A stretch of 64,000 bases of DNA, taken from Candidatus Poribacteria bacterium (GTDB lineage: Bacteria; Poribacteria; WGA-4E; JAJDTR01). The notes beneath the pieces were generated by a model. That model was not told the origin of the DNA. It worked only from the letters and a program-made list of their open reading frames with translations, and searched no databases. This document shows, one piece after another, positions 1 through 64,000 of this stretch (position 1 is its first letter; the number at the start of each line of letters is the position of its first letter). The position numbers and the translations under genes were made by a program. Where the stretch lies: positions 89,082 to 153,081 of the forward strand of contig JAPPIK010000048.1 of the NCBI GenBank assembly GCA_028820655.1, given 5' to 3'.

Positions 1-1003
1 CTCCAAAAACCTGTTGAAACGCAGCGCCATTCGCTACACCATTACCAATGTGACGAAGAAAATCGCAAATTGGTGAAATACCGTTCTGGTGAACCAGATA
101 CTCCATGAATCCGGTAGATTGTAAATAGGCTATCCTTCGCCGATCCGGCGGCATGTTGCCGAATTGCTGTTGGAGTTCATCAACGCCTAAAAGTTGACGC
201 TTGCGATGTGCCTCCCGTAAACGGGCTCTCTCAAACTGCATGAAAGGTCTGGCTAGAATCTGAGCAAGTCCTTCGTTGAACCACGAGGGGCACTGCTGGC
301 GCGACAGTAAATCCACAAGTAGATGAACCCATTCGTGGCGAATCAAAGCCAACAACAGTCCAAGATTAGGTTCTCCGTATAAGCTGGTGGTGAGTCGGAT
401 ATGGCCTCCGTAGTCGGAAACCCCTGAAAAGGAGAACGTCGAATTAACAGGTTTGCTCTTTTGAATCTCTACTTCGTCATGAAGTTCAAAATCTTCAAGC
501 ACGATCGAAACTTCTCGAGGAGGATAACACTTGAAAAGTTCACCCACCTCACGAGTGATTTTATCGATCAGTTGACATAAGAACCACGCTGTCTTTAGCG
601 GGATTGTGTCTTCACACTCGAGAACGAAATATTTTCGCTTGATTCGTGGACAAGAACCGCTGGCTGCATACTCGCCTAGAAGGTTGTTGGGGGGTTGCGG
701 ATCTAGAGTGTACTCGTGGATTAACGCCTCATAGACCTGTTTTTCCTCGACGATTCGCTCTTTTCGTCGCAAGGCTACGGGATAATCTGCACGTAACTTC
801 AATGCATCCTGCAGGCAATCCAACGCATCATCCCACCGTCCCACCATTTCAAACGCTTTCGACAGATCCGAAAACGCCTCGGGCCGCGCGGGGTCAACTT
901 CAAGTCCTTTTTCGTAGTGCTGGATCGCTTGCACATAACAACCGCGTTGAAAACTGTCCGAAGCGAGATTGAAATGCGCCTCTGCGGCCTGTGTCGAATT
1001 CAT
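1..1003 (-). CDS. TPR-containing gluzincin-type metallopeptidase, C-terminus beyond the window
   Basis: Reading the minus strand from the ATG at 1003, the frame stays open to the window edge (334 codons), so the C-terminus is missing. The first ~75 residues form about two tetratricopeptide units (AHFNLASDSFQRG, then AIQHYEKGLEVDPARPEAF, then WDDALDCLQDALKL). Farther along comes an HExxH zinc motif (RHEWVHLLVD) followed by WFNEGLAQ, where the Glu is the expected third metal ligand. This HExxH plus WFxEGxA layout is that of peptidase MA-like gluzincins. No signal peptide is visible, so a cytoplasmic location is likely. Substrate unknown. It lies downstream of the sigma factor/FHA operon but behind a terminator, so it is probably transcribed separately. 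Confidence 0.82.
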   Translation of the reverse strand, partial: MNSTQAAEAHFNLASDSFQRGCYVQAIQHYEKGLEVDPARPEAFSDLSKAFEMVGRWDDALDCLQDALKLRADYPVALRRKERIVEEKQVYEALIHEYTLDPQPPNNLLGEYAASGSCPRIKRKYFVLECEDTIPLKTAWFLCQLIDKITREVGELFKCYPPREVSIVLEDFELHDEVEIQKSKPVNSTFSFSGVSDYGGHIRLTTSLYGEPNLGLLLALIRHEWVHLLVDLLSRQQCPSWFNEGLAQILARPFMQFERARLREAHRKRQLLGVDELQQQFGNMPPDRRRIAYLQSTGFMEYLVHQNGISPICDFLRHIGNGVANGAAFQQVFG

Positions 1004-1069
1004 TAGAGTTGTTCACGAATTATTAAAGGATTCACCTCTCTCAATTTGACGCTTCAGACACGTAAAGCG

Positions 1070-1133
1070 CTTAAAAAAAAGTAATAAAAAACCGACTGTT
1101 CACCGTCCTCTCGGGGCGGTTGAAACAGTCGGG
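1070..1133 (-). terminator. Rho-independent terminator of the sigma/FHA operon
   Basis: An inverted repeat pairs CCGACTGTT (1092-1100) with AACAGTCGG (1124-1132), with further GC pairing inside. On the minus-strand transcript the hairpin is followed by a U-rich stretch, the complement of the A-rich run at 1070-1090. It sits about 50 bp after the stop of the FHA gene. Confidence 0.8.
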
Positions 1134-1181
1134 AATATGGAGAAGGTTGGAAGTCCCAACTCGTGTACGAGACGAAACGCT

Positions 1182-2294
1182 TTATGAGTGTTCGATTGCC
1201 GTTATTTCGCAGGTAATTCCGCCAAACTTAATGACAGAACCCACCCTTATTTTTGCGGGTTCTATTATCCGGATCCCGTCAACATGAGTGCCGTTCGTGC
1301 TGCCAAGGTCCCTGATGTGTATCTGCCCGTTCATTACTTCGAATCCGGCATGACGTCGTGAGAGCCTACCCGTCGAGTCGGAGAGACGAAGGTTCGTCGT
1401 TGTACCACGTCCTATAGTGATTGTCCGAACGCTTGCCGTATAGGATTGGCCGATATCCGCACCCACTGCCGCCTTGAAGGTGACGTGAAACGCCCCTTCT
1501 TCGCGACGCAGTTCAGTGACCTCAAGCACCTGGTCCCCAACAGTTATTTTGGAGGCAAGATATATCGGCGTTGGGCTAGAGATTCGCTGTTCGTCAACGA
1601 ATGTGCCGTTTCTGCTGTTGAGGTCGGTAATGTGCAGTTCGTCGTTTTCAATGCTTAACAAAGCATGTTTGCGTGACGCACTGGCATTGTTCTTCAATCG
1701 CATGGTTGAATCGGCTTCACGTCCAATGATCATTGGTACGAACAAGAGGTTGAATTCACGCCCAACTTCATCACCGTGTGTGACTCTTAGGGTAAGGTTA
1801 CGGTTTCCCAACGCGGGTGAAGAACTATGGTTCGCATCGACGCTTTCCGGCTCCACGACTATCGTGTCGCCGAGGGAATCATCTGAACCTGAAATTATGG
1901 ACGCATCATCAGAAACAGGTGGGTAAGCGAGTTCACTCTCACTCCCAACTTGATTGGGGCTATACACCGGTTCTAGACCGATGTCATTTGCAGGCCATGA
2001 ATTGGGCTCCGGCGATAACCGACTTACGCGACGTATCACCGCGTCCCTAATTCGCTCTTTTGCACCGGGACGAGGGTCAATACTACCGGTCTCCGCAAAC
2101 CGATAGTGCGCGAAATCGATTAGCTGCCTCAACGGTTCTAGTTCTACCGATTCTTGACAAACCTTTAACACATGTTTGTGTTTACGTGACAACCTTTCGC
2201 CCTTAATCCAACGCGTGTATACGTCTAACATCTCCGCTTGACGAATCTCATCATCGCGACCAGGATTCGGCTTCGGTCGTTTCCAAATACTCAT
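1182..2294 (-). CDS. Tandem FHA-domain protein co-transcribed with an ECF sigma factor
   Basis: 370 residues. After a ~100-residue helical, charged N-terminus and an acidic/serine-rich linker there are two forkhead-associated domains. The first (about 165-262) has IGREADS, SRKHALL and NSRNGTFVD. The second (about 268-368) has IGRGTTT, SRRHAGF and GSTNGTHVD. Both keep the phosphothreonine-binding GR...SRxH...NG residues. The ATG at 2294 follows a GGAGG site. The gene begins 16 bp after the sigma factor gene, so they form an operon. Cysteines of a zinc-type anti-sigma are absent from the N-terminus. A phospho-dependent partner or modulator of the sigma factor is an inference. No membrane segment is visible. 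Confidence 0.85.
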   Translation of the reverse strand: MSIWKRPKPNPGRDDEIRQAEMLDVYTRWIKGERLSRKHKHVLKVCQESVELEPLRQLIDFAHYRFAETGSIDPRPGAKERIRDAVIRRVSRLSPEPNSWPANDIGLEPVYSPNQVGSESELAYPPVSDDASIISGSDDSLGDTIVVEPESVDANHSSSPALGNRNLTLRVTHGDEVGREFNLLFVPMIIGREADSTMRLKNNASASRKHALLSIENDELHITDLNSRNGTFVDEQRISSPTPIYLASKITVGDQVLEVTELRREEGAFHVTFKAAVGADIGQSYTASVRTITIGRGTTTNLRLSDSTGRLSRRHAGFEVMNGQIHIRDLGSTNGTHVDGIRIIEPAKIRVGSVIKFGGITCEITAIEHS

Positions 2295-2310
2295 TAACCC
2301 ATCCCTCCAA

Positions 2311-2922
2311 TCAGTGAATCAATTGGATCCCCTTTCTATTCAAGATTTGACGGAGTTCACCGGCACAGCGAAAAATCCAAATCTTCACCGTGCCTTCTTT
2401 ACGCTGGAGAATGTGTGAAATTTCGGCGATGCTACATCCTTCTATATGACGTAAAACCCAAGCAAGACGGTGGTTCGGCTTTGTCACCAGTTGCAGTGCC
2501 TGTTCCACGATTTCCTGAACTTCCTGAGATTCAAGTTGCTTGTCAGGAGTTGGTTTACTGTCTTCGTATTCACTAAGTGGCACTTCGGCCTCGTCCTCCA
2601 TGCTTAGAAGTGATTCGCGAATTCTTTCTTTCTTCCGTATTGCGTCAATAATGGTATTCTTCGCAACAACGTTTAGCCATGATTGAAAACTCCCCTGATT
2701 GGTATCCCACTTTTCAATCTTTTGCCAGACTTTGACAAAGATATCTAGGCTTATCTCTTCACTGTCTTGGTGGTTACCCAGCATACGGTAAGTTTTGCTA
2801 TAAACCCAGTTGTAGTGCTTATCAAAAAGAGCCCGAAATGCCGCCTCGTCATGGCTCTTTGTAAGCCTGGCCAGGTCAGTATCTTCCTGAGCTGAGGGGT
2901 CGTCAATCATCCGGTGCTCCAA
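2311..2922 (-). CDS. ECF-type RNA polymerase sigma factor (sigma-70 family)
   Basis: About 200 residues. Region 2 covers LTKSHDEAAFRALFDKHY, then MLGNHQDSEEISLDIFVKVW. Region 4 is a helix-turn-helix near the C-terminus (LAWVLRHIEGCSIAEISHIL, then GTVKIWIFRCAGELRQIL). This is the standard two-domain extracytoplasmic-function layout, directing RNA polymerase to a dedicated promoter set. The listed start is a TTG preceded by AAAGGAGG at 9 nt. An ATG at 2910, with GGAG 6 nt upstream, would give a protein four residues shorter and is equally plausible. No classical anti-sigma gene is adjacent; the FHA gene follows at 16 bp. A TATAAT-like -10 lies on the minus strand near 3090-3095. Confidence 0.9.
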   Translation of the reverse strand: MEHRMIDDPSAQEDTDLARLTKSHDEAAFRALFDKHYNWVYSKTYRMLGNHQDSEEISLDIFVKVWQKIEKWDTNQGSFQSWLNVVAKNTIIDAIRKKERIRESLLSMEDEAEVPLSEYEDSKPTPDKQLESQEVQEIVEQALQLVTKPNHRLAWVLRHIEGCSIAEISHILQRKEGTVKIWIFRCAGELRQILNRKGIQLIH

Positions 2923-3261
2923 AATTCGTGTCCTCCTTTGCCTCGAGCACTTCAGACCCTGTTGCTACAACTCTCAACGCTTGCAAAGGACACGCGTTTC
3001 AAAAATCAAAAGGATATCGCGGTTGTGAATCTCGCGGTTAAGACTATGGAACGAATAGACAATACCGTCGCAATTCCACAGGTGCCCGAATTATATCATC
3101 TGAATCCCTAAAATACCATATTTACTTTTCTGTTTCAATTTGATAATAACATGCATTGATTGGGCTGCTGCGTAGCGGCTTTTACAATTGGCATGACTTG
3201 TCGTAGTTCAATGATATCTACACGATCGCGATATTAGGTGCTCACGCGTTACCATAAATTG

Positions 3262-3290
3262 TTGCGGCAACATGCTGGCTGTGTTATAAT
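3262..3290 (+). promoter_or_regulatory. Sigma-70-like promoter of the ferredoxin-fusion gene
   Basis: A perfect TATAAT -10 (3285-3290) lies 17 bp from a weak TTGCGG -35 (3262-3267), about 58 bp before the ATG at 3348. It is the only good candidate in the divergent 425-bp gap between the sigma factor and the ferredoxin gene. Confidence 0.55.
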
Positions 3291-3347
3291 TAGCCCATCA
3301 ATCAACAGTCGCGGCCGTACGGTGCGGATAGCTAGGAGAAACGGAAA

Positions 3348-4586
3348 ATGGCGTATATAATTTGTGAACCCTGCGTTGATGTTAAAGACACGGCATGTGT
3401 TGACGTTTGCCCCGTTGATTGCATTCATACTGTCGATGGCGAAAATCAACTCTACATCAACCCGGACGAGTGCATAGATTGTGCCGCATGCGAGCCGGCC
3501 TGCCCTGTCAACGCAATTTTCATGCATGACGAGGTCCCGGCTGAGTGGGATTCCTATATTGAAATTAATGAGAAGTTTTTTGAGACGTTCGTTAAACCCG
3601 ACGCCGGTGGAGACGCGGCAGGAGGCGCTGATGGTGACGGGAAGAAAACGGAGAAACGACAGGGAATTCCGGAAGAATTTGTCCAACTGCCCGATCTGCC
3701 GGCTTCGTCAATTCGCCCGATTCTAGGGCTATTCGTGACGCTAACTCAACCGGTGTTGGGCGCATTTTCCGCAAAGTTCAAGAGTGAACTCGAGGAAATA
3801 GTTGGCAATTCGCGAACATTTAGCGCCGCCGTTTCAACTGGAATCAACTGTTTGATCAATTTGACGCTATATCCGGTTTTACTGTTCCTATTTGCCGTAA
3901 AAGGACGCGGTATTGGTCTCTTTTCGGCTGAGAGCAACCTCGCCATCTTTGTTGGTGTTGTATTTGCGGTGGTTGAAGGGCTTTATCGATTCAAGGATGA
4001 TTTGGTTTCAACTGAAAGCGAAGAACAGCCTAAATACCGAGCCGCATTTTACGGCTGGATACCGTCGTTCATTGCGCAAGCGTGTCTTTCGGTATTTAAA
4101 TCAACAATTGTTTCACAGCCGCGCGCACCGCGTTCAAGTGTGCCTGGAGCTGTTCTAACGGATGGACCAATCTACTCGGACGATTTGAGAGAACGCTATC
4201 GGCGTTACGGAATGGTCAATCAAATTCGGGAAGCCTCGGATTACTACCAAATCGAGATTGAATTTCCACGATGGGTACCCGACTCTGTGTATAAGAAACA
4301 GTTCGATCTTCCTGACCGGATGCCAGACTACACGTATCAAATCCACTTGGGCGATGACGCATTAACCGTCGAAGCGAAATTGGAAGACCCAAGATTCTCT
4401 CAGGTTCTGGGGCGCGCAAGTTCATTTCCCGACGGATTCAGGAATACCTTCCAAATCGAAGGAAAACCGAACGACTATCGTGCAGATCTTCGCGACAAGG
4501 TGCTTGAGATAATTGTACCGAAAACTGGAAAAGCCGCTGACCTTTTGATTGAACAACCGGTGCACTACGCCAAACTAAAAGGATAG
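3348..4586 (+). CDS. 7Fe ferredoxin fused to a two-helix membrane segment and an HSP20-like C-terminal domain
   Basis: 412 residues against ~80-110 for stand-alone 7Fe ferredoxins. Residues 1-75 hold the [3Fe-4S][4Fe-4S] pattern: C9, C17, C21 (with an extra C25), then CIDCAAC (C42, C45, C48) and C52-P. A Gly/Asp/Lys-rich linker (about 83-107) follows. Then comes a hydrophobic region with two likely membrane helices (about 165-185 and 192-212). The C-terminal 130 residues look like a beta-sandwich of the HSP20/alpha-crystallin or CS type (YYQIEIEFPRW, LTVEAKLEDPRF, LEIIVPK); this last assignment is by pattern only. The ATG follows AGGAGA at 8 nt, and one uninterrupted frame spans all parts. 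It would put an electron carrier at the membrane. No partner oxidoreductase is adjacent. Confidence 0.8.
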   Translation: MAYIICEPCVDVKDTACVDVCPVDCIHTVDGENQLYINPDECIDCAACEPACPVNAIFMHDEVPAEWDSYIEINEKFFETFVKPDAGGDAAGGADGDGKKTEKRQGIPEEFVQLPDLPASSIRPILGLFVTLTQPVLGAFSAKFKSELEEIVGNSRTFSAAVSTGINCLINLTLYPVLLFLFAVKGRGIGLFSAESNLAIFVGVVFAVVEGLYRFKDDLVSTESEEQPKYRAAFYGWIPSFIAQACLSVFKSTIVSQPRAPRSSVPGAVLTDGPIYSDDLRERYRRYGMVNQIREASDYYQIEIEFPRWVPDSVYKKQFDLPDRMPDYTYQIHLGDDALTVEAKLEDPRFSQVLGRASSFPDGFRNTFQIEGKPNDYRADLRDKVLEIIVPKTGKAADLLIEQPVHYAKLKG

Positions 4587-4658
4587 CAATCGCAGCTTAC
4601 TATAACCCGATGCGGGGCGCAAGTTAGTTAGGATACAACATAATTTTCTCTTTCCTAC

Positions 4659-4697
4659 ATGCGGAATCTAGAGACTTACTCTGGATTCCGCATTTTC
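4659..4697 (+). terminator. Hairpin terminator after the ferredoxin fusion
   Basis: Perfect 10-bp inverted repeat ATGCGGAATC (4659-4668) and GATTCCGCAT (4684-4693), followed by only a short T run. It lies 30 bp upstream of bioA, so bioA probably has its own promoter or relies on readthrough. Confidence 0.6.
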
Positions 4698-4727
4698 ATT
4701 TGAGTTCACTTTTTCGCATAGAGCCGT

Positions 4728-6092
4728 ATGTTAGACTACAAGACTCTGGTAGATTGGGACCGGAAATATCTTTGGCATCCGTTCACGCAAATGAAGGAAT
4801 GGATGGAGGAATCCCCGGTTATCATTGAACGAGGAGAAGGAATTTACTTAATCGATGTCAACGGCAATCGGTACATTGATGGGGTTGCGTCAATGTGGAC
4901 TAACGTCCATGGGCATAACCGGAGAGAAATCAACGATTCTATCACTACACAACTCAACATGATCTCTCACTCTTCATTGTTGGGTTATGCTAACGTTCCG
5001 GCGATTCAACTTGCGAAACGACTGGTAGAGATTACACCACACGGATTGAACAAGGTGTTTTATTCCGATAATGGCGCTACTTCGGTCGAGGTCGCATTGA
5101 AGATGGCATGCCAATTTTGGCGGCAGAACGGAGAGCCGCGGCGGAAGGTTTTTCTACATCTCGACGCAGCTTATCACGGTGATACAGTGGGTGCAATGAG
5201 CGTGGGCGGTATCGAGCTATTCCACAAGACATTTGAAAACCTGCTCTTTGAAACCAGAGTTTCGCCCGCGCCTTATGTTTATCGGTCGGAGACTGGCCAA
5301 GATTCAGAATCCGTAAGAGACTCTTGTTTGCACGAAATGGAAAGCATCCTGCAGACGTGCAAAGGCGAAATCGCTGCGGTTATCATAGAGCCCCTAATCC
5401 AAGGAGCGGGCGGCGTGATTGTTTCGCCGAGGGGCTTTCTGAAAGGCGCAGCGGAACTCGCGCGAAAGTATAACGCACTTCTCATCTTGGATGAAGTAAT
5501 GACGGGTTTTGGACGTACGGGAAGAATGTGGGCGTGCGAACACGAGGGAGTTGTACCGGATATCTTATGCACCGCAAAGGGACTCACAGCCGGATATTTG
5601 CCGTTGGCGGCAACCATCACGACTGATGAAGTTTTCGATGCATTCCTCGGCGATTACGGGGATTTCAGGACGTTTTTTCACGGGCACACTTTTACGGGCA
5701 ATCAACTGGGGTGTGTTGCCGCGTTGGCAAACATCAATCTCTTCGAGGAAACGAACCTGATTGACCGGATTCAACCTACGATTGAACACTTCAAAGATCG
5801 GCTCAAGGAATTCTATACCCTCGACCATGTCGGCGATGTTCGCGTATGTGGATTGGCAGCCGGAATAGAACTGGTTAGGGACAGAGTTTCCAAAGAGGAG
5901 TATCCGGCAGCAGATAAGGTGGGCATGAGAGTGTGCAGAGAAGCGTTGCAGCATGGTGCGATACTGCGGCCGCTCATAAATGTCATCGTCTTGATGCCTC
6001 CGTTACAAATAACCATCACGGAACTCGATCAGCTTCTTGAGATTGTGTATAACGCGATTAAACGAATCACTGAGGAACATCTCCGATCATGA
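4728..6092 (+). CDS. bioA: Adenosylmethionine-8-amino-7-oxononanoate aminotransferase
   Basis: 454 residues, normal BioA length. This PLP fold-type I class III aminotransferase converts 7-keto-8-aminopelargonate to 7,8-diaminopelargonate with S-adenosylmethionine as amino donor, in biotin synthesis. Diagnostic features are the N-terminal LWHPFTQMKEW, the cofactor-phosphate region YSDNGATSVEVALKMA, the PLP-ring Asp in LILDEVMTGFGRTG, and the Schiff-base lysine in CTAKGLTAGYLPLA. The ATG at 4728 begins the conserved N-terminus. No other bio gene is nearby (flanks are the ferredoxin fusion and a convergent propeller gene), so this is an isolated bioA. Confidence 0.93.
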   Translation: MLDYKTLVDWDRKYLWHPFTQMKEWMEESPVIIERGEGIYLIDVNGNRYIDGVASMWTNVHGHNRREINDSITTQLNMISHSSLLGYANVPAIQLAKRLVEITPHGLNKVFYSDNGATSVEVALKMACQFWRQNGEPRRKVFLHLDAAYHGDTVGAMSVGGIELFHKTFENLLFETRVSPAPYVYRSETGQDSESVRDSCLHEMESILQTCKGEIAAVIIEPLIQGAGGVIVSPRGFLKGAAELARKYNALLILDEVMTGFGRTGRMWACEHEGVVPDILCTAKGLTAGYLPLAATITTDEVFDAFLGDYGDFRTFFHGHTFTGNQLGCVAALANINLFEETNLIDRIQPTIEHFKDRLKEFYTLDHVGDVRVCGLAAGIELVRDRVSKEEYPAADKVGMRVCREALQHGAILRPLINVIVLMPPLQITITELDQLLEIVYNAIKRITEEHLRS

Positions 6093-6169
6093 TTTCCAAG
6101 TTCCGATTGAAGTTGATTAAGATATTCGACTGCACGCTCGTGGGAAGGAATTGGGCCGGCGGTGTGCAA

Positions 6170-8251
6170 TCAATTCGCGAAGCTTGCGCCGCCCACGGCA
6201 ACATTCTCCGAAGCATCGGTTACTTGAATTGTTATTGTGTGTGCCCCCGCGGCAAGTGATCTTGTTTGGAGCAACAACATCTCCTTTTTCGAATCAAATA
6301 TGCCGTCCTCGGGAAATATCACCTTCCAGTGTTCATCACCATCAATCTTATACACTGCCTTTTGGATATGACTGGATTCGTCCTCGGTCGTACAGGTGAT
6401 TTTGTAAGTTCCGTCGCCGTTCGCGGTGGCTACGACATCTCCAACTGTTGGTTGGGTGTTGTCAATGTCAAATGGCTTGCTTATCTCTTCCGAGGATTTT
6501 GCCCAAGCCGGAGGATTGCTGAGTTTGTCCGTTGCCTCAATTTTGATGATATAGCGTCCATCGGGCATTGACGTTGTATCCCAGTTGTAGCTGGTGGTTG
6601 TCAGTTCTTTTTTCAAGAGCCTCCAGTTCTCCTCATCGATCCGCTTGTAGTAAACGGCGAATTGAAGCACATCTTTATTCAGGTCTTCTGCCTTCCATTG
6701 GACGGTCCGCTGTTTCGATTGATTGCCCGAAGTCTTGGGAGGTCCGCTATCGCGGGGGCGTGGGTTGGGCGGCGCTCCGGGTTCCTTGGATTCATTTCCC
6801 ATCTGAATTTCAACCTTTGTGAATCGAGGTTCGATGTTCGCTTGTGCCGATGCCAGAACTACCTTATTGAGCATGGGAGTCAGTGACGAATCATTGGTTG
6901 AAAGTTTCGCGCGCCATTGGATATACCGCGCTGAAGGGCTTGTTATCTGTTCACCGTCCGAGTTAGCCAATTCGCCCGACCACTCGCTCCAAGTGTTGTC
7001 GGGCTTCTTGGTGTTGCCGGACCGCGTTGCGAAAGTAATGGATGCTCCCTCTTTCAGCACCGCCTCCCAGCGCAGTTTTCCCCACCTAGATATGGCTTGG
7101 GTGTTACGCGGTTGAGACTCAATAGTGCCCTCCGTTTTATATTCTGCCGTCAATTCGTATAGTTTTGCGGAGTTTCCAGTTCCCAACAGCAGTCTGTCTG
7201 TATTCGCTGCGCGGTGCATCGCTAGAATCTGACCGGCTTCGCATTTTCCCAACGAAATGGAATCTCCGTCAATGTCAACCTTATAGATTTTTCCTTCATC
7301 GCCTGTCCCGATCAGCAACTGATCCTCACCCTCAAAAACCATCGATAGTATCAGCGGCGCAGGGGCAGTCCAAATCTTCGAGACAACGCCATCTTTCCCG
7401 ATTTGATATATATGAGATTTCTTTTCCTCGGGGGGACCGCCGCCCGATGGGGGCGGGGGCGAGGGACGATTCTGGCTGCCGGGTTGTGGCGGTGCCGACG
7501 TAATTGCCGCCCCGTAAATTTTGCCGTCTTTTCCTGCGATGAGCACGGGCACCTCTTTTTCAGCGGTTTGATGCACAACTGAAGCTGTTCCGTCCGTGGA
7601 AATTCGGTAGATTATTCCCTTGCCGCCGCTGCCGGCGTACAGCGCGTTTTCGTGGAAAAGCAGACTCCTGATGTTGGTTTCTTCCGAATCAAAAAACACC
7701 GTGGCTTCGCCGGTTGACGTTATCTTGTAGATTTTTCCTGCAGTGCCGGTTGCAGCGTAAAGATTGCCGCTTTCGTCAAATGTCAATGCCCACACATACT
7801 TCTCTTCGGAACTCAGTATTGTGGTCGGTGGGACATTCTCATCGGTAATTTTGTAGATTAACCCATCCGGCCCCGTCCCGGCGTAGACATGGTCGTTTGC
7901 GTCTATAGTTAGACTTAGAATTGAGATTTCGGGAGAATCGTAGAAGAGCGACGGTTGACCATCCGGGGCGATTCGATATATTTTTCCCTGATTTCCCGTT
8001 CCGGCATAGACATTCCCTATGGAATCTTCAGCTAGGCTCCAAACGTAGATCTCTTCTTTTAACTCTGCAAATTCACCGATTTTCCGCGCCAAGAGAACGT
8101 CGCCTTCGCTCGTAACCGATACGTCTTTGAGAGTGCCGGCTTCAAAATCCTTCTGGCTGCTCTGCTCCCAGATAGATGTGGTTACTGCCGACAGCGGCAC
8201 GATGCAGAAAAGATAGAGCACAAGATTAGCCAAGAAAAAACGAAAAGACAT
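6170..8251 (-). CDS. Secreted beta-propeller repeat protein with C-terminal Ig-like region
   Basis: 693 residues. The ATG at 8251 follows GGAGG at 9 nt and begins a clear signal peptide (MSFRFFLANLVLYLFCIVPL), so the longer frame to 8299 was rejected. Six or more blade repeats carry variants of GxxYAGTGxxGKIYRI (VYAGTGNQGKIYRI, VYAGTGPDGLIYKIT, LYAATGTAGKIYKIT, LIGTGDEGKIYKV). A Pro/Gly-rich insert (PSPPPPSGGGPPEEKK) interrupts the propeller. The C-terminal third resembles fibronectin/Ig-type modules (TTSYNWDTTSMPDGRYIIKI). The blades recall two-component-regulator or SMP-30/NHL propellers, but no kinase or enzymatic domain is present. Probably periplasmic or extracellular; ligand unknown. 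It converges with bioA. Confidence 0.75.
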   Translation of the reverse strand: MSFRFFLANLVLYLFCIVPLSAVTTSIWEQSSQKDFEAGTLKDVSVTSEGDVLLARKIGEFAELKEEIYVWSLAEDSIGNVYAGTGNQGKIYRIAPDGQPSLFYDSPEISILSLTIDANDHVYAGTGPDGLIYKITDENVPPTTILSSEEKYVWALTFDESGNLYAATGTAGKIYKITSTGEATVFFDSEETNIRSLLFHENALYAGSGGKGIIYRISTDGTASVVHQTAEKEVPVLIAGKDGKIYGAAITSAPPQPGSQNRPSPPPPSGGGPPEEKKSHIYQIGKDGVVSKIWTAPAPLILSMVFEGEDQLLIGTGDEGKIYKVDIDGDSISLGKCEAGQILAMHRAANTDRLLLGTGNSAKLYELTAEYKTEGTIESQPRNTQAISRWGKLRWEAVLKEGASITFATRSGNTKKPDNTWSEWSGELANSDGEQITSPSARYIQWRAKLSTNDSSLTPMLNKVVLASAQANIEPRFTKVEIQMGNESKEPGAPPNPRPRDSGPPKTSGNQSKQRTVQWKAEDLNKDVLQFAVYYKRIDEENWRLLKKELTTTSYNWDTTSMPDGRYIIKIEATDKLSNPPAWAKSSEEISKPFDIDNTQPTVGDVVATANGDGTYKITCTTEDESSHIQKAVYKIDGDEHWKVIFPEDGIFDSKKEMLLLQTRSLAAGAHTITIQVTDASENVAVGGASFAN

Positions 8252-8361
8252 CAAGAATGGGCCTCCTTTAAATCCGTAATGGAAAATCACGCCGACCAAA
8301 TCTGTAGCTCATGCGATGAGGGCTAGGCGGATAACAAGATCCGGCACCATGTATTTCATGG

Positions 8362-10224
8362 TTACGGTGCGTTATAGTCGATGGTCAATCTTACAAATCT
8401 GCTGCCGGAAATGACATACGTTGTAGGTATGTTTGCTACCTGTATCGTGGTTCCAAGCGTATTTCCACCCTCGCCAACCTGCGTGGCTGTGCTCATTACC
8501 GACATTACCGACAACGGCAGGTTAGAAAATTCTTGACCTTTAACGGTCATCCCACGCTCCGTCGTGAAGAGTTCAATGATCACATCGCTATTGCTCTCGC
8601 CGCGTTGCAGGAGGCTGATAAGTTGGTTGATGTCGGTTGGGCGGTAATTCATTGGTGCCCGAGCCCGTTGAAAACTCTCATAAGAAGTGGCGCTCGTGGC
8701 GAGGAGCGATATTAATCCTTCGGGGGCGTCATAAGGTATGGTGATATGCCCCGTCTGAATTATAGGCGACTCCAAATACGGACGCAGCGTAATCGTAACT
8801 TCTATGACCTCGCCCGGACGATAGCGGTCTTTATTGATTCGAAGTGCTTCGATAACCGCGGTTTTGCGTTGGTCTTCTAGTTTAAGGTTTAGCGTCACCT
8901 GCTCAACAGAAACCTTGGCGTAACTGTTTCCGATTAAATCCGACAGAGGAGATAGCGCTTGGAATAATGCAAACCCCGGCGAAAAACTCGAGGAATAAAC
9001 ATTGTCATGCACAATCTTCCGAGAAGCCAAGTTAGGCTGATCTTTAAGCGTAATCACCGAGTTGACATTAATCGTGTGGTCTCCCGTGCTCATTTCAACG
9101 GAATCCAACAAATTTAACGCACCGAGCATGGTGATTAATGCCGAAAACCCTTGATGACGCATTGCGTCAAATTGCATCGGGTATTTTCGTCCATCGGTGG
9201 TTTCAATGTTGGCTTTAACCGGAATATAATTGGGCGACGATCCGAGAACTCCCGCTATTGCGGTTTGCCTATCCTGAACCATAGTGCCGATTGGTCTTGT
9301 CGGACCGGCTACTTTGAAGGATCTTGAAATACTCGGTAGAATAAAGTGCACATAACCCCCGGAAATCGGAAGATTGACGTTTCCCTCCCCGAACGCGCTA
9401 TGTCCGAATCCAATCACTTGGTTGTTTTCGACATATGTCATCGTTCCGTAGCCGAACATCGAAAAATCACCACGTGCGAATTCGGTACCGATGATCTGTC
9501 CCGGTTCGATAGGTGCGTTCTTGACCGGCGAACTGCCTCCGGCCGCCTGTAGTGGATGGAGCCGGTATTTCGCGAGAATTGGCGTGAGAAACTCCATCGT
9601 TTTGTGACTCATCGCTGAAACAGCGATTGGGACTTCAAGACGGGCAGTGTTTGCGGTTACGGTGGAAAAAGCGGGAGGAATTCCAGTCAAACCACTCTCA
9701 TTTGCGAATCCTTCGGTAGAGAATGGCAACATGTCATTTCTTTCTCCTACAACATCAGTCCCGTAGTTGAACAACCTACCGCCCCGGTAACCAAGCTTCG
9801 GCGTCATTCCTCGATGAGTAACGTCGATCATCGATTCTATGGGAGTGAAACCTGCGATGTTTGAATACTCGCGCTGGTTGAAGTAGCCAAGGGACAACGC
9901 GCCCATGAGCCGGCCGTTGATGTAGCCGGGACTGCCGCTCATTCCGCCGGCAACGCCGGTTCGTTCATAGTTCTCGCCGCTTCCCTGTACCCATATCACA
10001 TGCCACTGGGGCGAAAAGTTGTACTCGATACTGACAACCTCAAAGTTGAATTTTTCTGCCTTGGTGTCAGAGAATACGGTATAGGCTTCCCCTTTCATAC
10101 CGGGTTTAACTTCGGAGAGCGGCATGAATTTCGCTAGGTCCCACTTAATTTGCCCATATGATTCCAGCGTCATCAGGCAAAATGCAATTAACCCAAAAAA
10201 ACAAACCTTTTTCAAATTGTCCAC
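8362..10224 (-). CDS. SpoIVB-type (S55 family) serine peptidase-like protein
   Basis: 620 residues with an N-terminal signal peptide. The N-terminal half matches the S55 domain: MPLSEVKPGMKGEAYTVF, then the serine motif TGVAGGMSGSPGYINGRLMG. The GGMSGSP core contains the predicted nucleophile and is shared with Bacillus SpoIVB. The C-terminal half contains beta-rich segments with no recognised motif. The function of S55 proteins in non-sporulating bacteria is not established. The GTG at 10224 overlaps AAGGTGG, which may instead be the ribosome site for a TTG three codons later (10215) that would begin MKKVCFFGLIAF. It follows the propeller gene's direction with a 110-bp gap; both encode exported proteins. 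Confidence 0.82.
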   Translation of the reverse strand: MDNLKKVCFFGLIAFCLMTLESYGQIKWDLAKFMPLSEVKPGMKGEAYTVFSDTKAEKFNFEVVSIEYNFSPQWHVIWVQGSGENYERTGVAGGMSGSPGYINGRLMGALSLGYFNQREYSNIAGFTPIESMIDVTHRGMTPKLGYRGGRLFNYGTDVVGERNDMLPFSTEGFANESGLTGIPPAFSTVTANTARLEVPIAVSAMSHKTMEFLTPILAKYRLHPLQAAGGSSPVKNAPIEPGQIIGTEFARGDFSMFGYGTMTYVENNQVIGFGHSAFGEGNVNLPISGGYVHFILPSISRSFKVAGPTRPIGTMVQDRQTAIAGVLGSSPNYIPVKANIETTDGRKYPMQFDAMRHQGFSALITMLGALNLLDSVEMSTGDHTINVNSVITLKDQPNLASRKIVHDNVYSSSFSPGFALFQALSPLSDLIGNSYAKVSVEQVTLNLKLEDQRKTAVIEALRINKDRYRPGEVIEVTITLRPYLESPIIQTGHITIPYDAPEGLISLLATSATSYESFQRARAPMNYRPTDINQLISLLQRGESNSDVIIELFTTERGMTVKGQEFSNLPLSVMSVMSTATQVGEGGNTLGTTIQVANIPTTYVISGSRFVRLTIDYNAP

Positions 10225-10480
10225 CTTAATTGGAATCGTCGGTCGTTGTGGTTGAAACTGGCCGTCAGATATAGTAATGCCCGGCCGTTCGCGAGGACAA
10301 ATCGTGGTAATAATAACAATAGGATAAATTGAGTGTCAACATCAAAACGGTACGGATTTGGGAAATCGCATCTGGTCCGTGATAAAAATCTGATTGACGA
10401 AAGCGTGGAAATCTCTGCACTGAACAGCATTGAAATATGTGTCGGCAGCACGCATTGATCAGGATATAGTATCCACAGGG

Positions 10481-11140
10481 TCAAGCGCCTTCTCCCATGT
10501 ATTCATGTGCCGATGTTCGCTCAGCCATCAGTTTGACGACGATCGATTTTGGGGCGGTCGGACATTCATATTGGCAGACGCCGCATCCGACACAACCCGA
10601 AGCTATCACTTGGATGCGGTTCTGCGTGTCAAGTCGAATGGCTGTTTCCCCCATTGGACAGCGGTCCACACAGTAGGTGCATTCAACCTCTTGTGTGCGC
10701 AGACAGGTATCGTAGTTCACTTCCGCCAAGCCAATCTGAATTTGATCTGCCGCAAGTGGTTGAAGCGCCCCACTGGGACACACTTGCATACAGGCGAGGG
10801 AAGTACAGACAACACACGGCTGGGAGTTCGGGTCAATGTAGGGCGTTCCGGAGAGGAGTGGATTGTTGCTTTCGTAAACCTGAATAGCTTCGGCGGGACA
10901 ACTCTCGACGCAATGTCCGCAACGCTGGCAAGTGTCCAGAAACCCCGCCTCCGATAGAGCCCCCGGCGGACGCAGGATTGATAGGTCTACTGTTTGATTG
11001 GGAGACGAATCTAAAGTGGTGGGAAGATAATCCCCGAATCCCTCGTCCAAGTATCCTGCCACATGATTCATGAGTTTGCCAACGGCTTGCTTGAAAAAGG
11101 CGCGCCTTTCAGACGAGGTTGAATCGTCGGATTTCGTCAT
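10481..11140 (-). CDS. NapG/MauM-type multi-[4Fe-4S] ferredoxin
   Basis: 219 residues. The N-terminus has a Tat-like string (SSERRAFFKQAVGKLM) that lacks the canonical twin-Arg pair in SRRxF context, so export is uncertain. Four cysteine clusters follow: CQRCGHCVESCP, CVVCTSLACMQVCP, CLRTQEVECTYCVDRCP and CVGCGVCQYECP. This is the pattern of four [4Fe-4S] centres in NapG/MauM electron-transfer proteins. Neither nitrate-reductase nor methylamine-dehydrogenase genes are near, so the partner is unknown. It starts 21 bp after the SufR-like regulator gene in the same direction. The ATG at 11140 has a GGGA site upstream. Confidence 0.85.
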   Translation of the reverse strand: MTKSDDSTSSERRAFFKQAVGKLMNHVAGYLDEGFGDYLPTTLDSSPNQTVDLSILRPPGALSEAGFLDTCQRCGHCVESCPAEAIQVYESNNPLLSGTPYIDPNSQPCVVCTSLACMQVCPSGALQPLAADQIQIGLAEVNYDTCLRTQEVECTYCVDRCPMGETAIRLDTQNRIQVIASGCVGCGVCQYECPTAPKSIVVKLMAERTSAHEYMGEGA

Positions 11141-11161
11141 TCCCGATGTCCCTGCTTAGAC

Positions 11162-11791
11162 TTACTCCTTATCTGTTTTTTGTTCCTTGGGTATCCGGTA
11201 ACTACACTTGTGGCTTCCATTCATAAGATGTTCTTCACGATGAATCTTCTGGCCAAGCGATCGGCGGAACAACGCTAACTCGGTTTCACACACATGGGGG
11301 TACTCTTCAGCGATACTTACAATCGGGCAGTTATGCTCAACTAACACGTAATCATCTTCATTTTCGGTAAATTCTGCCATGTAGCCTTCTTCGTCCCGGA
11401 TCTCTGTGAGAATTTTTACTTTTTCAGCCAGATCCTTGCCCTCAAGGCGTCGCGCATAGGACTCCGTGTGTGATTTTACTCTGCCCCGTAATACCTTGTT
11501 AATGAGTCCGCACCCGTCAAGTCTTCCCATCTCTTGCAACAGATTAAGAGCGAAACTCTCATAACTCAATGGAAAGAGATTGTTCCCTTTAACCGTTAAT
11601 TGATAGATATGGACCGGACGACCACGCTTCGGTTTCTCCCTGTGGAATTCGACTAAACCCTCTTTCTCCAAGATCGCGAGATGCTGCCTCACACCCATTG
11701 AACTGATACTGAGGGCTTCCGCCAATTCATTCACGTTCATACTGTACTGTAGCTTGATCAACTTCAGTATTTGACTGCGAGTTTCTTGCAT
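11162..11791 (-). CDS. SufR-like winged-helix regulator with C-terminal Fe-S cysteines
   Basis: 209 residues from the ATG at 11791, which has GGAGAG 6 nt upstream; the frame extends to 11857 but the shorter start fits the family. The N-terminal winged helix (TRSQILKLIKLQYSMNVNEL, then SSMGVRQHLAILEKEGLV, then the GRPVHIYQLT wing) is followed by a dimerisation region and conserved cysteines (HNCPI, HVCETEL, HKCSYRI). In the SufR family this cluster region binds an Fe-S cluster and represses Fe-S assembly genes. Here it precedes a multi-cluster ferredoxin rather than suf genes, suggesting that the cluster sensor controls an Fe-S electron-transfer protein. A good promoter lies upstream. Confidence 0.85.
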   Translation of the reverse strand: MQETRSQILKLIKLQYSMNVNELAEALSISSMGVRQHLAILEKEGLVEFHREKPKRGRPVHIYQLTVKGNNLFPLSYESFALNLLQEMGRLDGCGLINKVLRGRVKSHTESYARRLEGKDLAEKVKILTEIRDEEGYMAEFTENEDDYVLVEHNCPIVSIAEEYPHVCETELALFRRSLGQKIHREEHLMNGSHKCSYRIPKEQKTDKE

Positions 11792-11845
11792 TTGGTGCTC
11801 TCCATCTGCGATCTTGTGTTGACGAGAATTCCCGCGTCCATATGA

Positions 11846-11874
11846 ATTATACCACATAATATACGTAATGAGAA
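11846..11874 (-). promoter_or_regulatory. Promoter of the regulator/ferredoxin operon
   Basis: On the minus strand a TATAAT -10 (11846-11851, preceded by TGTGG) is separated by 17 bp from TTCTCA (4 of 6 matches to TTGACA). It lies about 55 bp upstream of the chosen regulator start. The AT-rich bases around it would be a natural place for autoregulation. Confidence 0.5.
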
Positions 11875-12119
11875 ATCAAACTGTCGAATTGTACCATCGG
11901 CGAACGAGAAAATCCCCCGGGAACGCTGCAATCGGCAGGATTATCATCGAATTTCCACTCTTTCGTGTCTTGATGGGGCTTATGCCTACCCGCAATCGAT
12001 CTGTGTCCATTATGGTGAATTACGTTGACAGTTCGGGACTATCTTAATAAGCTATTTGAACACTCCGTAAAAGGGCATAAATCACGTCTTCAACTCCACA
12101 GATACCCTTCAAGATTTCG

Positions 12120-13169
12120 ATGCAAGTAAATCCCACAAACAATATCCTCGTCACGCAGACTGGCGGTTGGATTGGAGATATGATGCTTCTCACCCCTGCT
12201 TTGAGAGCGTTGAAGCACGCCTGCCCGCAATCCTATCTTACGCTGCTAATTCGACCGCTTGTCGCAGCCCTGATGGAAACCTGCCCGTACGTTGATGACG
12301 TGATTATCGACACAAAGGGCAACGGAATCAGCCGCGTACAGTCGTTTTTCGAACTTGTACGCCGCATCCGGCGAGGGCGATTTGATCTTGCGGTTATCTT
12401 GCATCCGACTTCCATTCGCAATGCGTTGACTACCTTCCTGGCAGGCATACCCTTGCGGATCGGATCAAACGTTGGCGGAAGGGGGATTCTGTTGTCGAAG
12501 TCCTGTACGGACGACACCGCTGTGCACGAAGTGGATCGTTATCTTCGCGTGCTCCAACTTCTCAATATTGACATGCCGGCCTCCGGCTTGGAGTTCTGGC
12601 ACACGGACGCGGATCGCCGTGCGGTCCATCAACTACTGGGCGGTTGCAACGTCGTTCCTGAAGACCGGATCATCGGCATTAATCTTGGTACAACATGGGG
12701 GACGAAATCGTGGGCGTTGGACAGATTCGCCGACCTGATTGCGGGAATACAGAATCGATTTGAGGGAGCTATCGTACTGACCGGTTCAAGTTCAGAGCTT
12801 GAACTGGGGAATGAACTGCAAAAGCTAATCAAGCCAAGAGTAGTAGACCTAATTGGAAAAACAACCATCTTGCAACTCGGCGCACTCATTGAACGGTGCG
12901 GGCTCTATCTGACGTGTGACAGCGGGCCCATGCACATCGCCGCGGCAGTTGGTACTCCGACAATCGCTCTATTCGGGCCAACCGACCCGCTACGGCACCG
13001 TCCGTATGGGGAAGGGCATCACGTGATTGAGAAAGACGTGTCGTGCCGTCCCTGCTACAAGCGCAAGTGTATGCGCACAGATGAGCCGAATCTGTGCATG
13101 ACGGAAATCCAACCATCGGACGTGATTGAGAGGATTACAACCCACTTCAAACTATCAGATTATCCATGA
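12120..13169 (+). CDS. Glycosyltransferase family 9, heptosyltransferase II-like
   Basis: 349 residues, the usual size for WaaF-type ADP-heptose:LPS heptosyltransferases. N-terminal motif ILVTQTGGWIGDMMLLTPAL is the GT9 acceptor-side signature. The C-terminal half has the sugar-nucleotide loop CDSGPMHIAAAVGTPTIALFG, followed by PTDPLRHRPYG and the paired-cysteine tail CRPCYKRKCM typical of heptosyltransferase II sequences. It probably adds a heptose-like sugar to lipid A core at the inner face of the inner membrane. The stop overlaps the next start (ATGA), so it is translationally coupled with the HAD gene. No other LPS core gene is adjacent, and acceptor specificity is not certain. Confidence 0.85.
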   Translation: MQVNPTNNILVTQTGGWIGDMMLLTPALRALKHACPQSYLTLLIRPLVAALMETCPYVDDVIIDTKGNGISRVQSFFELVRRIRRGRFDLAVILHPTSIRNALTTFLAGIPLRIGSNVGGRGILLSKSCTDDTAVHEVDRYLRVLQLLNIDMPASGLEFWHTDADRRAVHQLLGGCNVVPEDRIIGINLGTTWGTKSWALDRFADLIAGIQNRFEGAIVLTGSSSELELGNELQKLIKPRVVDLIGKTTILQLGALIERCGLYLTCDSGPMHIAAAVGTPTIALFGPTDPLRHRPYGEGHHVIEKDVSCRPCYKRKCMRTDEPNLCMTEIQPSDVIERITTHFKLSDYP

Positions 13170-13858
13170 CAAGAATCCAAGCCATCCTATTTGATTTTGG
13201 TGGTACGCTCGACGGAAATGGGCTGCATTGGCGAGAACGTGCCTGCCGATTCATTCAGAGTAAGTTTCCGCACGTGAGCCGTGAAGAGTTTGTTCAAGCG
13301 GATCGCGCTTCCGTGGCAAAGTTCGTGGCGAGCGGCGATGGTCCAAGGTGCAGCCTCAGGCAAACCGCGGGTGCGATTTTTACAGGCATTTACGAGGGAC
13401 TAGAGCTGAATCCAAGAATACGGGATGTATTCCTTGACGACTTCTGCCGCGATGCGGAACAATGGTTGCATCAAAATCGGCAATGGCTTGAGTCGCTTCG
13501 GACGGATTATCAACTCGGCGTGATCAGCAACAACTTCGGGAATACAAAGGGCTGGTGCGACGATTATTCGCTTTCCCCGCTGCTAGACGTTATTGTTGAT
13601 TCTACGGTTGTCGGCATCAAGAAACCCGATGGCGGTATTTTTCGGACGGCGATGACCGAATTGGGAGTTTCGGCAGACGAGGCAATCTATGTCGGGGATA
13701 CCTATTTGGACGATATGGTGGGCGCAAAGAGCGTGGGAATGTGGACGGCGTGGCTGGTCGGTGACCAGCCCGACACCTGCCAAGAGTCGCCAGCCGCTGA
13801 TTTTCGATTATCAATGCTTAAGGATTTGAATCGGTTCCTTCCCAATCACGATGGGTAA
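13166..13858 (+). CDS. HAD-superfamily hydrolase
   Basis: 230 residues with the four HAD motifs: ILFDFGGTLDG (nucleophile D10), LGVISNNFG (motif II Ser), VGIKKPDGGIF (motif III Lys) and YVGDTYLDDMVGA (motif IV acids). The acid/base Asp normally two residues after the nucleophile is Gly (D-F-G-G-T), as in some HAD subfamilies. This can weaken classical phosphatase chemistry or signal a different assignment. The start overlaps the stop of the GT9 gene by 4 bp. Given that coupling, a role in heptose- or sugar-phosphate processing is plausible but unproven. Confidence 0.85.
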   Translation: MTRIQAILFDFGGTLDGNGLHWRERACRFIQSKFPHVSREEFVQADRASVAKFVASGDGPRCSLRQTAGAIFTGIYEGLELNPRIRDVFLDDFCRDAEQWLHQNRQWLESLRTDYQLGVISNNFGNTKGWCDDYSLSPLLDVIVDSTVVGIKKPDGGIFRTAMTELGVSADEAIYVGDTYLDDMVGAKSVGMWTAWLVGDQPDTCQESPAADFRLSMLKDLNRFLPNHDG

Positions 13859-13936
13859 GTGAGTGGACTAGGTAATTTTCGATCGGATACGTTGGCTAGA
13901 ATCGGTGGGATTGCGTTCCGTTGACCGAATTCTCGA

Positions 13937-14791
13937 CTACTCAAATCCCGCCAGCTTCCACACCTTATCCATCGCCCGCGCGGTAGCGTTGGCGGCCTCC
14001 TGAGGCTCCATAGCATAGACTCTCTCGCTCAACGGCTCCGGCACTACGGGTCCGTCATAACCTTTGTCGTCTAGAATTTGCAGTAACTCTGCGGCTGGAA
14101 TCACACCGGTTTCGCCGGGGAGGCATCGGACAAGATCCTGCTGGTCATCGCGTTCGATGCCGGCGGGGGCGTCGTTGATGTGAACGTAGACAATGTCATC
14201 TTTGTCGAGTTTCCTGACATCATCGAACGTGGCGTGGCTCGTGTACCAGTGCCACACGTCGAACAGTATGCCGACGTTATCGGTGCCGATGGCGGCGGCA
14301 AGCCCGAGCACCGCATCCATCGTGTGAAGGAAAAGGAACGTCCCATCCGCTCGCCTCGTTGCGGGCCCCACGAACTCCAAGCCGAACCGGTGCCCATACT
14401 CCTTCAAAATCTCTGCCACGGGCCGTAGGCACTTGACGTGAAGACTCCAGTTTTCCTTAAACGGCAATTCGCCGGATGGAAGGATCCATGTTGTTACGCG
14501 AAAGCACCCAAGCTCCGCGGCAAGTTTTGCCAATCGTGGTAGATTCCTGAGATCTTCATCGTATTCCGCTTCGCCGTCGCGCCAATTCAACGGGAGTCCC
14601 CATCCCCCCACTTTCAAACCGGACGCGGACCACAGATTTCTGACGTAATCAACGGAATTTGCCCGTGCAAGCTCGTCGGCCTCACGAATCTCTAGGTCCA
14701 TACCTTCTAAACCGGCGTTCTTTGCCAACTGTAGACATTCCCGCATTCCTGCCCGGATGCCGACATTGCCCGGATGTAGAGCCTTGAACAT
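13937..14791 (-). CDS. Sugar phosphate isomerase/epimerase family protein (TIM barrel)
   Basis: 284 residues of the xylose-isomerase-like TIM-barrel superfamily (AP endonuclease 2 fold). Characteristic strands are GLEGMDLEI, FGLEFVGP, VGILFDVWHWYTS and IVYVHINDAPAG, ending in YDGPVVPEPL. Glu, Asp and His at the strand ends fit the divalent-metal site. The ATG at 14791 follows AAGGAAGGGA. It is the first of four such proteins in the window and lies 130 bp downstream of the cyclase on the same strand. Substrate cannot be read from sequence. Confidence 0.85.
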   Translation of the reverse strand: MFKALHPGNVGIRAGMRECLQLAKNAGLEGMDLEIREADELARANSVDYVRNLWSASGLKVGGWGLPLNWRDGEAEYDEDLRNLPRLAKLAAELGCFRVTTWILPSGELPFKENWSLHVKCLRPVAEILKEYGHRFGLEFVGPATRRADGTFLFLHTMDAVLGLAAAIGTDNVGILFDVWHWYTSHATFDDVRKLDKDDIVYVHINDAPAGIERDDQQDLVRCLPGETGVIPAAELLQILDDKGYDGPVVPEPLSERVYAMEPQEAANATARAMDKVWKLAGFE

Positions 14792-14923
14792 AGAAATCCC
14801 TTCCTTACACTACGGTGGTTAGCCAGTTAGGGGGCTAAACAACTCTATTCCTGTTCCTTCCGACGCCACCGTAAATCCTAAAGGTGAACAGCATGCACCA
14901 TCAATCGTCTCTAGAACTCCTAC

Positions 14924-15583
14924 CTACTCTAACACCGCCGCAACTCGCACCGGAGAGCCGTCCCTGCCCGTGATCTTCAATGGCAGTGCAATGAGGTGAA
15001 ACTCATCTCCGCCGATCAAATCAAGGTTCGTGAGATTTTCGACGATTATGGTATCGTTGCCGAGTATAATGAAATGCGATTCATTCGGCGCTTTGTCAAC
15101 CGACGGCGTGTCTACGCCGATAAGCTCCGCGCCGCAATCCACCAAGAATTGAGCGGCTTCCGCCGTGATGACCGGGAATTCGGTGAAGAACATCTCTTCT
15201 CCCCAGTGAGCCGCCCAGCCGATATTGAGAACCACCCTGGGAATCGCACGAATCTTTTCTTCGTAAGGCTTGAGATCATCGGGAGTGATTTCCGCATTCG
15301 GCGCTTTGTCGGACAGGTCGATGAGCAGCGTGCGTCCCATACACCGGTCTAAGGGTACCTGATCGATTGTCGGGTGGTGCCTGTAGAAGTGGAAGGGAGC
15401 ATCCATGTGTGTTCCCGTGTGGACAGAGGTCTTGAACGTGCAGGAGTTACCGTATCCCGGCTCGCCGGCAGGGTGATTCTCGGGAATCTCCGCGAGTATG
15501 CCAATCTCGACTGGCGGATTGCCCGGGAATGGAGGCGTTGATTCATCCATTGGATGGGTCAAATCAATAATGTTTTGTGCCAT
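14924..15583 (-). CDS. Metal-dependent cyclase-family hydrolase (kynurenine formamidase-like)
   Basis: 219 residues, the usual size for the cyclase family that includes bacterial KynB. The N-terminal IIDLTHPMDESTPPFPG and the HTGTHMDAPFHF motif are diagnostic; the His and Asp residues bind Zn or Mn. A second conserved part is LIGVDTPSVDKAPNESHFII. Members hydrolyse amides such as N-formylkynurenine or cyclise polyketides. No kyn genes are nearby, so kynurenine formamidase activity should not be assumed. The ATG at 15583 is preceded by an AAGGAACTGG-like site. Confidence 0.85.
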   Translation of the reverse strand: MAQNIIDLTHPMDESTPPFPGNPPVEIGILAEIPENHPAGEPGYGNSCTFKTSVHTGTHMDAPFHFYRHHPTIDQVPLDRCMGRTLLIDLSDKAPNAEITPDDLKPYEEKIRAIPRVVLNIGWAAHWGEEMFFTEFPVITAEAAQFLVDCGAELIGVDTPSVDKAPNESHFIILGNDTIIVENLTNLDLIGGDEFHLIALPLKITGRDGSPVRVAAVLE

Positions 15584-15788
15584 AACCAGTTCCTTCAGTT
15601 AATTAGAGAGTATTGCGTATAGAGAGATCCGCCGTATTATCAAGCGAATCGCCGACAAACACTAATCCAAGTTTTTCTTTTCTTCCACTAATTCCTTGAT
15701 TGCAGTGGTGCCCAGACACAGAGTTGGTATCGGAACTTCACCGTTCAGTATTTCCGATCTCCACTTACTATTCAGTTTCATTTTTGCA

Positions 15789-15817
15789 TTGACTACTAGA
15801 CAAACGTATAGTATAAT
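15789..15817 (+). promoter_or_regulatory. Strong promoter-like sequence without a downstream gene
   Basis: TTGACT (15789-15794), a 17-bp spacer and a perfect TATAAT (15812-15817). It points right into a stretch with no recognisable protein gene; the nearest plus-strand ATG (15874) opens only nine codons. Confidence 0.45.
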
Positions 15818-15886
15818 TCAACCGGATCCGAAAACCAACTGTGTGAGGAGCATCCCTCTGTGGGAGGGAATCAATGGAGCGGATAG

Positions 15887-15922
15887 ATCAACCGAGTGAA
15901 TAGCGAGGGCGATAGAGATCCC
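15887..15922 (+). repeat. AGCGAG dispersed mini-repeat, copy 1
   Basis: Matches the family pattern: ATCAA, CCGAGTGAATAGCGAGGG, then CGATAGAGATCC. A partial second copy of the 3' end (GCGATAGAGATCC) follows at 15926-15938. Confidence 0.75.
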
Positions 15923-16170
15923 ACTGCGATAGAGATCCCCCCGCTCCGATATATGAGGAACTCCCTAGCGGCATCGGAATTGCATTGATCGTCTAATGGT
16001 CGCACGTTTTTCGCTGACTAACAACCGGTTGGATAAGGATGGCGATAGCATATGCCGTGCGATAGAAATGTACTCATTGCTAGCGACTAAACACTGGCAA
16101 ACGAACAAATAAGGGAGTGGCAGCGACGCAAGTTAGAAGCGGCCATTCAATGGCAGCGACCTCCAAATCA

Positions 16171-16313
16171 TTAGCGTTAGCCCGGAGACGTGAGGACCGT
16201 TCGTTTTAGCCCAAGCCGGAACACCGTCAACGCAGACTGCGACTGCATTCATCAGCCTTCTGCTACCGGCTAAACCGACCGGTAAATTCGTGATCTGGGC
16301 TAACGCAGGCTAA
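16171..16313. repeat. Inverted-repeat block
   Basis: GCGTTAGCCC (16174-16183) is repeated inverted as GGGCTAACGC (16297-16306). Inner inverted pairs (TTTTAGCCCAAGCCGG and CCGGCTAAA) also exist. It could be a palindromic mini-element; no second copy is visible in the window. Confidence 0.4.
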
Positions 16314-16486
16314 GATAAGCTCGCGTCGCCTGGCCATATGTTGGGGACGTGATTTTGCTGCGAGATAAAAGTATGGCGTATTAAATTCGAGTTGTAGTCT
16401 ACCTATGCAGTCGTCTGGCAGTTCTCTCTACGGGTACCTGCTTGAGGTTGCGGGTGGGTAGTCATCAAGCAAATGGACAATGAGTG

Positions 16487-16522
16487 ATCAACCGGACGAT
16501 TAATGAGCGCGATAGAAATCCC
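16487..16522 (+). repeat. AGCGAG dispersed mini-repeat, copy 2 (diverged)
   Basis: ATCAACCGGACGATTAATG, then AGCGCGATAGAAATCCC. It stands upstream of the 16541-16678 element in the same order as copy 3 and its neighbour near 22.6 kb. Confidence 0.65.
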
Positions 16523-16540
16523 GTAGACTTCCCATACAGA

Positions 16541-16678
16541 TCCTATTATTGCACGTCCGTTCTGGTCATCTTAGCCACCGATTCGTCTGCATTAGCATTG
16601 TATGTCCAAATTCGGCGCGTTCTCTGCCCGCTCGGTCTGGATTGGCAAATCCGGACCATTGGAGTAAACGGTTACCTC
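16541..16678. repeat. Dispersed element with GGATTGGCAAATCC hairpin, copy A
   Basis: By eye roughly three-quarters identical to 22632-22768 over its length; shared blocks include ATTGCACGTC, CGATTCGTCTG, TTAGCATTGTA and GGATTGGCAAATCC. The last block lies in a stem-loop (GGTCTGGATT/AATCCGGACC). It lies just past the 3' end of a minus-strand PhyH gene. Confidence 0.65.
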
Positions 16679-16718
16679 GCATCAATTGTTCTTTGTTCTC
16701 CGCAAACTGAGCGTTGTG

Positions 16719-17576
16719 TTAACCCCAACGCACTTCCGGCGGGTCAAACAGGAACCCGTGGAACAGTTTACGTTGCTCGGGCGCGAGCCGGCTGTTGTAG
16801 AAATCTGTCGGATATCCCCAATGCTGGTGAGACCCGACCATCCACGGTTGTTCGTAGGCGTAATAGAGCAGTAATCGGCGCCCATCCGGATTGGTAAATG
16901 GACCGGCGGAGTGCCACAGTGCGTTATGAAACAGGATTGCCGCTCCGGGCGGGGCGCAGATTTGGATTGCACCGGGGAACAGGTCCGGCCGCTTCACGTC
17001 CTCTGCATCGGGGTTGTACGACGCCTTGTGACTCCCGGGGACGACGGCGATATTTCCTTGTCCCGCGGCCGTCATGTCGTTCAGATAGTATCCAATTTTG
17101 AGCTGAAGGAGTGGAATAGGCGTGCCGAGATCCCGGTAACCTCTGTCATGACCATCGATATGCCAACCCATCCCGCGTCCGAGTTGATCGCTCCCGTACT
17201 CGGCAAACGCATCGGAGGAGTGGTGGTGAGGAAGTTGATTGAGTAGCCCGGTCACGTAAGGCATGATGGGGGGCCAATCCAGCATCTCGAGAAATAGCGG
17301 ATCGTCGTCCAAAATGTACAAGATGCGCGCGCTGCGCTCACCGCTGATGTTTGTCTGTCCCGTATGCGGAATTCCTTTTTCCTCCAGTTCGCGCCGCCGT
17401 GCAACGACTCGAAGCAGCGCTTCTGTCAGCGCCTCGACGTGGTCTTCCTTCAGGAAGTCTTCCAAAATGAGATAGCCGTTGTTATCGAAGAAAAAGCGGT
17501 CCGCCTGCGTCGGGCCGGACACCTCTGCAACACTAGATTCATCTGAGGAATCATGAGTGGACTCTGTCTGTGCCAT
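16719..17576 (-). CDS. Phytanoyl-CoA dioxygenase (PhyH) family protein 1
   Basis: 285 residues of the Fe(II)/2-oxoglutarate dioxygenase fold. The iron triad is the HxD in GMGWHIDGHD plus the distal His in FHNALWHSAGPF; an Arg shortly after (GRRLLLYY) fits 2-oxoglutarate binding. The N-terminus carries FDNNGYLILEDFL, typical of PhyH proteins. The ATG at 17576 follows AGGAGG at 9 nt. It lies 35 bp downstream of another PhyH gene on the same strand. Family members hydroxylate diverse small molecules, so the substrate is unknown; the physical pairing suggests related substrates. Confidence 0.9.
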   Translation of the reverse strand: MAQTESTHDSSDESSVAEVSGPTQADRFFFDNNGYLILEDFLKEDHVEALTEALLRVVARRRELEEKGIPHTGQTNISGERSARILYILDDDPLFLEMLDWPPIMPYVTGLLNQLPHHHSSDAFAEYGSDQLGRGMGWHIDGHDRGYRDLGTPIPLLQLKIGYYLNDMTAAGQGNIAVVPGSHKASYNPDAEDVKRPDLFPGAIQICAPPGAAILFHNALWHSAGPFTNPDGRRLLLYYAYEQPWMVGSHQHWGYPTDFYNSRLAPEQRKLFHGFLFDPPEVRWG

Positions 17577-17611
17577 CTTAATGCGCCTCCTAAAAACTCA
17601 ATCTGCGATTG

Positions 17612-18433
17612 TCATGACTGCACAACGCCTGGTGCATCGAAGTAGCCTACTTCCGTTAGACGATCAATCCAGTATTGTCGGGCTGGACTCCCCGCCGGAT
17701 TGGACACCCATTCGTTCGAGTAAATATACTGCCGAGCGGGTCTGAACGACTTGATTCCCGCCTCGACATTTCGCGCGCCCTGATTTCGGAGCGCTTCAAG
17801 TTCATCGGGGTTCTTGGGGTTGGCATAATACACAACCGTGCACATCTGGCGGTCTTCGCTGCCGCCAAAGGACGCGTGCCACAGTCGAATATCGAACGCT
17901 ACCACATCTCCGGGTTCAGAGGCGACCGCGGTCGACGGGACGGACTCCACGGGCATAGAACGTACGCCTTGAGCAAACTCGTCGTCATTTGGCAGGCGAT
18001 GTGTGCCGGGGATAATGCGCAGGGCGCCCGTAGCCGCGTCTACCGTCTGCAAATAAAACGCAAACTTTATACCGTATTGGTGAACGGTAGCGGTATCGCG
18101 GTGCCACTGCGTGTTCCCGGTGTACCGGTTCCCGTCAACAACGACACCGAGCACGTCGTCGCCGTAGAGTTGCTTGGCTACCGAAAAGAAGCGCCCGTCC
18201 TCCATCAAGTCCGCTAGAAAGGGCGTGTCCTCATCCATCATCGGAGTCCAGTGGCGCACCGATCCGTCGTAAGGTGCGTGCGAGTATTGCTCTGCCAGCA
18301 TATTGTCAAACTCGCCTCTGATGGTTTCAAGTTCTTCCGACGAAAAGAGTCGCTTCAAGACGACATAGCCGAAGGTATTGTAGAAATCGCGCTGTGCGTC
18401 CGTCAAGCCGCCGGATTCGGCCGATTTGTTCAT
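17612..18433 (-). CDS. Phytanoyl-CoA dioxygenase (PhyH) family protein 2
   Basis: 273 residues from the ATG at 18433 (MNKSAESGGLTDAQRDFYN); the frame runs to 18619 but the extra N-terminus has no family similarity and overlaps the end of the membrane-protein gene. Family landmarks are FYNTFGYVVLKRLF, the HxD in NTQWHRDTATVH, ALRIIPGTHRLP, and the distal His in DIRLWHASFGGS followed by the conserved Arg (EDRQMC). It is first of a two-gene PhyH unit and follows the membrane-protein gene by about 130 bp, possibly in one long transcript. Confidence 0.9.
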   Translation of the reverse strand: MNKSAESGGLTDAQRDFYNTFGYVVLKRLFSSEELETIRGEFDNMLAEQYSHAPYDGSVRHWTPMMDEDTPFLADLMEDGRFFSVAKQLYGDDVLGVVVDGNRYTGNTQWHRDTATVHQYGIKFAFYLQTVDAATGALRIIPGTHRLPNDDEFAQGVRSMPVESVPSTAVASEPGDVVAFDIRLWHASFGGSEDRQMCTVVYYANPKNPDELEALRNQGARNVEAGIKSFRPARQYIYSNEWVSNPAGSPARQYWIDRLTEVGYFDAPGVVQS

Positions 18434-18564
18434 AATTTCACCCGATGTGATATACCGCCCACAATTTTGCTGAATCGCCCCAAACAGTATAAGAGATTCA
18501 TCCGGTTTTTTCAAGCCTTGTTCTCGGCACTCTACAATACATGCCTGTCTCTTCCTACTACAGT

Positions 18565-20469
18565 CTAGGGCATGAATCGATACATCGGCTGCTGGATGGA
18601 AATGCCGAATAGCGTCCATGCGGCGCCCATCATGAATTCGCCCAGAATCAACCCCATAAAGAACGGGAGCGCCTGTCTATGTGTTTGAATTCCTCTGAAC
18701 TTAAGCACAATCAGTTTTAAACCCCATCCTACGAAGATTGAAAACCAGTACCAATTCATGTTCCACTCGCCCAACGATAACGCGTACCCGGCCGGATGAA
18801 AGGGCCACCAAAAGAACCGGTACCGGAGCGCCATGAGCAGCGCGGTAAACCCGCCGCCCGTTAGAGCGGCGGCAATACCTTTTGCATCCGGCGGCGACGG
18901 ATTGGAGACCCACTGAGCCAGGTCATCATAGTACCAGCGGCACTGGTTCTGCTCGCCGTAAAGCGCTCCGCCATAGGTGTAGGCTTGGGCATAATACGAC
19001 CATGCGGAAGACAACGTACCGACAATCACTGCAAGAACAATCGCCCACAACAGTGTGCTGCTCTTCATGCTTCGCTGCGCGGCTATGGCGAACCCCTCTA
19101 GCAGACTCGGCATCGGGTGGTTTCGATAGGAACGATTGAATCCGCGGAAAAAGCTGAAGAGCGTCAGTCCGGACGTGCCAACCCATCGCGGTCCAAAGAC
19201 CGTCGTTAATATTGTTGTGGGTTGCGTAAAAACATGATGGGATGGGGGACCGGCTTCAGCCCGCACGCGTGTAATCGCGAATCCGAGCGCGAAGAACAGG
19301 AAGAAATAGGCGAGAATCGGCAATAGCGTCACGTTGGCGATCCAGCAGAAGCCGATTAAGAAGACTCCCGCGAACAGGAGTCCGATGAGTGCGGCTCGGG
19401 TGGAGATTGGTTCGTCTCCACGCGGCTTTCCTGTCCGACTTGCCGTCTTGAGTTGCTCAAGGAAATATTTCCTGCTAGTCCACGCGACCACCAGCGCCAA
19501 ACCGACCCATGCCCCCGTGGATTGGTCTTCGGTGAACGGAAACTCCGGGATGCGGGTCAGCCCTAATGCATCGCCGACAATGCGCGTCATCTTGCGGAAC
19601 AGGTAGAAGAACCAGATTGAAAATGAGAGATCGATCGGAATGAAAAAACTCAGCCCGACGGTAAATGGAAAAACGGCAATCGGTGTCGAGCCGATCGCGG
19701 AAAACGGTTTCATGTCAAACAGGGTTCCGATGTCGTACCATGAACCGCCAAGACTTGGTACCCTGGGAAAGAGGAAATGCAAACCGTTGACGAGGTTGAT
19801 GACGCCGGCGATACAGAAGCCGACCCACATCAGCCTGTTTTTGAAAAACCTCCCCTCTTCCGCTGTCATGGCTGTTGGCATCCTGATAATAGGATATGAC
19901 AGTTTCTCGTGTCTGATCCACTGCGCCCGAATCAGCACGACGATAAAAAGCATCGCCAGCGTAAGAATGATGAAGAAGACGGACCACCATAAAATTGGCG
20001 GAAACCATAGAGCGAGGTGTTCAGCGACGTGCAAACTCGACTCGCCTTGATAGAAGGAGGTGAGACTGCTTTTGTCCTTGATCGTTAGCCAATCGGGTAT
20101 GTACGGATGAAATATCGCCCACTCGTTCTCGGGTGTGCTGAACCAGATGGGATAGGTGACCATCGGCCACAGAATCTGGAGGGTGTCGTGTCCCGCCACC
20201 GCCGATGCCACGACGAGCATGATGTACAGTGCCAGCAGTTCCACGTTGCTGAATGCGAGCCGCACCGAGAATTGGCGAAGGCAATAATTCACGCCGATAA
20301 GCACGGTAAGGGCGAAGATGGCGTTGAAATACAGGCTCACAATCGTCGGAAAGCTCTGCCCGGTGATATATCCGCCGGCGCCCCAGTTCGCATTAAGCCA
20401 AGAGGAGTTGGCGATAATCAGGGGGATCGCGATGATGAAAACGTGAGTGCGTATTCTGCCTTTTTCCAA
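18565..20469 (-). CDS. Large polytopic membrane protein, DUF6785/DUF6784-like, paralogue 1
   Basis: 634 residues with about 12 or more hydrophobic segments (for example FNAIFALTVLIGVNYCL, VELLALYIMLVVASAVAG, PILAYFFLFFALGFAI). A conserved cytosolic-looking motif, RAEAGPPSHHVF, then NHPMPSLLEGF, is shared with the second paralogue at 22836-24773. I recall this architecture as DUF6785/DUF6784 proteins of Planctomycetes-like bacteria; the biochemical role is unknown and a transporter is only a guess. The start is a TTG with AAAGGG just upstream, 15 bp past the stop of the glycosyltransferase, implying coupled translation. Confidence 0.75.
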   Translation of the reverse strand: MEKGRIRTHVFIIAIPLIIANSSWLNANWGAGGYITGQSFPTIVSLYFNAIFALTVLIGVNYCLRQFSVRLAFSNVELLALYIMLVVASAVAGHDTLQILWPMVTYPIWFSTPENEWAIFHPYIPDWLTIKDKSSLTSFYQGESSLHVAEHLALWFPPILWWSVFFIILTLAMLFIVVLIRAQWIRHEKLSYPIIRMPTAMTAEEGRFFKNRLMWVGFCIAGVINLVNGLHFLFPRVPSLGGSWYDIGTLFDMKPFSAIGSTPIAVFPFTVGLSFFIPIDLSFSIWFFYLFRKMTRIVGDALGLTRIPEFPFTEDQSTGAWVGLALVVAWTSRKYFLEQLKTASRTGKPRGDEPISTRAALIGLLFAGVFLIGFCWIANVTLLPILAYFFLFFALGFAITRVRAEAGPPSHHVFTQPTTILTTVFGPRWVGTSGLTLFSFFRGFNRSYRNHPMPSLLEGFAIAAQRSMKSSTLLWAIVLAVIVGTLSSAWSYYAQAYTYGGALYGEQNQCRWYYDDLAQWVSNPSPPDAKGIAAALTGGGFTALLMALRYRFFWWPFHPAGYALSLGEWNMNWYWFSIFVGWGLKLIVLKFRGIQTHRQALPFFMGLILGEFMMGAAWTLFGISIQQPMYRFMP

Positions 20470-20484
20470 TGCCCTTTAGCTGTC

Positions 20485-22272
20485 CTAATCTTCTGCTGGC
20501 GAATTCTTCCCTGGCTCTAACGCGGTCTCTTTCAAGATATGGAGGATGCCGACTCCTGTCGGTACATAGTGTTCTTTGACATACTGCCTAACCGCTTCCG
20601 ACGTGTGTTGCAGGTCGCGGTCATATACCACAATTTTCGGCTTTTTCTCACGCATCGCCGACACCATGTCCGTGGAGAGTTCCTTTTCCGTCATCATCAT
20701 GCGGACTCCGACGTGCACGAAGTGATAGTAGTATGTGTGTTGCCTGAAGACCCCGGATCCGTGAAAGCCGTCGATCACACAATCGTCTTCCGTGGTGTTG
20801 TCCAGGACAAACTGAATTTCCTTCAGGGTTATCGCGTTCGTGCGCTTGACCTGCGACGCGACTTCACTCAGAGGGTACATAAAGATTCCTATGAGAAGTA
20901 GGAATGTAATCGCCCGTCGTATTGTATTGGAATTGTCGGCAGAATGCCGTTGGTGGAGGAAGACCGATAGCGCACCAACCAGCAGACACGCCCATACCGA
21001 AAGATAGATGAGACCGGAATACGGGAATTGGTCACCGGCAGGATAACAGGCATGGGAGCAAAGATTACCGCCGCTGGAACTCGAGAGAAACGGAAGTTTG
21101 GGATTGCTGTGGGCGAGTGCGTAACCCAACGCCACCACCGTTGCTGCGCCTATCAAGCAATAGACGACGAGATCAAGTTTACTTTTGCTGATCATGCCCT
21201 TAAGCGCTGATATTGAGAGGCGGTTCATTATTGTCGAGACTGTTAATCCGGCAAAGACAGCGAGAAGGATGAGAAAGAACACGAAATACTGTCCATAAGC
21301 TTCGGGTATCACGAAAAGTGCGCCGAGGAGCGCGTATGTTGCAATGACAGGGACAAATGCCCCCTTTTCGATGTCATTTTTGCACTTCAAACGGTATGAG
21401 GCAATTGCCAGACCGGTGAAGCTGAATACCGAGAAGAAGGGGTTTCGTGCGACATTGTACAACCAAAACGACCACGTTGCGCCGAGACCGGTGCTATGCC
21501 GCCATTGTAGGTTCGTGGTGAAATTCCTGTAGATGAAATCGTCAAGAGCCTGATTCGCTCCAAAGTAAATGCACGTCAACCCGGCGGGAATGGCAACCCC
21601 CACAGCCATCCATGTGATCGCACTGGCTGACTCCCTTAGCCTGGTCTCGGTGCGCCTATCGATAAGGAGCCACATCGCGGCAAGAAACAGCCCTATACCT
21701 CCAAAAAGCATTTTCGGCGTGCAAAGGATGGCGAACGCGATGCTCCCACCTGTGAGGAGATAGAATCTGCGCTCTTTAAGCCTCATTCCCTGAATGAGAA
21801 AGATTAGGGTAAGCAGCCAAAAAACCATGCCCGGCAAATCCGGCCGCGTCTCAATGGTTTTGTCCATGAACATCAGATTATACGCGACAAATAACGCGCC
21901 AATCCAACCTGCGTCAGCCCCGTAGACCATTTTGCCGAGTTTGTAGACGAGGTAAATGATGCCGCACGTGAGTAGGAGCATGATTCCCCGGCTGTAGAAC
22001 AACATACTGATGCTATCCCCTACGATAGCATAAACGGGGGCGAGCAGGTAATACAGGAACGGGGTGTGATGTTCAAAAAAGTCGCGGTACGGAACCATCC
22101 CGTGAACAATGGATCGTGCCGCGTGCAGGTGCTGAAATTCATCGGGGCAAAAACACCTTAAAAGCAGAATGGGTATTCTCAAGATGAGGGAGATCAGGAT
22201 TAGCACAAGTATTGCCGCGTGCAACCGGTTAATCTCTCTTCCGCGAAACCATCTTGAACATGTCTTTCTCAC
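20485..22272 (-). CDS. Membrane glycosyltransferase, GT39/PMT_2-like
   Basis: 595 residues with a multi-helix architecture resembling ArnT and dolichyl-phosphate-mannose mannosyltransferases. The first external loop holds acidic and aromatic residues in the expected place (CPDEFQHLHAARSI, then YRDFFEHHTPFLYYLL). The soluble C-terminal region contains DDCVIDGFHGSG. Such enzymes transfer a sugar from a polyprenyl-phosphate carrier to a lipid or protein on the periplasmic side; donor and acceptor are unknown here. The start is GTG at 22272. It lies between two paralogous polytopic membrane proteins, and a MITE-like repeat ends about 35 bp upstream of its start. Confidence 0.8.
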   Translation of the reverse strand: MRKTCSRWFRGREINRLHAAILVLILISLILRIPILLLRCFCPDEFQHLHAARSIVHGMVPYRDFFEHHTPFLYYLLAPVYAIVGDSISMLFYSRGIMLLLTCGIIYLVYKLGKMVYGADAGWIGALFVAYNLMFMDKTIETRPDLPGMVFWLLTLIFLIQGMRLKERRFYLLTGGSIAFAILCTPKMLFGGIGLFLAAMWLLIDRRTETRLRESASAITWMAVGVAIPAGLTCIYFGANQALDDFIYRNFTTNLQWRHSTGLGATWSFWLYNVARNPFFSVFSFTGLAIASYRLKCKNDIEKGAFVPVIATYALLGALFVIPEAYGQYFVFFLILLAVFAGLTVSTIMNRLSISALKGMISKSKLDLVVYCLIGAATVVALGYALAHSNPKLPFLSSSSGGNLCSHACYPAGDQFPYSGLIYLSVWACLLVGALSVFLHQRHSADNSNTIRRAITFLLLIGIFMYPLSEVASQVKRTNAITLKEIQFVLDNTTEDDCVIDGFHGSGVFRQHTYYYHFVHVGVRMMMTEKELSTDMVSAMREKKPKIVVYDRDLQHTSEAVRQYVKEHYVPTGVGILHILKETALEPGKNSPAED

Positions 22273-22304
22273 TTGGATTCCCCGCTAAGGCGCGCCATTT
22301 GATA

Positions 22305-22313
22305 ATAATACCA
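22305..22313 (-). promoter_or_regulatory. Extended -10 at the end of a MITE-like repeat
   Basis: On the minus strand the repeat edge reads TGGTATTAT, an extended -10 with a five-of-six TATAAT match. It is about 32 bp upstream of the GTG start at 22272. No good -35 was found. Confidence 0.35.
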
Positions 22314-22488
22314 TCTCGCTTGATTAAAAGTGCATACGATGTCTTAAAATATATCGTTCACTTACCCTGTAGGCGGGGCATCTTGCCCCGCCGACTATGC
22401 GCGGAGACGAGGCTTCTTGTTCCGCTCCACGCAAGTTTCTTAACCTGATTCACGCAATCAATGCACAAGCATTTTAGAGAAATGGTAT
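22308..22488. mobile_element. MITE-like element, family 1, copy A
   Basis: About 181 bp. The ends are inverted (ATACCATCTC and AAATGGTAT). The centre has a palindrome GGCGGGGCATCTTGCCCCGC. A second copy at 35021-35199 shares the ends, the palindrome and blocks such as GCGCGGAGACGA and GTTTCTT. No open reading frame. Target duplications could not be established. Confidence 0.7.
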
Positions 22489-22560
22489 AGTACCGCATTA
22501 AGGTGTTAGGGATTGCAATAACAATGACTAGTCGGAGCGGATGGAGTTGAATCATTTCGG

Positions 22561-22768
22561 GTAACTGTTTAGTGCATCGTTTGGTTCGTAGTAGTAATCA
22601 AGCGACTGAATAGGGAGCGCGATAGAGATCCTATCATTGCACGTCTTTTCTGGGCATGTAAACCCCCGATTCGTCTGAATTAGCATTGTACTTCCTTACT
22701 CGGTACGTTCCCCGCCCCCTGCTCGGCCTGGATTGGCAAATCCAGACCGGTGTACTAAACAGTTACCA
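22561..22768. mobile_element. MITE-like element, family 2, copy B
   Basis: Ends are a 16-bp inverted repeat with one mismatch: GTAACTGTTTAGTGCA at the left (22561-22576) and TGTACTAAACAGTTAC at the right (22751-22766). Inside are an AGCGAG repeat (22598-22631) and a GGATTGGCAAATCC hairpin. The inner part matches 16541-16678. No coding capacity. Confidence 0.6.
22598..22631 (+). repeat. AGCGAG dispersed mini-repeat, copy 3
   Basis: TCAAGCGACTGAATAGGG, then AGCGCGATAGAGATCC; nested within the family 2 element. Confidence 0.8.
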
Positions 22769-22835
22769 TTTCGGGAACGCAGATCTGCATTCCCTACGGA
22801 TACGCGCGATTTAACTGACAATCTTTCCATGTCCG

Positions 22836-24773
22836 TCAATGCCAAAAAGCATACACCGGCACGTTGAAAAGCATGCCCACCAAGCTCCATCCGCCTCCTA
22901 TGATGAATTCCCCTAGTAGTAAACCCGAGAAGAAAGGTATCAGGTTTCGATAAACCTTAAGCCCGCCATATTTCAGCGCAATCCACTTAACGAACCAGGC
23001 GATGATAAAATTAATCCACATCATGCGCACGGTATAGTCGAGCAGGATTAGGGGGTAAGAGATCGGATGAATGGGCCACCAGAGAAATCGACGCATGACG
23101 GCTAGAAACATGGTAAAGACAAAGCCAAACCCCATCGCCACCGTTTCGTCAATCTTGGTGTCCGTCGGATGGTGCAGCCAACGCTGCGTCTTGGCGAATA
23201 TCTCGCCGGCAAACCAAAAATCGTTGCCGTGTTTGTAGGATCTATCCAGTATAATCCAGAACCCCAATACCGCGCCAAGGACACTGGCAAGCATCATCGC
23301 ATATACCAACCGCTTGCCGCTAATCCCCGTCCTTTCCGCCATCTTGAACCCTTCCAACTGATGGGGCATGGGTTCATTTCGTTGTGAGCGCGTAATGCCG
23401 TAGAACAACGTGAACATTGCGATGTTGGGTGAACCGACGCGACGCGATCCGAAGGCGGACATTACCATCTGGTCGGCGGACGCCGACCACACGTCGTGCG
23501 AAGGCGGACCCAATTCTGCCCGCATTCTTGCAATCCCGACTGCCATCACGAAAAAGAAGAAAAAAAATAAGGCGACGACCCATAGAGTAATGCCGGCTTT
23601 GAGACAGAAAACAGCCAAGAAAGCGAATCCGAGCAGCATCCCCACGAATGCCGTTCTATAACCCATCGGCTCCGACGCATCGTCGTCGCCGTCCTTCACT
23701 CCGAGAATTTTCCTGCCCGCCCGCAGTAGGTGCCGCCTGCTCTTCAGTATCGCCAAAACCCCGAGCGCAAAATATCCGCCCGAAGTCTGTTGGCTGTGAT
23801 AAGGCAATAGTTCTTCATAAAACCCGATATAAAATTGACTCGGCCTGATTCCGAGCGCGCTGAATGTTACCTTCAACACCTTTTGAAACAGGAACAGAAA
23901 CCACACGGAGAAGGAGAGATCCAAAGGCAAAAAGAATGCCATTCCGATGCTGAATGGCATCAGTTCGACCCTGAGAATACCTACGGCGCTCCAAGGTTTT
24001 TCGGTGAAGAATTGATGGATTGTTAAACCACGGTTGGGGATGCCCGGAATACTGGGGAATAGCGCATGCAATGAATTCAGTGTATCGAGGCTTCCTGCGG
24101 CTATGAAGGCAATCCAAAAGAGCTTACTTTTGAATAATGCGAGTAAACCGCCGCTGGTGGTTACGGCAATCGGAATTTGAATGATGGGATATGCAAGTTT
24201 TTCCCTCTCTACCCACTGTTTCCGCAAAAGGGTGTTAAAACATAGTGCCACCCACGCGATGACGACCAAGAATGCCGACCAAAATAGTACCGGTTTGAGC
24301 CATACGCTGATAAATGAGGATTGATAAAAGCTTGATCCCCCTACGTAATATCCCTCGAGTGCCTTCATGTCGGACACTGCTAGCCAACTCGGAAGGTAGG
24401 GACCTAAGAGTTGCTTCCACTCGTTCTCCGGCGTGGAGAACCAAAACGCATGACCGATGACGGCGGAAAAAACTTGAGTTGTATCAAATCCACTCATGAT
24501 TGAAGCCATACATATCATGATGTAGATTGTCAATAACTCGGGCTGCGATAAAGCGAATCGAGAAATATACCGCCGGAGAATGATCGTGTTGAACAGTGTT
24601 AAGAAAAAAAGCGAAAATACGGCGGTAAAGATGAGAGAGAGAGTCGTAGGGGTGTTGCTCGAAATCTCGCCCTGCCGGATACACCAATAACAGTTCAGTG
24701 GAATCAGTATTAAGGCAATACAGACCGCTCTTGCCGTGACGCCTGCTTCTCTGCTGTGTCTGTTATCGGGCAT
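22836..24773 (-). CDS. Large polytopic membrane protein, DUF6785/DUF6784-like, paralogue 2
   Basis: 645 residues, ATG start at 24773. It is clearly paralogous to the product at 18565-20469: shared FWFSTPENEW, RMRAELGPPSHDVW, a GSRRVGSPN segment and NEPMPHQLEGFKMA, with the same order of hydrophobic helices (FSLFFLTLFNTIIL, LTIYIMICMASIMSGF, VVALFFFFFFVMAVGIA). Function unknown; the conserved Arg/Glu/His motif between helices suggests a shared ligand or ion site. It and its paralogue bracket the GT39-like gene, so the three are likely one functional locus. The end of the gene adjoins the family 2 repeat. Confidence 0.75.
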   Translation of the reverse strand: MPDNRHSREAGVTARAVCIALILIPLNCYWCIRQGEISSNTPTTLSLIFTAVFSLFFLTLFNTIILRRYISRFALSQPELLTIYIMICMASIMSGFDTTQVFSAVIGHAFWFSTPENEWKQLLGPYLPSWLAVSDMKALEGYYVGGSSFYQSSFISVWLKPVLFWSAFLVVIAWVALCFNTLLRKQWVEREKLAYPIIQIPIAVTTSGGLLALFKSKLFWIAFIAAGSLDTLNSLHALFPSIPGIPNRGLTIHQFFTEKPWSAVGILRVELMPFSIGMAFFLPLDLSFSVWFLFLFQKVLKVTFSALGIRPSQFYIGFYEELLPYHSQQTSGGYFALGVLAILKSRRHLLRAGRKILGVKDGDDDASEPMGYRTAFVGMLLGFAFLAVFCLKAGITLWVVALFFFFFFVMAVGIARMRAELGPPSHDVWSASADQMVMSAFGSRRVGSPNIAMFTLFYGITRSQRNEPMPHQLEGFKMAERTGISGKRLVYAMMLASVLGAVLGFWIILDRSYKHGNDFWFAGEIFAKTQRWLHHPTDTKIDETVAMGFGFVFTMFLAVMRRFLWWPIHPISYPLILLDYTVRMMWINFIIAWFVKWIALKYGGLKVYRNLIPFFSGLLLGEFIIGGGWSLVGMLFNVPVYAFWH

Positions 24774-24991
24774 ACTCGCGAAAACTCTTGACCTTGATGC
24801 AATTTACAGTTCCCTCGGCAAGGCGAACGAAGACTCACGCCCTGACTCGCAGTTCGAGGTATTGTGGATTGCGCCGCCGCTTGTCGGCGATTCTTGGTCA
24901 AGAGCGCTTGGCATCGTCCTTTTTGCCAGCCATCATTCATCGCCCGGCGTGCGAGTAGAGGACGGAAAGAGGCATGACAGGGGCTGTATTC

Positions 24992-25996
24992 CTACCGCTT
25001 GCTCTTGATAATCGCCCACTGGGTTGGCAGCTTTTCTCGCTCCGAAACCGCTAACGCACTGGGGAACCAAGAGGGAGCAAAGTCGTCTGCCGCGTGGTCC
25101 GTAATTTTAACTATCTCTTCTCCATCGGGATTCATTGTGTAGATGTCATGATCTCCATCCCGATCGGAGTTAAAAGCAATCTGTTCTCCGCTCGGTGACC
25201 ACGCGGGCCACTGATCATTTGCTAGGTTGGTCGTGAGCTTCTTTAGGCCTCCGCCATCCGCACCGGTCCGATAGATTTCCCACGTGCCGTTCTTACCATC
25301 TCGAGATGCGAATGCAATCTGTTTTCCGTCCGGCGACCAAGTGGGTGTTGTGTCGTGTCCAGGAGGATTAACGAGTTTAACAGGGTTCGTTCCATCGGGG
25401 CTCATCAGCCATAATCCGGATCCGCGGCCGCCGCGTGAGGATTCAAAGGCAATGAAGCGCCCATCCGGCGACCATGCGGGTGCCCAATCATATGGGGATC
25501 GATTCGTATCATCAAGGGTGATTCGCCTAAGATTACCTCCGTCATCGTTCATCACGTGTATGTCGCCGGTGCCGTGCCGGTTGGATGCAAAGGTAATCTG
25601 ATTTCCATACGGTGACCAGGAGGGATGTGTATCAACTGAGTTAGGTTCCTGAGTCAACCGCGTGGGATTGCCGCCGTCTGCATCCATGATATAGATTTCT
25701 GAGTTGCCATGAGTATTCGGCGGTTCATCCCGCAACGAACTGAACGCGATTCGTCTGCCGTCGGGAGACCAAGCCGGAGTAGCGTCAACTTGTGGGTGAT
25801 CCGTGAGTTGCACCACGTTTTTTCCATCCTCATCCATCACATAGATGTTGATATCTCCATCTCGAGCCGATACAAAAGCAATCTGCGGTTGGGCGTCCTG
25901 TTGGATTGTCATCGCTGCCAAGGTTAGAACCAGAACAGATGCAATGAGGGTAATTGAAGTATCAGACGGGGCGCTCTGACATCTGCATTCTATCAT
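24992..25996 (-). CDS. Secreted TolB-like WD40-type beta-propeller, tandem copy 1
   Basis: 334 residues from the ATG at 25996 (AGGAGAG 6 nt upstream); the longer frame to 26044 has no ribosome site. An N-terminal hydrophobic segment (TLIASVLVLTLAAMT) indicates export. Six or so PD40 blades follow the scheme DIYVMNxDGGNxxRIT, then PxWSPDGxxIAFxSxRDG (for example PAWSPDGRRIAFSS, PTWSPDGKQIAFAS). The fold matches the TolB C-terminal domain, but the N-terminal TolB domain and tol/pal neighbours are absent, so this is not TolB itself. The next gene, at 26213-27214, is a close duplicate. Confidence 0.85.
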   Translation of the reverse strand: MIECRCQSAPSDTSITLIASVLVLTLAAMTIQQDAQPQIAFVSARDGDINIYVMDEDGKNVVQLTDHPQVDATPAWSPDGRRIAFSSLRDEPPNTHGNSEIYIMDADGGNPTRLTQEPNSVDTHPSWSPYGNQITFASNRHGTGDIHVMNDDGGNLRRITLDDTNRSPYDWAPAWSPDGRFIAFESSRGGRGSGLWLMSPDGTNPVKLVNPPGHDTTPTWSPDGKQIAFASRDGKNGTWEIYRTGADGGGLKKLTTNLANDQWPAWSPSGEQIAFNSDRDGDHDIYTMNPDGEEIVKITDHAADDFAPSWFPSALAVSEREKLPTQWAIIKSKR

Positions 25997-26212
25997 GATA
26001 TACTCTCCTGACTCGAGACAGGTAAGAAAGGAAACATGCTGCAAGTTAGCGGGAACGAAGAATAGAATGGATTCACATCGTTAATGCCTACAAGTCTATC
26101 TATGGACAACCCGCGCCTCAGGCTTCCGTCACGTCCACATTCATAACAACACGGTGTTGTCGCGCGGCGTGCGATTGGAAAATTGTTAAGTTGGATGCCT
26201 AGCGATGTATTC

Positions 26213-27214
26213 CTACCGTTTGCTCTTGATAGCCGACCACTGGGTTGGCAACTTTTCTCGCTCCGTAACCGCTAACGTAGCGGGGAACCAAGAGGGAGTA
26301 TAGTCATGCGCGGGGTGGTTCGTAAGATTATGTAAGTCCTCCCCGTCCGGGTTTATCAGGTAGATTTCATAATTTCCGTCCCGATCGGAGGAAAAAGCAA
26401 TCTGTTCGCCGCTTGGTGACCAATCGGGCCAATTGTCGTTTACTAAGTTGCTCGTTAGGCTCTTTAAGCCCTCACCATCCGCATCGATCCGACGGATTTC
26501 CCAAGTAAAATTCTTGCCGCCTCGGGAGGCAAACGCGATCTGTTTTCCGTCCGGCGACCACACAGGCGACGTATCATGCCCTCCATTTTTATGTAAATGA
26601 ATAGGATTAGTTCCATCCGAGTGCATCAGCCAGATGTCAGATCCCCTACCGCCGCGCGTGGATTCAAACGCAATCAACCGTCCGTTTGGCGACCATGCGG
26701 GCGCCCAATCATATGGGGATCGATTGGTATCATCATGGGTAATGCGCCTAAGATTACCCCCGTCATCGTTCATCACGTATATGTCTCCCGTCCCGTGTCG
26801 GTTGGATGCAAAAGCAATCCGATTTCCATATGGTGACCACGTGGGGGACGCGTCGACGAGCGGGTCATCCGTCAGCCGCGTGGGATTGCCGCCATCTGCG
26901 TCCATGACATAGATTTCAAAGTTGCGGTCAGTCTTCATTCGTTCATGCCGCAACGTCTCAAACGCGATTTGTGTGCCGTCCGGTGACCAATCAGGATTGA
27001 CGTCCGAACTCGGGTGATTCGTGAGTTGAATTACATTGCTTCCGTCTTCATCCATCACATAAATGTCGACATCTCCGCCGCGATCGGACGAAAAGGCAAT
27101 CTGCGCGTGCGCGCCCGTCTGCATGTTTATTAATGCCACGGCCAGAATCGGCACCAAGACAATGCGGATCTCTATAGTATGCGGTTGTGAGTTCGCACAA
27201 AAGGGGCTTATCAT
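26213..27214 (-). CDS. Secreted TolB-like WD40-type beta-propeller, tandem copy 2
   Basis: 333 residues from the ATG at 27214, with GGGGAG 6 nt upstream. Same signal-like N-terminus and PD40 blades as copy 1 (PDWSPDGTQIAFET, PVWSPDGKQIAFAS, PDWSPSGEQIAFSS), and the same C-terminal ending (EREKLPTQW, then IKSKR). Stop codons of the two copies are 1,221 bp apart. Nucleotide similarity is near-identical in the blade region around 25481-25560 and 26701-26780. Downstream flank similarity (CGGCGTGCGA) shows the duplication unit exceeds the coding region. Confidence 0.85.
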   Translation of the reverse strand: MISPFCANSQPHTIEIRIVLVPILAVALINMQTGAHAQIAFSSDRGGDVDIYVMDEDGSNVIQLTNHPSSDVNPDWSPDGTQIAFETLRHERMKTDRNFEIYVMDADGGNPTRLTDDPLVDASPTWSPYGNRIAFASNRHGTGDIYVMNDDGGNLRRITHDDTNRSPYDWAPAWSPNGRLIAFESTRGGRGSDIWLMHSDGTNPIHLHKNGGHDTSPVWSPDGKQIAFASRGGKNFTWEIRRIDADGEGLKSLTSNLVNDNWPDWSPSGEQIAFSSDRDGNYEIYLINPDGEDLHNLTNHPAHDYTPSWFPATLAVTEREKLPTQWSAIKSKR

Positions 27215-27311
27215 AATTGACTCCCCTTGGCTTAAAATCAATGAGAGAGGTACTGAGCCCAAGATGGGACGCATCTAGAAAATGGTAGGTTCCCGTCACC
27301 AAAAACTACGC

Positions 27312-28082
27312 CTACACACCGGCAACCTGAATGTACTGCGTCATCTCCCCCTCCGGCGGCACACCGACCGGATTGTGTCCCCATCGGTCAACGCCGCGAA
27401 CCCAAAATGCCTTGAAGAATGGCCATACCGACAGGTCTCCTCGCACCTCTCCCGCGGAATATCGCATGGTGAGACCGCAGCGCAGCCGGTCGGAATGATT
27501 CGGTGCGGATCCATGAATGATATTGTCGTCGTGCAAGCTGATCTGACCCGCCTTCAAAATCAGCGGTACTGCATCCGATTCGCGGAATTCGCCGTGTTCT
27601 AATACCATGTCGAGTACATCGGAGTCGCGGTTCGTCTCACGATACTTCAATTGACCGGCGCGATGCGACCCCGGCACAACCATCATCGCCCCGTTTCCTT
27701 CATCGCTGTCGCCAAAAGCCAACCACACCGTGACCGCTTTGTGCGGGGAAAGCGGCCAATAGAACGCATCTTGGTGCCACGGCGTCGTTTTGCCATCGCC
27801 AGGCTCTTTGCTAAAGAATTGCGTGCCCCACAGGTAAAAATCCGGTCCCAGAATAGATTCAACATAATCCAATATCTTGGGATGATTACACAGTTCCCAC
27901 AATTCCTTATCTGTGGCGTGCCACCAGTCCATCTCTTGCGTTGACATCCCGGTCGGAAGGAGCTTGCGCAGCCGCCAATACAACTCCAGTAAGCGAGTGC
28001 ATTCATCCTCTTCAAAGATTCGGAAACCTGCCAAAAACCCCTGACGATGATACAATTCAAGATCTATGTCAACACCAGCCAT
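27312..28082 (-). CDS. Phytanoyl-CoA dioxygenase (PhyH) family protein 3
   Basis: 256 residues from the ATG at 28082 (GGAGG 12 nt upstream); the frame reaches 28127 but that extension is not family-like. Motifs: RQGFLAGFRIFEEDECTRLL at the N-terminus, the HxD in TTPWHQDAFYWPL, NGAMMVVPGSHRAG, and the distal His in DDNIIHGSAPNHS with the conserved Arg (SDRLRCGL). The HQD plus NHSxxRR-like C-terminal signature resembles ectoine-hydroxylase-like members. Substrate unknown. Confidence 0.9.
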   Translation of the reverse strand: MAGVDIDLELYHRQGFLAGFRIFEEDECTRLLELYWRLRKLLPTGMSTQEMDWWHATDKELWELCNHPKILDYVESILGPDFYLWGTQFFSKEPGDGKTTPWHQDAFYWPLSPHKAVTVWLAFGDSDEGNGAMMVVPGSHRAGQLKYRETNRDSDVLDMVLEHGEFRESDAVPLILKAGQISLHDDNIIHGSAPNHSDRLRCGLTMRYSAGEVRGDLSVWPFFKAFWVRGVDRWGHNPVGVPPEGEMTQYIQVAGV

Positions 28083-28187
28083 GTAAATCGAAAACCTCCT
28101 CACAACAAGCGGATGAAGGGACCACAAAAGCGTTCATAGTCATACGGAATCAAAGTTACACACCAATGTGCGTAATTGCATTCTTCT

Positions 28188-28237
28188 GTACCACAATCTG
28201 TTAGATTGTGGTGTGCGCAAACTAACAGTTTGCGCAC
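28188..28237 (-). repeat. Double-palindrome repeat, copy 1 (inverted)
   Basis: Two adjacent palindromes: CCACAATCTGTTAGATTGTGG and GTGCGCAAACTAACAGTTTG (plus CGCAC). It is the reverse-orientation relative of the 49-bp copies at 62642 and 62971. It lies in the 356-bp gap between PhyH 3 and the glycosyl-hydrolase-like gene, where nothing else was recognised. Confidence 0.75.
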
Positions 28238-28438
28238 GATAAGACACCGATTTTGTCGGTAATTCACATATCGTCAATCATTCATTAACATACAATCATA
28301 ATTTGCCTAAATATGATTACAAATGACTATAGCTAACAGTGACCTCCGCGTGTCAAATGAGACTTTCGACGCGGCAATGCGGAATTGGATGTTCTCACGC
28401 CCGTAGGTTCAAACTCAATCCCGGAATGACTGATAACT

Positions 28439-30412
28439 TCAGGGTTCTAACACCAAGATGGTATGACTTCCGACTCGGGGCAGCGTCACCTGTAACGTTG
28501 CATTGTCAAAATGGAAGGGGAGGGGCTCCTGCTCCGGCGCAAGATAGACGCGGCTTGGCTGAAAGTCGGGTCGCAGCGTGACCGGCAGATCTTTCAGTTC
28601 GGGCGGTGCTGTCTCCCCTCCCCTCAGAATGTGAAGAATCCACATTCCGTCTAACGTCATCAATGAAATCTCGGCGGATGGAGGCAAATCAGGAATGAGC
28701 ACCTGTCTTTCAGCGCTGGGGGCAACCAATTCAACTATGTTGTTTAGGAAGCATCGTTGTTCCTCGTCGGGCGCTTCGTCAAAGTCTTTGAAGATAGGCG
28801 CCGGGGAATATACCGCGCATCCATCCCCAAATTGATTTCGAACAAGTGCGGGCCATCCCGAATCTTCTCTTTCGGGCGGCTTTCCATGACCAATCTTCAA
28901 GCCCGCATCTGCAAGTCTAGGGCGCACAATCTCCGCCAAGCGCTCCACACCCGCGACGGGTTCAACGCGCAACCAGTCGCCCCGTACTACTCGAATCGTG
29001 TCTAGCAGATTCGCTGAAAGACGCGCCCCAAGTCGAAAATAGGAGATGTCGTCACCTTTTCCTTGATATGTCACCCCGAAAACATCAGACAATCCCAGTT
29101 GTCCCTCCTCTCCCAGTGTGGCATCGCCCGTTGCAAACAGAACCCCGCCATTTTGTACGTACTCACGCAGTTTTGCAAGTACGTCGGGTGCGGTTACTTC
29201 GGTCTCGGCTAGTACCACCAACCTGTAGAGAGAAAGATCCGCGTTCTCATCTATGACATCAAACGGTACATGGGACGCCTTCATAAGACGTGCCGCGCCC
29301 ATCAACCCCGAGAGCGATCCTTGGACACAAGCGGCTTCCCCAGTACCCGGTTCGGTGGCGCCCATAACGGCGGTGTGGCGTACCGGTTCAGCCCCGATGC
29401 ACCAACGTTCCCGTTCCTTGACGAACTGGTAGGCATCCTTTACGCGCGTGAGCAGCGGGGGTTCCATTTTTCCCTCGGGAAGCATCTCATTTATGAATTG
29501 GCAGTATCCTCCTAGAGCCAATCCCAGTCCCGCACTATAGCGGAGCTCTTCGGCAGTCGACACGGAACCGTACACGGCGACACCGCGCGACCTGCAGCAC
29601 GTCGTGACAGCGAAATCGCGCCCGATTGTCCGGATGTGCCGACTAAATACGGAAGCGCTCATCGCACCGATGTCCCCGTGGTACAGTACCTCGCGACTGA
29701 AGTTGAAATTTAAACCTTGCAGAATGTTATAAACCTCTATATCTACGACATCGGACCACTGGACTTGCGGATAGCACCCTATCTTTACAAGATTGTTGTA
29801 GCTGAGGATAAGACCGTCGCGTTCCGGGCGAACCGCTTCGGTCATTCGTTGGGCGAGTTTGGCAATCGTACGCCGAGAAAATTCCTGAACCTCGTCGGGG
29901 GCATTCGCGTCCGTTCCTTCATCCTTCATGAGCGCACGGCATAGATCGCACCAACAGCCGCCGGAAGTCAAGACAATGCCGTCTACATGCCAGCCCGAAA
30001 TCGGGTAATTTCGAGTCACTTCCCTCATCTGGGGCAGTAGAAATGCCTCCGTGTATTCCGAATTGGGACACTGAAAACGACACGGTTCACCATCCTGATT
30101 TCGTTGCTGCCATTTGTCGTCGTCCTCAAGCGCGGCTTCGATGAGAGGATAGAAATAGGCTAATACTTCGATACCTCGGCGGCGGCACGCCTCCGTGGCT
30201 TCGCCGAAGAAATCCGCCTCACCTAAACCGGGGTGGCGCTTGCCAACCGTCGTATTCCAATATCCCAATCCGTACATACATTTGGCGAATATGACGACCG
30301 AATCTATGTGCGCTTCGAGCAGCGACTCGGCGAATTCATCCCCATCAAACTCCGAAGCGACATTCGTTACGTAGTCGGGAATGTGAAAGTCGGGATGCAG
30401 CCTTCTAATCAT
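28439..30412 (-). CDS. Hypothetical glycosyl hydrolase 6-type protein with beta-galactosidase trimerisation-like domain
   Basis: 657 residues. The N-terminal ~330 residues form a TIM-barrel-like region recalling GHL6/alpha-fucosidase-like families: DSVVIFAKCMYGLGYWNTTV, GIEVLAYFYPLIEAAL, SGWHVDGIVLTSGGCWCDLC. The Asp and Glu/Cys residues here are candidates for catalysis but cannot be assigned. The central part (VRHTAVMGATEPGTG, LREYVQNGGVLFATGDATLG) looks like the class I glutamine-amidotransferase-like fold of beta-galactosidase trimerisation domains. No signal peptide. The ATG at 30412 follows GGAGA. Carbohydrate substrate unknown. Confidence 0.75.
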   Translation of the reverse strand: MIRRLHPDFHIPDYVTNVASEFDGDEFAESLLEAHIDSVVIFAKCMYGLGYWNTTVGKRHPGLGEADFFGEATEACRRRGIEVLAYFYPLIEAALEDDDKWQQRNQDGEPCRFQCPNSEYTEAFLLPQMREVTRNYPISGWHVDGIVLTSGGCWCDLCRALMKDEGTDANAPDEVQEFSRRTIAKLAQRMTEAVRPERDGLILSYNNLVKIGCYPQVQWSDVVDIEVYNILQGLNFNFSREVLYHGDIGAMSASVFSRHIRTIGRDFAVTTCCRSRGVAVYGSVSTAEELRYSAGLGLALGGYCQFINEMLPEGKMEPPLLTRVKDAYQFVKERERWCIGAEPVRHTAVMGATEPGTGEAACVQGSLSGLMGAARLMKASHVPFDVIDENADLSLYRLVVLAETEVTAPDVLAKLREYVQNGGVLFATGDATLGEEGQLGLSDVFGVTYQGKGDDISYFRLGARLSANLLDTIRVVRGDWLRVEPVAGVERLAEIVRPRLADAGLKIGHGKPPEREDSGWPALVRNQFGDGCAVYSPAPIFKDFDEAPDEEQRCFLNNIVELVAPSAERQVLIPDLPPSAEISLMTLDGMWILHILRGGETAPPELKDLPVTLRPDFQPSRVYLAPEQEPLPFHFDNATLQVTLPRVGSHTILVLEP

Positions 30413-30667
30413 GGGTTAGTCTCCGAAAAATCCCTTAGTTCAAAACGCGAACACATAGCACATTCTATTTTTTGGCGGTATCTCCGCATTCTACCTTCAT
30501 TTCATATTCAGGTCAACAGGAATCTCTAGGGTCCACGGTGTTAGGGCAGTGTGTCAGACAACGATTGAACTAAGTTCTGTTTCTCGGCTTCAAGCATGAA
30601 TACGAAGTGGAAACACCTGAATGGTCTTCTTGCTAAGAGTATATGTCATCGTTTCAAAGTAGTAGAA

Positions 30668-30772
30668 TCAAGCGAGTGGATAGCGAGCGCGGTAGAGATC
30701 CAGCAAGCGAGTGGATAGCGAGCGCGGTAGAGATCCAGCAAGCGAGTGGATAGCGAGCGCGGTAGAGATCCC
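30668..30772 (+). repeat. AGCGAG dispersed mini-repeat, three tandem copies
   Basis: Three consecutive 35-bp units, period exactly 35 (starts of AGCGAGTGGA at 30671, 30706 and 30741). The pattern is CAAGCGAGTGGATAGCGAG, then CGCGGTAGAGATCC. Only family member in tandem in this window. Confidence 0.9.
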
Positions 30773-30809
30773 CGTGTGCCGTAAACCGCCTTTCACCACC
30801 AAACTGCCG

Positions 30810-30834
30810 GTAGGAGCGATCTCCAGGTCGCGAT
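30810..30834 (+). repeat. GTAGGAGCGAT motif, copy 1
   Basis: GTAGGAGCGATCTCCAGGTC, then GCGAT. The reverse complement of 44696-44720 is the same motif with three differences. Confidence 0.55.
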
Positions 30835-31052
30835 CTTCTTGCTTGTATGAAACACTTAGTTTGTGGCACTATTTTGGGATTGGTAGGTTGGGTTGAACGG
30901 AAATTCGTTAGTAATCGCTAATACTGTAAGAGTTTTCGAGTGCCAATTTCGCTTGAACGCGCCAAAATTTGAGTGAAACCCAACACGGCCTATCACCATG
31001 AAACCTCCTCTGAAATCGGATGCGTTTCCAATCGCCTTCCAGTCTTTTGGAC

Positions 31053-31083
31053 TTGACAGTTTGACGAAGCGGAGTGCTATAAT
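31053..31083 (+). promoter_or_regulatory. Promoter of PhyH 4
   Basis: Perfect TTGACA (31053-31058) and perfect TATAAT (31078-31083) with a 19-bp spacer, longer than the 17-bp optimum. It is about 85 bp upstream of the chosen PhyH start. Confidence 0.55.
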
Positions 31084-31169
31084 GCCAACGATTGATGAAT
31101 GCCTTGGTGGAAGGGTACAATAACCAGCATTGGGATTTAATCATGGCTGGCGCCGGGAAGGACAGATTC

Positions 31170-31928
31170 ATGGATATTGAGGATGTGAAGGTTCATTTGT
31201 CGGAGGAGGGTTACTGCATCTTTCCGGGAGTGTTGGACGCCGGAGAGGCAGAGCGCCTAGAACACATCTGCCGCGAGCGGATAGAGGCGCGAAACGTACG
31301 CCGCGGGCATGCAACCGGAGGTGGCGAGCAGTACATCAGTCTTGAGTGCGCGCTAAACGTCGTACCGGAACTCGCGCCATTGTGCATCCACCCGATTGTC
31401 ATGGAGATCGCCGAAGCCGTGCTTGGGGAGGGTTTCATTCTAGCCAATAACGTGGCGGTGCGGTGGGCAAAACCCGGCACCGAAGCAGGATCGCTGCATC
31501 CAGATTGGGCGTTACTCGCGGCGGCGTGGAGTTGGAATTTGGTAAGTTCCCCAACGCCGGCATGGGGCGGATTACAGGCATTTTGGATGCTTAGCGATGG
31601 CAGCGTTGAAAACGGCGCAACCCGCATCGTTCCGTTTAGTCATCACACGCGGCGCGGACCATCACGCCAGTCGTACGCCTCCGAGGTTTCCGTCGTCGGA
31701 GAACGCGGCTCCCTCTTTGTCTACCACAACGGCTTATGGCACGCGATTAGTGCGAATACTACGGAAGATCAGCATCGAGTGTTCGCGAACGCCTTCTATA
31801 CGCCGAAATTCGTCCATCGACCCCGGCGCATTTGGCCGCTCGTGAAGCGTGAGGTCTATGACACGTTTCCCCCAAGATTGCAAGAGCTGCTTGCACGTTC
31901 CGCGGAAAACAGTGAGGACTTGGAATAA
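31170..31928 (+). CDS. Phytanoyl-CoA dioxygenase (PhyH) family protein 4
   Basis: 252 residues from the ATG at 31170, which has GGAAGGAC 6 nt upstream and directly precedes the family N-terminus (VHLSEEGYCIFPGVLDAGEA). The open frame starts at a TTG at 31092, and another ATG lies at 31143. The HxD triad residues appear in SLHPDWALL. The distal His is in FVYHNGLWHAISANT, followed by an Arg (DQHRVFANAF). GATRIVPFSHHTRRG is the usual beta-strand before it. The proximal motif is H-P-D, as some PhyH proteins show. It is first of a plus-strand run leading to a hydroxyacid dehydrogenase and another PhyH. Confidence 0.88.
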   Translation: MDIEDVKVHLSEEGYCIFPGVLDAGEAERLEHICRERIEARNVRRGHATGGGEQYISLECALNVVPELAPLCIHPIVMEIAEAVLGEGFILANNVAVRWAKPGTEAGSLHPDWALLAAAWSWNLVSSPTPAWGGLQAFWMLSDGSVENGATRIVPFSHHTRRGPSRQSYASEVSVVGERGSLFVYHNGLWHAISANTTEDQHRVFANAFYTPKFVHRPRRIWPLVKREVYDTFPPRLQELLARSAENSEDLE

Positions 31929-32040
31929 GCAGGATACCGAGTGTGCTAGCCATAGTCTCGAACATGCGACATGTCACTGGTGACCTTTTTGGTTTCTTCA
32001 TTTTGGATCAACAGCACGAGGTAACCCTGGGAGAATAACA

Positions 32041-33006
32041 TTGCTAAAGTTGGTGATGATGCCGCCGCTGGACGAGATGAGGCGTGAATGGGCGGCTCGT
32101 ATAGAGGAAACCCTGCCGGAATATCGCGTCGTCTTGGCGGAAACCGATGAGGACGCCAAGCGCGAAATCGTCGAGGCGGATGCCGCGTACGGTTGGGTGC
32201 CGCCCGATGCGCTCGAAGTCGCTCGAAAACTCAGGTGGTTGCAAAACCCGGATGCGGGTCCCTTTATCGGCTACTACTACAAAGAACTAATCGAACACCC
32301 GGTGACCATCTGTAATCCCCGCGGTATCTACTTCGATCATATCAGTCACCACATCATGATGTTTCTACTAGCACTTGCGCGGGGCCTCCCTTTCTATATT
32401 GACGCCCAACGTCAAGCGAGTTGGGATCCTGACGCGCGCAGGAGCCAATACATCGACCTCGCCGGGGCAACGGTGCTCATCGTCGGAGTCGGCGGCATTG
32501 GCCACGAAACGGCAAGGCTGTGCACCGAATTCGGAATGACGGTGATTGGTGTCGATCCGCGATGCGAATATGAATTGCCGTTCATCGAACTTCACGCACC
32601 GGAAGCCCTTGATGACCTGATTCCACGTGCAGACTTTGTTGTCACCACGACGCCGCATACGCCGGAAACGGAGGGAATGTGGAATACAAAACGGTTTGGG
32701 TTGATGAAACAGACGGCTTATTTCATTAATGTCGGTCGAGGTAAGACCACGAAAATCGATGACCTTGCCGACGCGATTGAGAGCAATCGGATTGCCGGCG
32801 CCGGACTGGACGTGTTCGAAGAAGAACCCTTGCCAAAAGAACATAAACTGTGGAGGTTGCCGAATGTCTTGTTGACGCCTCATATCGCCGTGAAAGACGC
32901 TGACACTGTCACCGCACGTCGATACGAGGTTCTCTTGGAAAATGCCCGTCGATTTGCCAATGGTCAGCCGTTACACAATGTCGTGGATAAGGCGGTGTGG
33001 TATTAA
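32041..33006 (+). CDS. D-isomer-specific 2-hydroxyacid dehydrogenase
   Basis: 321 residues. NAD(P)-binding Rossmann motif VLIVGVGGIGHETARLC lies mid-protein, as in this family. Catalytic residues expected in the family are the Arg in FINVGRGKTTKIDDLADA, the Glu in DVFEEEPLP and the His in LLTPHIAVKD. It reduces a 2-keto acid to a D-2-hydroxyacid or the reverse, in the cytosol. The start is TTG at 32041 with GGGAG 7 nt upstream; ATG codons at 32056 and 32059 are less well placed. Flanked on both sides by PhyH genes in the same direction, which suggests sequential oxidation of one organic acid or sugar-acid substrate. Confidence 0.9.
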   Translation: MLKLVMMPPLDEMRREWAARIEETLPEYRVVLAETDEDAKREIVEADAAYGWVPPDALEVARKLRWLQNPDAGPFIGYYYKELIEHPVTICNPRGIYFDHISHHIMMFLLALARGLPFYIDAQRQASWDPDARRSQYIDLAGATVLIVGVGGIGHETARLCTEFGMTVIGVDPRCEYELPFIELHAPEALDDLIPRADFVVTTTPHTPETEGMWNTKRFGLMKQTAYFINVGRGKTTKIDDLADAIESNRIAGAGLDVFEEEPLPKEHKLWRLPNVLLTPHIAVKDADTVTARRYEVLLENARRFANGQPLHNVVDKAVWY

Positions 33007-33057
33007 GCTTAGGGCAAACGCGGTACGGTTCGTAGTAACAAGCCTGCAGGATAATGA

Positions 33058-33927
33058 ATGCTGAACTACGCGGCTATGGCAAACTGCTCAAACGGGCCAA
33101 CGCTGGGGAAATTAATGACCGTACAGTGTGAGAACATAGACTTCGACCTTAAGATTGCCGAGTTTAGGATTAACGGATACACCGTGATAGAGGATGTGCT
33201 GGAGGTCGACACGGTGGATCGCATCCGGGCTGCGTTTCTTCCGTTGCTTGAGCATGTCAGGACGCGGGAAAATATCATCGCTGACAAAGAATGGGGTGAC
33301 CTGCGAACGGGCTTTGGCCGCCAACAGAATCCCAACCGCTACACACTGCACCCTCCGTGGGTGCCGCCGTTCGCGGTCCCGGAGGTGTATGAGAATCCTG
33401 TGACTCTCGAGTTTCTGAAGCGTTATTGGAATAGAGACGATTTCTACATCAAATGCCTCCATTCCAACAACCCGTATCCGGGCACTGAATACCAGCAATG
33501 GCACCGAGACACGCCGCTCCCCGGAGAGATTCCCCATGTCGGTCTTGATACCTGCCCGGTACTGGGCGTCAAGTTTCCGCTCGTGGATACTTCCGAGGAG
33601 AATGGAAGCGTTGAAGTGCTGCCATCTACCCAATATATTGCTAATCTCGACTTGCAGAGCCGATACGACGACGTACTGACACAAGGTGATTTCCCGTCGG
33701 CTCGTCGACTCAACATGAAAAAAGGGTCGATGTGGATACAGGATCCTCGTATGCTCCATCGCGGAACGCCAAATACTTCCACGGAGCCGCGTCCCGAGAT
33801 CGTTGTCTGCTACGGACTGTCTTGGATCGACATCGCGCACCAGATGAAACTGCCGCCGCAAACGTACGATAGCTTATCGGAGCGGGGGCGTGAACTGTTC
33901 AACTTCTGTCAGGTCGTTGACTACTAA
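33058..33927 (+). CDS. Phytanoyl-CoA dioxygenase (PhyH) family protein 5
   Basis: 289 residues. Family features are AEFRINGYTVIEDVLEVDTV, the HxD in YQQWHRDTPLPG, NGSVEVLPSTQYI, and the distal His in QDPRMLHRGTPNTS with an Arg shortly after (STEPRPEIVV). The ATG at 33058 has AGGA 6 nt upstream. Starts 51 bp after the dehydrogenase stop, so likely the same transcript. The N-terminal ~20 residues before MTVQCENIDF are not family-like, so translation might begin at the later ATG (33115). Confidence 0.9.
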   Translation: MLNYAAMANCSNGPTLGKLMTVQCENIDFDLKIAEFRINGYTVIEDVLEVDTVDRIRAAFLPLLEHVRTRENIIADKEWGDLRTGFGRQQNPNRYTLHPPWVPPFAVPEVYENPVTLEFLKRYWNRDDFYIKCLHSNNPYPGTEYQQWHRDTPLPGEIPHVGLDTCPVLGVKFPLVDTSEENGSVEVLPSTQYIANLDLQSRYDDVLTQGDFPSARRLNMKKGSMWIQDPRMLHRGTPNTSTEPRPEIVVCYGLSWIDIAHQMKLPPQTYDSLSERGRELFNFCQVVDY

Positions 33928-34073
33928 ATCAGGAATCGGGAGATTTACGGATTGGCAAACGAGGAGGATTTTCTTTCTGGAGCCTCAGCCGGGGTGCTAA
34001 AGATTCTCACTGCACCAAAAGGTTTAGATGCAAAGTCAATAGACCGACACGGGAGATACACGGAGAGCAATTG

Positions 34074-34151
34074 ATGATGAGACTGGTGATGGTTTCACAT
34101 AGCGGAGTTTTTCTAGGGAATAACGAGCGTTATTCCGGATGCTCGCTTTGA
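34074..34151 (+). CDS. Possible 25-residue peptide or gene remnant
   Basis: An ATG at 34074 is preceded by GGAGAG and opens 25 codons (MRLVMVSHSGVF within). It lies in the 267-bp gap after PhyH 5. The hairpin AATAACGAGCGTTATT overlaps its 3' part. No family recognised; it could equally be chance. Confidence 0.2.
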   Translation: MMRLVMVSHSGVFLGNNERYSGCSL

Positions 34152-34194
34152 GCGATCTTCAAACGTCAAATTCTTTTTGTACGGGATGTATAAA

Positions 34195-34950
34195 ATGACG
34201 ATTCGACATTCTATTTCTTGGTGGTGCTATGAAAGCCTAATGCCGCCAGAGAAACTAATCTCAACCGCTGTCGAGTTGGGGTTCGATGGTATCGAACTCG
34301 TCGGACAACAACACTGGGATGCCATCCGGGACGCCGGCTTGGAAATCGCCGCCGTAGTCGGACACGAAAGTCTTGGCGACGGTCTAAACAAAGTTGCCAA
34401 CCATGATCGCATTGAAAGAGAGATTATTGAGAACCTAAAACTGGCGGAAGAGTACTCGATTCGCCGCTTAATCTGTTTTACCGGCAATCGCCACGGTGAG
34501 AGTGATGAGCGGGGTTTAGAGGTGACAGCCGAAGGATTACGGCGGGTGGCGAAGGCAGCAGAAGAGGCGGACGTGTATTTGGTGCTAGAGTTGTTGAACA
34601 GCAAAGTAAACCACGTGGGTTATCAGTGTGATCGTACTGAATGGGGGGTGGAAGTCATTAAACGTGTCGCATCACCACGCGTAGGCCTGCTTTACGATAT
34701 CTATCACATGCAGATCATGGAAGGCGATTTGATACGCACGATCCAAGACAACCATGAACACTTTGCCCATTATCATACTGCGGGGAATCCCGGACGAAAT
34801 AATCTTGACGAGACCCAGGAGATCTACTACCCGGCAGTCATCGCCGCTATCCGGGATACCGGCTACGATGGATACGTGGGACACGAATTCATTCCCGTGG
34901 GGGATCCTGTGGAAGCGCTGAAGAACGCGTTGCAGGTCTGCACAATTTAG
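34195..34950 (+). CDS. Hydroxypyruvate-isomerase-like TIM-barrel protein
   Basis: 251 residues from the ATG at 34195 (GGGA 8 nt upstream); the frame begins at a TTG at 34177. Strand ends GFDGIELVG, LVLELLNSKVNHVGYQC, VGLLYDIYHMQIMEGDL, HYHTAGNPGRNNLDETQEIYY and YVGHEFIPVGD match the Hyi/otnI-type branch of the xylose-isomerase-like superfamily, which interconverts hydroxypyruvate and tartronate semialdehyde or epimerises 2-keto sugar acids. Metal ligands expected are the Glu, Asp, His and Glu at those strand ends. The neighbouring hydroxyacid dehydrogenase would fit a C3/C4 acid pathway. Confidence 0.85.
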   Translation: MTIRHSISWWCYESLMPPEKLISTAVELGFDGIELVGQQHWDAIRDAGLEIAAVVGHESLGDGLNKVANHDRIEREIIENLKLAEEYSIRRLICFTGNRHGESDERGLEVTAEGLRRVAKAAEEADVYLVLELLNSKVNHVGYQCDRTEWGVEVIKRVASPRVGLLYDIYHMQIMEGDLIRTIQDNHEHFAHYHTAGNPGRNNLDETQEIYYPAVIAAIRDTGYDGYVGHEFIPVGDPVEALKNALQVCTI

Positions 34951-35020
34951 AAGAAATCTCGGTTGACCGAGGCGTGCGCGTGCGTCGGGTGGTCGGTGCT
35001 TTTCTGTATTTCGTTTGCTA

Positions 35021-35199
35021 ATACCATTTCGCTTGAATAATAGTCATATGATGTCTGAATCATATCGTCCACTTTGTCCGTAGGCGGGGCATCTTGCCCC
35101 GCCGACTTTGCGCGGAGACGAAACTTATTATTCCGATCCACGTAGGTTTCTTCACTTAATCCGCGCAGTCAATGCACTGCCATTTTATAGAAATGGTAT
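35021..35199. mobile_element. MITE-like element, family 1, copy B
   Basis: About 179 bp between perfect 10-bp inverted ends ATACCATTTC (35021-35030) and GAAATGGTAT (35190-35199). The centre has GGCGGGGCATCTTGCCCCGC. Homologous throughout to 22308-22488. No open frame. Confidence 0.75.
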
Positions 35200-35202
35200 A
35201 AT
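35194..35202 (+). promoter_or_regulatory. Extended -10 at the end of the MITE-like repeat
   Basis: TGGTATAAT spans the right terminal repeat and the first flanking bases; it is a full extended -10. Its orientation is toward cimA, about 138 bp away. The -35 region at 17 bp is poor. Confidence 0.4.
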
Positions 35203-35339
35203 GATGCGCCGGAGCAGTGGTAGCTTTATCTGCTTCTTCGTATTTTCGGCGTATTCTGCCGAAGCCGCGATTCTGACCATGATCATGCGCACATCTCAAG
35301 TCTAGCGCAATTATACTCAATTAAGCAAAACCGGACAGA

Positions 35340-36926
35340 ATGTTTCAGCTTTACGACACAACACTTCGAGATGGGAATCAGGGGGAGGGGGTTTCCTTCT
35401 CCGTCGAGGACAAGCTAATCATCATCGAAGCACTAGATCGGCTTGGAGTTCACTATATCGAAGGCGGCTATCCCGGTTCTAATCCGAAGGACATCTCGTT
35501 CTTCAAACAGACAAAGGCGATCAATCTGCAACACGCCGAGGTTGTTCCGTTTGGCAGCACACGCCATCGCGACTACCCTCCGAGCGATGATCCAAATCTA
35601 CAAGCGTTACTGGACGCCGGCACACGCACCGTCACGATCTTCGGCAAGAGTTCGAAGTTGCATAGCACGGATGTTCTACGGGTAACTCCCGAAGCTAACC
35701 TTGACCTCATTGAGAGTTCTGTTGGGTTTCTGACCGAGAATGGACGGAATGTCATCTACGACGCCGAGCATTTCTTTGATGGCTTCAGTGACGATGCAGA
35801 TTACGCGCTTCAAACCCTCAAGGCGGCAGCAGACGCGGGAGCAAGATGTCTCGTGCTCTGCGACACGAACGGTGGGCGGCTGCCCTTAGAAATTCAGAAT
35901 GCCGTCAAGGTGGTGACGGCAGCTATCGATTGCCCCATCGGTATCCATACGCATAACGACGCCGGAATGGCTGTTGCAAACACGGTGCTGGCGGTGCAAG
36001 CCGGCGCCAGCCATGTTCAAGGGACGTTCAACAGTTATGGGGAGCGGTGCGGAAATGCGAACCTCTCCTCGATTATTCCGACGCTAAAGCTCAAACTTGG
36101 GATCGATTGCGTGCATGAAGCGCAACTGAAGCGGATCACGGAGGTCTCGCGGCTCCTCAGCGAATTGGCAAATCTTTCCCACGACGAACGTCAGCCCTAT
36201 GTCGGGCGGTCCGCTTTTGCTCACAAGGGCGGTATGCACATTGACGCCGTCCGAAAGAACAGGCTAACGTTCGAGCATGTCAACCCGGAGTCCGTCGGTA
36301 ACACGCAGCGCATTCTCGTCTCCGATCAGGTGGGTAGAAGTGCGGTAGTCAAAAAGATTGAGAACCGGTATCCCGATCTTGACCGGAGTTCCCCGGAAGT
36401 CTTGGCACTGTTCCAACGCTTGAAAGAGGCTGAAAACGAAGGCTATCAGTACGAAGCGGCGGAAGCGTCATTCGAGTTGCTGACCCGCAAGGTTTTCGAT
36501 GAGTACCGCCCCTTCTTCAATCTGCTCGGATTCCGCGTCAACATTGAGAAGTTCACCGACCACAGCCTGCGTTCCGAGGCGACAATCAAGGTTGAAGCGC
36601 CCAATGGCGAGATCGAACATACCGCCGCCGATGGCGATGGCCCCGTCAACGCGCTTGATAACGCACTCCGAAAAGCTCTAGAGAGTTTCTATCCGGCGCT
36701 AAAAGATGTCCATTTGACCGATTACAAGGTGCGCGTTCTGGACACGCAAGCCGGTACTGCGGCGAAAGTTCGCGTCCTTATTGAGGCGAGCGATGGGATT
36801 GACCATTGGGGCACGGTCGGAGTCTCCGAAAATATCATCCAGGCGAGTTGGGAGGCGTTGACGGATAGTTTGGAGTACAAGCTCTACAAAGATAGGGAGA
36901 AAGAGCGTTCCGAATCGCCCCTATAA
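35340..36926 (+). CDS. cimA: (R)-citramalate synthase
   Basis: 528 residues, as expected for CimA. N-terminal LYDTTLRDGNQGEGVSFSVE and the YIEGGYPGSNPKD signature separate it from 2-isopropylmalate synthase. The metal-binding HxH is in IGIHTHNDAGMAVANTVLA. The C-terminal ~150 residues form the LeuA-type allosteric domain (SEATIKVEAPNGEIEHTAAD). The enzyme condenses acetyl-CoA with pyruvate to citramalate, opening the threonine-independent isoleucine route. It stands alone here; no leu or ilv genes are adjacent. The ATG at 35340 has a weak GGACAGA site, and a MITE-like repeat with promoter-like end lies upstream. Confidence 0.93.
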   Translation: MFQLYDTTLRDGNQGEGVSFSVEDKLIIIEALDRLGVHYIEGGYPGSNPKDISFFKQTKAINLQHAEVVPFGSTRHRDYPPSDDPNLQALLDAGTRTVTIFGKSSKLHSTDVLRVTPEANLDLIESSVGFLTENGRNVIYDAEHFFDGFSDDADYALQTLKAAADAGARCLVLCDTNGGRLPLEIQNAVKVVTAAIDCPIGIHTHNDAGMAVANTVLAVQAGASHVQGTFNSYGERCGNANLSSIIPTLKLKLGIDCVHEAQLKRITEVSRLLSELANLSHDERQPYVGRSAFAHKGGMHIDAVRKNRLTFEHVNPESVGNTQRILVSDQVGRSAVVKKIENRYPDLDRSSPEVLALFQRLKEAENEGYQYEAAEASFELLTRKVFDEYRPFFNLLGFRVNIEKFTDHSLRSEATIKVEAPNGEIEHTAADGDGPVNALDNALRKALESFYPALKDVHLTDYKVRVLDTQAGTAAKVRVLIEASDGIDHWGTVGVSENIIQASWEALTDSLEYKLYKDREKERSESPL

Positions 36927-37019
36927 GCCCGGCTAGCGTTGAAAAGAAGAAATCCCACGTTGTCGCGCTTCTTTTTCAAAACATCGCCGGCTCGTTGATT
37001 GCTAGGGACCCGTTGCCCA

Positions 37020-37853
37020 ATGAGATTCGCTATCTGTAACGAGACGTACGAGGGTTGGGATTTTGGCGCTGCTTGCGCGGATATCGCCGAAAGCGGATAC
37101 GACGGCGTCGAGATTGCGCCGTTTACACTGGCCGACGACCCGACGAAGATCTCCGAGACTCATGCTCAAGAAATCGGTGGCGTTGCAAAGTCATCCGGAC
37201 TTTCCGTGACAGGTATTCATTGGCTGCTGCAGAAGCCGGAAGGGCTGCATTTGACCTGTCCGGACATTGAAGTCCGGAAGCGCACCGGGGAAACGCTCCG
37301 GCATCTGGCACGCATCTGCGCCGCTATGGGCGGCGAGGTCATGGTCTTCGGCAGCCCCAAACAACGGAACGTATTGCCCGGCGAAACGTACGGTGCCGCA
37401 TTTGGACGGGCAGTGGAACTGTTTCGCGAGGTTTGCGATGTTGCGCATCCCTTGGGGGTGACCCTGGCATTGGAACCCCTTGCCGCCGAATATACGAATT
37501 TCATGGTGAACGCGGAGGAGACTGTGCAGGTCATTAAGGCTGTAGATCACCCCGCGTGCCGGCTGCATTTGGATGTGTATGCAATGTGCAGTGAAGAGAA
37601 ACCCATCGATGACATCATCAGCGAGCATCGGGAGTACCTTGCCTATTTTCACGCCAACGATCCCAATCTGCGCGGACCGGGATTCGGCGATGTCGATTTT
37701 ATTCCCATCGCCCGCGCCCTGAAGAAAGTGGGATATGATGGAGTGGTTTCAGTGGAAGTCTTTGACTACGAGCCAGATCCCGAGACAATTGCCCGCGAAA
37801 GCCTGGCGTACCTGAGACGGACATTTCGAGAAGCGGGCGCAATAAAGGAATAA
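37020..37853 (+). CDS. Sugar phosphate isomerase/epimerase family protein (TIM barrel)
   Basis: 277 residues from the ATG at 37020 (MRFAICNETYEGWDF); the TTG at 36999 is a weaker start. Superfamily strands: GYDGVEIAPF, GLSVTGIHWLL, VTLALEPLAAEYTNFM, CRLHLDVYAMCSE, AYFHANDPNLRGPGFGDVDF and YDGVVSVEVFDYEPDPE. The Glu, Asp, His and Glu at strand ends match metal ligation in D-tagatose/psicose 3-epimerase-like proteins. The GDVDF element resembles GxVD in epimerases that bind a C6 ketose. It ends 6 bp before the DUF6807 gene, an operon. Confidence 0.85.
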   Translation: MRFAICNETYEGWDFGAACADIAESGYDGVEIAPFTLADDPTKISETHAQEIGGVAKSSGLSVTGIHWLLQKPEGLHLTCPDIEVRKRTGETLRHLARICAAMGGEVMVFGSPKQRNVLPGETYGAAFGRAVELFREVCDVAHPLGVTLALEPLAAEYTNFMVNAEETVQVIKAVDHPACRLHLDVYAMCSEEKPIDDIISEHREYLAYFHANDPNLRGPGFGDVDFIPIARALKKVGYDGVVSVEVFDYEPDPETIARESLAYLRRTFREAGAIKE

Positions 37854-37859
37854 CAACAC

Positions 37860-39002
37860 ATGACAAAGCCAATCAACCTTCTCGTTAAAGCTGGATCGCA
37901 CGAGAGGCTTCACACACCGGTGAGCATCAAGATATCAGACAATCCTTTAAGCGGACGACTCACGCGAGATGATACGGGGGCCGAGGTTCCGTGTCAAATT
38001 CACAAGGGAGCGTTGTGGTTCGTCATCGACGAGTTGGCGGAAGACAGTGAGATGCGTCTGACCTTCGAACCCGAGGCGAATCGGCTGGATACGAGCCCCG
38101 GGGTCTGTTTCGATAGCCGATTTGCTGATAGCAGGATCGATATAAAAATTAAGGATCAGGAGTTCACGAGTTACGAATACGGTACCAAGTTTCCGCGCCC
38201 ATACTTCTATCCTTTTCTCGGACCCGATCAGAAAATGATTACTCGGAACTATCCCATGACGGAGGTGGAAGGCGAAACGACTGACCACTTCCATCATCGT
38301 TCCGTGTGGGTGGCGTTTGGCGACGTGAATGGGACGGACAATTGGATCGAAGAGGGTGAGCACGGCTGGCAGAAGCACTGCCAGATGATCTACGTGGTCG
38401 ATGGGCCGGTTCTCGGAGAATTTCAGCACCATCTGGAGTGGGAGGATCATGACCATCGCTGCGTGATGAAAGAGACACGAACAGCCAGTTTCTACGCGAC
38501 CCCGGACACGGCGCGCCTGATGGATTTGACCGTAACGTTAAAGGCGCAAGATGGCGATGTCCGACTGGGCGATACAAAAGAGGGGGCATTTTGCAGCGTC
38601 CGTGTCGCAACGTCAATGGACGCGAACAAGGGCGGTCGGATTGAAAACAGCGTGGGAGGAGTCGGCGAGTCTGAATGTTGGGGAAGGCCCGCTCATTGGT
38701 GCGATTATTCAGGTCCCGTTGAAGGGCAGGAGATGGGCATCGCAATCTTTGATCATCCGATGAACCTGCGGCATCCAACCTGTTGGCACGTACGCGATTA
38801 CGGTTTGATGACGGCTAATCCGTTTGGTTACGCGACCTACCGAAGCAGTCTTCTCAAAGACGGGACGCACACGATTGCTGACGGTACTACATTGACCTTC
38901 CGCTACCGCCTATGCGTGCATCGCCACGACGCGCGCGGAGGCAAAGTCAACGATCGGTACCATGACTATGTTAACCCGCCTGCTGTGGAAATCGGTGCGT
39001 GA
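37860..39002 (+). CDS. PmoA-like DUF6807 family protein
   Basis: 380 residues. The HFHHRSVWVAFGDVNGTDNW segment, then MTANPFGYATYRSSLL near the C-terminus, are the landmarks I associate with DUF6807, a family often named PmoA-like. The many His and Asp residues in HFHHR, HHLEWEDHDHR and HWCDYSG suggest a metal or carbohydrate site. Members sit next to sugar isomerases and Gfo/Idh dehydrogenases in polysaccharide-rich genomes; biochemistry is not established. No signal peptide. The ATG has AAGGA 10 nt upstream, within the end of the isomerase gene. Confidence 0.8.
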   Translation: MTKPINLLVKAGSHERLHTPVSIKISDNPLSGRLTRDDTGAEVPCQIHKGALWFVIDELAEDSEMRLTFEPEANRLDTSPGVCFDSRFADSRIDIKIKDQEFTSYEYGTKFPRPYFYPFLGPDQKMITRNYPMTEVEGETTDHFHHRSVWVAFGDVNGTDNWIEEGEHGWQKHCQMIYVVDGPVLGEFQHHLEWEDHDHRCVMKETRTASFYATPDTARLMDLTVTLKAQDGDVRLGDTKEGAFCSVRVATSMDANKGGRIENSVGGVGESECWGRPAHWCDYSGPVEGQEMGIAIFDHPMNLRHPTCWHVRDYGLMTANPFGYATYRSSLLKDGTHTIADGTTLTFRYRLCVHRHDARGGKVNDRYHDYVNPPAVEIGA

Positions 39003-39034
39003 AAAATGGTCCAGGCTGCGTTTCGGCGGTACGC

Positions 39035-40729
39035 CTAACAGGATGCCTCAACCGTTCGTTTGATGTCACTCCCAGTGCTGCCCGAGATGTAAAGTTCGCC
39101 TAGTATCTGTGTGTCTGTACCGGATTCTTGCGGTGCCGAAACAAACCATTCGACAATTTGACTCCCCGTCACCGCAGCCAAGTGTCCCAACTCTTGAGAC
39201 TCGGCGGCGGATAGCATCGTTACGCCGTGAGCTGGAGTGAACCGCGCGGCAACGGGACGCAATCGGCGAAGAGACTTGCCCTTGTTCGTCAGATGCGTCG
39301 GCAAGTCGCCGCGATTCGCGACACGCATCCGTATTCTGTACACGCTGTCGTCGAACCGTTGAATGTCGAAATCTTCAACGACAACCCATGGATGCTTGCT
39401 CGCATGCGCAATCGTGAACTGGTACGCCGCTTCAAGGGTTGGAGGGAGTTCTCGAAGCAACGGATTGTCGAGCACCGTGTAGAGGAACCCACCAATTTCA
39501 ACGTTCCCAAGTTGCGGATGCTCGTAGGGTTGCCACGGTTCGAAAAGCGGATGACGATGTCCGCCTCTATCCCACCACTGCATCAGTCGCCGCATCCATC
39601 CCTCTTCGTCCGCCCGGCTTGTCCATGATAGATAGTTCTCCGTGGTTAGTCCGGCTGCGTTCATAACGGTACCTAGTTCAATCTCTACCGTGAGAAGGCC
39701 GAGATGCTGGTACGTAAAGTCGAGCGAGTGCCCGCCCTTGCCGCGATCGCGGCGTCCCGCCCAATGCATTTTTACCAGCGGAAGCGCCGGGAAACCGGTG
39801 AACTGCGCGCCGAGTTGCGCCAACTCCTCCAGAGCGATCTCATCATCGGCATCGAGTTCATCGCTAGAAACACTCGCGGGGGGACGGATAATCGAGGGAT
39901 GGCCGCAGTGGTAACCAACCATGCCAAATATTTTCGGATAGCGGTGCAGGAACTCCACGAATTGCCGCATCGCCAGTTCACTGAACGGGAAGTCGCCCGC
40001 GCCCTGCTGTTCGCTCTCCGGACGCCAGCCGTAAGACCAATTTCTGTTCCAGTCGAAACTCTTGCCGGCGGTGAGGTCGGGACGGTGTGTCAGGAAGGCA
40101 TCAAACCCGGCTACTCGTATCCGGTCAACGCCGTCCCAGTCATGAATGTAGCCCTCGGGAAAGGTTCGGTAATACGGGCCCGGCGAATCAGATCTTCTTT
40201 GAACGAGAAGTCGCAGGTCGGCGGAATCGGCGACGAATTCACCGTCGGGATGTTCTTGCCGTATGGTAAGGATTTGTCCGTTGTCGTTTATATCTTCGGG
40301 ATAGACAGTGTTGGAATCGCGGTTGCAGAAGTCTGTTCGACTGCGAATGCGGGTCGATGTCCTCAAACAGAATTCTGAACTATCGGGCGATAGCCTCGGT
40401 AGGATAAAAAACGTAACGCGATTGAGTAGTCCGTGATGGGCGCGGTTTTCGAGGAGTCGTTTGGCAATGTTTAAGGCGGCGTGGGCGGAGGCAAGCTCAT
40501 GAGCATGAATTCCGGCGTGGATTACATATCCCGGTCGCTCTTCCGGCCTTCCCGAAGTGAAGTCGGTTAGGGTAAGGAGGTGAATATCCCTTCCTTCCAA
40601 CGACTGTCCGATGGATCCGACTCGGCACAGGTCGGGAAAGGCATTCGCCAGCGCCCGCAAAAAGCCGTCAATCTCTTCGTAACTGTAGAAGTGTTCGAAT
40701 TGAACGTCCGGTGCGGCTGACTCGTTCAT
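39035..40729 (-). CDS. M14-family zinc carboxypeptidase-like protein
   Basis: 564 residues from the ATG at 40729 (an upstream GTG at 40735 is in frame). Zinc ligands appear as the HxxE in HAGIHAHELASAHAA and a later His in MVGYHCGHPS. The catalytic Glu probably lies in TVEIELGTVMN. It is missing an obvious signal peptide, unlike many M14 enzymes, so may act in the cytoplasm. The long C-terminal region (YRIRMRVANRGDLPTHL) is a beta-rich accessory domain. It converges with the DUF6807 gene. Confidence 0.82.
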   Translation of the reverse strand: MNESAAPDVQFEHFYSYEEIDGFLRALANAFPDLCRVGSIGQSLEGRDIHLLTLTDFTSGRPEERPGYVIHAGIHAHELASAHAALNIAKRLLENRAHHGLLNRVTFFILPRLSPDSSEFCLRTSTRIRSRTDFCNRDSNTVYPEDINDNGQILTIRQEHPDGEFVADSADLRLLVQRRSDSPGPYYRTFPEGYIHDWDGVDRIRVAGFDAFLTHRPDLTAGKSFDWNRNWSYGWRPESEQQGAGDFPFSELAMRQFVEFLHRYPKIFGMVGYHCGHPSIIRPPASVSSDELDADDEIALEELAQLGAQFTGFPALPLVKMHWAGRRDRGKGGHSLDFTYQHLGLLTVEIELGTVMNAAGLTTENYLSWTSRADEEGWMRRLMQWWDRGGHRHPLFEPWQPYEHPQLGNVEIGGFLYTVLDNPLLRELPPTLEAAYQFTIAHASKHPWVVVEDFDIQRFDDSVYRIRMRVANRGDLPTHLTNKGKSLRRLRPVAARFTPAHGVTMLSAAESQELGHLAAVTGSQIVEWFVSAPQESGTDTQILGELYISGSTGSDIKRTVEASC

Positions 40730-40852
40730 TTTCACGCGACTTCCAATCTTGAGGAACCTCTTCCGGGAGATAACATGGTGCTTTGTTTCCGAGCGTCGGT
40801 CTGAAGTGATGTCGAAATAGCAGCCAGCGGCAGCACCAAATGAGATCGTCGT

Positions 40853-41650
40853 CTATCTAGCGCCGCACGCTTGTAGGCACGCCTGCATGTGTCCTCTGGA
40901 CTCGGCGGCGATGGCGCCGCATTGCGTAGGGTCGTAATCTGTCGCGCCAATCACTTCCAAATTGAGGGGTCCCGTATAGTTGTTTTCGTGCAACACCCGG
41001 ATATAGCCGACCAAATCTATGTCGCCTCTGCCATTTGCCTGCATTTCCGGCTTTCCGGGTCCCGGTTCACGTCCTTTACAGTCGCGAATATGTACGTGCT
41101 TGACGCGTGAGATGACGGCGGCTATGGCTTCTACCGGATTTTCGCCGGCACGATGAATGTGCGACGGGTCCATATCAATACCGAAAGCGGGGGAAGAAAT
41201 CTCCTCCATCGCCCGGAGAGTGGTCGGCGTATTGTAAATGCTCCCGCCTACGTGCGCTTTCACGCACAAGGTCACGCCGTAACGTTCCGCCATCTGTGCC
41301 AAATTGCCTAGTGAGTCGATAACTTTGTGCCAAGATTCCTCGTCATCGGATGTGCCGCCCGGTCCGCAGTTCACGATGGGAATACCGATTTCGACGCTCG
41401 CTTGAAAGGCTTGCTCCATGATGTCGGCGTCTTGGGATGGTTGTTCCATCGCCAACAGTTCTAGTCCATAATCCTTCGACAACCGCTTAATCTCCGGTGC
41501 GAGTTCGCGCCAGCGACTGAGGACGAGGTGTTCGCTCATGCCATCGATGGCTGACATCTCGATGCCGTCGTATCCGGCCATGGCGACATACTTGAAGGCG
41601 GTTTCCATGTTATGGCCGCCGAATAGGACGGAATTTGCTCCTAATTTCAT
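40853..41650 (-). CDS. Sugar phosphate isomerase/epimerase family protein (TIM barrel)
   Basis: 265 residues. Strand motifs GYDGIEMSAID, LELLAMEQPSQD, VTLCVKAHVGGSIY, FGIDMDPSHIHRAG, HVHIRDCKGREPGPGKPEMQ and YTGPLNLEVIGATDY match the xylose-isomerase-like superfamily. The Glu normally beginning the metal site at the VTLxxE strand is Lys in LCVKAHVGG, so the metal site may be altered. The fourth family member in the window, it is on the minus strand with a Gfo/Idh gene 216 bp upstream. Confidence 0.83.
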   Translation of the reverse strand: MKLGANSVLFGGHNMETAFKYVAMAGYDGIEMSAIDGMSEHLVLSRWRELAPEIKRLSKDYGLELLAMEQPSQDADIMEQAFQASVEIGIPIVNCGPGGTSDDEESWHKVIDSLGNLAQMAERYGVTLCVKAHVGGSIYNTPTTLRAMEEISSPAFGIDMDPSHIHRAGENPVEAIAAVISRVKHVHIRDCKGREPGPGKPEMQANGRGDIDLVGYIRVLHENNYTGPLNLEVIGATDYDPTQCGAIAAESRGHMQACLQACGAR

Positions 41651-41764
41651 CTATCTCATTCCTTGAATACAGTGTTCAGTGATTAGTGGTCAGTGTAGGT
41701 CCTGTTGACACTTATCAGGTATGCATCTGTAATTCGCTGGTATTCACCGACTCGTAGGGGCTGG

Positions 41765-41799
41765 GATCAGCGACTGAATAAGGAGTGCGATAGAGATCC
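41765..41799 (+). repeat. AGCGAG dispersed mini-repeat, copy in the isomerase/Gfo-Idh gap
   Basis: GATCAGCGACTGAATAAGGA, then GTGCGATAGAGATCC. Confidence 0.75.
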
Positions 41800-41866
41800 T
41801 CCGGCCATTAGCCAACACGGGTCGAGAGACCCAACCCCACTCGTCACTCTCCACTAATCACAGTAT

Positions 41867-42985
41867 TTAACTGGGGTGCGCGTGTTGAGGGGGCATCGGC
41901 TGCGGGCGCACGAGTATTCCGCCCTGTTCATAGGATTCCATTGCCGCCCAAGTGTATTCCAAGGCTGCCAGCGCGTCTCTCCCGGAAGCCCTGAGTTCTG
42001 ATTTGGGGACGTTGTTGGCGATGTCTTCCAAAAACGCGTGGATTCTGCGCGGGAAGGTCTCACCGAAATCGGTTATCCCGGACTCAATGACGACGGGCCC
42101 CGACGATGTTCCTACGTCCAGATCTTCAGGCTTCGCGGCGTCTTCTCCGCCGGGCGCCCGCCAGAACGTTATCTTTTCAATGCAGTTTTCAACGCAGAAA
42201 GTCCCTCGTGTTCCTGCAACTTCGAGACTCCACCAGCCCCCTAATCCGAAGGTGGCGTCTCCGCGTTGGCTCAGGAGATAACCGATGCAGTCGTTGGCGA
42301 ATCGGACATGTATACCGTTAATGGATAACATGACATCGCCGGCGCTCTTGCGAAAACTAGGGCGTGTCACGAAGGCTTGTACGTGCGTCACATCGCCGCA
42401 AAAGTGCCGCATGACGCTGAACGGGTGAGAGAGGAAGGCTTTCATGTGGAAGTATGGAAAACCCTTGATTCTTGACGAATCTTGAGGCTGGTATGTTCGC
42501 TCTCCGCCCGCGAACCCCATTTTATGAAGGCAATAGACGAGTTCGCCGACTTCACCGTCTTCGATATACTGTCTCGCGTGATCGGCAGGTGGAGTAAAAT
42601 GGTGATTCAGATTACAGCCGAAGTAAAGATTATTTTCTTCGGCTTTAGCGACCATTTCCCGCGCTTCGCGAATATCATTCGAAAGCGGTTTCTCAACCAG
42701 CACGTGCTTCCCCGCCTCCAAAGCCTGCATGGTGGGTTCATAGTGCCAACTCCCGTTCTCGTTCCCTCCGGTACTGACATCGACAATATCCAAATCAGGC
42801 TGGTCGTCGAGCATGTCTTCGAGGCTGTAGTATGCCTTCACGCGGAACTGTTCGGCGAGGGTGTCGGCACGCTCCTTCGCCAGATCGCATACGGCTACGA
42901 GGTCTGCCAATTCATCGTTTGCATAGCAGCGTGTATGCGTGGTTCCAATTCCGCTTAGACCGACGACACCGACTTTCAGTGCCAT
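41867..42985 (-). CDS. Gfo/Idh/MocA-family NAD(P)-dependent oxidoreductase
   Basis: 372 residues. The Rossmann motif VGVVGLSGIGTTHTRCYAND is followed by the family EKPLSND signature (HVLVEKPLSNDIREA), which holds the catalytic Lys. The C-terminal alpha/beta domain contains YQPQDSSRIKGFPYFHMKAF. Members oxidise or reduce sugars, inositols and their derivatives. The ATG at 42985 follows AAGGAGG. It probably acts with the isomerase downstream on the same strand. Confidence 0.9.
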   Translation of the reverse strand: MALKVGVVGLSGIGTTHTRCYANDELADLVAVCDLAKERADTLAEQFRVKAYYSLEDMLDDQPDLDIVDVSTGGNENGSWHYEPTMQALEAGKHVLVEKPLSNDIREAREMVAKAEENNLYFGCNLNHHFTPPADHARQYIEDGEVGELVYCLHKMGFAGGERTYQPQDSSRIKGFPYFHMKAFLSHPFSVMRHFCGDVTHVQAFVTRPSFRKSAGDVMLSINGIHVRFANDCIGYLLSQRGDATFGLGGWWSLEVAGTRGTFCVENCIEKITFWRAPGGEDAAKPEDLDVGTSSGPVVIESGITDFGETFPRRIHAFLEDIANNVPKSELRASGRDALAALEYTWAAMESYEQGGILVRPQPMPPQHAHPS

Positions 42986-43091
42986 GTGATTCCTCCTTAG
43001 AAACAGTGGTCGGTTTAACTAATCGCTGAGCCTTGGTAAACCTACCATGAACAGAGACTTCTGATATACCAGCGTGCACCGGATTCTGCTA

Positions 43092-43817
43092 CTACAAACC
43101 TTCGTCGTAGCCGTTTTCTCGCATGGCGTCCGCCAAAAACTCAAAGGAATACGGTCCCGGGTCTTTTTTCCAGCGTCCAACCGCATCGGGACGCACAATA
43201 ATGCGTGCGAGCGGGATACCCAAGAAATCCTCAAGCCGTGAAAGCGTTTCCTCTTGCCGCAACACGAAGTCTTCGAAGCGAATGAGAACATAGTGCTTCG
43301 GCTTGGGCGTCGATTGCATTATTTGGTATTGGTACAGCCACGAAATTGCCCGGCGTTCGCGAACGTCATCCGTCAACGGACCTTTAATACCGAAACGCCG
43401 CAAGTCGTCGGTGCCGTGGCCGCTAAGGATACAGTCCCTAGGATCGCGAATCCAATGAATATACTTGAGATCGGGAAACATGCGAAGGATCCACGGGTAA
43501 ACCAACGTCGTCTCCGGTATTTTCCAGCCTCGGTGTTTGGACTCGTTCGACAGGACATCCTCCAAATAGCTGTTTATCAACGCTTTAAACTTCTCATCAA
43601 TCTTCATCGTGTGAAGCGGCGAAAAATCCCAAGACAAACCGCCATTCCACTTGACGTATTTTGCCAAGACACGGCAAGCATCGTACATGGCTTCGGGAGG
43701 AATCTTGTCGCCTGAAGAATTCAGCGTCCTACCCATGAACACGCCGCTGGCATATAACGTATGTGAAATTGCGCGTGTGCCGGAGTGGCCGCGTCCAATA
43801 ACTGTGACTGTGGACAC
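43092..43817 (-). CDS. Sulfotransferase family protein
   Basis: 241 residues. The 5' phosphosulfate-binding loop is near the N-terminus (VIGRGHSGTRAISHTL), in the GxGxSGTR form of small bacterial sulfotransferases. A 3' phosphate element is suggested by YIHWIRDPRDCILSG. The reaction would transfer sulfuryl from PAPS to a hydroxyl group; acceptor unknown. The start is GTG at 43817 with GGAG 7 nt upstream. Confidence 0.85.
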   Translation of the reverse strand: MSTVTVIGRGHSGTRAISHTLYASGVFMGRTLNSSGDKIPPEAMYDACRVLAKYVKWNGGLSWDFSPLHTMKIDEKFKALINSYLEDVLSNESKHRGWKIPETTLVYPWILRMFPDLKYIHWIRDPRDCILSGHGTDDLRRFGIKGPLTDDVRERRAISWLYQYQIMQSTPKPKHYVLIRFEDFVLRQEETLSRLEDFLGIPLARIIVRPDAVGRWKKDPGPYSFEFLADAMRENGYDEGL

Positions 43818-43936
43818 CTATAGACTCCAGAGTTCATTCAAGAATCCGCAGGCCTGTCAGGCTGACGCTTAAACGAGACGACAGTGCGCATCCGATTGTT
43901 ATTAGAGTCATCCGGGACATTTTCTTCCTCAACGGT

Positions 43937-44344
43937 TCAATCTCCCTCGCTTCTTACAAGCCTTTCGGCCCAAGCAACCACCGATTCTGCCAAGCGCACC
44001 GCCTCTTGATATTCATCTTGGGTGACAGGTTCAAAAGGACCGGGGTATTGGGTTTCGGAGGCGTACTTTGTCAGTATAGCTGCGTCTCTGATGGCCGGAA
44101 TTATTGTTACACCGTTGTCTTCGAGTCCTTTCCCCAATGTCTCAAGATCGTGAGTGTAGCGGAAGGACAGTTCTCTATGCTGGTACACTGCCTTGATTGC
44201 TTTCTCCGCTGCCTGCTGAGCGTCGAAACATAAGTCCTCCCAGAAAGACTCTTCCGGTTTGGTCTGTTTGGCCAAAGCTAGGTGTCCCCGTGCGCGAGCC
44301 AGCCAATCCTGTGCTCCTCCCCGGGTAGAATTATCGTGGGGCAA
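43937..44344 (-). CDS. HEPN-domain protein (pair with nucleotidyltransferase)
   Basis: 135 residues of HEPN type: WLARARGHLALAKQ, then CFDAQQAAEKAIKAVYQHRE, then YTHDLETLGKGLED, and the ASETQYPGPF loop. This is the partner of minimal nucleotidyltransferases. The exact Rx4-6H ribonuclease motif is not obvious (RELSFRYTH, seven residues between R and H), so toxicity is uncertain. It starts with TTG at 44344, inside the 3' end of the nucleotidyltransferase gene (14-bp overlap), with GGGAG 7 nt upstream. Confidence 0.85.
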   Translation of the reverse strand: MPHDNSTRGGAQDWLARARGHLALAKQTKPEESFWEDLCFDAQQAAEKAIKAVYQHRELSFRYTHDLETLGKGLEDNGVTIIPAIRDAAILTKYASETQYPGPFEPVTQDEYQEAVRLAESVVAWAERLVRSEGD

Positions 44345-44654
44345 GATAAAGCTCCCTTCCCTCTTCCAACGCGTTCTTGATAATCATGTAGGGGTTAGAA
44401 CCATATTGCACCACATCGCTTTCAGTTACAACGACGATGTCCTTCGCAAAACCAAATCCCCACATCCGCCGGTAAATGTCCTGTGCTGTCTTGCGTCGGT
44501 GAATGCCGTTTGGCATGACCACTAGCACATCAAGATCGCTGTGCGGTCCCATCTCGCCGCGTGCCGCCGAACCGAACAGAATTATGCGTAACGGAATTAC
44601 GATTTCGACGATGCGCCGCACCAAATCGTCAATGACTTTCGGATCAGGTTCCAT
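44331..44654 (-). CDS. Minimal nucleotidyltransferase (MNT)
   Basis: 107 residues. The active-site pattern GSAARGEMGPHSDLDVLVV matches GSx(10)DxD of pol-beta-like nucleotidyltransferases and keeps all acidic metal ligands. In HEPN/MNT modules the MNT is an antitoxin that can AMPylate its HEPN partner, or acts as a DNA-damage-independent stabilisation module. The ATG at 44654 follows AAGGGAAG. It is upstream of and overlaps the HEPN gene. Confidence 0.87.
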   Translation of the reverse strand: MEPDPKVIDDLVRRIVEIVIPLRIILFGSAARGEMGPHSDLDVLVVMPNGIHRRKTAQDIYRRMWGFGFAKDIVVVTESDVVQYGSNPYMIIKNALEEGRELYLAPR

Positions 44655-44695
44655 TTTTCTTCCCTTGAAATGCGCCGTAGTGTCCCGAATACGCG

Positions 44696-44720
44696 ATCGC
44701 GATCAGGAAATCGCTCCTAC
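44696..44720 (-). repeat. GTAGGAGCGAT motif, copy 2
   Basis: Reverse complement reads GTAGGAGCGATTTCCTGATC, then GCGAT; related to 30810-30834. It lies between the MNT and sulfatase-like genes. Confidence 0.5.
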
Positions 44721-44790
44721 AGGGTGGGCAGGGCGTGTAGAGTCGCTCGCACCACTCCGGAAAATCCGTCTCGATTGTTAGATCCTACCA

Positions 44791-46170
44791 TTATTGCCGG
44801 CTTTTGGCTTGCAATCGCGCCGCCTGTCCGGGATCTCCGATATGTAGTGTGTCGTATGCTTGCTGCGATGTCTTGAACGGCGCACCTTCCACCCAGGCTC
44901 CCTGAGTCATCATCGGATTCTTTAACCCGGTTTCCTCTTCCCGTTTGGCAATCCAAGCGTGCATTCTGTCTTGTAAGCTGGCGGCAATATCCGGTCGAGT
45001 TTCTGCAAGATTGTTGTTCTCATCCGGATCTTCGATGAGATTGTAAAGTTCAATCGTGGGTTTGAAATGGAAATCGGGTTCAAGCGCGACAATCAACTTC
45101 CAGTGTGGTGTTCGCCAGCCGTGCTTCCGCATCCAAGTGCACTCGGTGATGTAAAATTCACTCTCGTGTGAGGGGACCTCCCCCTCGACCATCGGCATCA
45201 AACTTCTGCCATCAAATTCGATGTCCGTTTGGATTGATGCCAACTCGAGAATCGTTGGAACGAGATCCTTGTGCTGGTTAAAGCCGGAGACGCGTTTGCC
45301 TGCGGGAATGCGGCGCGGATATCGGATTATCAAAGGGACGTGCAGGGTGACATCGTAAAGCCCGTGATGGTCAAACCAACATTCATGATCGTAGAGAGTC
45401 TCGCCGTGATCCCCATTGAAGATGATGATGGTATTGTCGATGACCCCACGGGCTTCGAGGGCGTTAAAGATGGCTTGAATACACGCGTCCATGTACGCAA
45501 TAGCGCCGTCATACTGCGCGATGACGTAATCTTTATCGGTAATGCCGGGCGGCATCCAACTCGCGAAGAAATCGCAAAATGGCTTGAACGCCATCACGGG
45601 TTGCATTGATGTATTACTCGGATCGCACTCGTCGCCGTGGTAAAACATACGCTCATAGGGTTCGGGCGGCAGGTAAGGTGCATGAGGATCCATGTGCCGG
45701 AGAAAAAGAAAGAAGGGGTCGCTTTGATCGACGAGCCTATCCAGCTCTGGAATCGTCACGTTGTTGAGGTTCTGCGCCTTTGGGCTACGCCCTTCCGCCC
45801 AACTTCCCCATCCCGGGTAATCGAGGTAGCTGTCAAAGCCGCGGGAGCTGGGATTGCCGCTGAAACCAACGCAGGTGGTGTTATAACCGGAGTCGCCTAG
45901 AATCTCGGCCAAGGTCTTGACTTCAGGTCTTAGAGGACCTCTATGTCGGAGAGCTACGACTTGGGTACTAAAGCAATCCATGCCGGAGAGCATAGAAGAG
46001 TAGGCGCTGGTAGTGGGTATGTGGGCGCTATACGTTCGCTCGAAGAGTGCCCCGGCTTGAGCAAACCGGTCTATATGCGGGGTGGTGTGGCGGTGATAAC
46101 CGTAGCAGCTCATGTGGTCGGCAAGAAGGGAATCAACGCCGATGAGAAGGACATTCGGTTTCGTGGTCAT
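44791..46170 (-). CDS. Sulfatase-superfamily protein with Thr at the formylglycine position
   Basis: 459 residues of the alkaline-phosphatase/sulfatase fold. The N-terminal metal motif is NVLLIGVDSL and the distal one FNGDHGETLYDHE. Aligning to C-x-P-S-R...LLTG, the nucleophile is T53 (IPTTSAYSSMLSG), and the Pro, Ser and Arg of the sulfatase signature are missing. So it cannot be a formylglycine-dependent sulfatase of the usual type; Thr nucleophiles occur in phosphoethanolamine transferases and phosphatases of the superfamily. No signal peptide is visible. The ATG at 46170 has no strong ribosome site. Function: hydrolase or transferase of phosphate, phosphonate or sulfate esters. Confidence 0.85.
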   Translation of the reverse strand: MTTKPNVLLIGVDSLLADHMSCYGYHRHTTPHIDRFAQAGALFERTYSAHIPTTSAYSSMLSGMDCFSTQVVALRHRGPLRPEVKTLAEILGDSGYNTTCVGFSGNPSSRGFDSYLDYPGWGSWAEGRSPKAQNLNNVTIPELDRLVDQSDPFFLFLRHMDPHAPYLPPEPYERMFYHGDECDPSNTSMQPVMAFKPFCDFFASWMPPGITDKDYVIAQYDGAIAYMDACIQAIFNALEARGVIDNTIIIFNGDHGETLYDHECWFDHHGLYDVTLHVPLIIRYPRRIPAGKRVSGFNQHKDLVPTILELASIQTDIEFDGRSLMPMVEGEVPSHESEFYITECTWMRKHGWRTPHWKLIVALEPDFHFKPTIELYNLIEDPDENNNLAETRPDIAASLQDRMHAWIAKREEETGLKNPMMTQGAWVEGAPFKTSQQAYDTLHIGDPGQAARLQAKSRQ

Positions 46171-46246
46171 AAAGTAATGGCTCGCTTTCGGCCGTAGTTA
46201 GGCGCCGGTGAATGTGGATAAACTCCCAGAATGGCGGCTATGTCTA

Positions 46247-47740
46247 CTATTTCAGTTTTGTCTGGAAAAGCTCAAGCAGTTTCAACTGTCGCACGGCAGC
46301 CAAGATTTGTGGATCGTGCTCGTACTCGTCAAGGTCATTTTCGGTTTCACGTGCGATGGCAAGGTTTATCCCCGCATTGCCGAGGACAAGCTCCTCTTCG
46401 GACAATGCGTCCACGAGTCGCCGGTATTTCCGCAGCAAAGCTATGGCTTCACGGTCCTCGCGCGATGCATCGCGCGCCGCGTCCAATTTTGCCAAAACGT
46501 CATCGCCGTTTTCCTCGATAAACGTCTTGATTTTTTCGTGCCTGCGTAGCTTGGTGAGAATCTTATTCTCGGACTGACTGAACCATGGGACTTCAATGTC
46601 CGGCGCGATCCCAATCTTGTGGATATTGACTCCGCTGGGACTGAAGTAGTGAGCGACGGTCAGTTTAATTGCATGGTCACCGCTTAGCTGGACGACCTTC
46701 TGAACCGAGGCTTTTCCGAAGGTCTTGCGGCCAAGTACAATACCCCTGCCATGGTCTTTAATGGCTGCAGCGACAATCTCAGATCCGCTCGCGCTCCCTC
46801 CGTTGACAAGAACAACGAGAGGATAGTGATTCTGCTTCTGACCGGGACGGGCGAGCAGGTCTTCTCGCGGGCTAGTTCCTTCTGTATAGACTATCAACAG
46901 ATCAGGGTCAAGGAAATCGCTCGCCACCTCAACGGCGGAACTGAGTAAGCCGCCGGGATTGGAACGTAGATCTAAAATAATCCCGCGAAGTTCCTGTGCA
47001 TCGAAGGATTCGAAGGCTTTATCAACGTCGGATCCCGTAGTGTCTCGGAATTGGTTAATTCGGATGTACCCGACATCGCCGTTTAGAACCTTGGATTCAA
47101 CAGAACGAAAACGGATAACGTCACGTGTTATCGTGACCTCAAGCGGTTCGTTTTCGCCCTCGCGCAGCAGCGTAATCGTTACTTGGGTGCCGGGTTCTCC
47201 GCGCAAGCGTTCCACGGCTTCATCCACAGCCATGGTGGCGGTCGGTTCCTCTTCTATAAGGCTAATAATATCGCCGCTCTGAATTCCTGCCTCGTAGGCG
47301 GGTGTGTCTTTGAACGGCGAGATTACGGTCAGACGGTCTTGGCGGAATCCGATCACCATACCGAGACCGCCATAGGCACCGCGACTTTCGGTGCGGAAAT
47401 TCCCATAACTATCGGGATCGAAAAATTGGCTATACGGATCAAGTGTTCGCAGCATACCGCGGATGGCGCCGTACATTAGTTTCCTCGGCTCCGGTGATTC
47501 CAGATGCCCCTGTTGAATGTGTGCCAAAACCTCTGACAGCAGGGAGAGATTTTCCAAAAGTTCTTCGTCTAGAGGCTCTTTGGATATTAAATCGTCGGCT
47601 TCCGTCGCTGGTAAGGGGTTGGGACACAAGAGACAAATCGCTACAATAGACCAGATGAGGAGGTTAGGTAAAACCAAACTACTTTGAGAGGACAAGGGAT
47701 TATGAGGTGCGGCAAGATGACCGTTACGACCTTCTTTCAT
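46247..47740 (-). CDS. ctpA: Carboxyl-terminal processing (S41) protease
   Basis: 497 residues. Signal-like hydrophobic N-terminus (LLIWSIVAICLLCPNPLPAT). PDZ domain around YGGLGMVIGFRQDRLTVISPF, then the S41 catalytic region with Ser in NGGSASGSEIVAAAIKDHG and Lys in GRKTFGKASVQ. The enzyme acts in the periplasm on C-termini of exported proteins. The C-terminal ~100 residues form a helical extension. The ATG at 47740 follows GGAGCGA. The symbol ctpA is used in the broad sense of the family. Confidence 0.88.
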   Translation of the reverse strand: MKEGRNGHLAAPHNPLSSQSSLVLPNLLIWSIVAICLLCPNPLPATEADDLISKEPLDEELLENLSLLSEVLAHIQQGHLESPEPRKLMYGAIRGMLRTLDPYSQFFDPDSYGNFRTESRGAYGGLGMVIGFRQDRLTVISPFKDTPAYEAGIQSGDIISLIEEEPTATMAVDEAVERLRGEPGTQVTITLLREGENEPLEVTITRDVIRFRSVESKVLNGDVGYIRINQFRDTTGSDVDKAFESFDAQELRGIILDLRSNPGGLLSSAVEVASDFLDPDLLIVYTEGTSPREDLLARPGQKQNHYPLVVLVNGGSASGSEIVAAAIKDHGRGIVLGRKTFGKASVQKVVQLSGDHAIKLTVAHYFSPSGVNIHKIGIAPDIEVPWFSQSENKILTKLRRHEKIKTFIEENGDDVLAKLDAARDASREDREAIALLRKYRRLVDALSEEELVLGNAGINLAIARETENDLDEYEHDPQILAAVRQLKLLELFQTKLK

Positions 47741-47892
47741 TCATTCGCTCCGTTCAAAGTCAGTGACTGATGCTATATCGATTTCAATCAGACCTCCATA
47801 AACGATGCCGGACGGAGAATCCGATCAATATTCTGAAAATAGTGCTGCAACGCAGTGAACTGAGGCGTCGAGTTAGTGCAGCTAGTCTAGGT

Positions 47893-48387
47893 TCACGTTG
47901 TTCTGAATAGGAGTTGGTGCAATCGTTTACTGTATGCCGTACGAAACGCGACGAAGCAGGCAGCCGCGTAGAAAATCAGATCGAACCATTCCATACGCAT
48001 CCGCATGAGTTTCCATGTCGAATTGCCGGCTTCGCTTGCTTCAACCATTTTGGCGATGCTCTCCGCGTATTCTGGCGGGATATCTGGTTGCGCCTCAATT
48101 ATACCAACTGTACTGGGCGCATTCCATTGGACATCAAGATACTTGCCCAGCAGTATTCCCATGATAGCAAAGAAAACGGCGACCGAGGCAATTGCCACTC
48201 GGCGTGAGCGGCTCGTTAGCACGGCACCGAGGCCCGTTAGGAGTCCGATAACCAGCGCAACCCAACCGGCTGTCATGCCTGTCCAGTTGATATATTTTGC
48301 CCATAGGATGCCGCCGATGATTGCGCCGAGCAGCGCGCCTGTGGGCGCAAGAATGATGTTGGGTGAAGCGCGGTTCGTATCGCTCAT
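47893..48387 (-). CDS. Small membrane protein of unknown function
   Basis: 164 residues from the ATG at 48387; the ORF start at 48426 is earlier but lacks support. Three N-terminal hydrophobic helices (LAPTGALLGAIIGGIL, VALVIGLLTGLGAVL, VAIASVAVFFAIMGILLG), an extramembrane segment, and one C-terminal helix (WFDLIFYAAACFVAF). No family recognised. It is 105 bp downstream of gatA on the same strand. Confidence 0.65.
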   Translation of the reverse strand: MSDTNRASPNIILAPTGALLGAIIGGILWAKYINWTGMTAGWVALVIGLLTGLGAVLTSRSRRVAIASVAVFFAIMGILLGKYLDVQWNAPSTVGIIEAQPDIPPEYAESIAKMVEASEAGNSTWKLMRMRMEWFDLIFYAAACFVAFRTAYSKRLHQLLFRTT

Positions 48388-48492
48388 AGTTAAACCAAGG
48401 TGAATCTCAAAGACGAATTGAAGCAAACACTACAGGACAACTTTGCAAGTTGCTCTCAACATTCGATTTCGGCAGGTACTTCTCTTTGCCAT

Positions 48493-49953
48493 TTACAGAT
48501 CTGGCTTCTGCAAGTGGTGATTTGTATGTTGTTCAAAGGTGTACGCCGCATTTAAAATTTTCCCTTCTTCAAACGGCGCAGCTAGCATCTGGAGCCCGAT
48601 CGGAAGACCGCCCTCTGTCAACCCGCACGGGACGGAGATTCCCGGCAAACCCGCGAGGCTTGATGGGGTCGTCAACACATCCGAAAGGTACATTTGCAGC
48701 GGGTCGGCGGTGCGCTCGCCCACCTTAAATGCTGGTGTCGGCGAAGTTGGCGTCACGATAATGTCAACGGCTTCAAAGGCGCGATCGAAATCGGATTTAA
48801 TCAAGGTTCGCGCTTTCTGCCCTTTCAAATAGTAGGCATCATAATATCCGGAACTTAGCGCATAAGTTCCAAGCATTATGCGCCGCTTGACCTCTTCGCC
48901 GAACCCGCGGCTGCGGGTTTTCTTGTACATTTCAATAAGTTCGTCGGCTTCCTCGGCCCGGTATCCGTATCGGACGCCGTCATATCGCGCAAGGTTCGCG
49001 CTTGCCTCCGCCGGGGCGATGATATAATACGTTGCAATCGCGTATTCGGTGTGAGGTAAAGAGATCTCCTCAATGGTTGCGCCGCACTCCCTCAGCGCTT
49101 CGACTGCCGTGTGGACGATACTTTCAACCTCCGTATCCATTCCCTCGATGAAGTATTCCCTCGGAACGCCGATTCTTAATCCTTCGATATCGTTGGTCAG
49201 ATATTTGGTATAATCTGGCGTCGGCAGATTGACGGAGGTGGAGTCCATTGGATCGTGTCCACAGATTGCGTTCAGCATCAGGGCGCAATCGGTGACATCT
49301 TTGGTGAACGGTCCAATCTGATCCAGCGAGGAGGCAAAGGCAACCAACCCGAATCGCGAAACACGTCCATATGTGGGTTTCATGCCCACCACTCCGCAGA
49401 GCGCCGCAGGCTGCCGGATCGAGCCTCCGGTGTCTGATCCGAGGGAACAGATGGCTTCATCAGCGGCGACTACCGCGGCGGAACCGCCGCTCGATCCCCC
49501 CGGTATGGTATCCAAGTCCCACGGGTTGCGCGTAATTCGGTACGCGGAATTCTCCGTGGACGACCCCATCGCGAACTCATCCATGTTGGTCTTGCCAATG
49601 ACCACGCTCCCTTGCTGATGGAGTTTCGTCGTCACAGTGGCATCGTATGGCGGCACGAAGTTGCCTAGAATCTTCGAACCGCAGGTGGTCAATACGCCCT
49701 TGGTGCAGATAACATCTTTAATCGCGATTGGAATCCCGGCGAGCGGCGGCATCTCATCGCCGCGTTGGAAACCAACGTCCGCAACTTCGGCTTGCTGGAG
49801 CGCAGTCTCCTTCGTGAGTGTAATGTAGCCTTCGATCAGCCCTTCGACAGCGTCGATACGATCAATCACCGACTGTGTGAGTTCTGCGGAGGTTATCTCT
49901 CGTGCTTTTAACTTCTCATGAAGTTCGTGGGCGGTGAGTTGGTACAACGACAT
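48493..49953 (-). CDS. gatA: Glutamyl-tRNA(Gln)/aspartyl-tRNA(Asn) amidotransferase subunit A
   Basis: 486 residues from the ATG at 49953. Amidase Ser-Ser-Lys triad in [14 protein letters not shown] and [36 protein letters not shown] is diagnostic for GatA. It releases ammonia from glutamine to convert misacylated Glu-tRNA(Gln) or Asp-tRNA(Asn). The longer frame to 49992 has an arginine-rich N-terminus unlike GatA. gatC lies about 2 kb upstream with unrelated small genes between; gatB is not in the window. Confidence 0.92.
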
Positions 49954-49975
49954 GCAACCTCTGCTCCTTCGGGGC

Positions 49976-50287
49976 TCATTCCGGCAGCGCATTGACGGCT
50001 TTACCGAGTAGTGGTTTCAGGTCTTTCATATGACTTAGCATGTGCAGCACAGAGACTTCAAGCGCTTCCATGCATTCAATAAGGTCATCCTCGGAAATTT
50101 CTTCGCTCCGCGCAAGTGCCGAATACCACTTTTCATAATGCGGGACTTCGCCGGCGATATCGCTCAAATGAAGGGCAATCATAGACCGTTTCTTCGCTTT
50201 AAGCATTGGAAGGTATTTTCTTAGGATAACTTCCAAGCGATCAATTTCGTCCAAGGGGTTGTCGCGTGTTGATTTTATTGAAGTCAT
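49976..50287 (-). CDS. Helical 103-residue protein of unknown function
   Basis: Helical, charged, with hydrophobic heptads ([20 protein letters not shown]; then [19 protein letters not shown]). No motif, signal or membrane segment. The ATG at 50287 is preceded by GGAGGAGATAAG. Its start lies 4 bp after a 52-residue ORF, and it ends 22 bp before gatA's start. Could be a small partner of the upstream ORF. Confidence 0.6.
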
Positions 50288-50291
50288 AATC

Positions 50292-50450
50292 TTATCTCCT
50301 CCTACGCTTCAGTTGTTGTTCAAGTTTAAATACACCGTTCTCGAATGCACGTAGTTCTTTTTCCCAATGCCTAATTCGGTTGCTATTAGGAATTGGCTTA
50401 TTTTTCTCATCGGCAATCTTCCTTTGGTGTTCGCGGATTTGCGATTTCAA
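50292..50450 (-). CDS. Possible 52-residue basic helical protein
   Basis: The frame with TTG at 50450 gives SQIREHQRKIADEK, then RIRHWEKELRAFENGVF and a basic tail (KLEQQLKRRRR). No ATG exists in the frame, so TTG is assumed. The last codons and TAA overlap the Shine-Dalgarno of the next gene (GGAGG). The amphipathic IRHWEKELRAFE pattern recalls small helical proteins I associate with this kind of genome. Unknown function. Confidence 0.5.
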   Translation of the reverse strand: MKSQIREHQRKIADEKNKPIPNSNRIRHWEKELRAFENGVFKLEQQLKRRRR

Positions 50451-50987
50451 GAATTCATTCCCCTTACGTTATCTGCGTTTACGCAATTTTGAACCTCGGA
50501 CAATATACCCGGCGCCGAAGACACCCTCGGGGAATTGGCGGAATATGTCGGGAGGGCTGAAAGTTCTCTTGAAAGCGGTATCATACCGAAACGGTACGAC
50601 TTGTGCCGAATCCGCACCGTATTTCAGTTAGGACTTAACAAAGGTTTTCTGCTCAATGCTTTATATTATGGCATATCCTTATATCTGATTGTCAACAGAA
50701 GCCTGAGATTTGTGCGAGTCAAGCGCAACTCATCCCAATACGGTCGGGTGGACGCTGCCCGCACTCTGGCCTCCGTGCTTCCATTCTTCCAAACGCTTTA
50801 AATCAAGCGCCATTCCCCCGTGAAACAGCCCCAATTTTGTTTGACTTTTTTCGAAATCAGGGATAATATTAATGTAGCGCAGGATGTGGACGGCAGAGCC
50901 CACCGCGCCAATTGCCAATCGGTTCACGCTTCTATAAATTCGCAGACCTTAGGACCAGAACGCTTCAATACACAGAAAAGAGACGCG
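50451..50987. other. 537-bp intergenic region
   Basis: Divergent gap; contains the promoter at 50841-50869 and no convincing gene or repeat copy. The open frame at 50820 shares its frame with the exported coiled-coil gene but has no ribosome site at its upstream start. Confidence 0.5.
50841..50869 (+). promoter_or_regulatory. Promoter of the exported coiled-coil gene
   Basis: TTGACT (50841-50846), 17-bp spacer, TAATAT (50864-50869), about 119 bp upstream of the ATG at 50988. Confidence 0.45.
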
Positions 50988-51347
50988 ATGAAGTCTGTCT
51001 TTTTATTCTCAGTCATTATTTTCGCAATCGCGATGCCGGTTCGCGCTGAGTTAACGCCGGAAGATCTTGATAGAATCCGCCTGATTATCAAAGAAGAAAT
51101 TGCGCCTCTGAAGGCAGATATCGAAGCGCTAAAAATTGACGTTGCGCGACTTGAAGGACGTGTGAGCGGTATTGAAAAACAGATCGCACTATTGACAAAT
51201 GTCGTTTACGGTCTAATCGCCCTCATTGTGGTAGCCATTGGCATCCCGGCTTGGCGCGGAAAAAGAGATCGCGACCAAGAGCGAAAAATAGAAGAACTCA
51301 CGCGAGAAATAGAAACGCTGAAACAACAGCGGATTGTAAACCCTTGA
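50988..51347 (+). CDS. Exported coiled-coil membrane protein
   Basis: 119 residues from the ATG at 50988. Signal peptide KSVFLFSVIIFAIAMPVRA, then a coiled coil (LIIKEEIAPLKADIEALKID, VARLEGRVSGIEKQIALL), one membrane helix (VVYGLIALIVVAIGIPAW) and a second basic coiled coil (DRDQERKIEELTREIETLKQ). Topology: N-terminal coil outside, C-terminal inside. The open frame begins at 50820 but this start sits directly at the signal peptide. No family recognised. Confidence 0.7.
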   Translation: MKSVFLFSVIIFAIAMPVRAELTPEDLDRIRLIIKEEIAPLKADIEALKIDVARLEGRVSGIEKQIALLTNVVYGLIALIVVAIGIPAWRGKRDRDQERKIEELTREIETLKQQRIVNP

Positions 51348-51557
51348 ATATTTTAAGCGCTTCCACGCAATCAAGCCGTCATTGCCCCGATGTGAGAGCA
51401 ATTCTTTAGCGAAATCGGGTTTTCGTTGCCCCTCACGGTTGTATGTTTTTTCCCCACCGCTCATCACGGGCCGCTAAACACTGGCTCATCAACTAACCCC
51501 GCCGGCAACGGATTCAGGTACGAAATTTAATAGGACACATGACAGATTGAGGCTACC

Positions 51558-51959
51558 CTAACGTTCGGTTCGTGTTTCACCTTGTCGGGTAGCGTGTTCA
51601 AGATAGGGTTGGACGACCTGTTCGTAGATATGCTCGGATAGTAATTTCCCCATGATTTGTAATTCCTCTTTGTCGGATGGAAGTCGGGGGTACGGATTAT
51701 CGTCTAGGTTGTTTTCATCCGGAGTACGAAGCAGAAGCGGAAACACAGAATGTAAACACGCCATCACCCTATGGACGAGTTGTGTTTTATCGAGAGGGTT
51801 GCCCTTTGACATTTCTGTAATTAGCATTGCGCCTATCACATCCCTTGTACGCTGATCAGGTTCCATATCAAATATGGCATGCATTTTCTTGACGATGTCC
51901 TCATGCACAGGTCGGGACTCACTCTGTTCATTCGAGTGTTTCGCTTTTGTGCATTCCAT
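51558..51959 (-). CDS. 133-residue protein of unknown function
   Basis: Soluble, helix-rich, without motif. The middle is hydrophobic (LVHRVMACLHSVFPLLL) but not a membrane helix. The ATG at 51959 has GGGAG 9 nt upstream. It lies 15 bp downstream of gatC on the same strand. Confidence 0.55.
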   Translation of the reverse strand: MECTKAKHSNEQSESRPVHEDIVKKMHAIFDMEPDQRTRDVIGAMLITEMSKGNPLDKTQLVHRVMACLHSVFPLLLRTPDENNLDDNPYPRLPSDKEELQIMGKLLSEHIYEQVVQPYLEHATRQGETRTER

Positions 51960-51974
51960 GATATCTAACTCCCT

Positions 51975-52265
51975 TCACTCAATCACCTTCGGCACCTCGA
52001 AATACCCCTCCTCCGCGCTCGGCGCCGTATCCAAAACAACCGCTCGATCATAAGAGGGATGGGCGTCATCCGCCTTTTGGACATTATGAAGGGGGAGAAC
52101 GTGAGACGTTGGTGGCACGTCTGTCGTATCCAACTCGTTCAGCTTTCCGATGTAGTCCAAGATTCTACCCAGTTGATGCGTAAACTCCGCAATTTCCTCC
52201 TCATTAAATTCGAGGCGTGCGAGATTCGCAACGTGTTCTACCTCCTCCGGCGTAATGGTTGACAT
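51975..52265 (-). CDS. gatC: Glutamyl-tRNA(Gln)/aspartyl-tRNA(Asn) amidotransferase subunit C
   Basis: 96 residues, full length. Typical N-terminus ITPEEVEHVANLARLEF, the GRILDYIGKLNELDT segment, and a C-terminal EGYFEVPKVIE. GatC stabilises GatA in the GatCAB complex. It starts 45 bp after pcrA's stop. Confidence 0.93.
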   Translation of the reverse strand: MSTITPEEVEHVANLARLEFNEEEIAEFTHQLGRILDYIGKLNELDTTDVPPTSHVLPLHNVQKADDAHPSYDRAVVLDTAPSAEEGYFEVPKVIE

Positions 52266-52310
52266 TTATGTTTCCTCTTCAGAATCTGTGGTGAATTGTC
52301 TGTTCGCCTC

Positions 52311-54470
52311 TCACATTTCCATCGGCTGTAGCGGTGCATATTCTGCAAGTAAGGTCTTTTCGCCGCCGCGCGCAAACCGAATTGTGATGCGCATGTTTCC
52401 ACCGGAACCGCTGATGCCGGTAATCTTTCCGCGGCCAAACTTAGGGTGAAACACGAATTCGCCCACGCTATGATCGAATGAGGGACCCACGTCATAATCG
52501 GGTTCGTCGGGATCGTAGGATCTAACGGTGGGCCGATGGGCGGTCTCATACCTGTCAACATGATTGATTAGATCGGGTGGAATCTCTCCGATAAAGCGAG
52601 AGGGCATGCGATAGTCCTCAACTCCGTGGATTCTGCGCGTTCGAGCGTGGGAGAGAGAAGCGCGCTCTTTTGCCCGTGTCAATCCCACATAACAGAGCCG
52701 CCGTTCCTCCTCCAGTTCAGCTTCATTTGCAAAGGCGCGTTGGTGGGGCAGAGAGCCCTCTTCAACGCCGGCCATGAAGACGATGGGGAACTCCAGTCCC
52801 TTCGCGCTGTGGAGTGTCATCAGTGTTACGACGTCGCTTTTGTCGTCCATGTCGTCGACATCGGCAACCAAGGTAATCAACTCCAAGAACCCTGACAGTG
52901 TCGGGGCAGCCACGTATCCTTCATATCTGGCGGCGGCGGAGATGAACTCGCTCACATTTTCAACTCTGCCCATCGCCTCAATCGTGTTGTCACTTTTTAG
53001 AAAAGTGAGATAACCCGTAACATCAAGTAGTTCGTGAATACTCTCTACTGGCAGACGTGCCGGATTGAAAATTTCAATCAGTTGTAAAAACCCTCGGATT
53101 TTTACCCTTGTTGCTTCGCGGAGCGTCGAAACCTCGTTGACGCGCTTCAACGCGGTGTAAAGAGAAATTCGTTCATGTACAGCAAAATCTTCAAGTTTTC
53201 CAAGCGTTCTGTTGCCGATTCCTCTGCGGGGGACGTTAATGATACGCTTGAGGCTGATTGAATCGTCGGGATTCGCAATGACACGGAGATAGGCGATGAG
53301 ATCCTTTATCTCCATCCGGTCGTAGAAGCGAACGCCCCCCACGATTTGATACGGGATGTTCGCTTCTCTTAACGCCTCCTCGAACGCGCGGGACTGGGCG
53401 TTAATCCGGTAAAAGATCACGCAGTCAGCATAATTGAGCCCCTGTGAACGTGCCTCGCGAATCTGTTTTATAACATGCTTTGCCTCGTCAACTTCGTCTA
53501 TCGCTTCATAACAATCAATCAGGTCGCCCTGTCCATTTTCAGTCCAAAGTTTCTTTTCCTTTCGCCGTCGATTGTTGCGCACGACCTCGTATGCGGCGGA
53601 AAGGATGTTTTGCGTCGAGCGATAATTCTGCTCGAGGCGCAGCACCGTAGTTTTCGGATAATCCTTCTCGAAGTCGAGAATGTTATTAATGTCCGCGCCT
53701 CTCCACGAGTAGATAGACTGATCGTCGTCTCCCACGGCGCAGATATTCTGGTGTTCCTTAGCCAATGCGTGAACGAGCAGGTACTGACCGCGATTGGTGT
53801 CCTGGTATTCATCAACAAGAATGTACCTAAACTGATTTTGGTAATAGCGTAAAACATCGGGGCAGGAATGAAACAACTCCACAGTTAGACCGATTAAGTC
53901 GTCAAAATCAAGAGAATTATATTCGCGGAGGCGGATTTGATAAACAGAATAGATTTGCCCTACATGCTCCTCAAAATAACTGTCGGCCACTCGCATTAAG
54001 TTCTCTGGAGTCTCGAAATTGTTTTTGGCTTTACTGATCTGACGCAAGACGGCTTTGGGGTTGTTCAACTCTTCGCGCATCTGGAGTTCTTTGAGAATCT
54101 CCTTGATTAGCACAACCTGATCGTATGCGTCGTAAATTGTGAAAGAACGAGAGTATCCGAGCCTATTGATATTTCTTCGGAGAATGCGAACGCAAGTTGC
54201 ATGGAAAGTCGCTAACCTAATGGACTTTGTTGTATCTTCACCGATGAGATCCTCTAAGCGGGATTTCATCATACCTGCCGCTTTATTGGAGAAAGTTACG
54301 GCGAGGATATTAGATGGCTCCACATGACGGTTGCCAAGTAGATAAGCAATGCGATAGGTAATGACGCGCGTTTTTCCGCTGCCAGCGCCGGACAGAAGTA
54401 ACAGCGGTCCCTCGGCATGTTGCACCGCTTGCCGTTGCACCGGGTTCAAAGACTCAAGGAGATCGGTCAT
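52311..54470 (-). CDS. pcrA: UvrD/PcrA-family superfamily 1 DNA helicase
   Basis: 719 residues. Motifs: Walker A LSGAGSGKTRVITYRIAYLL, VDEYQDTN, GDDDQSIYSWRGAD, LEQNYRST, TLHSAKGLEFPIVFM and VGLTRAKE. The C-terminal VGEFVFHPKFGRGKITGI is the Tudor-like RNA-polymerase-binding tail of PcrA/UvrD. A 3'-5' ATP-dependent helicase in nucleotide excision repair and replication-transcription conflict. Upstream of gatC. Confidence 0.93.
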   Translation of the reverse strand: MTDLLESLNPVQRQAVQHAEGPLLLLSGAGSGKTRVITYRIAYLLGNRHVEPSNILAVTFSNKAAGMMKSRLEDLIGEDTTKSIRLATFHATCVRILRRNINRLGYSRSFTIYDAYDQVVLIKEILKELQMREELNNPKAVLRQISKAKNNFETPENLMRVADSYFEEHVGQIYSVYQIRLREYNSLDFDDLIGLTVELFHSCPDVLRYYQNQFRYILVDEYQDTNRGQYLLVHALAKEHQNICAVGDDDQSIYSWRGADINNILDFEKDYPKTTVLRLEQNYRSTQNILSAAYEVVRNNRRRKEKKLWTENGQGDLIDCYEAIDEVDEAKHVIKQIREARSQGLNYADCVIFYRINAQSRAFEEALREANIPYQIVGGVRFYDRMEIKDLIAYLRVIANPDDSISLKRIINVPRRGIGNRTLGKLEDFAVHERISLYTALKRVNEVSTLREATRVKIRGFLQLIEIFNPARLPVESIHELLDVTGYLTFLKSDNTIEAMGRVENVSEFISAAARYEGYVAAPTLSGFLELITLVADVDDMDDKSDVVTLMTLHSAKGLEFPIVFMAGVEEGSLPHQRAFANEAELEEERRLCYVGLTRAKERASLSHARTRRIHGVEDYRMPSRFIGEIPPDLINHVDRYETAHRPTVRSYDPDEPDYDVGPSFDHSVGEFVFHPKFGRGKITGISGSGGNMRITIRFARGGEKTLLAEYAPLQPMEM

Positions 54471-54726
54471 TAAGTATTCTTTGGCAGCCGCCGTATTTCG
54501 ACTGGATGAATTGTAGATCAGGCAGACGGTGATCTAGTATTTGGGTGTTCTGAATCGCCGCTATTTTCGACCTGGGTTGCCTTTCCATTCCCGTTGTACC
54601 GGCGGAACGGGGCTTAGCCGTTATTAGCGGTGCAGTATAATCGATTTACCTCGGATTCGCAACAGAAGAATCTCTGTCTCACGGGGCACGAATGTACGTC
54701 AATCAACCTTGCGCGGCGTCAGGATT

Positions 54727-56265
54727 TTATTCCCACTCAATCGTGCTTGGCGGTTTGGAGCTGATGTCGTAAACTACGCGATTGATACCGTGTACTTCAT
54801 TGATGATACGATTGGAGACAGTTCCCAACACCTCGGGCGGGATCTTTGCCCAGTCGGCTGTCATACCATCCGTGCTCGTAACTGCGCGTAACGCCACAAC
54901 GTTTTCGTAGGTACGCTCGTCCCCCATCACACCGACACTCTTAACGGGTAAAAGCACCGCTAACGCTTGCCAAATCTCATCGTACAGTCCCGCCTTACGC
55001 AGTTCCGACACGAAGATCTGATCCGCCTCGCGCAGAATATCCAAGCGTTCCTTTGTAATGGCGCCGACAATCCGCACTGCCAAGCCGGGACCGGGGAAGG
55101 GATGCCGACCCAAAACCGACTGTGGAAGACCCAATTCCACACCGACAGCTCTAACCTCATCCTTAAACAGTTCTCGAAACGGCTCGATCAACTTGAACGG
55201 AAGATTACTTGGCAACCCACCAACGTTGTGGTGTGTTTTGATTGTCGCTGACGGTCCCTTGACAGATACACTTTCAATCACATCGGGGTATAGCGTGCCC
55301 TGCGCGAGGAAGTCGATTTTTCCCAATCTCCCCACGCTCTCTTTGAACACCTCTATGAACTGGTTCCCTATCACGAGACGTTTTTTTTCTGGGTTCTCGA
55401 CCCCCGACAAATATTCAAGGAATTGATCCGTGGCATCCGCATAGTGGACTCCGATCCCGAGTTCTCGAAAATTCGACAACACTTCGTCGGCTTCGTCTTT
55501 TCGCAGGAGGCCGTTATTGACAAAAACGCACACCAGTGCGTCATCAATGGCGTGTTTGAGCAATGCGGCAAGAACGGTTGAATCAACCCCTCCGCTCACC
55601 GCACACAATACACGACCGCCTTGCGTCGCGGACCGGGTTTTCTCCGTAGCCTCGGCAATAAAGGATTGCATCGTCCAATCACCGCGGCAAACGCAAATCT
55701 TGTGTACAAAATTGGATAGGATGCGATTATCATCCTTCGTGTGTACGACCTCCGGATGAAACTGCAAACCATAGATTTCCTGCTCCGGATTCGCCATCGC
55801 CGCTATCGGCGAGTTTTGTGTATGGCCGATGACTTGAAAACCCTCGGGCAGTCTGTCGATTCGGTCGCCGTGGCTCATCCATACATCGATCCCGTCGGAC
55901 AGGGTCTCGAATAGCGCACCAGGGTGATCGACGTGTAGGCTTGCGGCGCCGAACTCACGCTCAGCCGTGGGGTGCACCTTTCCTCCTTTGGATAGGTGAG
56001 CGATGAGTTGCATACCGTAGCAGATGCCGAGAATAGGAGAGCCGAGTGTCAAGACTTGGGGATCGAGAAGGGGAGCATCATCAGCGTAGACGCTGGAGGG
56101 GCCCCCGGATAGGATAATGCCTTTGGGATTCGACGCTCTCAATTCGTCGGCCGAAATGTGACACGGGTGGATCTCGCAGTACACCCGTCGTTCACGAATT
56201 CGTCTGGCAATTAACTGGGTGTATTGCGATCCAAAATCTAGGATCACAATGGTTTCACGGTTCAT
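54727..56265 (-). CDS. guaA: GMP synthase (glutamine-hydrolysing)
   Basis: 512 residues, normal. Class I amidotransferase: Cys in [15 protein letters not shown], His/Glu in [14 protein letters not shown]-pyrophosphatase loop [15 protein letters not shown]-terminal dimerisation domain ends KPPSTIEWE. Converts XMP to GMP. The gene is flanked by a palindromic repeat upstream and a 256-bp gap to pcrA. Confidence 0.95.
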
Positions 56266-56327
56266 GCTCGGTGCTCTACATATTTTATAGTCATTTCAAC
56301 TAAAATTATACACATTCGACTTACATA

Positions 56328-56423
56328 GTTCGGTTTGTAGTAGCACAATTCATTGTGCGTCCTGCTCTTGACATCCCGTGCGGTTCCGCGTAGAAACGAA
56401 CAATGAATTGCCCTGCTACGAAC
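56328..56423. repeat. 96-bp inverted-repeat element upstream of guaA
   Basis: Left end GTTCGGTTTGTAGTAGCACA, then ATTCATTGTGCG; right end CGAACAATGAATTGCCCTGC, then TACGAAC. The ends are imperfect inverted copies. It lies in the 229-bp gap upstream of guaA. No second full copy in the window; GGTTCGTAGTA also occurs at 22584 and 33027. Confidence 0.5.
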
Positions 56424-56494
56424 TCTGGCTGTCCACCTGAGTAAAGTCCTAAATATGTGTAAATATGAATCGATATGACTATAGAGTTGAGAAT

Positions 56495-57871
56495 CTAAAG
56501 CTTCAAATTGGACAATACATCGCGTAACGAAGCAAAAATCCGATCCGCCTCGGCAGATGTCACAATGAGCGGGGGCGCGATGAATATAGTGTTTTCAGGC
56601 TCATCCATCGTGTGACTCACCTTCCCGATCAGAATCCCCCTGTCGCGCATCATGCCGACGACTATATTTGTGGTTGCAGTGTCAAGACTCGATTGGTCGG
56701 GATTAACGAGTTCGACGCCAATCATCAGCCCCTTTCCGCGAATGTCGCCGACGATCGGAAGGTCTGACAAAACCTTCAGTTTCTCCAGCAGGTAGCTTCC
56801 AACTTGTGCAGAATTTTCCCACAATCTTTCTTCCGTCAATATCTTGAGATTGGCGAGCCCCGCGGCACAGGTGACCGGGTGTCCGCCGTAAGTCGCAACC
56901 TGCGCGAACTCAAGGTAATCATCGGGCGCTCCCCGAAACACATCAAACACTTCCGGGGTCACTACACTCGCGCCGAGTGGGAGATATCCGCTAGTTAAAC
57001 CCTTTGCAAGGGAAATGATGTCCGGCTGGACGCCCCAGTGTTCGCAGGCGAATGGTACGCCGGTTCTACCGAATCCCGTGATCACTTCGTCAAGGATCAG
57101 GAGCAAACCGTAACGATCACAGATTTCTCGCAGTTTCGGGAGGTAGTCGTCGGGCGGCACGATAACTCCGCCTCCACCGATAATCGGCTCGGCAATGACT
57201 CCGATAACCGTGTCAACGCCTTCCCATTGAACGATCTGCTCAATCTCGTCCGCGCATGAAACGTCGCACGCCGGATAGTTTTTTCCTAGTGGACATCGGT
57301 AGCAATACGGTGGGTGGGCGTGCAGAAAACCGGGAACAAGAGGCTCAAAGACTTTCCGTCGTTGCGTTTGCCCTGTCGCTGACATGGCGCCGTAAGTGAA
57401 GCCGTGGTATCCACGATAGCGAGCGATAATCTTATGTCTATTTTGCCCCGGGAATTTTTGCCGGCCGTACTGACGGGCAATCTTTATCGAGGTTTCATTG
57501 GCTTCGGAACCACTGTTGCTAAAATAGACATGCTGTAAATCTCCGGGCAGTAACTCGGCGAGTTTGTCGGCTAGGAGTGCTGCCGGCACATTAATCTGCG
57601 ACAGTGGATAGTATGACAGTTGCCGCATCTGTTCATACACCGCGTCGGCAATCTCTTCTCGTCCGTAGCCGACATTGACGTTCCATAACCCCGAGAGCGC
57701 ATCCAAGTATTGATTGCCTTCAGAGTCGGTGATAGTGGTGCCGTGCGCCTCTTTAATCACGATTAAATCCGTGTTTTCCAAAGCTTGATGCTGAAAAATC
57801 GGGTGCCAGATGTGATCCCGATCGATACTACGATACTCTTCTAGGGACAAATCCCTTTGAGAAGTCGCCAT
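56495..57871 (-). CDS. Class III pyridoxal-phosphate aminotransferase
   Basis: 458 residues, same fold type as BioA. PLP Lys in SLAKGLTSGYLPLGASV, Asp in LILDEVITGFGRTGVPF, N-terminal HPIFQHQALENTD. Sequence layout is of omega-amino acid:pyruvate aminotransferases, not BioA. It could transfer amines from omega-amino acids, taurine or beta-alanine; donor unknown. The ATG at 57871 follows GAAGAGG. Confidence 0.88.
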   Translation of the reverse strand: MATSQRDLSLEEYRSIDRDHIWHPIFQHQALENTDLIVIKEAHGTTITDSEGNQYLDALSGLWNVNVGYGREEIADAVYEQMRQLSYYPLSQINVPAALLADKLAELLPGDLQHVYFSNSGSEANETSIKIARQYGRQKFPGQNRHKIIARYRGYHGFTYGAMSATGQTQRRKVFEPLVPGFLHAHPPYCYRCPLGKNYPACDVSCADEIEQIVQWEGVDTVIGVIAEPIIGGGGVIVPPDDYLPKLREICDRYGLLLILDEVITGFGRTGVPFACEHWGVQPDIISLAKGLTSGYLPLGASVVTPEVFDVFRGAPDDYLEFAQVATYGGHPVTCAAGLANLKILTEERLWENSAQVGSYLLEKLKVLSDLPIVGDIRGKGLMIGVELVNPDQSSLDTATTNIVVGMMRDRGILIGKVSHTMDEPENTIFIAPPLIVTSAEADRIFASLRDVLSNLKL

Positions 57872-58092
57872 AGGTTTTTCCTCTTCAGGCTAAAAGTGCA
57901 AAACTGAGTCAATAACGGAGTAGCTGTATAAATGGCGCATGGCATTACCAGGGCGGTTAGGAGTTTAAGTCGTGAAAACCGCGAAGAGATTTACACTTGC
58001 ACCATCGGGTTTGAGAATCACCAGACTTCGTGCACGACATAGCAGACACAGGTAGAATTCGCACCCGCCTTCACGGTCCCGGTTGTCTCGAT

Positions 58093-59805
58093 TCACATTG
58101 ACTTGGGTGCGGAAATTCCCAGCAGAGTTAAGCCATTTCTCAACACCGTTTGTACAGCGCCAACCAGCATAAGCCGCACTTGTGTCAAATGCGAATTTGA
58201 GGGGTCAAGCACGCGGTGCTCATTGTAAAAGCCGTGGAACAGACCGGCGAGTTCGAACACGTAGTGCGTCAGCCGATGCGGTTCCCTTTTTTCCGCACTG
58301 TTCAAAACTACCTCCGGGTACTCGGCGAGATGTCGTATCAGCCGCAAAGATTCTGGATCGTCGATGTGCTCGGCGATTCCTTCATCCATCTCGGTCTGCG
58401 CAATTCCTTGGTTCTCCATCTCACGAAAAATGCTACAGCAGCGTGCGTGCGCGTACTGAACGTAGAAAACTGGGTTTTCATTGGCTTGTGTGACCGCCAA
58501 ATGGAGGTCAAAATCAAGGTGACTTGTATTTGAGCGCATTAGGAAAAAGTACCGCGCCACATCGACGGCAAATCGATCGTCGACCGCTTCCGCAAGTTCA
58601 TCGATGAGTGAATCGAGCGTGTAAAACTGACCGCTGCGCTTGGACATCTCTATGCGATTGCCCTCGGCGTCGATTAGATTGACCTGCTGGATGATCCAAA
58701 CTTCTAACCAGTCGTCGCCCAAACCAAGTGCCTCCACGAAGTGCTTGAGGTGTTCAACGTGCCCTTGGTGATCAGGTCCGAGAAGATCTATTGCTTTCAC
58801 GAATCCGCGTTCGAATTTGTCGCGGTGGTACGCCGCATCAGGTACAAAGTAGGTGTATTCGCCATCGCTTTTGATAACTACGCAATCTTTGGAGTCGCCA
58901 AAATCGGTCATACGGAACCACGTCGCACCATCTGCCTCGTAAAGGTAGCCGCGTTCGCGGAATACCTTGATGATTTCGCCAGGTTTCCCGTTTTCGCGCA
59001 GTGCTTTTTCGCTGCTCCAGATGTCGAAATGAACTCCAAAACGCTCCAGCGTCGCTTTCTGTACGGCGAGCAACCGTTCGATTCCGAGGTCTCGAAAGAC
59101 GGCTATTCTCTCTGTATCATCGATTTGTAGATATTCGGCACCGCTTTCGTCAATGATTGACTGAGCCAGATTGACGAGATATGTGCCGTGGTATCCGCCA
59201 TCCGGGATTTCCAAACCACCTTGACCCAATAACTCACGATACCGCACATCAATTGATGCCCCGAGGTTTTCGACCTGTCCCCCGGCATCATTGACGTAGT
59301 ATTCACGGATCGCCTCGTAACCGACGGCATTGAGCAGGTTGACGAGTGCATCGCCCACCGCCGCCGCGCGACCGCTTACGATGTTGATGGGCCCTGTCGG
59401 GTTGGCACTGACGAATTCTACCTGTACACGTATTCCCTCCCCGTGGTTTGAATGTCCGAAATTCGCACCTGCTTCTTTTATTGTTTTGAGCACGTTATAT
59501 ACCCAGAGCTTAGACAGGTATATGTTAATGAAGCCCGGTCCGGCAACTTCCACCTTTCGAATCAGAAAGGATTCTTCAAGCTGTACATGGCTGGCGATCG
59601 CGTCCGCAATCTTGCGCGGCGATGTTTTTGCCGTCTTTGCCAACGATAGAGCAATCGGGCTTGCAATGTCGCCGTGCTCAGGCGCTTTGGTGGGGGAAAA
59701 CGGGATATCGGGAGTGTTGACGTGGGGGAGGTCCCCGCTCTGAATCGCTGCGTTAATAGCGTCTTGCAGAATTCCTTTTATCTGATTTCTTACTTCACTT
59801 ATCAA
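58093..59805 (-). CDS. argS: Arginyl-tRNA synthetase
   Basis: 570 residues. Attaches arginine to tRNA(Arg). N-terminal Add-1 domain, catalytic domain from ANPTGPINIVSGRAAAVGDA, KMSKS-like loop EMSKRSGQFYT, and an anticodon-binding C-terminus (FELAGLFHGFYNEHRVL). The HIGH loop is unusual: GPINIVSGR replaces the common GPLHVGHGR, so both His are missing. The start is TTG at 59805. It follows the class III aminotransferase's direction with a 221-bp gap. Confidence 0.93.
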   Translation of the reverse strand: MISEVRNQIKGILQDAINAAIQSGDLPHVNTPDIPFSPTKAPEHGDIASPIALSLAKTAKTSPRKIADAIASHVQLEESFLIRKVEVAGPGFINIYLSKLWVYNVLKTIKEAGANFGHSNHGEGIRVQVEFVSANPTGPINIVSGRAAAVGDALVNLLNAVGYEAIREYYVNDAGGQVENLGASIDVRYRELLGQGGLEIPDGGYHGTYLVNLAQSIIDESGAEYLQIDDTERIAVFRDLGIERLLAVQKATLERFGVHFDIWSSEKALRENGKPGEIIKVFRERGYLYEADGATWFRMTDFGDSKDCVVIKSDGEYTYFVPDAAYHRDKFERGFVKAIDLLGPDHQGHVEHLKHFVEALGLGDDWLEVWIIQQVNLIDAEGNRIEMSKRSGQFYTLDSLIDELAEAVDDRFAVDVARYFFLMRSNTSHLDFDLHLAVTQANENPVFYVQYAHARCCSIFREMENQGIAQTEMDEGIAEHIDDPESLRLIRHLAEYPEVVLNSAEKREPHRLTHYVFELAGLFHGFYNEHRVLDPSNSHLTQVRLMLVGAVQTVLRNGLTLLGISAPKSM

Positions 59806-59851
59806 TCTTCTTTTACCTAAACTTGGAATTTGCGAAAATGCGGAATAGCAA

Positions 59852-59870
59852 GTAGGCTAGGTTGAACGGA
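59852..59870 (+). repeat. GTAGG motif, copy 2
   Basis: GTAGGCTAGGTTGAACGGA; the copy at 30883-30901 reads GTAGGTTGGGTTGAACGGA. Two mismatches. Confidence 0.45.
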
Positions 59871-59941
59871 GATCGCGGCAGTTTCAGGCGGATTCTTATG
59901 CGCTTATTCTGCAAAACCCCTATTCTCGTTGTGTACGTACA

Positions 59942-60319
59942 CTACTCACCTTCTGCGCCTTCTACTGGCAAACCATCAGCTTTCCAGCCACGAAATCCGC
60001 CGTCCAACATGGAGACATGCTCGTAACCCATAATTTTCAGTGTGTGAGCCGAGAGGGAACCGCGCGTGCTGCCGCCGCAATAGGTGACGATTCTCGTGTC
60101 CTGGTCCGGAACTATCTCATCAATGTCCAACTCAATAGCGGCGCGCGGAAGTGAGACGGCGCCCGGCAGATGTCCGGCATCGTACAGTTCTTTGTCACGG
60201 ATATCCAGGATGATTAGCGGCTCGCTCTTTTCGACAGCCGTGTGAAGTGCATCGGCAGTAATGTGTTCGACATTCGCCTGGGCTTCGTTAACGAGTTGTT
60301 CTAGCGTTTTTCCACGCAT
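59942..60319 (-). CDS. Rhodanese-domain sulfurtransferase
   Basis: 125 residues from the ATG at 60319 with GGGAGG 7 nt upstream; a TTG 3 bp earlier was rejected. Single rhodanese domain: LIILDIRDKELYDAGHLPGA, the active-site loop YCGGSTRGS with catalytic Cys, and a C-terminal LDGGFRGWKADGLPVEG. It moves sulfane sulfur. No membrane or signal segment. Isolated gene. Confidence 0.9.
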   Translation of the reverse strand: MRGKTLEQLVNEAQANVEHITADALHTAVEKSEPLIILDIRDKELYDAGHLPGAVSLPRAAIELDIDEIVPDQDTRIVTYCGGSTRGSLSAHTLKIMGYEHVSMLDGGFRGWKADGLPVEGAEGE

Positions 60320-60908
60320 CAATCGACCTCCCGTAGCAAGACACAGATTCTAACACAACAATTGAAGCATCGTCAAGTTCGGATATGTGTCCTGTCAGGG
60401 AATACGCATTCAACTTTTTGGATTTGACATGAGAGGAATTCGCCTGAATCCTGAAAAAAAAACGGATCGCATGAGTGTTTAGGCACATGATCGCATCCGA
60501 TTCCAAAACGTACGTCGGGGCAAAGAGTGTGGCGTCCTCCAATAGCACTCCCAAAACCACCGGATTTCCCAGTATTGCCTGCCGCCGCGTAAAACCGTAC
60601 CAGCTAGATAACAGGACAAAAAAGACCTGGAGCGCGATGCCCCGGGCTAGGATCAAGGCAGAAAAATCCATGTACGGTCAGCGAGTAGAGATAGATGCCG
60701 CTTGGGATCCGCTAACCGAATTCGCCGCGCCCGTCCCAATACGCCGCACGACTTCGATTAATGCAATACCCGGCCCGTTGCTACCCTCGTCCCGGACGGA
60801 TTATTTCGTTATTGTTTTTGCGTTTGGTTTATTGGATGTAAAACATAAATCATCCCTCTGAACGAATGAACTCCTGAACGCTTGACTTCCGATACAGGGG
60901 CATTCCAG
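60320..60908. other. 589-bp region without a supported gene
   Basis: Two long frames on opposite strands (60288-60671 minus, 60475-60861 plus) overlap each other, and neither has a ribosome site, family motif or normal composition. I see no repeat copy here. Confidence 0.45.
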
Positions 60909-61844
60909 TTATATTTCGCCGAGGTCTACCCGCAATCCGGCGGCGAGACTAGCCTTTGTTCCCATGCACACATTGGGGATATCGACGTATTCAGGGATGT
61001 CTGTTTCCCTGTGGTAATTTGGATCAAGATAGGGGAATGACCCCAGATTTGCCACCGCTATCGGATAACCCGCGTTGATGTAGGAGCCGTCATCATCGCC
61101 GGCTGATGTTCGCTGGATTTTCTCTTGTATTAATCCGATGTCGTAAAATTTGTTCACATCAGCCATCAGATCGGCGAAACGCTCGCCTTCAGGTTTGGTG
61201 TAGAGGGTTACATTTGTCCGGCGACCTGCATCAATATCCGCCTGCGACTTGCCCCCTAGAGAATCCAAATTGAAAATAGCGACCAGATTATCTCCTCGCG
61301 CTTTCGCGTTTTGCGCCGCTGTCACACTGGTCCAAGGCACATGTTCTTCGTTACAGAACAGAAACCAGATGGATCGCTGAGAAGGGTAATCTTTCAGAAC
61401 ACGTGCTATTTCCATCGTTCCCACCGTACCAACCGCATTGTCATATGCCCCGGGACAATCCACCCAACTTTGGGAATCCTTATGCGAAAGGAACAGGATA
61501 ATCTCTTCAGGATAAACGGCGCCCTGCTTTTTGGCATAGAGGTTGTAGGCAGTATACCAGGGTGCACGGGAAGCCGGCAGAGCATATTGGAGTGCTTTCG
61601 GCTTAGAGGTGTCGCACCCAAATGGTTGGACTTGAACACCCTCTTTCTCCACCGAATATCCCCACGATTCTAGGTTTCGTTGGATAAAATCGTCGGCTTC
61701 GTACAAGGTGTTTGTAGCGTGACCGGGGATAGTATAACTCAACTTCCGAAAGGGCAAAGGCGCTTTCGACAAATAGAACAGATTGCGTCTTAACTGCTCT
61801 GGATCAACCTGCTTTATCCGGTCGGGAATGATGTCTCGTGTCAT
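60909..61844 (-). CDS. M28-family zinc aminopeptidase-like protein
   Basis: 311 residues. Metal ligands are expected at the His in FLSHKDSQSW, the Asp in PGAYDNAVGT, the Glu pair in CNEEHVPW and the Asp in FNLDSLGG, with a C-terminal His in NYHRETDIP. This pattern is of two-zinc M28 peptidases. There is no signal peptide, so it is probably cytoplasmic. The ATG at 61844 follows GAAAGGAAG. Confidence 0.87.
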   Translation of the reverse strand: MTRDIIPDRIKQVDPEQLRRNLFYLSKAPLPFRKLSYTIPGHATNTLYEADDFIQRNLESWGYSVEKEGVQVQPFGCDTSKPKALQYALPASRAPWYTAYNLYAKKQGAVYPEEIILFLSHKDSQSWVDCPGAYDNAVGTVGTMEIARVLKDYPSQRSIWFLFCNEEHVPWTSVTAAQNAKARGDNLVAIFNLDSLGGKSQADIDAGRRTNVTLYTKPEGERFADLMADVNKFYDIGLIQEKIQRTSAGDDDGSYINAGYPIAVANLGSFPYLDPNYHRETDIPEYVDIPNVCMGTKASLAAGLRVDLGEI

Positions 61845-62641
61845 ACTTGTGCTTCCTTTCTATGCGCTCTGACGTGACCACTCTATTTTAGGGGATAACT
61901 ATAAATAAAACGGAAAAACCAGGGAATTATATACAATAGTAACATTTCTACTGGAAATACAGTTTTTTAGTTGACAACACTATTGGAACATACAATAGAC
62001 ATCTTTCCAAAATGGATCTATGTGGTTACAGTAATCTTGGAGATTAGAATAACTACATCGTTTGGCAACTTGTCGAGGAGTATCTCAAGTTAACAATCGC
62101 GGCAATCACATTGGTAGCGCGCCATTATCCCTGGCGGTATAATTCATTCAGCAAGTAACACTACGTCTTTGAATCTATGACGGGCTTTGAGAAGGTGTTC
62201 CTTCGTAGTCTAGTTTTCACTCCAGCGGAGTGAAATGTCAATAGCATGCGATTCCTCCTAGCGTCTGTACTCCAGAGGAGTGCCATGTCAATAGAATCGT
62301 GATGCGTCCGATCTCCGCACTCCAGCGGAGTGCAATGTCGAGTATTACTTGAGAGCGCGCCATTATCCCTGTCGGAATAATTCATTCAGCAAGTAACACT
62401 ACGTCTTTGAATCTATGACGGGCTTTTAGAAGGTGTTCCTTCGTAGTCTAGTTTTCACTCCAGCGGAGTGAAATGTCAATAGCATGCGATTCCTCCTAGC
62501 GTCTGTACTCCAGAGGAGTGCCATGTCAATAGAATCGTGATGCGTCCGATCTCCGCACTCCAGCGGAGTGCAATGTCGAGTGTTACTTGGTAGCGCGCCA
62601 TTATCCCTGTCGAAATAATTCATTCAGCAAGCAACACTCTC

Positions 62642-62690
62642 GTACCGCAAACTGTTAGTTTGCGGATCACAATCTAACAGATTGTGGTAC
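62642..62690 (+). repeat. Double-palindrome repeat, copy 2
   Basis: 49 bp beginning GTACC and ending GGTAC. Palindromes CCGCAAACTGTTAGTTTGCG and CACAATCTAACAGATTGTG. Confidence 0.8.
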
Positions 62691-62970
62691 AGATGTCCTT
62701 CTCTAAGGCTGGTTCTGAAAGAGTGTTACTTGATAGCGCCCCATTATCCCTATCGGAATAATTCTTTCAGCAAGTAACTCTCCTTTTTCGCTCTATGGCA
62801 GGCGTTGAAAAAGCGTTCCTTCGTAGAAGGGTTTCACTCCAGAGGAGTGCCATGTCAATAGAATCGTGATGCGTCCGATCTCCGCACTCCAGCGGAGTGC
62901 AATGTCGAGTGTTACTTGGTAGCGCGCCATTATCCCTGTCGAAATAATTCATTCAGCAAGCAACACTCTC

Positions 62971-63019
62971 GTACCGCAAACTGTTAGTTTGCGGATCACA
63001 ATCTAACAGATTGTGGTAC
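62971..63019 (+). repeat. Double-palindrome repeat, copy 3
   Basis: Identical in sequence and length to copy 2, including the GTACC/GGTAC ends. Confidence 0.8.
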
Positions 63020-63176
63020 AGATTTCCTTCTCTAAGACTGGTTTTGAAAAAGTGTTACTTGATAGCGCGCCATTATCCCTGTCTGGATAATTCGTTCTGC
63101 AAGTCACACTGGTTTTTTCGCTCAATGACTAGCCGCGAAGAGTGTTCCTTCGTAGTCTGGTTTTCACTCCAGAGGA

Positions 63177-63212
63177 TCAAGCGACTGAATAAGGAGCGCG
63201 ATAGTAAATCCC
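63177..63212 (+). repeat. AGCGAG dispersed mini-repeat inserted in a hairpin repeat
   Basis: TCAAGCGACTGAATAAGGA, then GCGCGATAGTAAATCCC interrupts a hairpin copy: left flank CACTCCAGAGGA and right flank GTGAGATGTCAATAG. Removing it restores CACTCCAGAGGAGTG. This defines both ends of the mini-repeat. Confidence 0.85.
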
Positions 63213-63480
63213 GTGAGATGTCAATAGAACATGAATCCTCCCCGCGTCTGCACTCCAGCGGAGTGCAATGTCGAGTGTTTCTTGAGAGCGTGCCATTATC
63301 CCTATCGGAATAATTCTTTCAGCAAGCAACACGCGTCTTTGGATTTGTGACAGGCTTTGAGAAGGTGTTCCTTCGTGGTCTGGTTTTCACTCCAGCGGAG
63401 TGAAATGTCAATAGTACACGATTCCTCCCTGCGTCTGCACTCCAGCGGAGTGCAATGTCGAGTGTTACTTGATAGATTAT

Positions 63481-63849
63481 TTCAACTTTTGCAACCGAGA
63501 GTGGTCGCATCAATCGCTCGATTACCGTACACCAGCAAACGAGCGGATAGCGAGTGCGGTAGAGATCGCTGCAAGGTGTATTTCATATGACTTCAGGCGT
63601 TTAAGATCGACCAGAATTAGTGGTGTTATTATTTAAATCTCCTTATTTTCTGTCTAAAGAATGGGGGTAAGTTATGTATCGGAGAGCCTTGCGAAAATTT
63701 GGAAAGGCTCAGGGACGGTTATAAATCGAAAAGTTTGATTCTCTCAATCTTTTACGATATTCTTAATACCACATTAATCTTCAAGCAGTTAAAGTATTTC
63801 TCTGTTTACAGAGGAGTCCGAAACTGAACCGATTAGTGAGGAGAGACCT
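63481..63849. other. 369-bp gap between the repeat array and PhyH 6
   Basis: Holds one diverged AGCGAG repeat (63533-63568). Beyond it, the AT-rich sequence has a 16-codon frame at 63674 (MYRRALRKFGKAQGRL) with GGGGG upstream, not enough to call a gene. No promoter of good quality was found. Confidence 0.45.
63533..63568 (+). repeat. AGCGAG dispersed mini-repeat, last copy
   Basis: AGCAAACGAGCGGATAGCG, then AGTGCGGTAGAGATC. Confidence 0.7.
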
Positions 63850-64000
63850 ATGCCAGTTTTTGACGCAAAAGCCTTAGAATTTTGGGAAGAGAACGGTTAC
63901 GTCGTTGTACCGGAGGCGGTACCACTTGAGAATTGCCGCGCCGCCGAACAAGCCGTCTGGGATTTTCTTGAAATGGACCGCGACAATCCAGACAGTTGGT
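63850..64000 (+). CDS. Phytanoyl-CoA dioxygenase (PhyH) family protein 6, N-terminus only
   Basis: 50 codons before the window ends. The start matches other PhyH proteins (LEFWEENGYVVVPEAVPLEN, then CRAAEQAVWDFLEM). The ATG has GAGGAG 6 nt upstream. The catalytic HxD lies beyond the window, so activity cannot be checked. Confidence 0.75.
   Translation, partial: MPVFDAKALEFWEENGYVVVPEAVPLENCRAAEQAVWDFLEMDRDNPDSW

What the first reader, a model, noticed from the sequence alone, without database searches (positions are those of the whole stretch)
63177..63212. A 36-bp AGCGAG element inserted inside a hairpin repeat, showing recent mobility of a tiny dispersed element
Seen: between 63166 and 63228 the hairpin CACTCCAGAGGA/GTG is split by exactly the AGCGAG repeat; the flanks rejoin to the undisturbed form seen in other copies. 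Copies of the same 35-36 bp repeat lie at 15887, 16487, 22598, 30668 (three in tandem, period 35), 41765 and 63533. Inference: the repeat is a discrete unit that can move or be copied, not a shared gene fragment. It has no coding capacity, so it needs an enzyme elsewhere, for example a REP-associated tyrosine transposase.
Basis: partly seen in the sequence, partly recalled or inferred. Interest (0 to 1): 0.78.

Follow-up and report, generated by a model that had tools for sequence, protein, structure and literature searches.

The report
Tiny self-nesting hairpin mobile element
In a genome from the Candidatus Poribacteria lineage, a non-coding 36-letter DNA unit, predicted to fold into a two-step hairpin, lies at hundreds of places and interrupts other repeats and copies of itself at sites that are uninterrupted elsewhere, so it is likely one of the smallest mobile elements known, probably moved by an enzyme made elsewhere in the genome.

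Summary
At 63177-63212 exactly 36 bp interrupt the hairpin CACTCCAGAGGA|GTG; 8 of 11 sites with these flanks in 852 kb of this genome are uninterrupted. The unit is a genome-wide family: 367 matches against 5 reversed controls, found in 7 of 84 genomes of the phylum. New here: its variable positions are base pairs. The skeleton TCAA-NN-GA-NN-GRATA-NN-GA-NN-GCGATAG keeps two 2-bp helices around a GA/GA mismatch through compensatory changes (89% of cells paired against 60% shuffled; 0 control hits). Flanks rejoin in empty sites without target duplication, cleanly or with a CG dinucleotide or hairpin tip replaced. Many 23-bp series are nested insertions: the interrupted tail reappears behind the inner copy in 25 of 34 pairs, against 22 of 198 singles. 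Many hosts are GTAG-tagged REP hairpins, and RAYT transposases exist in the genome, but the unit is not concentrated at their genes; no reverse transcriptase passes the cut-off. Movement as single-stranded DNA by an HUH transposase is my best mechanism, unproved. Closest known: cyanobacterial small dispersed repeats and REPs. New variant of a known kind.

The parts
63177..63212 (+). the inserted 36-bp element TCAA...ATCCC
   Evidence: (51 bits), 69 and 78: flanks rejoin without a gap in paralogous sites
63178..63197 (+). hairpin core of the element: CAA, 2-bp helix, GA, 2-bp helix, GAATA loop, 2-bp helix, GA, 2-bp helix
   Evidence: Covariation
63165..63176 (+). 5' part of the interrupted host hairpin, CACTCCAGAGGA
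   Evidence: 23 intact CACTCCAGNGGAGTG copies in 852 kb of own sequence
63213..63215 (+). 3' part of the interrupted host hairpin, GTG
62116..63480 (+). stretch of imperfect repeats (238- and 329-bp periods over 62116-63176) that carries the host hairpins
   Evidence: tandem repeats; many related stretches in G001
15887..15922 (+). copy of the element inserted in the loop of another copy
15871..15886 (+). 5' half of the interrupted outer copy, TCAATGGAGCGGATAG
15923..15939 (+). 3' remnant of the interrupted outer copy, ACTGCGATAGAGATCCC (one of its two outer stem pairs still forms)
16466..16522 (+). two modules 23 bp apart followed by one tail; degenerate
   Evidence: 20 bits for the second
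22597..22632 (+). copy of the element after GTAGTAGTA; an identical 36-mer with matching flanks (left match only 35 bases) is in G001
30667..30772 (+). three copies in tandem, period 35
41765..41800 (+). copy with one base lost in CAA
   Evidence: 37 bits
63534..63569 (+). copy of the CAGCAA...GCGGTAG variant
   Evidence: 43 bits

Best explanation
The 36-bp repeat is a non-coding unit present at hundreds of places, predicted from paired base changes to fold as a single strand into a two-step hairpin, and it is likely a mobile element moved in trans as single-stranded DNA by an HUH (Y1) transposase of the RAYT/IS200 kind. Shown by sequence: the family; the skeleton with two 2-bp helices around a GA/GA mismatch and a GRATA loop; structure marked on one strand (G.T cells outnumber A.C cells); insertion without target duplication, either clean (GGA|TCAA...CCC|G) or replacing the CG of G|CG|A or a hairpin tip; recurrent insertion at the same points of GTAG-tagged hairpins, of CACTCC-type hairpins and of its own loop and tail, mostly in one orientation (inverted copies inside copies also occur). 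Inferred: the folded strand is what moves, the enzyme is encoded elsewhere, and that enzyme is a Y1 HUH transposase acting on hairpin-forming single strands, for example during replication.
For: Family and copy number: 367 against 5; 205 hits above 16 bits in 852 kb, 0 in controls. Structure: 117 exact skeleton hits, 0 in the reversed control; T.G 51 against C.A 2 at the loop-closing pair; 73 distinct own sequences, 89% of cells paired against 60% shuffled; G001 87% against 60%; G004, another family: 19 distinct, 92% against 63%; the four pairs rank 1, 2, 3 and 6 by corrected mutual information. Movement. Nesting. Strand: GTAG lies within 25 nt upstream of 92 of 248 chains (downstream of 24), CTAC upstream of 14 (downstream of 14); background for GTAG 4.4%. 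Enzymes present: 7 Y1_Tnp matches in this genome; genes at C60, C61 (two) and C28 pass the NCBIfam RAYT cut-off; the two C61 RAYTs (L202, L203) have GTAGGAGCGAYCTCC-type hairpins in opposite orientation on their two sides, some of them carrying the element. No reverse transcriptase over the cut-off in either genus genome. The conserved AA/GC mismatch below the core resembles the AA/GC mismatch that E. coli RAYT needs (passage of PMC3733652).
Against: Elements are not enriched at RAYT-like genes: 16 modules in eleven stretches of 3.6-6.5 kb from four genomes, six of the eleven with none; in the six stretches of this genome 7 modules, 1.2 each, against 1.39 per 6.4 kb in its background (two of those six genes score below the RAYT cut-off). 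RAYT matches are in 72 of 84 genomes of the phylum (50 over the cut-off), the element in 7. Loss of 2-6 target bases, seen at many sites, is not a feature of Y1 transposition as I recall it. The element has no GTAG of its own. DNA folding parameters give the isolated 17-base cores no stable fold, RNA parameters only -1.8 and -1.1 kcal/mol. Chains of 3-4 modules mostly lack the tails that nesting predicts (6 of 7). Which of two states is ancestral is inferred from the many different hosts, not from an outgroup.
Confidence: 0.45

Rival explanations
1. The copies spread without a dedicated enzyme, by template switching or hairpin-driven repair during replication: a stalled fork at a palindrome copies a short hairpin from elsewhere and returns.
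For: Small and variable losses at the right junction, and hairpin tips replaced (GCAA, GCATC or CATCT, GTTGCC); inverted copies inside copies (read by eye, C4 301144 and C22 160792); pairs of elements 0.2-1 kb apart share a strand in 81% of 69, falling to about half beyond 60 kb.
Against: The same left junction (GGA|TCAA) and the same G|CG|A replacement recur with different element variants; the ends are nearly constant in 195 rows; such precision and the conserved unpaired bases point to recognition by a protein.
Confidence: 0.25
2. An RNA copy of the element inserts by an RNA route (ligation or reverse splicing followed by reverse transcription), as I recall was proposed for some cyanobacterial small dispersed repeats.
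For: G.T cells outnumber A.C cells on the displayed strand (38 to 14 and 40 to 16), the loop fits the GNR(N)A kind (recalled), and RNA parameters fold the core where DNA parameters do not.
Against: No reverse transcriptase domain over the cut-off in the two genus genomes: G000 none, G001 one match at 24.3 bits against a cut-off of 29.6 (the genomes are 95% and 92% complete). Orientation to flanking genes is not biased to one transcribed strand. G.T pairs also form in single-stranded DNA.
Confidence: 0.12
3. The unit is a conserved cis-acting RNA or protein-binding motif kept by selection, spread by gene conversion between similar repeats rather than by its own mobility.
For: Strong compensatory changes; conserved unpaired bases.
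Against: It sits in unrelated hosts (GTAG hairpins, CACTCC hairpins, itself, an IS1634 transposase gene); no consistent place relative to genes: upstream/downstream gene strands (-,-) 74, (+,+) 62, (-,+) 35, (+,-) 26. Most sites compared differ between two genomes of one genus: of 50 own chains with both flanks placed on one G001 contig, 34 have no module there; among the 11 tight alignments 9 are empty (two of these are probably false module calls) and 2 are shared.
Confidence: 0.08
4. Copies travel only as passengers of larger mobile elements (REPs or IS), not on their own.
For: GTAG hairpins host many copies; an IS1634-family transposase frame carries a copy, with a related copy in G001.
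Against: REPs and other copies are found with and without the element while the rest of the repeat is unchanged (GTAGGA|GCGATCTCC, AATAG|CG|AAGG).
Confidence: 0.1

Closest known systems
Small dispersed repeats of cyanobacteria (SDR families; Elhai et al. 2008, Genome Res 18:1484)
   Same: As I recall its abstract (the paper is not held): very small (21-27 nt) mobile repeats, several with a shared secondary structure supported by compensatory changes, some nested in themselves. PMC4390886 (passage) says that SDR5 inserts precisely between the third and fourth base of HIP1 (GCGATCGC); the unit here also enters GCGA.
   Different: Other phylum; 36 nt; here CG of GCGA is replaced or GGA|G is split; REP hairpins as hosts. 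My model finds no match in 80 genomes of the order of Crocosphaera, so no sequence kinship is shown.
GTAG-tagged REP elements and their RAYT transposases (passages of PMC3733652, PMC8266576 and PMC3116915)
   Same: High-copy, intergenic, strand-specific hairpin with a mismatch in the stem (AA/GC next to the core, as named for E. coli REP); RAYT genes in the genome; lies downstream of GTAG in 92 of 248 chains.
   Different: No GTAG of its own, stems of only 2+2 bp around a GA/GA mismatch, inserts into REPs and into itself, not concentrated at RAYT genes.
IS200/IS605-family ends (Y1 HUH transposition)
   Same: Single-strand hairpin, no target duplication, strand preference; IS200-type genes over the NCBIfam cut-off are in G001.
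   Different: No gene, only one hairpin, target bases often lost; no cleavage site shown.
MITEs
   Same: Short, non-autonomous, dispersed.
   Different: No terminal inverted repeats of usual length and no target duplication at the sites examined.
Rickettsia palindromic elements (RPE; mentioned in the passages of PMC3733652)
   Same: Can sit in frame inside a gene (IS1634 transposase).
   Different: Only one such gene examined; most copies are intergenic; different structure.

Membership tests
Cyanobacterial small dispersed repeats (SDR) | sequence kinship with the cyanobacterial families | tested here: inconclusive
   Covariance model R1: 0 of 80 genomes of the order of Crocosphaera at E<=0.01 and 0 in the genome of L066 at E<=1; genomes unnamed, strict filters, and the SDR sequences themselves were not at hand
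Cyanobacterial small dispersed repeats (SDR) | tens of nt long, structured with compensatory changes (recalled) | tested here: met
Cyanobacterial small dispersed repeats (SDR) | nested insertion in itself (recalled) | tested here: met
Cyanobacterial small dispersed repeats (SDR) | insertion between bases 3 and 4 of GCGATCGC (SDR5) | tested here: not met
   GCGA is used but its CG is lost, or GGA|G is split
GTAG REP | GTAG tetranucleotide at one end of the element | tested here: not met
   Where present GTAG belongs to the host; within 25 nt upstream of 92 of 248 chains
GTAG REP | palindromic stem of about 6-9 bp | tested here: not met
   Two 2-bp helices around GA/GA
GTAG REP | located at RAYT genes | tested here: not met
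   16 modules in eleven stretches, six with none; 7 in the six stretches of this genome against a background of 1.39 per 6.4 kb. GTAG hairpins themselves: 0-11 per stretch, 15 in the six of this genome, background 0.74
GTAG REP | cleaved as single strand by RAYT | not testable with these tools
   Biochemistry needed
IS200/IS605 derivative | no target duplication on insertion | tested here: met
   Clean pairs
IS200/IS605 derivative | no loss of target bases (recalled) | tested here: not met
   CG or hairpin tip missing at many filled sites
MITE | terminal inverted repeats and target duplication | tested here: not met
Curated RNA family | match to an Rfam model | tested here: not met
   0 matches at gathering threshold in window, L128, L191
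Retro-element | reverse transcriptase in the genome | tested here: not met
   None over cut-off in G000 or G001; G001 has one match below it

The most novel reading that the evidence does not exclude
A loop-homing hairpin: a 36-nt DNA element, perhaps the smallest site-specific mobile element in bacteria, whose only information is a fold (two 2-bp helices, tandem G.A, GRATA loop, AA/GC bulge) read as a single strand by a Y1 HUH or unknown recombinase, which pastes it into GCGA or GGA|G sites of other folded hairpins, including its own loop, building Russian-doll repeats.
Probability: 0.4. Interest if true: 0.82.

Novelty: new variant of a known kind. Interest (0 to 1): 0.66.

Why it matters
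As I understand the field, how repeats of a few tens of bases move has been open since small dispersed repeats and REPs were described. Here a single family offers hundreds of copies, a fold supported by compensatory changes in three genomes of two families, defined ends, recurrent target sites and nested copies that give the order of events. That makes the question testable: one can ask which protein binds this fold and cuts GCGA. It also shows that what looks like a 23-bp tandem repeat can be one unit inserted in another.

Tried and rejected
Folding energy: the isolated 36-mer is no more stable than shuffles (z -0.32, RNA); of two 17-base cores one has z -0.96 and the other -4.95; as DNA neither folds. 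Covariation, not energy, carries the structure. GC skew against element strand: by eye no relation, skew is weak. Rfam: nothing. Viral contigs: 0 exact skeleton matches. Reverse transcriptase: none over cut-off. RAYT co-occurrence across the phylum: uninformative, RAYT matches are nearly everywhere. Pairing across loop-nested inserts: 17 found, 13 kept as near, 65% against 46% shuffled, 50 of 2000 shuffles as high, so only modest support. Tail counting fails for chains of 3 and 4 modules (7 chains, 6 without an extra tail), which goes against a pure nesting account of long chains; modules whose tail my expression did not recognise were left out of that count. Tail nesting does not explain the 35-bp tandem arrays. 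Taxonomic counts rest, which scored only the best 87 candidates per genome and so gives floors.

Dropped rows: 208 of 244 joined-flank queries had a spanning match, but most (149 with net +16) are the filled locus matching itself; 33 have a net junction difference of -3 to +4 nt, of which 26 look like real empty sites to me by eye (some are near-duplicates of each other) and 7 match other copies or are unclear; the printed output was cut. Several clean pairs are paralogous repeats, not orthologues (short flanks), including that of 63177. In one search two of the tight EMPTY rows (C22 189342 and 191558) look to me like false module calls. The 60 rows of alignment A1 were hand-picked for diversity out of 157 distinct skeleton matches; the unpicked test is. 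The chain lists required some pairing, so no covariation claim rests on them except the ranking, which used them.

Full report
Where it is. The window is contig C13:89082-153081 of an unnamed 5.88-Mb, 61-contig genome, G000. Its one same-genus relative in the set, G001, has a 222,439-base contig C20 of the same length as JAJDTR010000164.1 of 'Candidatus Poribacteria bacterium isolate jk18x1bzbins.36', and several of its match positions agree with that record set, so the genome is from that lineage.

The observation. The 36 bases 63177-63212 stand between CACTCCAGAGGA and GTG. Of 11 places in 852 kb of own sequence with the same outer flanks, 8 have the plain hairpin spacing; the window and C22:72190 carry the element, and one carries unrelated sequence. 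In the 720 kb held of G001 there are 3 such places, 2 with the element, one of them with a second copy inside. So nearly the same point of this hairpin was hit several times by different versions of the unit, in the same orientation in all 4 cases. The closest G001 match to the window site (C167:56929) is a paralogous repeat; the interval that corresponds to this part of the window by its outer flanks (G001 C67, about 31.3-33.2 kb) is rearranged and, by eye, holds its own nested copies on the other strand.

A genome-wide family. A 19-base pattern with up to two mismatches has 367 matches in G000 against 5 for the reversed pattern, and 226 against 5 in G001. A weight matrix finds 205 hits above 16 bits in 852 kb and none in controls. 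If the 852 kb are typical, the whole genome holds on the order of a thousand modules (extrapolated).

It has a conserved fold. Fixing only CAA..GA..GRATA..GA and leaving eight positions free gives 117 hits in own sequence and none in the reversed control. The free positions pair: 89% of cells in 73 distinct own sequences against 60% after shuffling (maximum of 500 shuffles 67.5%), 87% against 60% in G001, and 92% against 63% in 19 distinct sequences of G004, a genome of another family whose commonest outer pair is C-G rather than G-C. In 195 distinct rows the four pairs rank 1, 2, 3 and 6 by corrected mutual information; ranks 4 and 5 are neighbouring tail positions affected by length variation. 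Nine outer and six inner fully Watson-Crick helices occur in own sequence. The fold is two base pairs, a GA/GA mismatch, two base pairs and a GRATA pentaloop; sheared G.A pairing and a GNR(N)A-like loop are my reading from general knowledge. G.T cells outnumber A.C cells 38 to 14 and 40 to 16, which marks the displayed strand as the folded one. Conserved AA and GC stand on the two sides just below the core; an AA/GC mismatch is named in PMC3733652 (passage) as needed for cleavage of E. coli REP by its RAYT.

The ends and the targets. Strong conservation stops at A(-2) and C(+33), 36 nt; G at -3 is still 70%. Empty and filled pairs fall into two kinds. In the first the unit is added with nothing lost: GTAGGA|GCGATCTCC (three near-identical G001 loci), CACTCCAGAGGA|GTG (window and others), CACCA|TGAGCG. 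In the second the CG of G|CG|A or G|CG|G, or a hairpin tip of 3-6 bases, is missing in the filled form: GGGG|CG|ACAGG, GGGG|CG|GAAGG, AATAG|CG|AAGG inside another copy, GGGTGC|GCAA|TGCGCACC, GGCGGG|GCATC|TTGCCCC. I saw no target duplication in these. PMC4390886 (passage) reports SDR5 of cyanobacteria entering GCG|ATCGC, a similar target.

Self-nesting. Modules directly preceded by a truncated module number 35 of 183 in own sequence, 38 of 150 in G001 and 11 of 48 in G004, against random rates of 0.8%, 0.5% and 0.1%; the truncation points cluster after GRATAG (16-17 nt) and after the first G of the tail (22 nt). The second kind gives the 23-bp series. If these are nested, the interrupted tail ATAGARATCCC must reappear behind the inner copy: at least one extra tail follows in 25 of 34 pairs, against 22 of 198 single modules; for the few longer chains it mostly does not (1 of 7). 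For the first kind, 13 cases keep a remnant of the outer copy close behind the inner one, among them window 15871-15939; the outer stem halves still pair in 65% of cells against 46% shuffled, modest support. Inverted copies inside copies also occur (C4 301144, C22 160792; by eye), so orientation is not fixed in every case.

Surroundings. Chains avoid genes (27 of 224 inside predicted ORFs against 80% coding) and show no fixed place relative to flanking genes, which speaks against a cis-regulatory role. GTAG lies within 25 nt upstream of 92 of 248 chains and downstream of 24, CTAC upstream of 14 and downstream of 14; background for GTAG 4.4%. GTAG hairpins are more frequent at RAYT-like genes (15 in six stretches of this genome, background 0.74 per 6.4 kb; up to 11 in 6.5 kb in G004), but the modules are not (7 in the six, background 1.39). 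Y1 genes: 7 in G000 and 4 in G001; RAYT by the NCBIfam cut-off at G000 C60, C61 (two) and C28 and at G001 C51, IS200 by cut-off at G001 C83 and C32 (the C61:117664 gene was scanned as a 92-aa piece and is covered from end to end of the model).

Distribution. The covariance model matches G000, G001, G004 and G014 in numbers (100, 90, 88 and 20, floors) and G068, G067 and G010 with 4, 2 and 1; the other 77 of 84 genomes of the phylum have none at E<=0.01. It has none in 80 genomes of the order of Crocosphaera and its skeleton none in viral contigs. Such patchiness fits a mobile element.

Mechanism. Shown: the fold by covariation, the strand, the ends, the targets, the nesting of pairs, the absence of a reverse transcriptase over cut-off. 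Inferred: a single strand is the moving form, and a Y1 HUH transposase the mover. For it speak the strand preference, the hairpin with a mismatch and the available enzymes; against it the lost target bases, the inverted nested copies and the missing link to RAYT genes. Template switching at hairpins is the strongest rival.

Literature. In the listings of my searches of the held library I saw no report of such a unit in Poribacteria; I read passages only, and the paper on cyanobacterial small dispersed repeats is not held and is cited from recall and from others' passages.

Noticed in passing
G000 C4:256026-257483 (L101:16026-17483): A 486-aa stop-to-stop frame of an IS1634-family transposase (NCBIfam 167.7 bits, cut-off 100) carries a copy of the element in frame on the opposite strand; a related copy lies in a decayed homologue in G001 C57.
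   Followed up: partly
L202, L203, L200, L256, L258: RAYT genes with GTAG- or GTGG-tagged hairpins around them, several distinct hairpin types per genome.
   Followed up: partly
window 62116-63480: Imperfect tandem segments of 238 and 329 bp with CACTCC hairpins; related stretches are scattered over dozens of G001 contigs.
   Followed up: no
G000 and G001 fetched contigs: Pairs of elements share a strand above chance up to about 20 kb (81% at 0.2-1 kb, 67% at 5-20 kb, 54% at 20-60 kb, 48% beyond); all copies in the window are on the + strand. Unexplained.
   Followed up: partly
element positions -1 and 23: T-A changes together with G-G (CAGCAA...GCGGTAG variants), which also creates a GTAG in the tail; seen in the 35-bp tandem arrays.
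   Followed up: no
G004 C10: In another family the same skeleton often has a GCGATAGTCTT tail and often sits in GTAGGCGGGG...CTTGCCCCGC hairpins.
   Followed up: no
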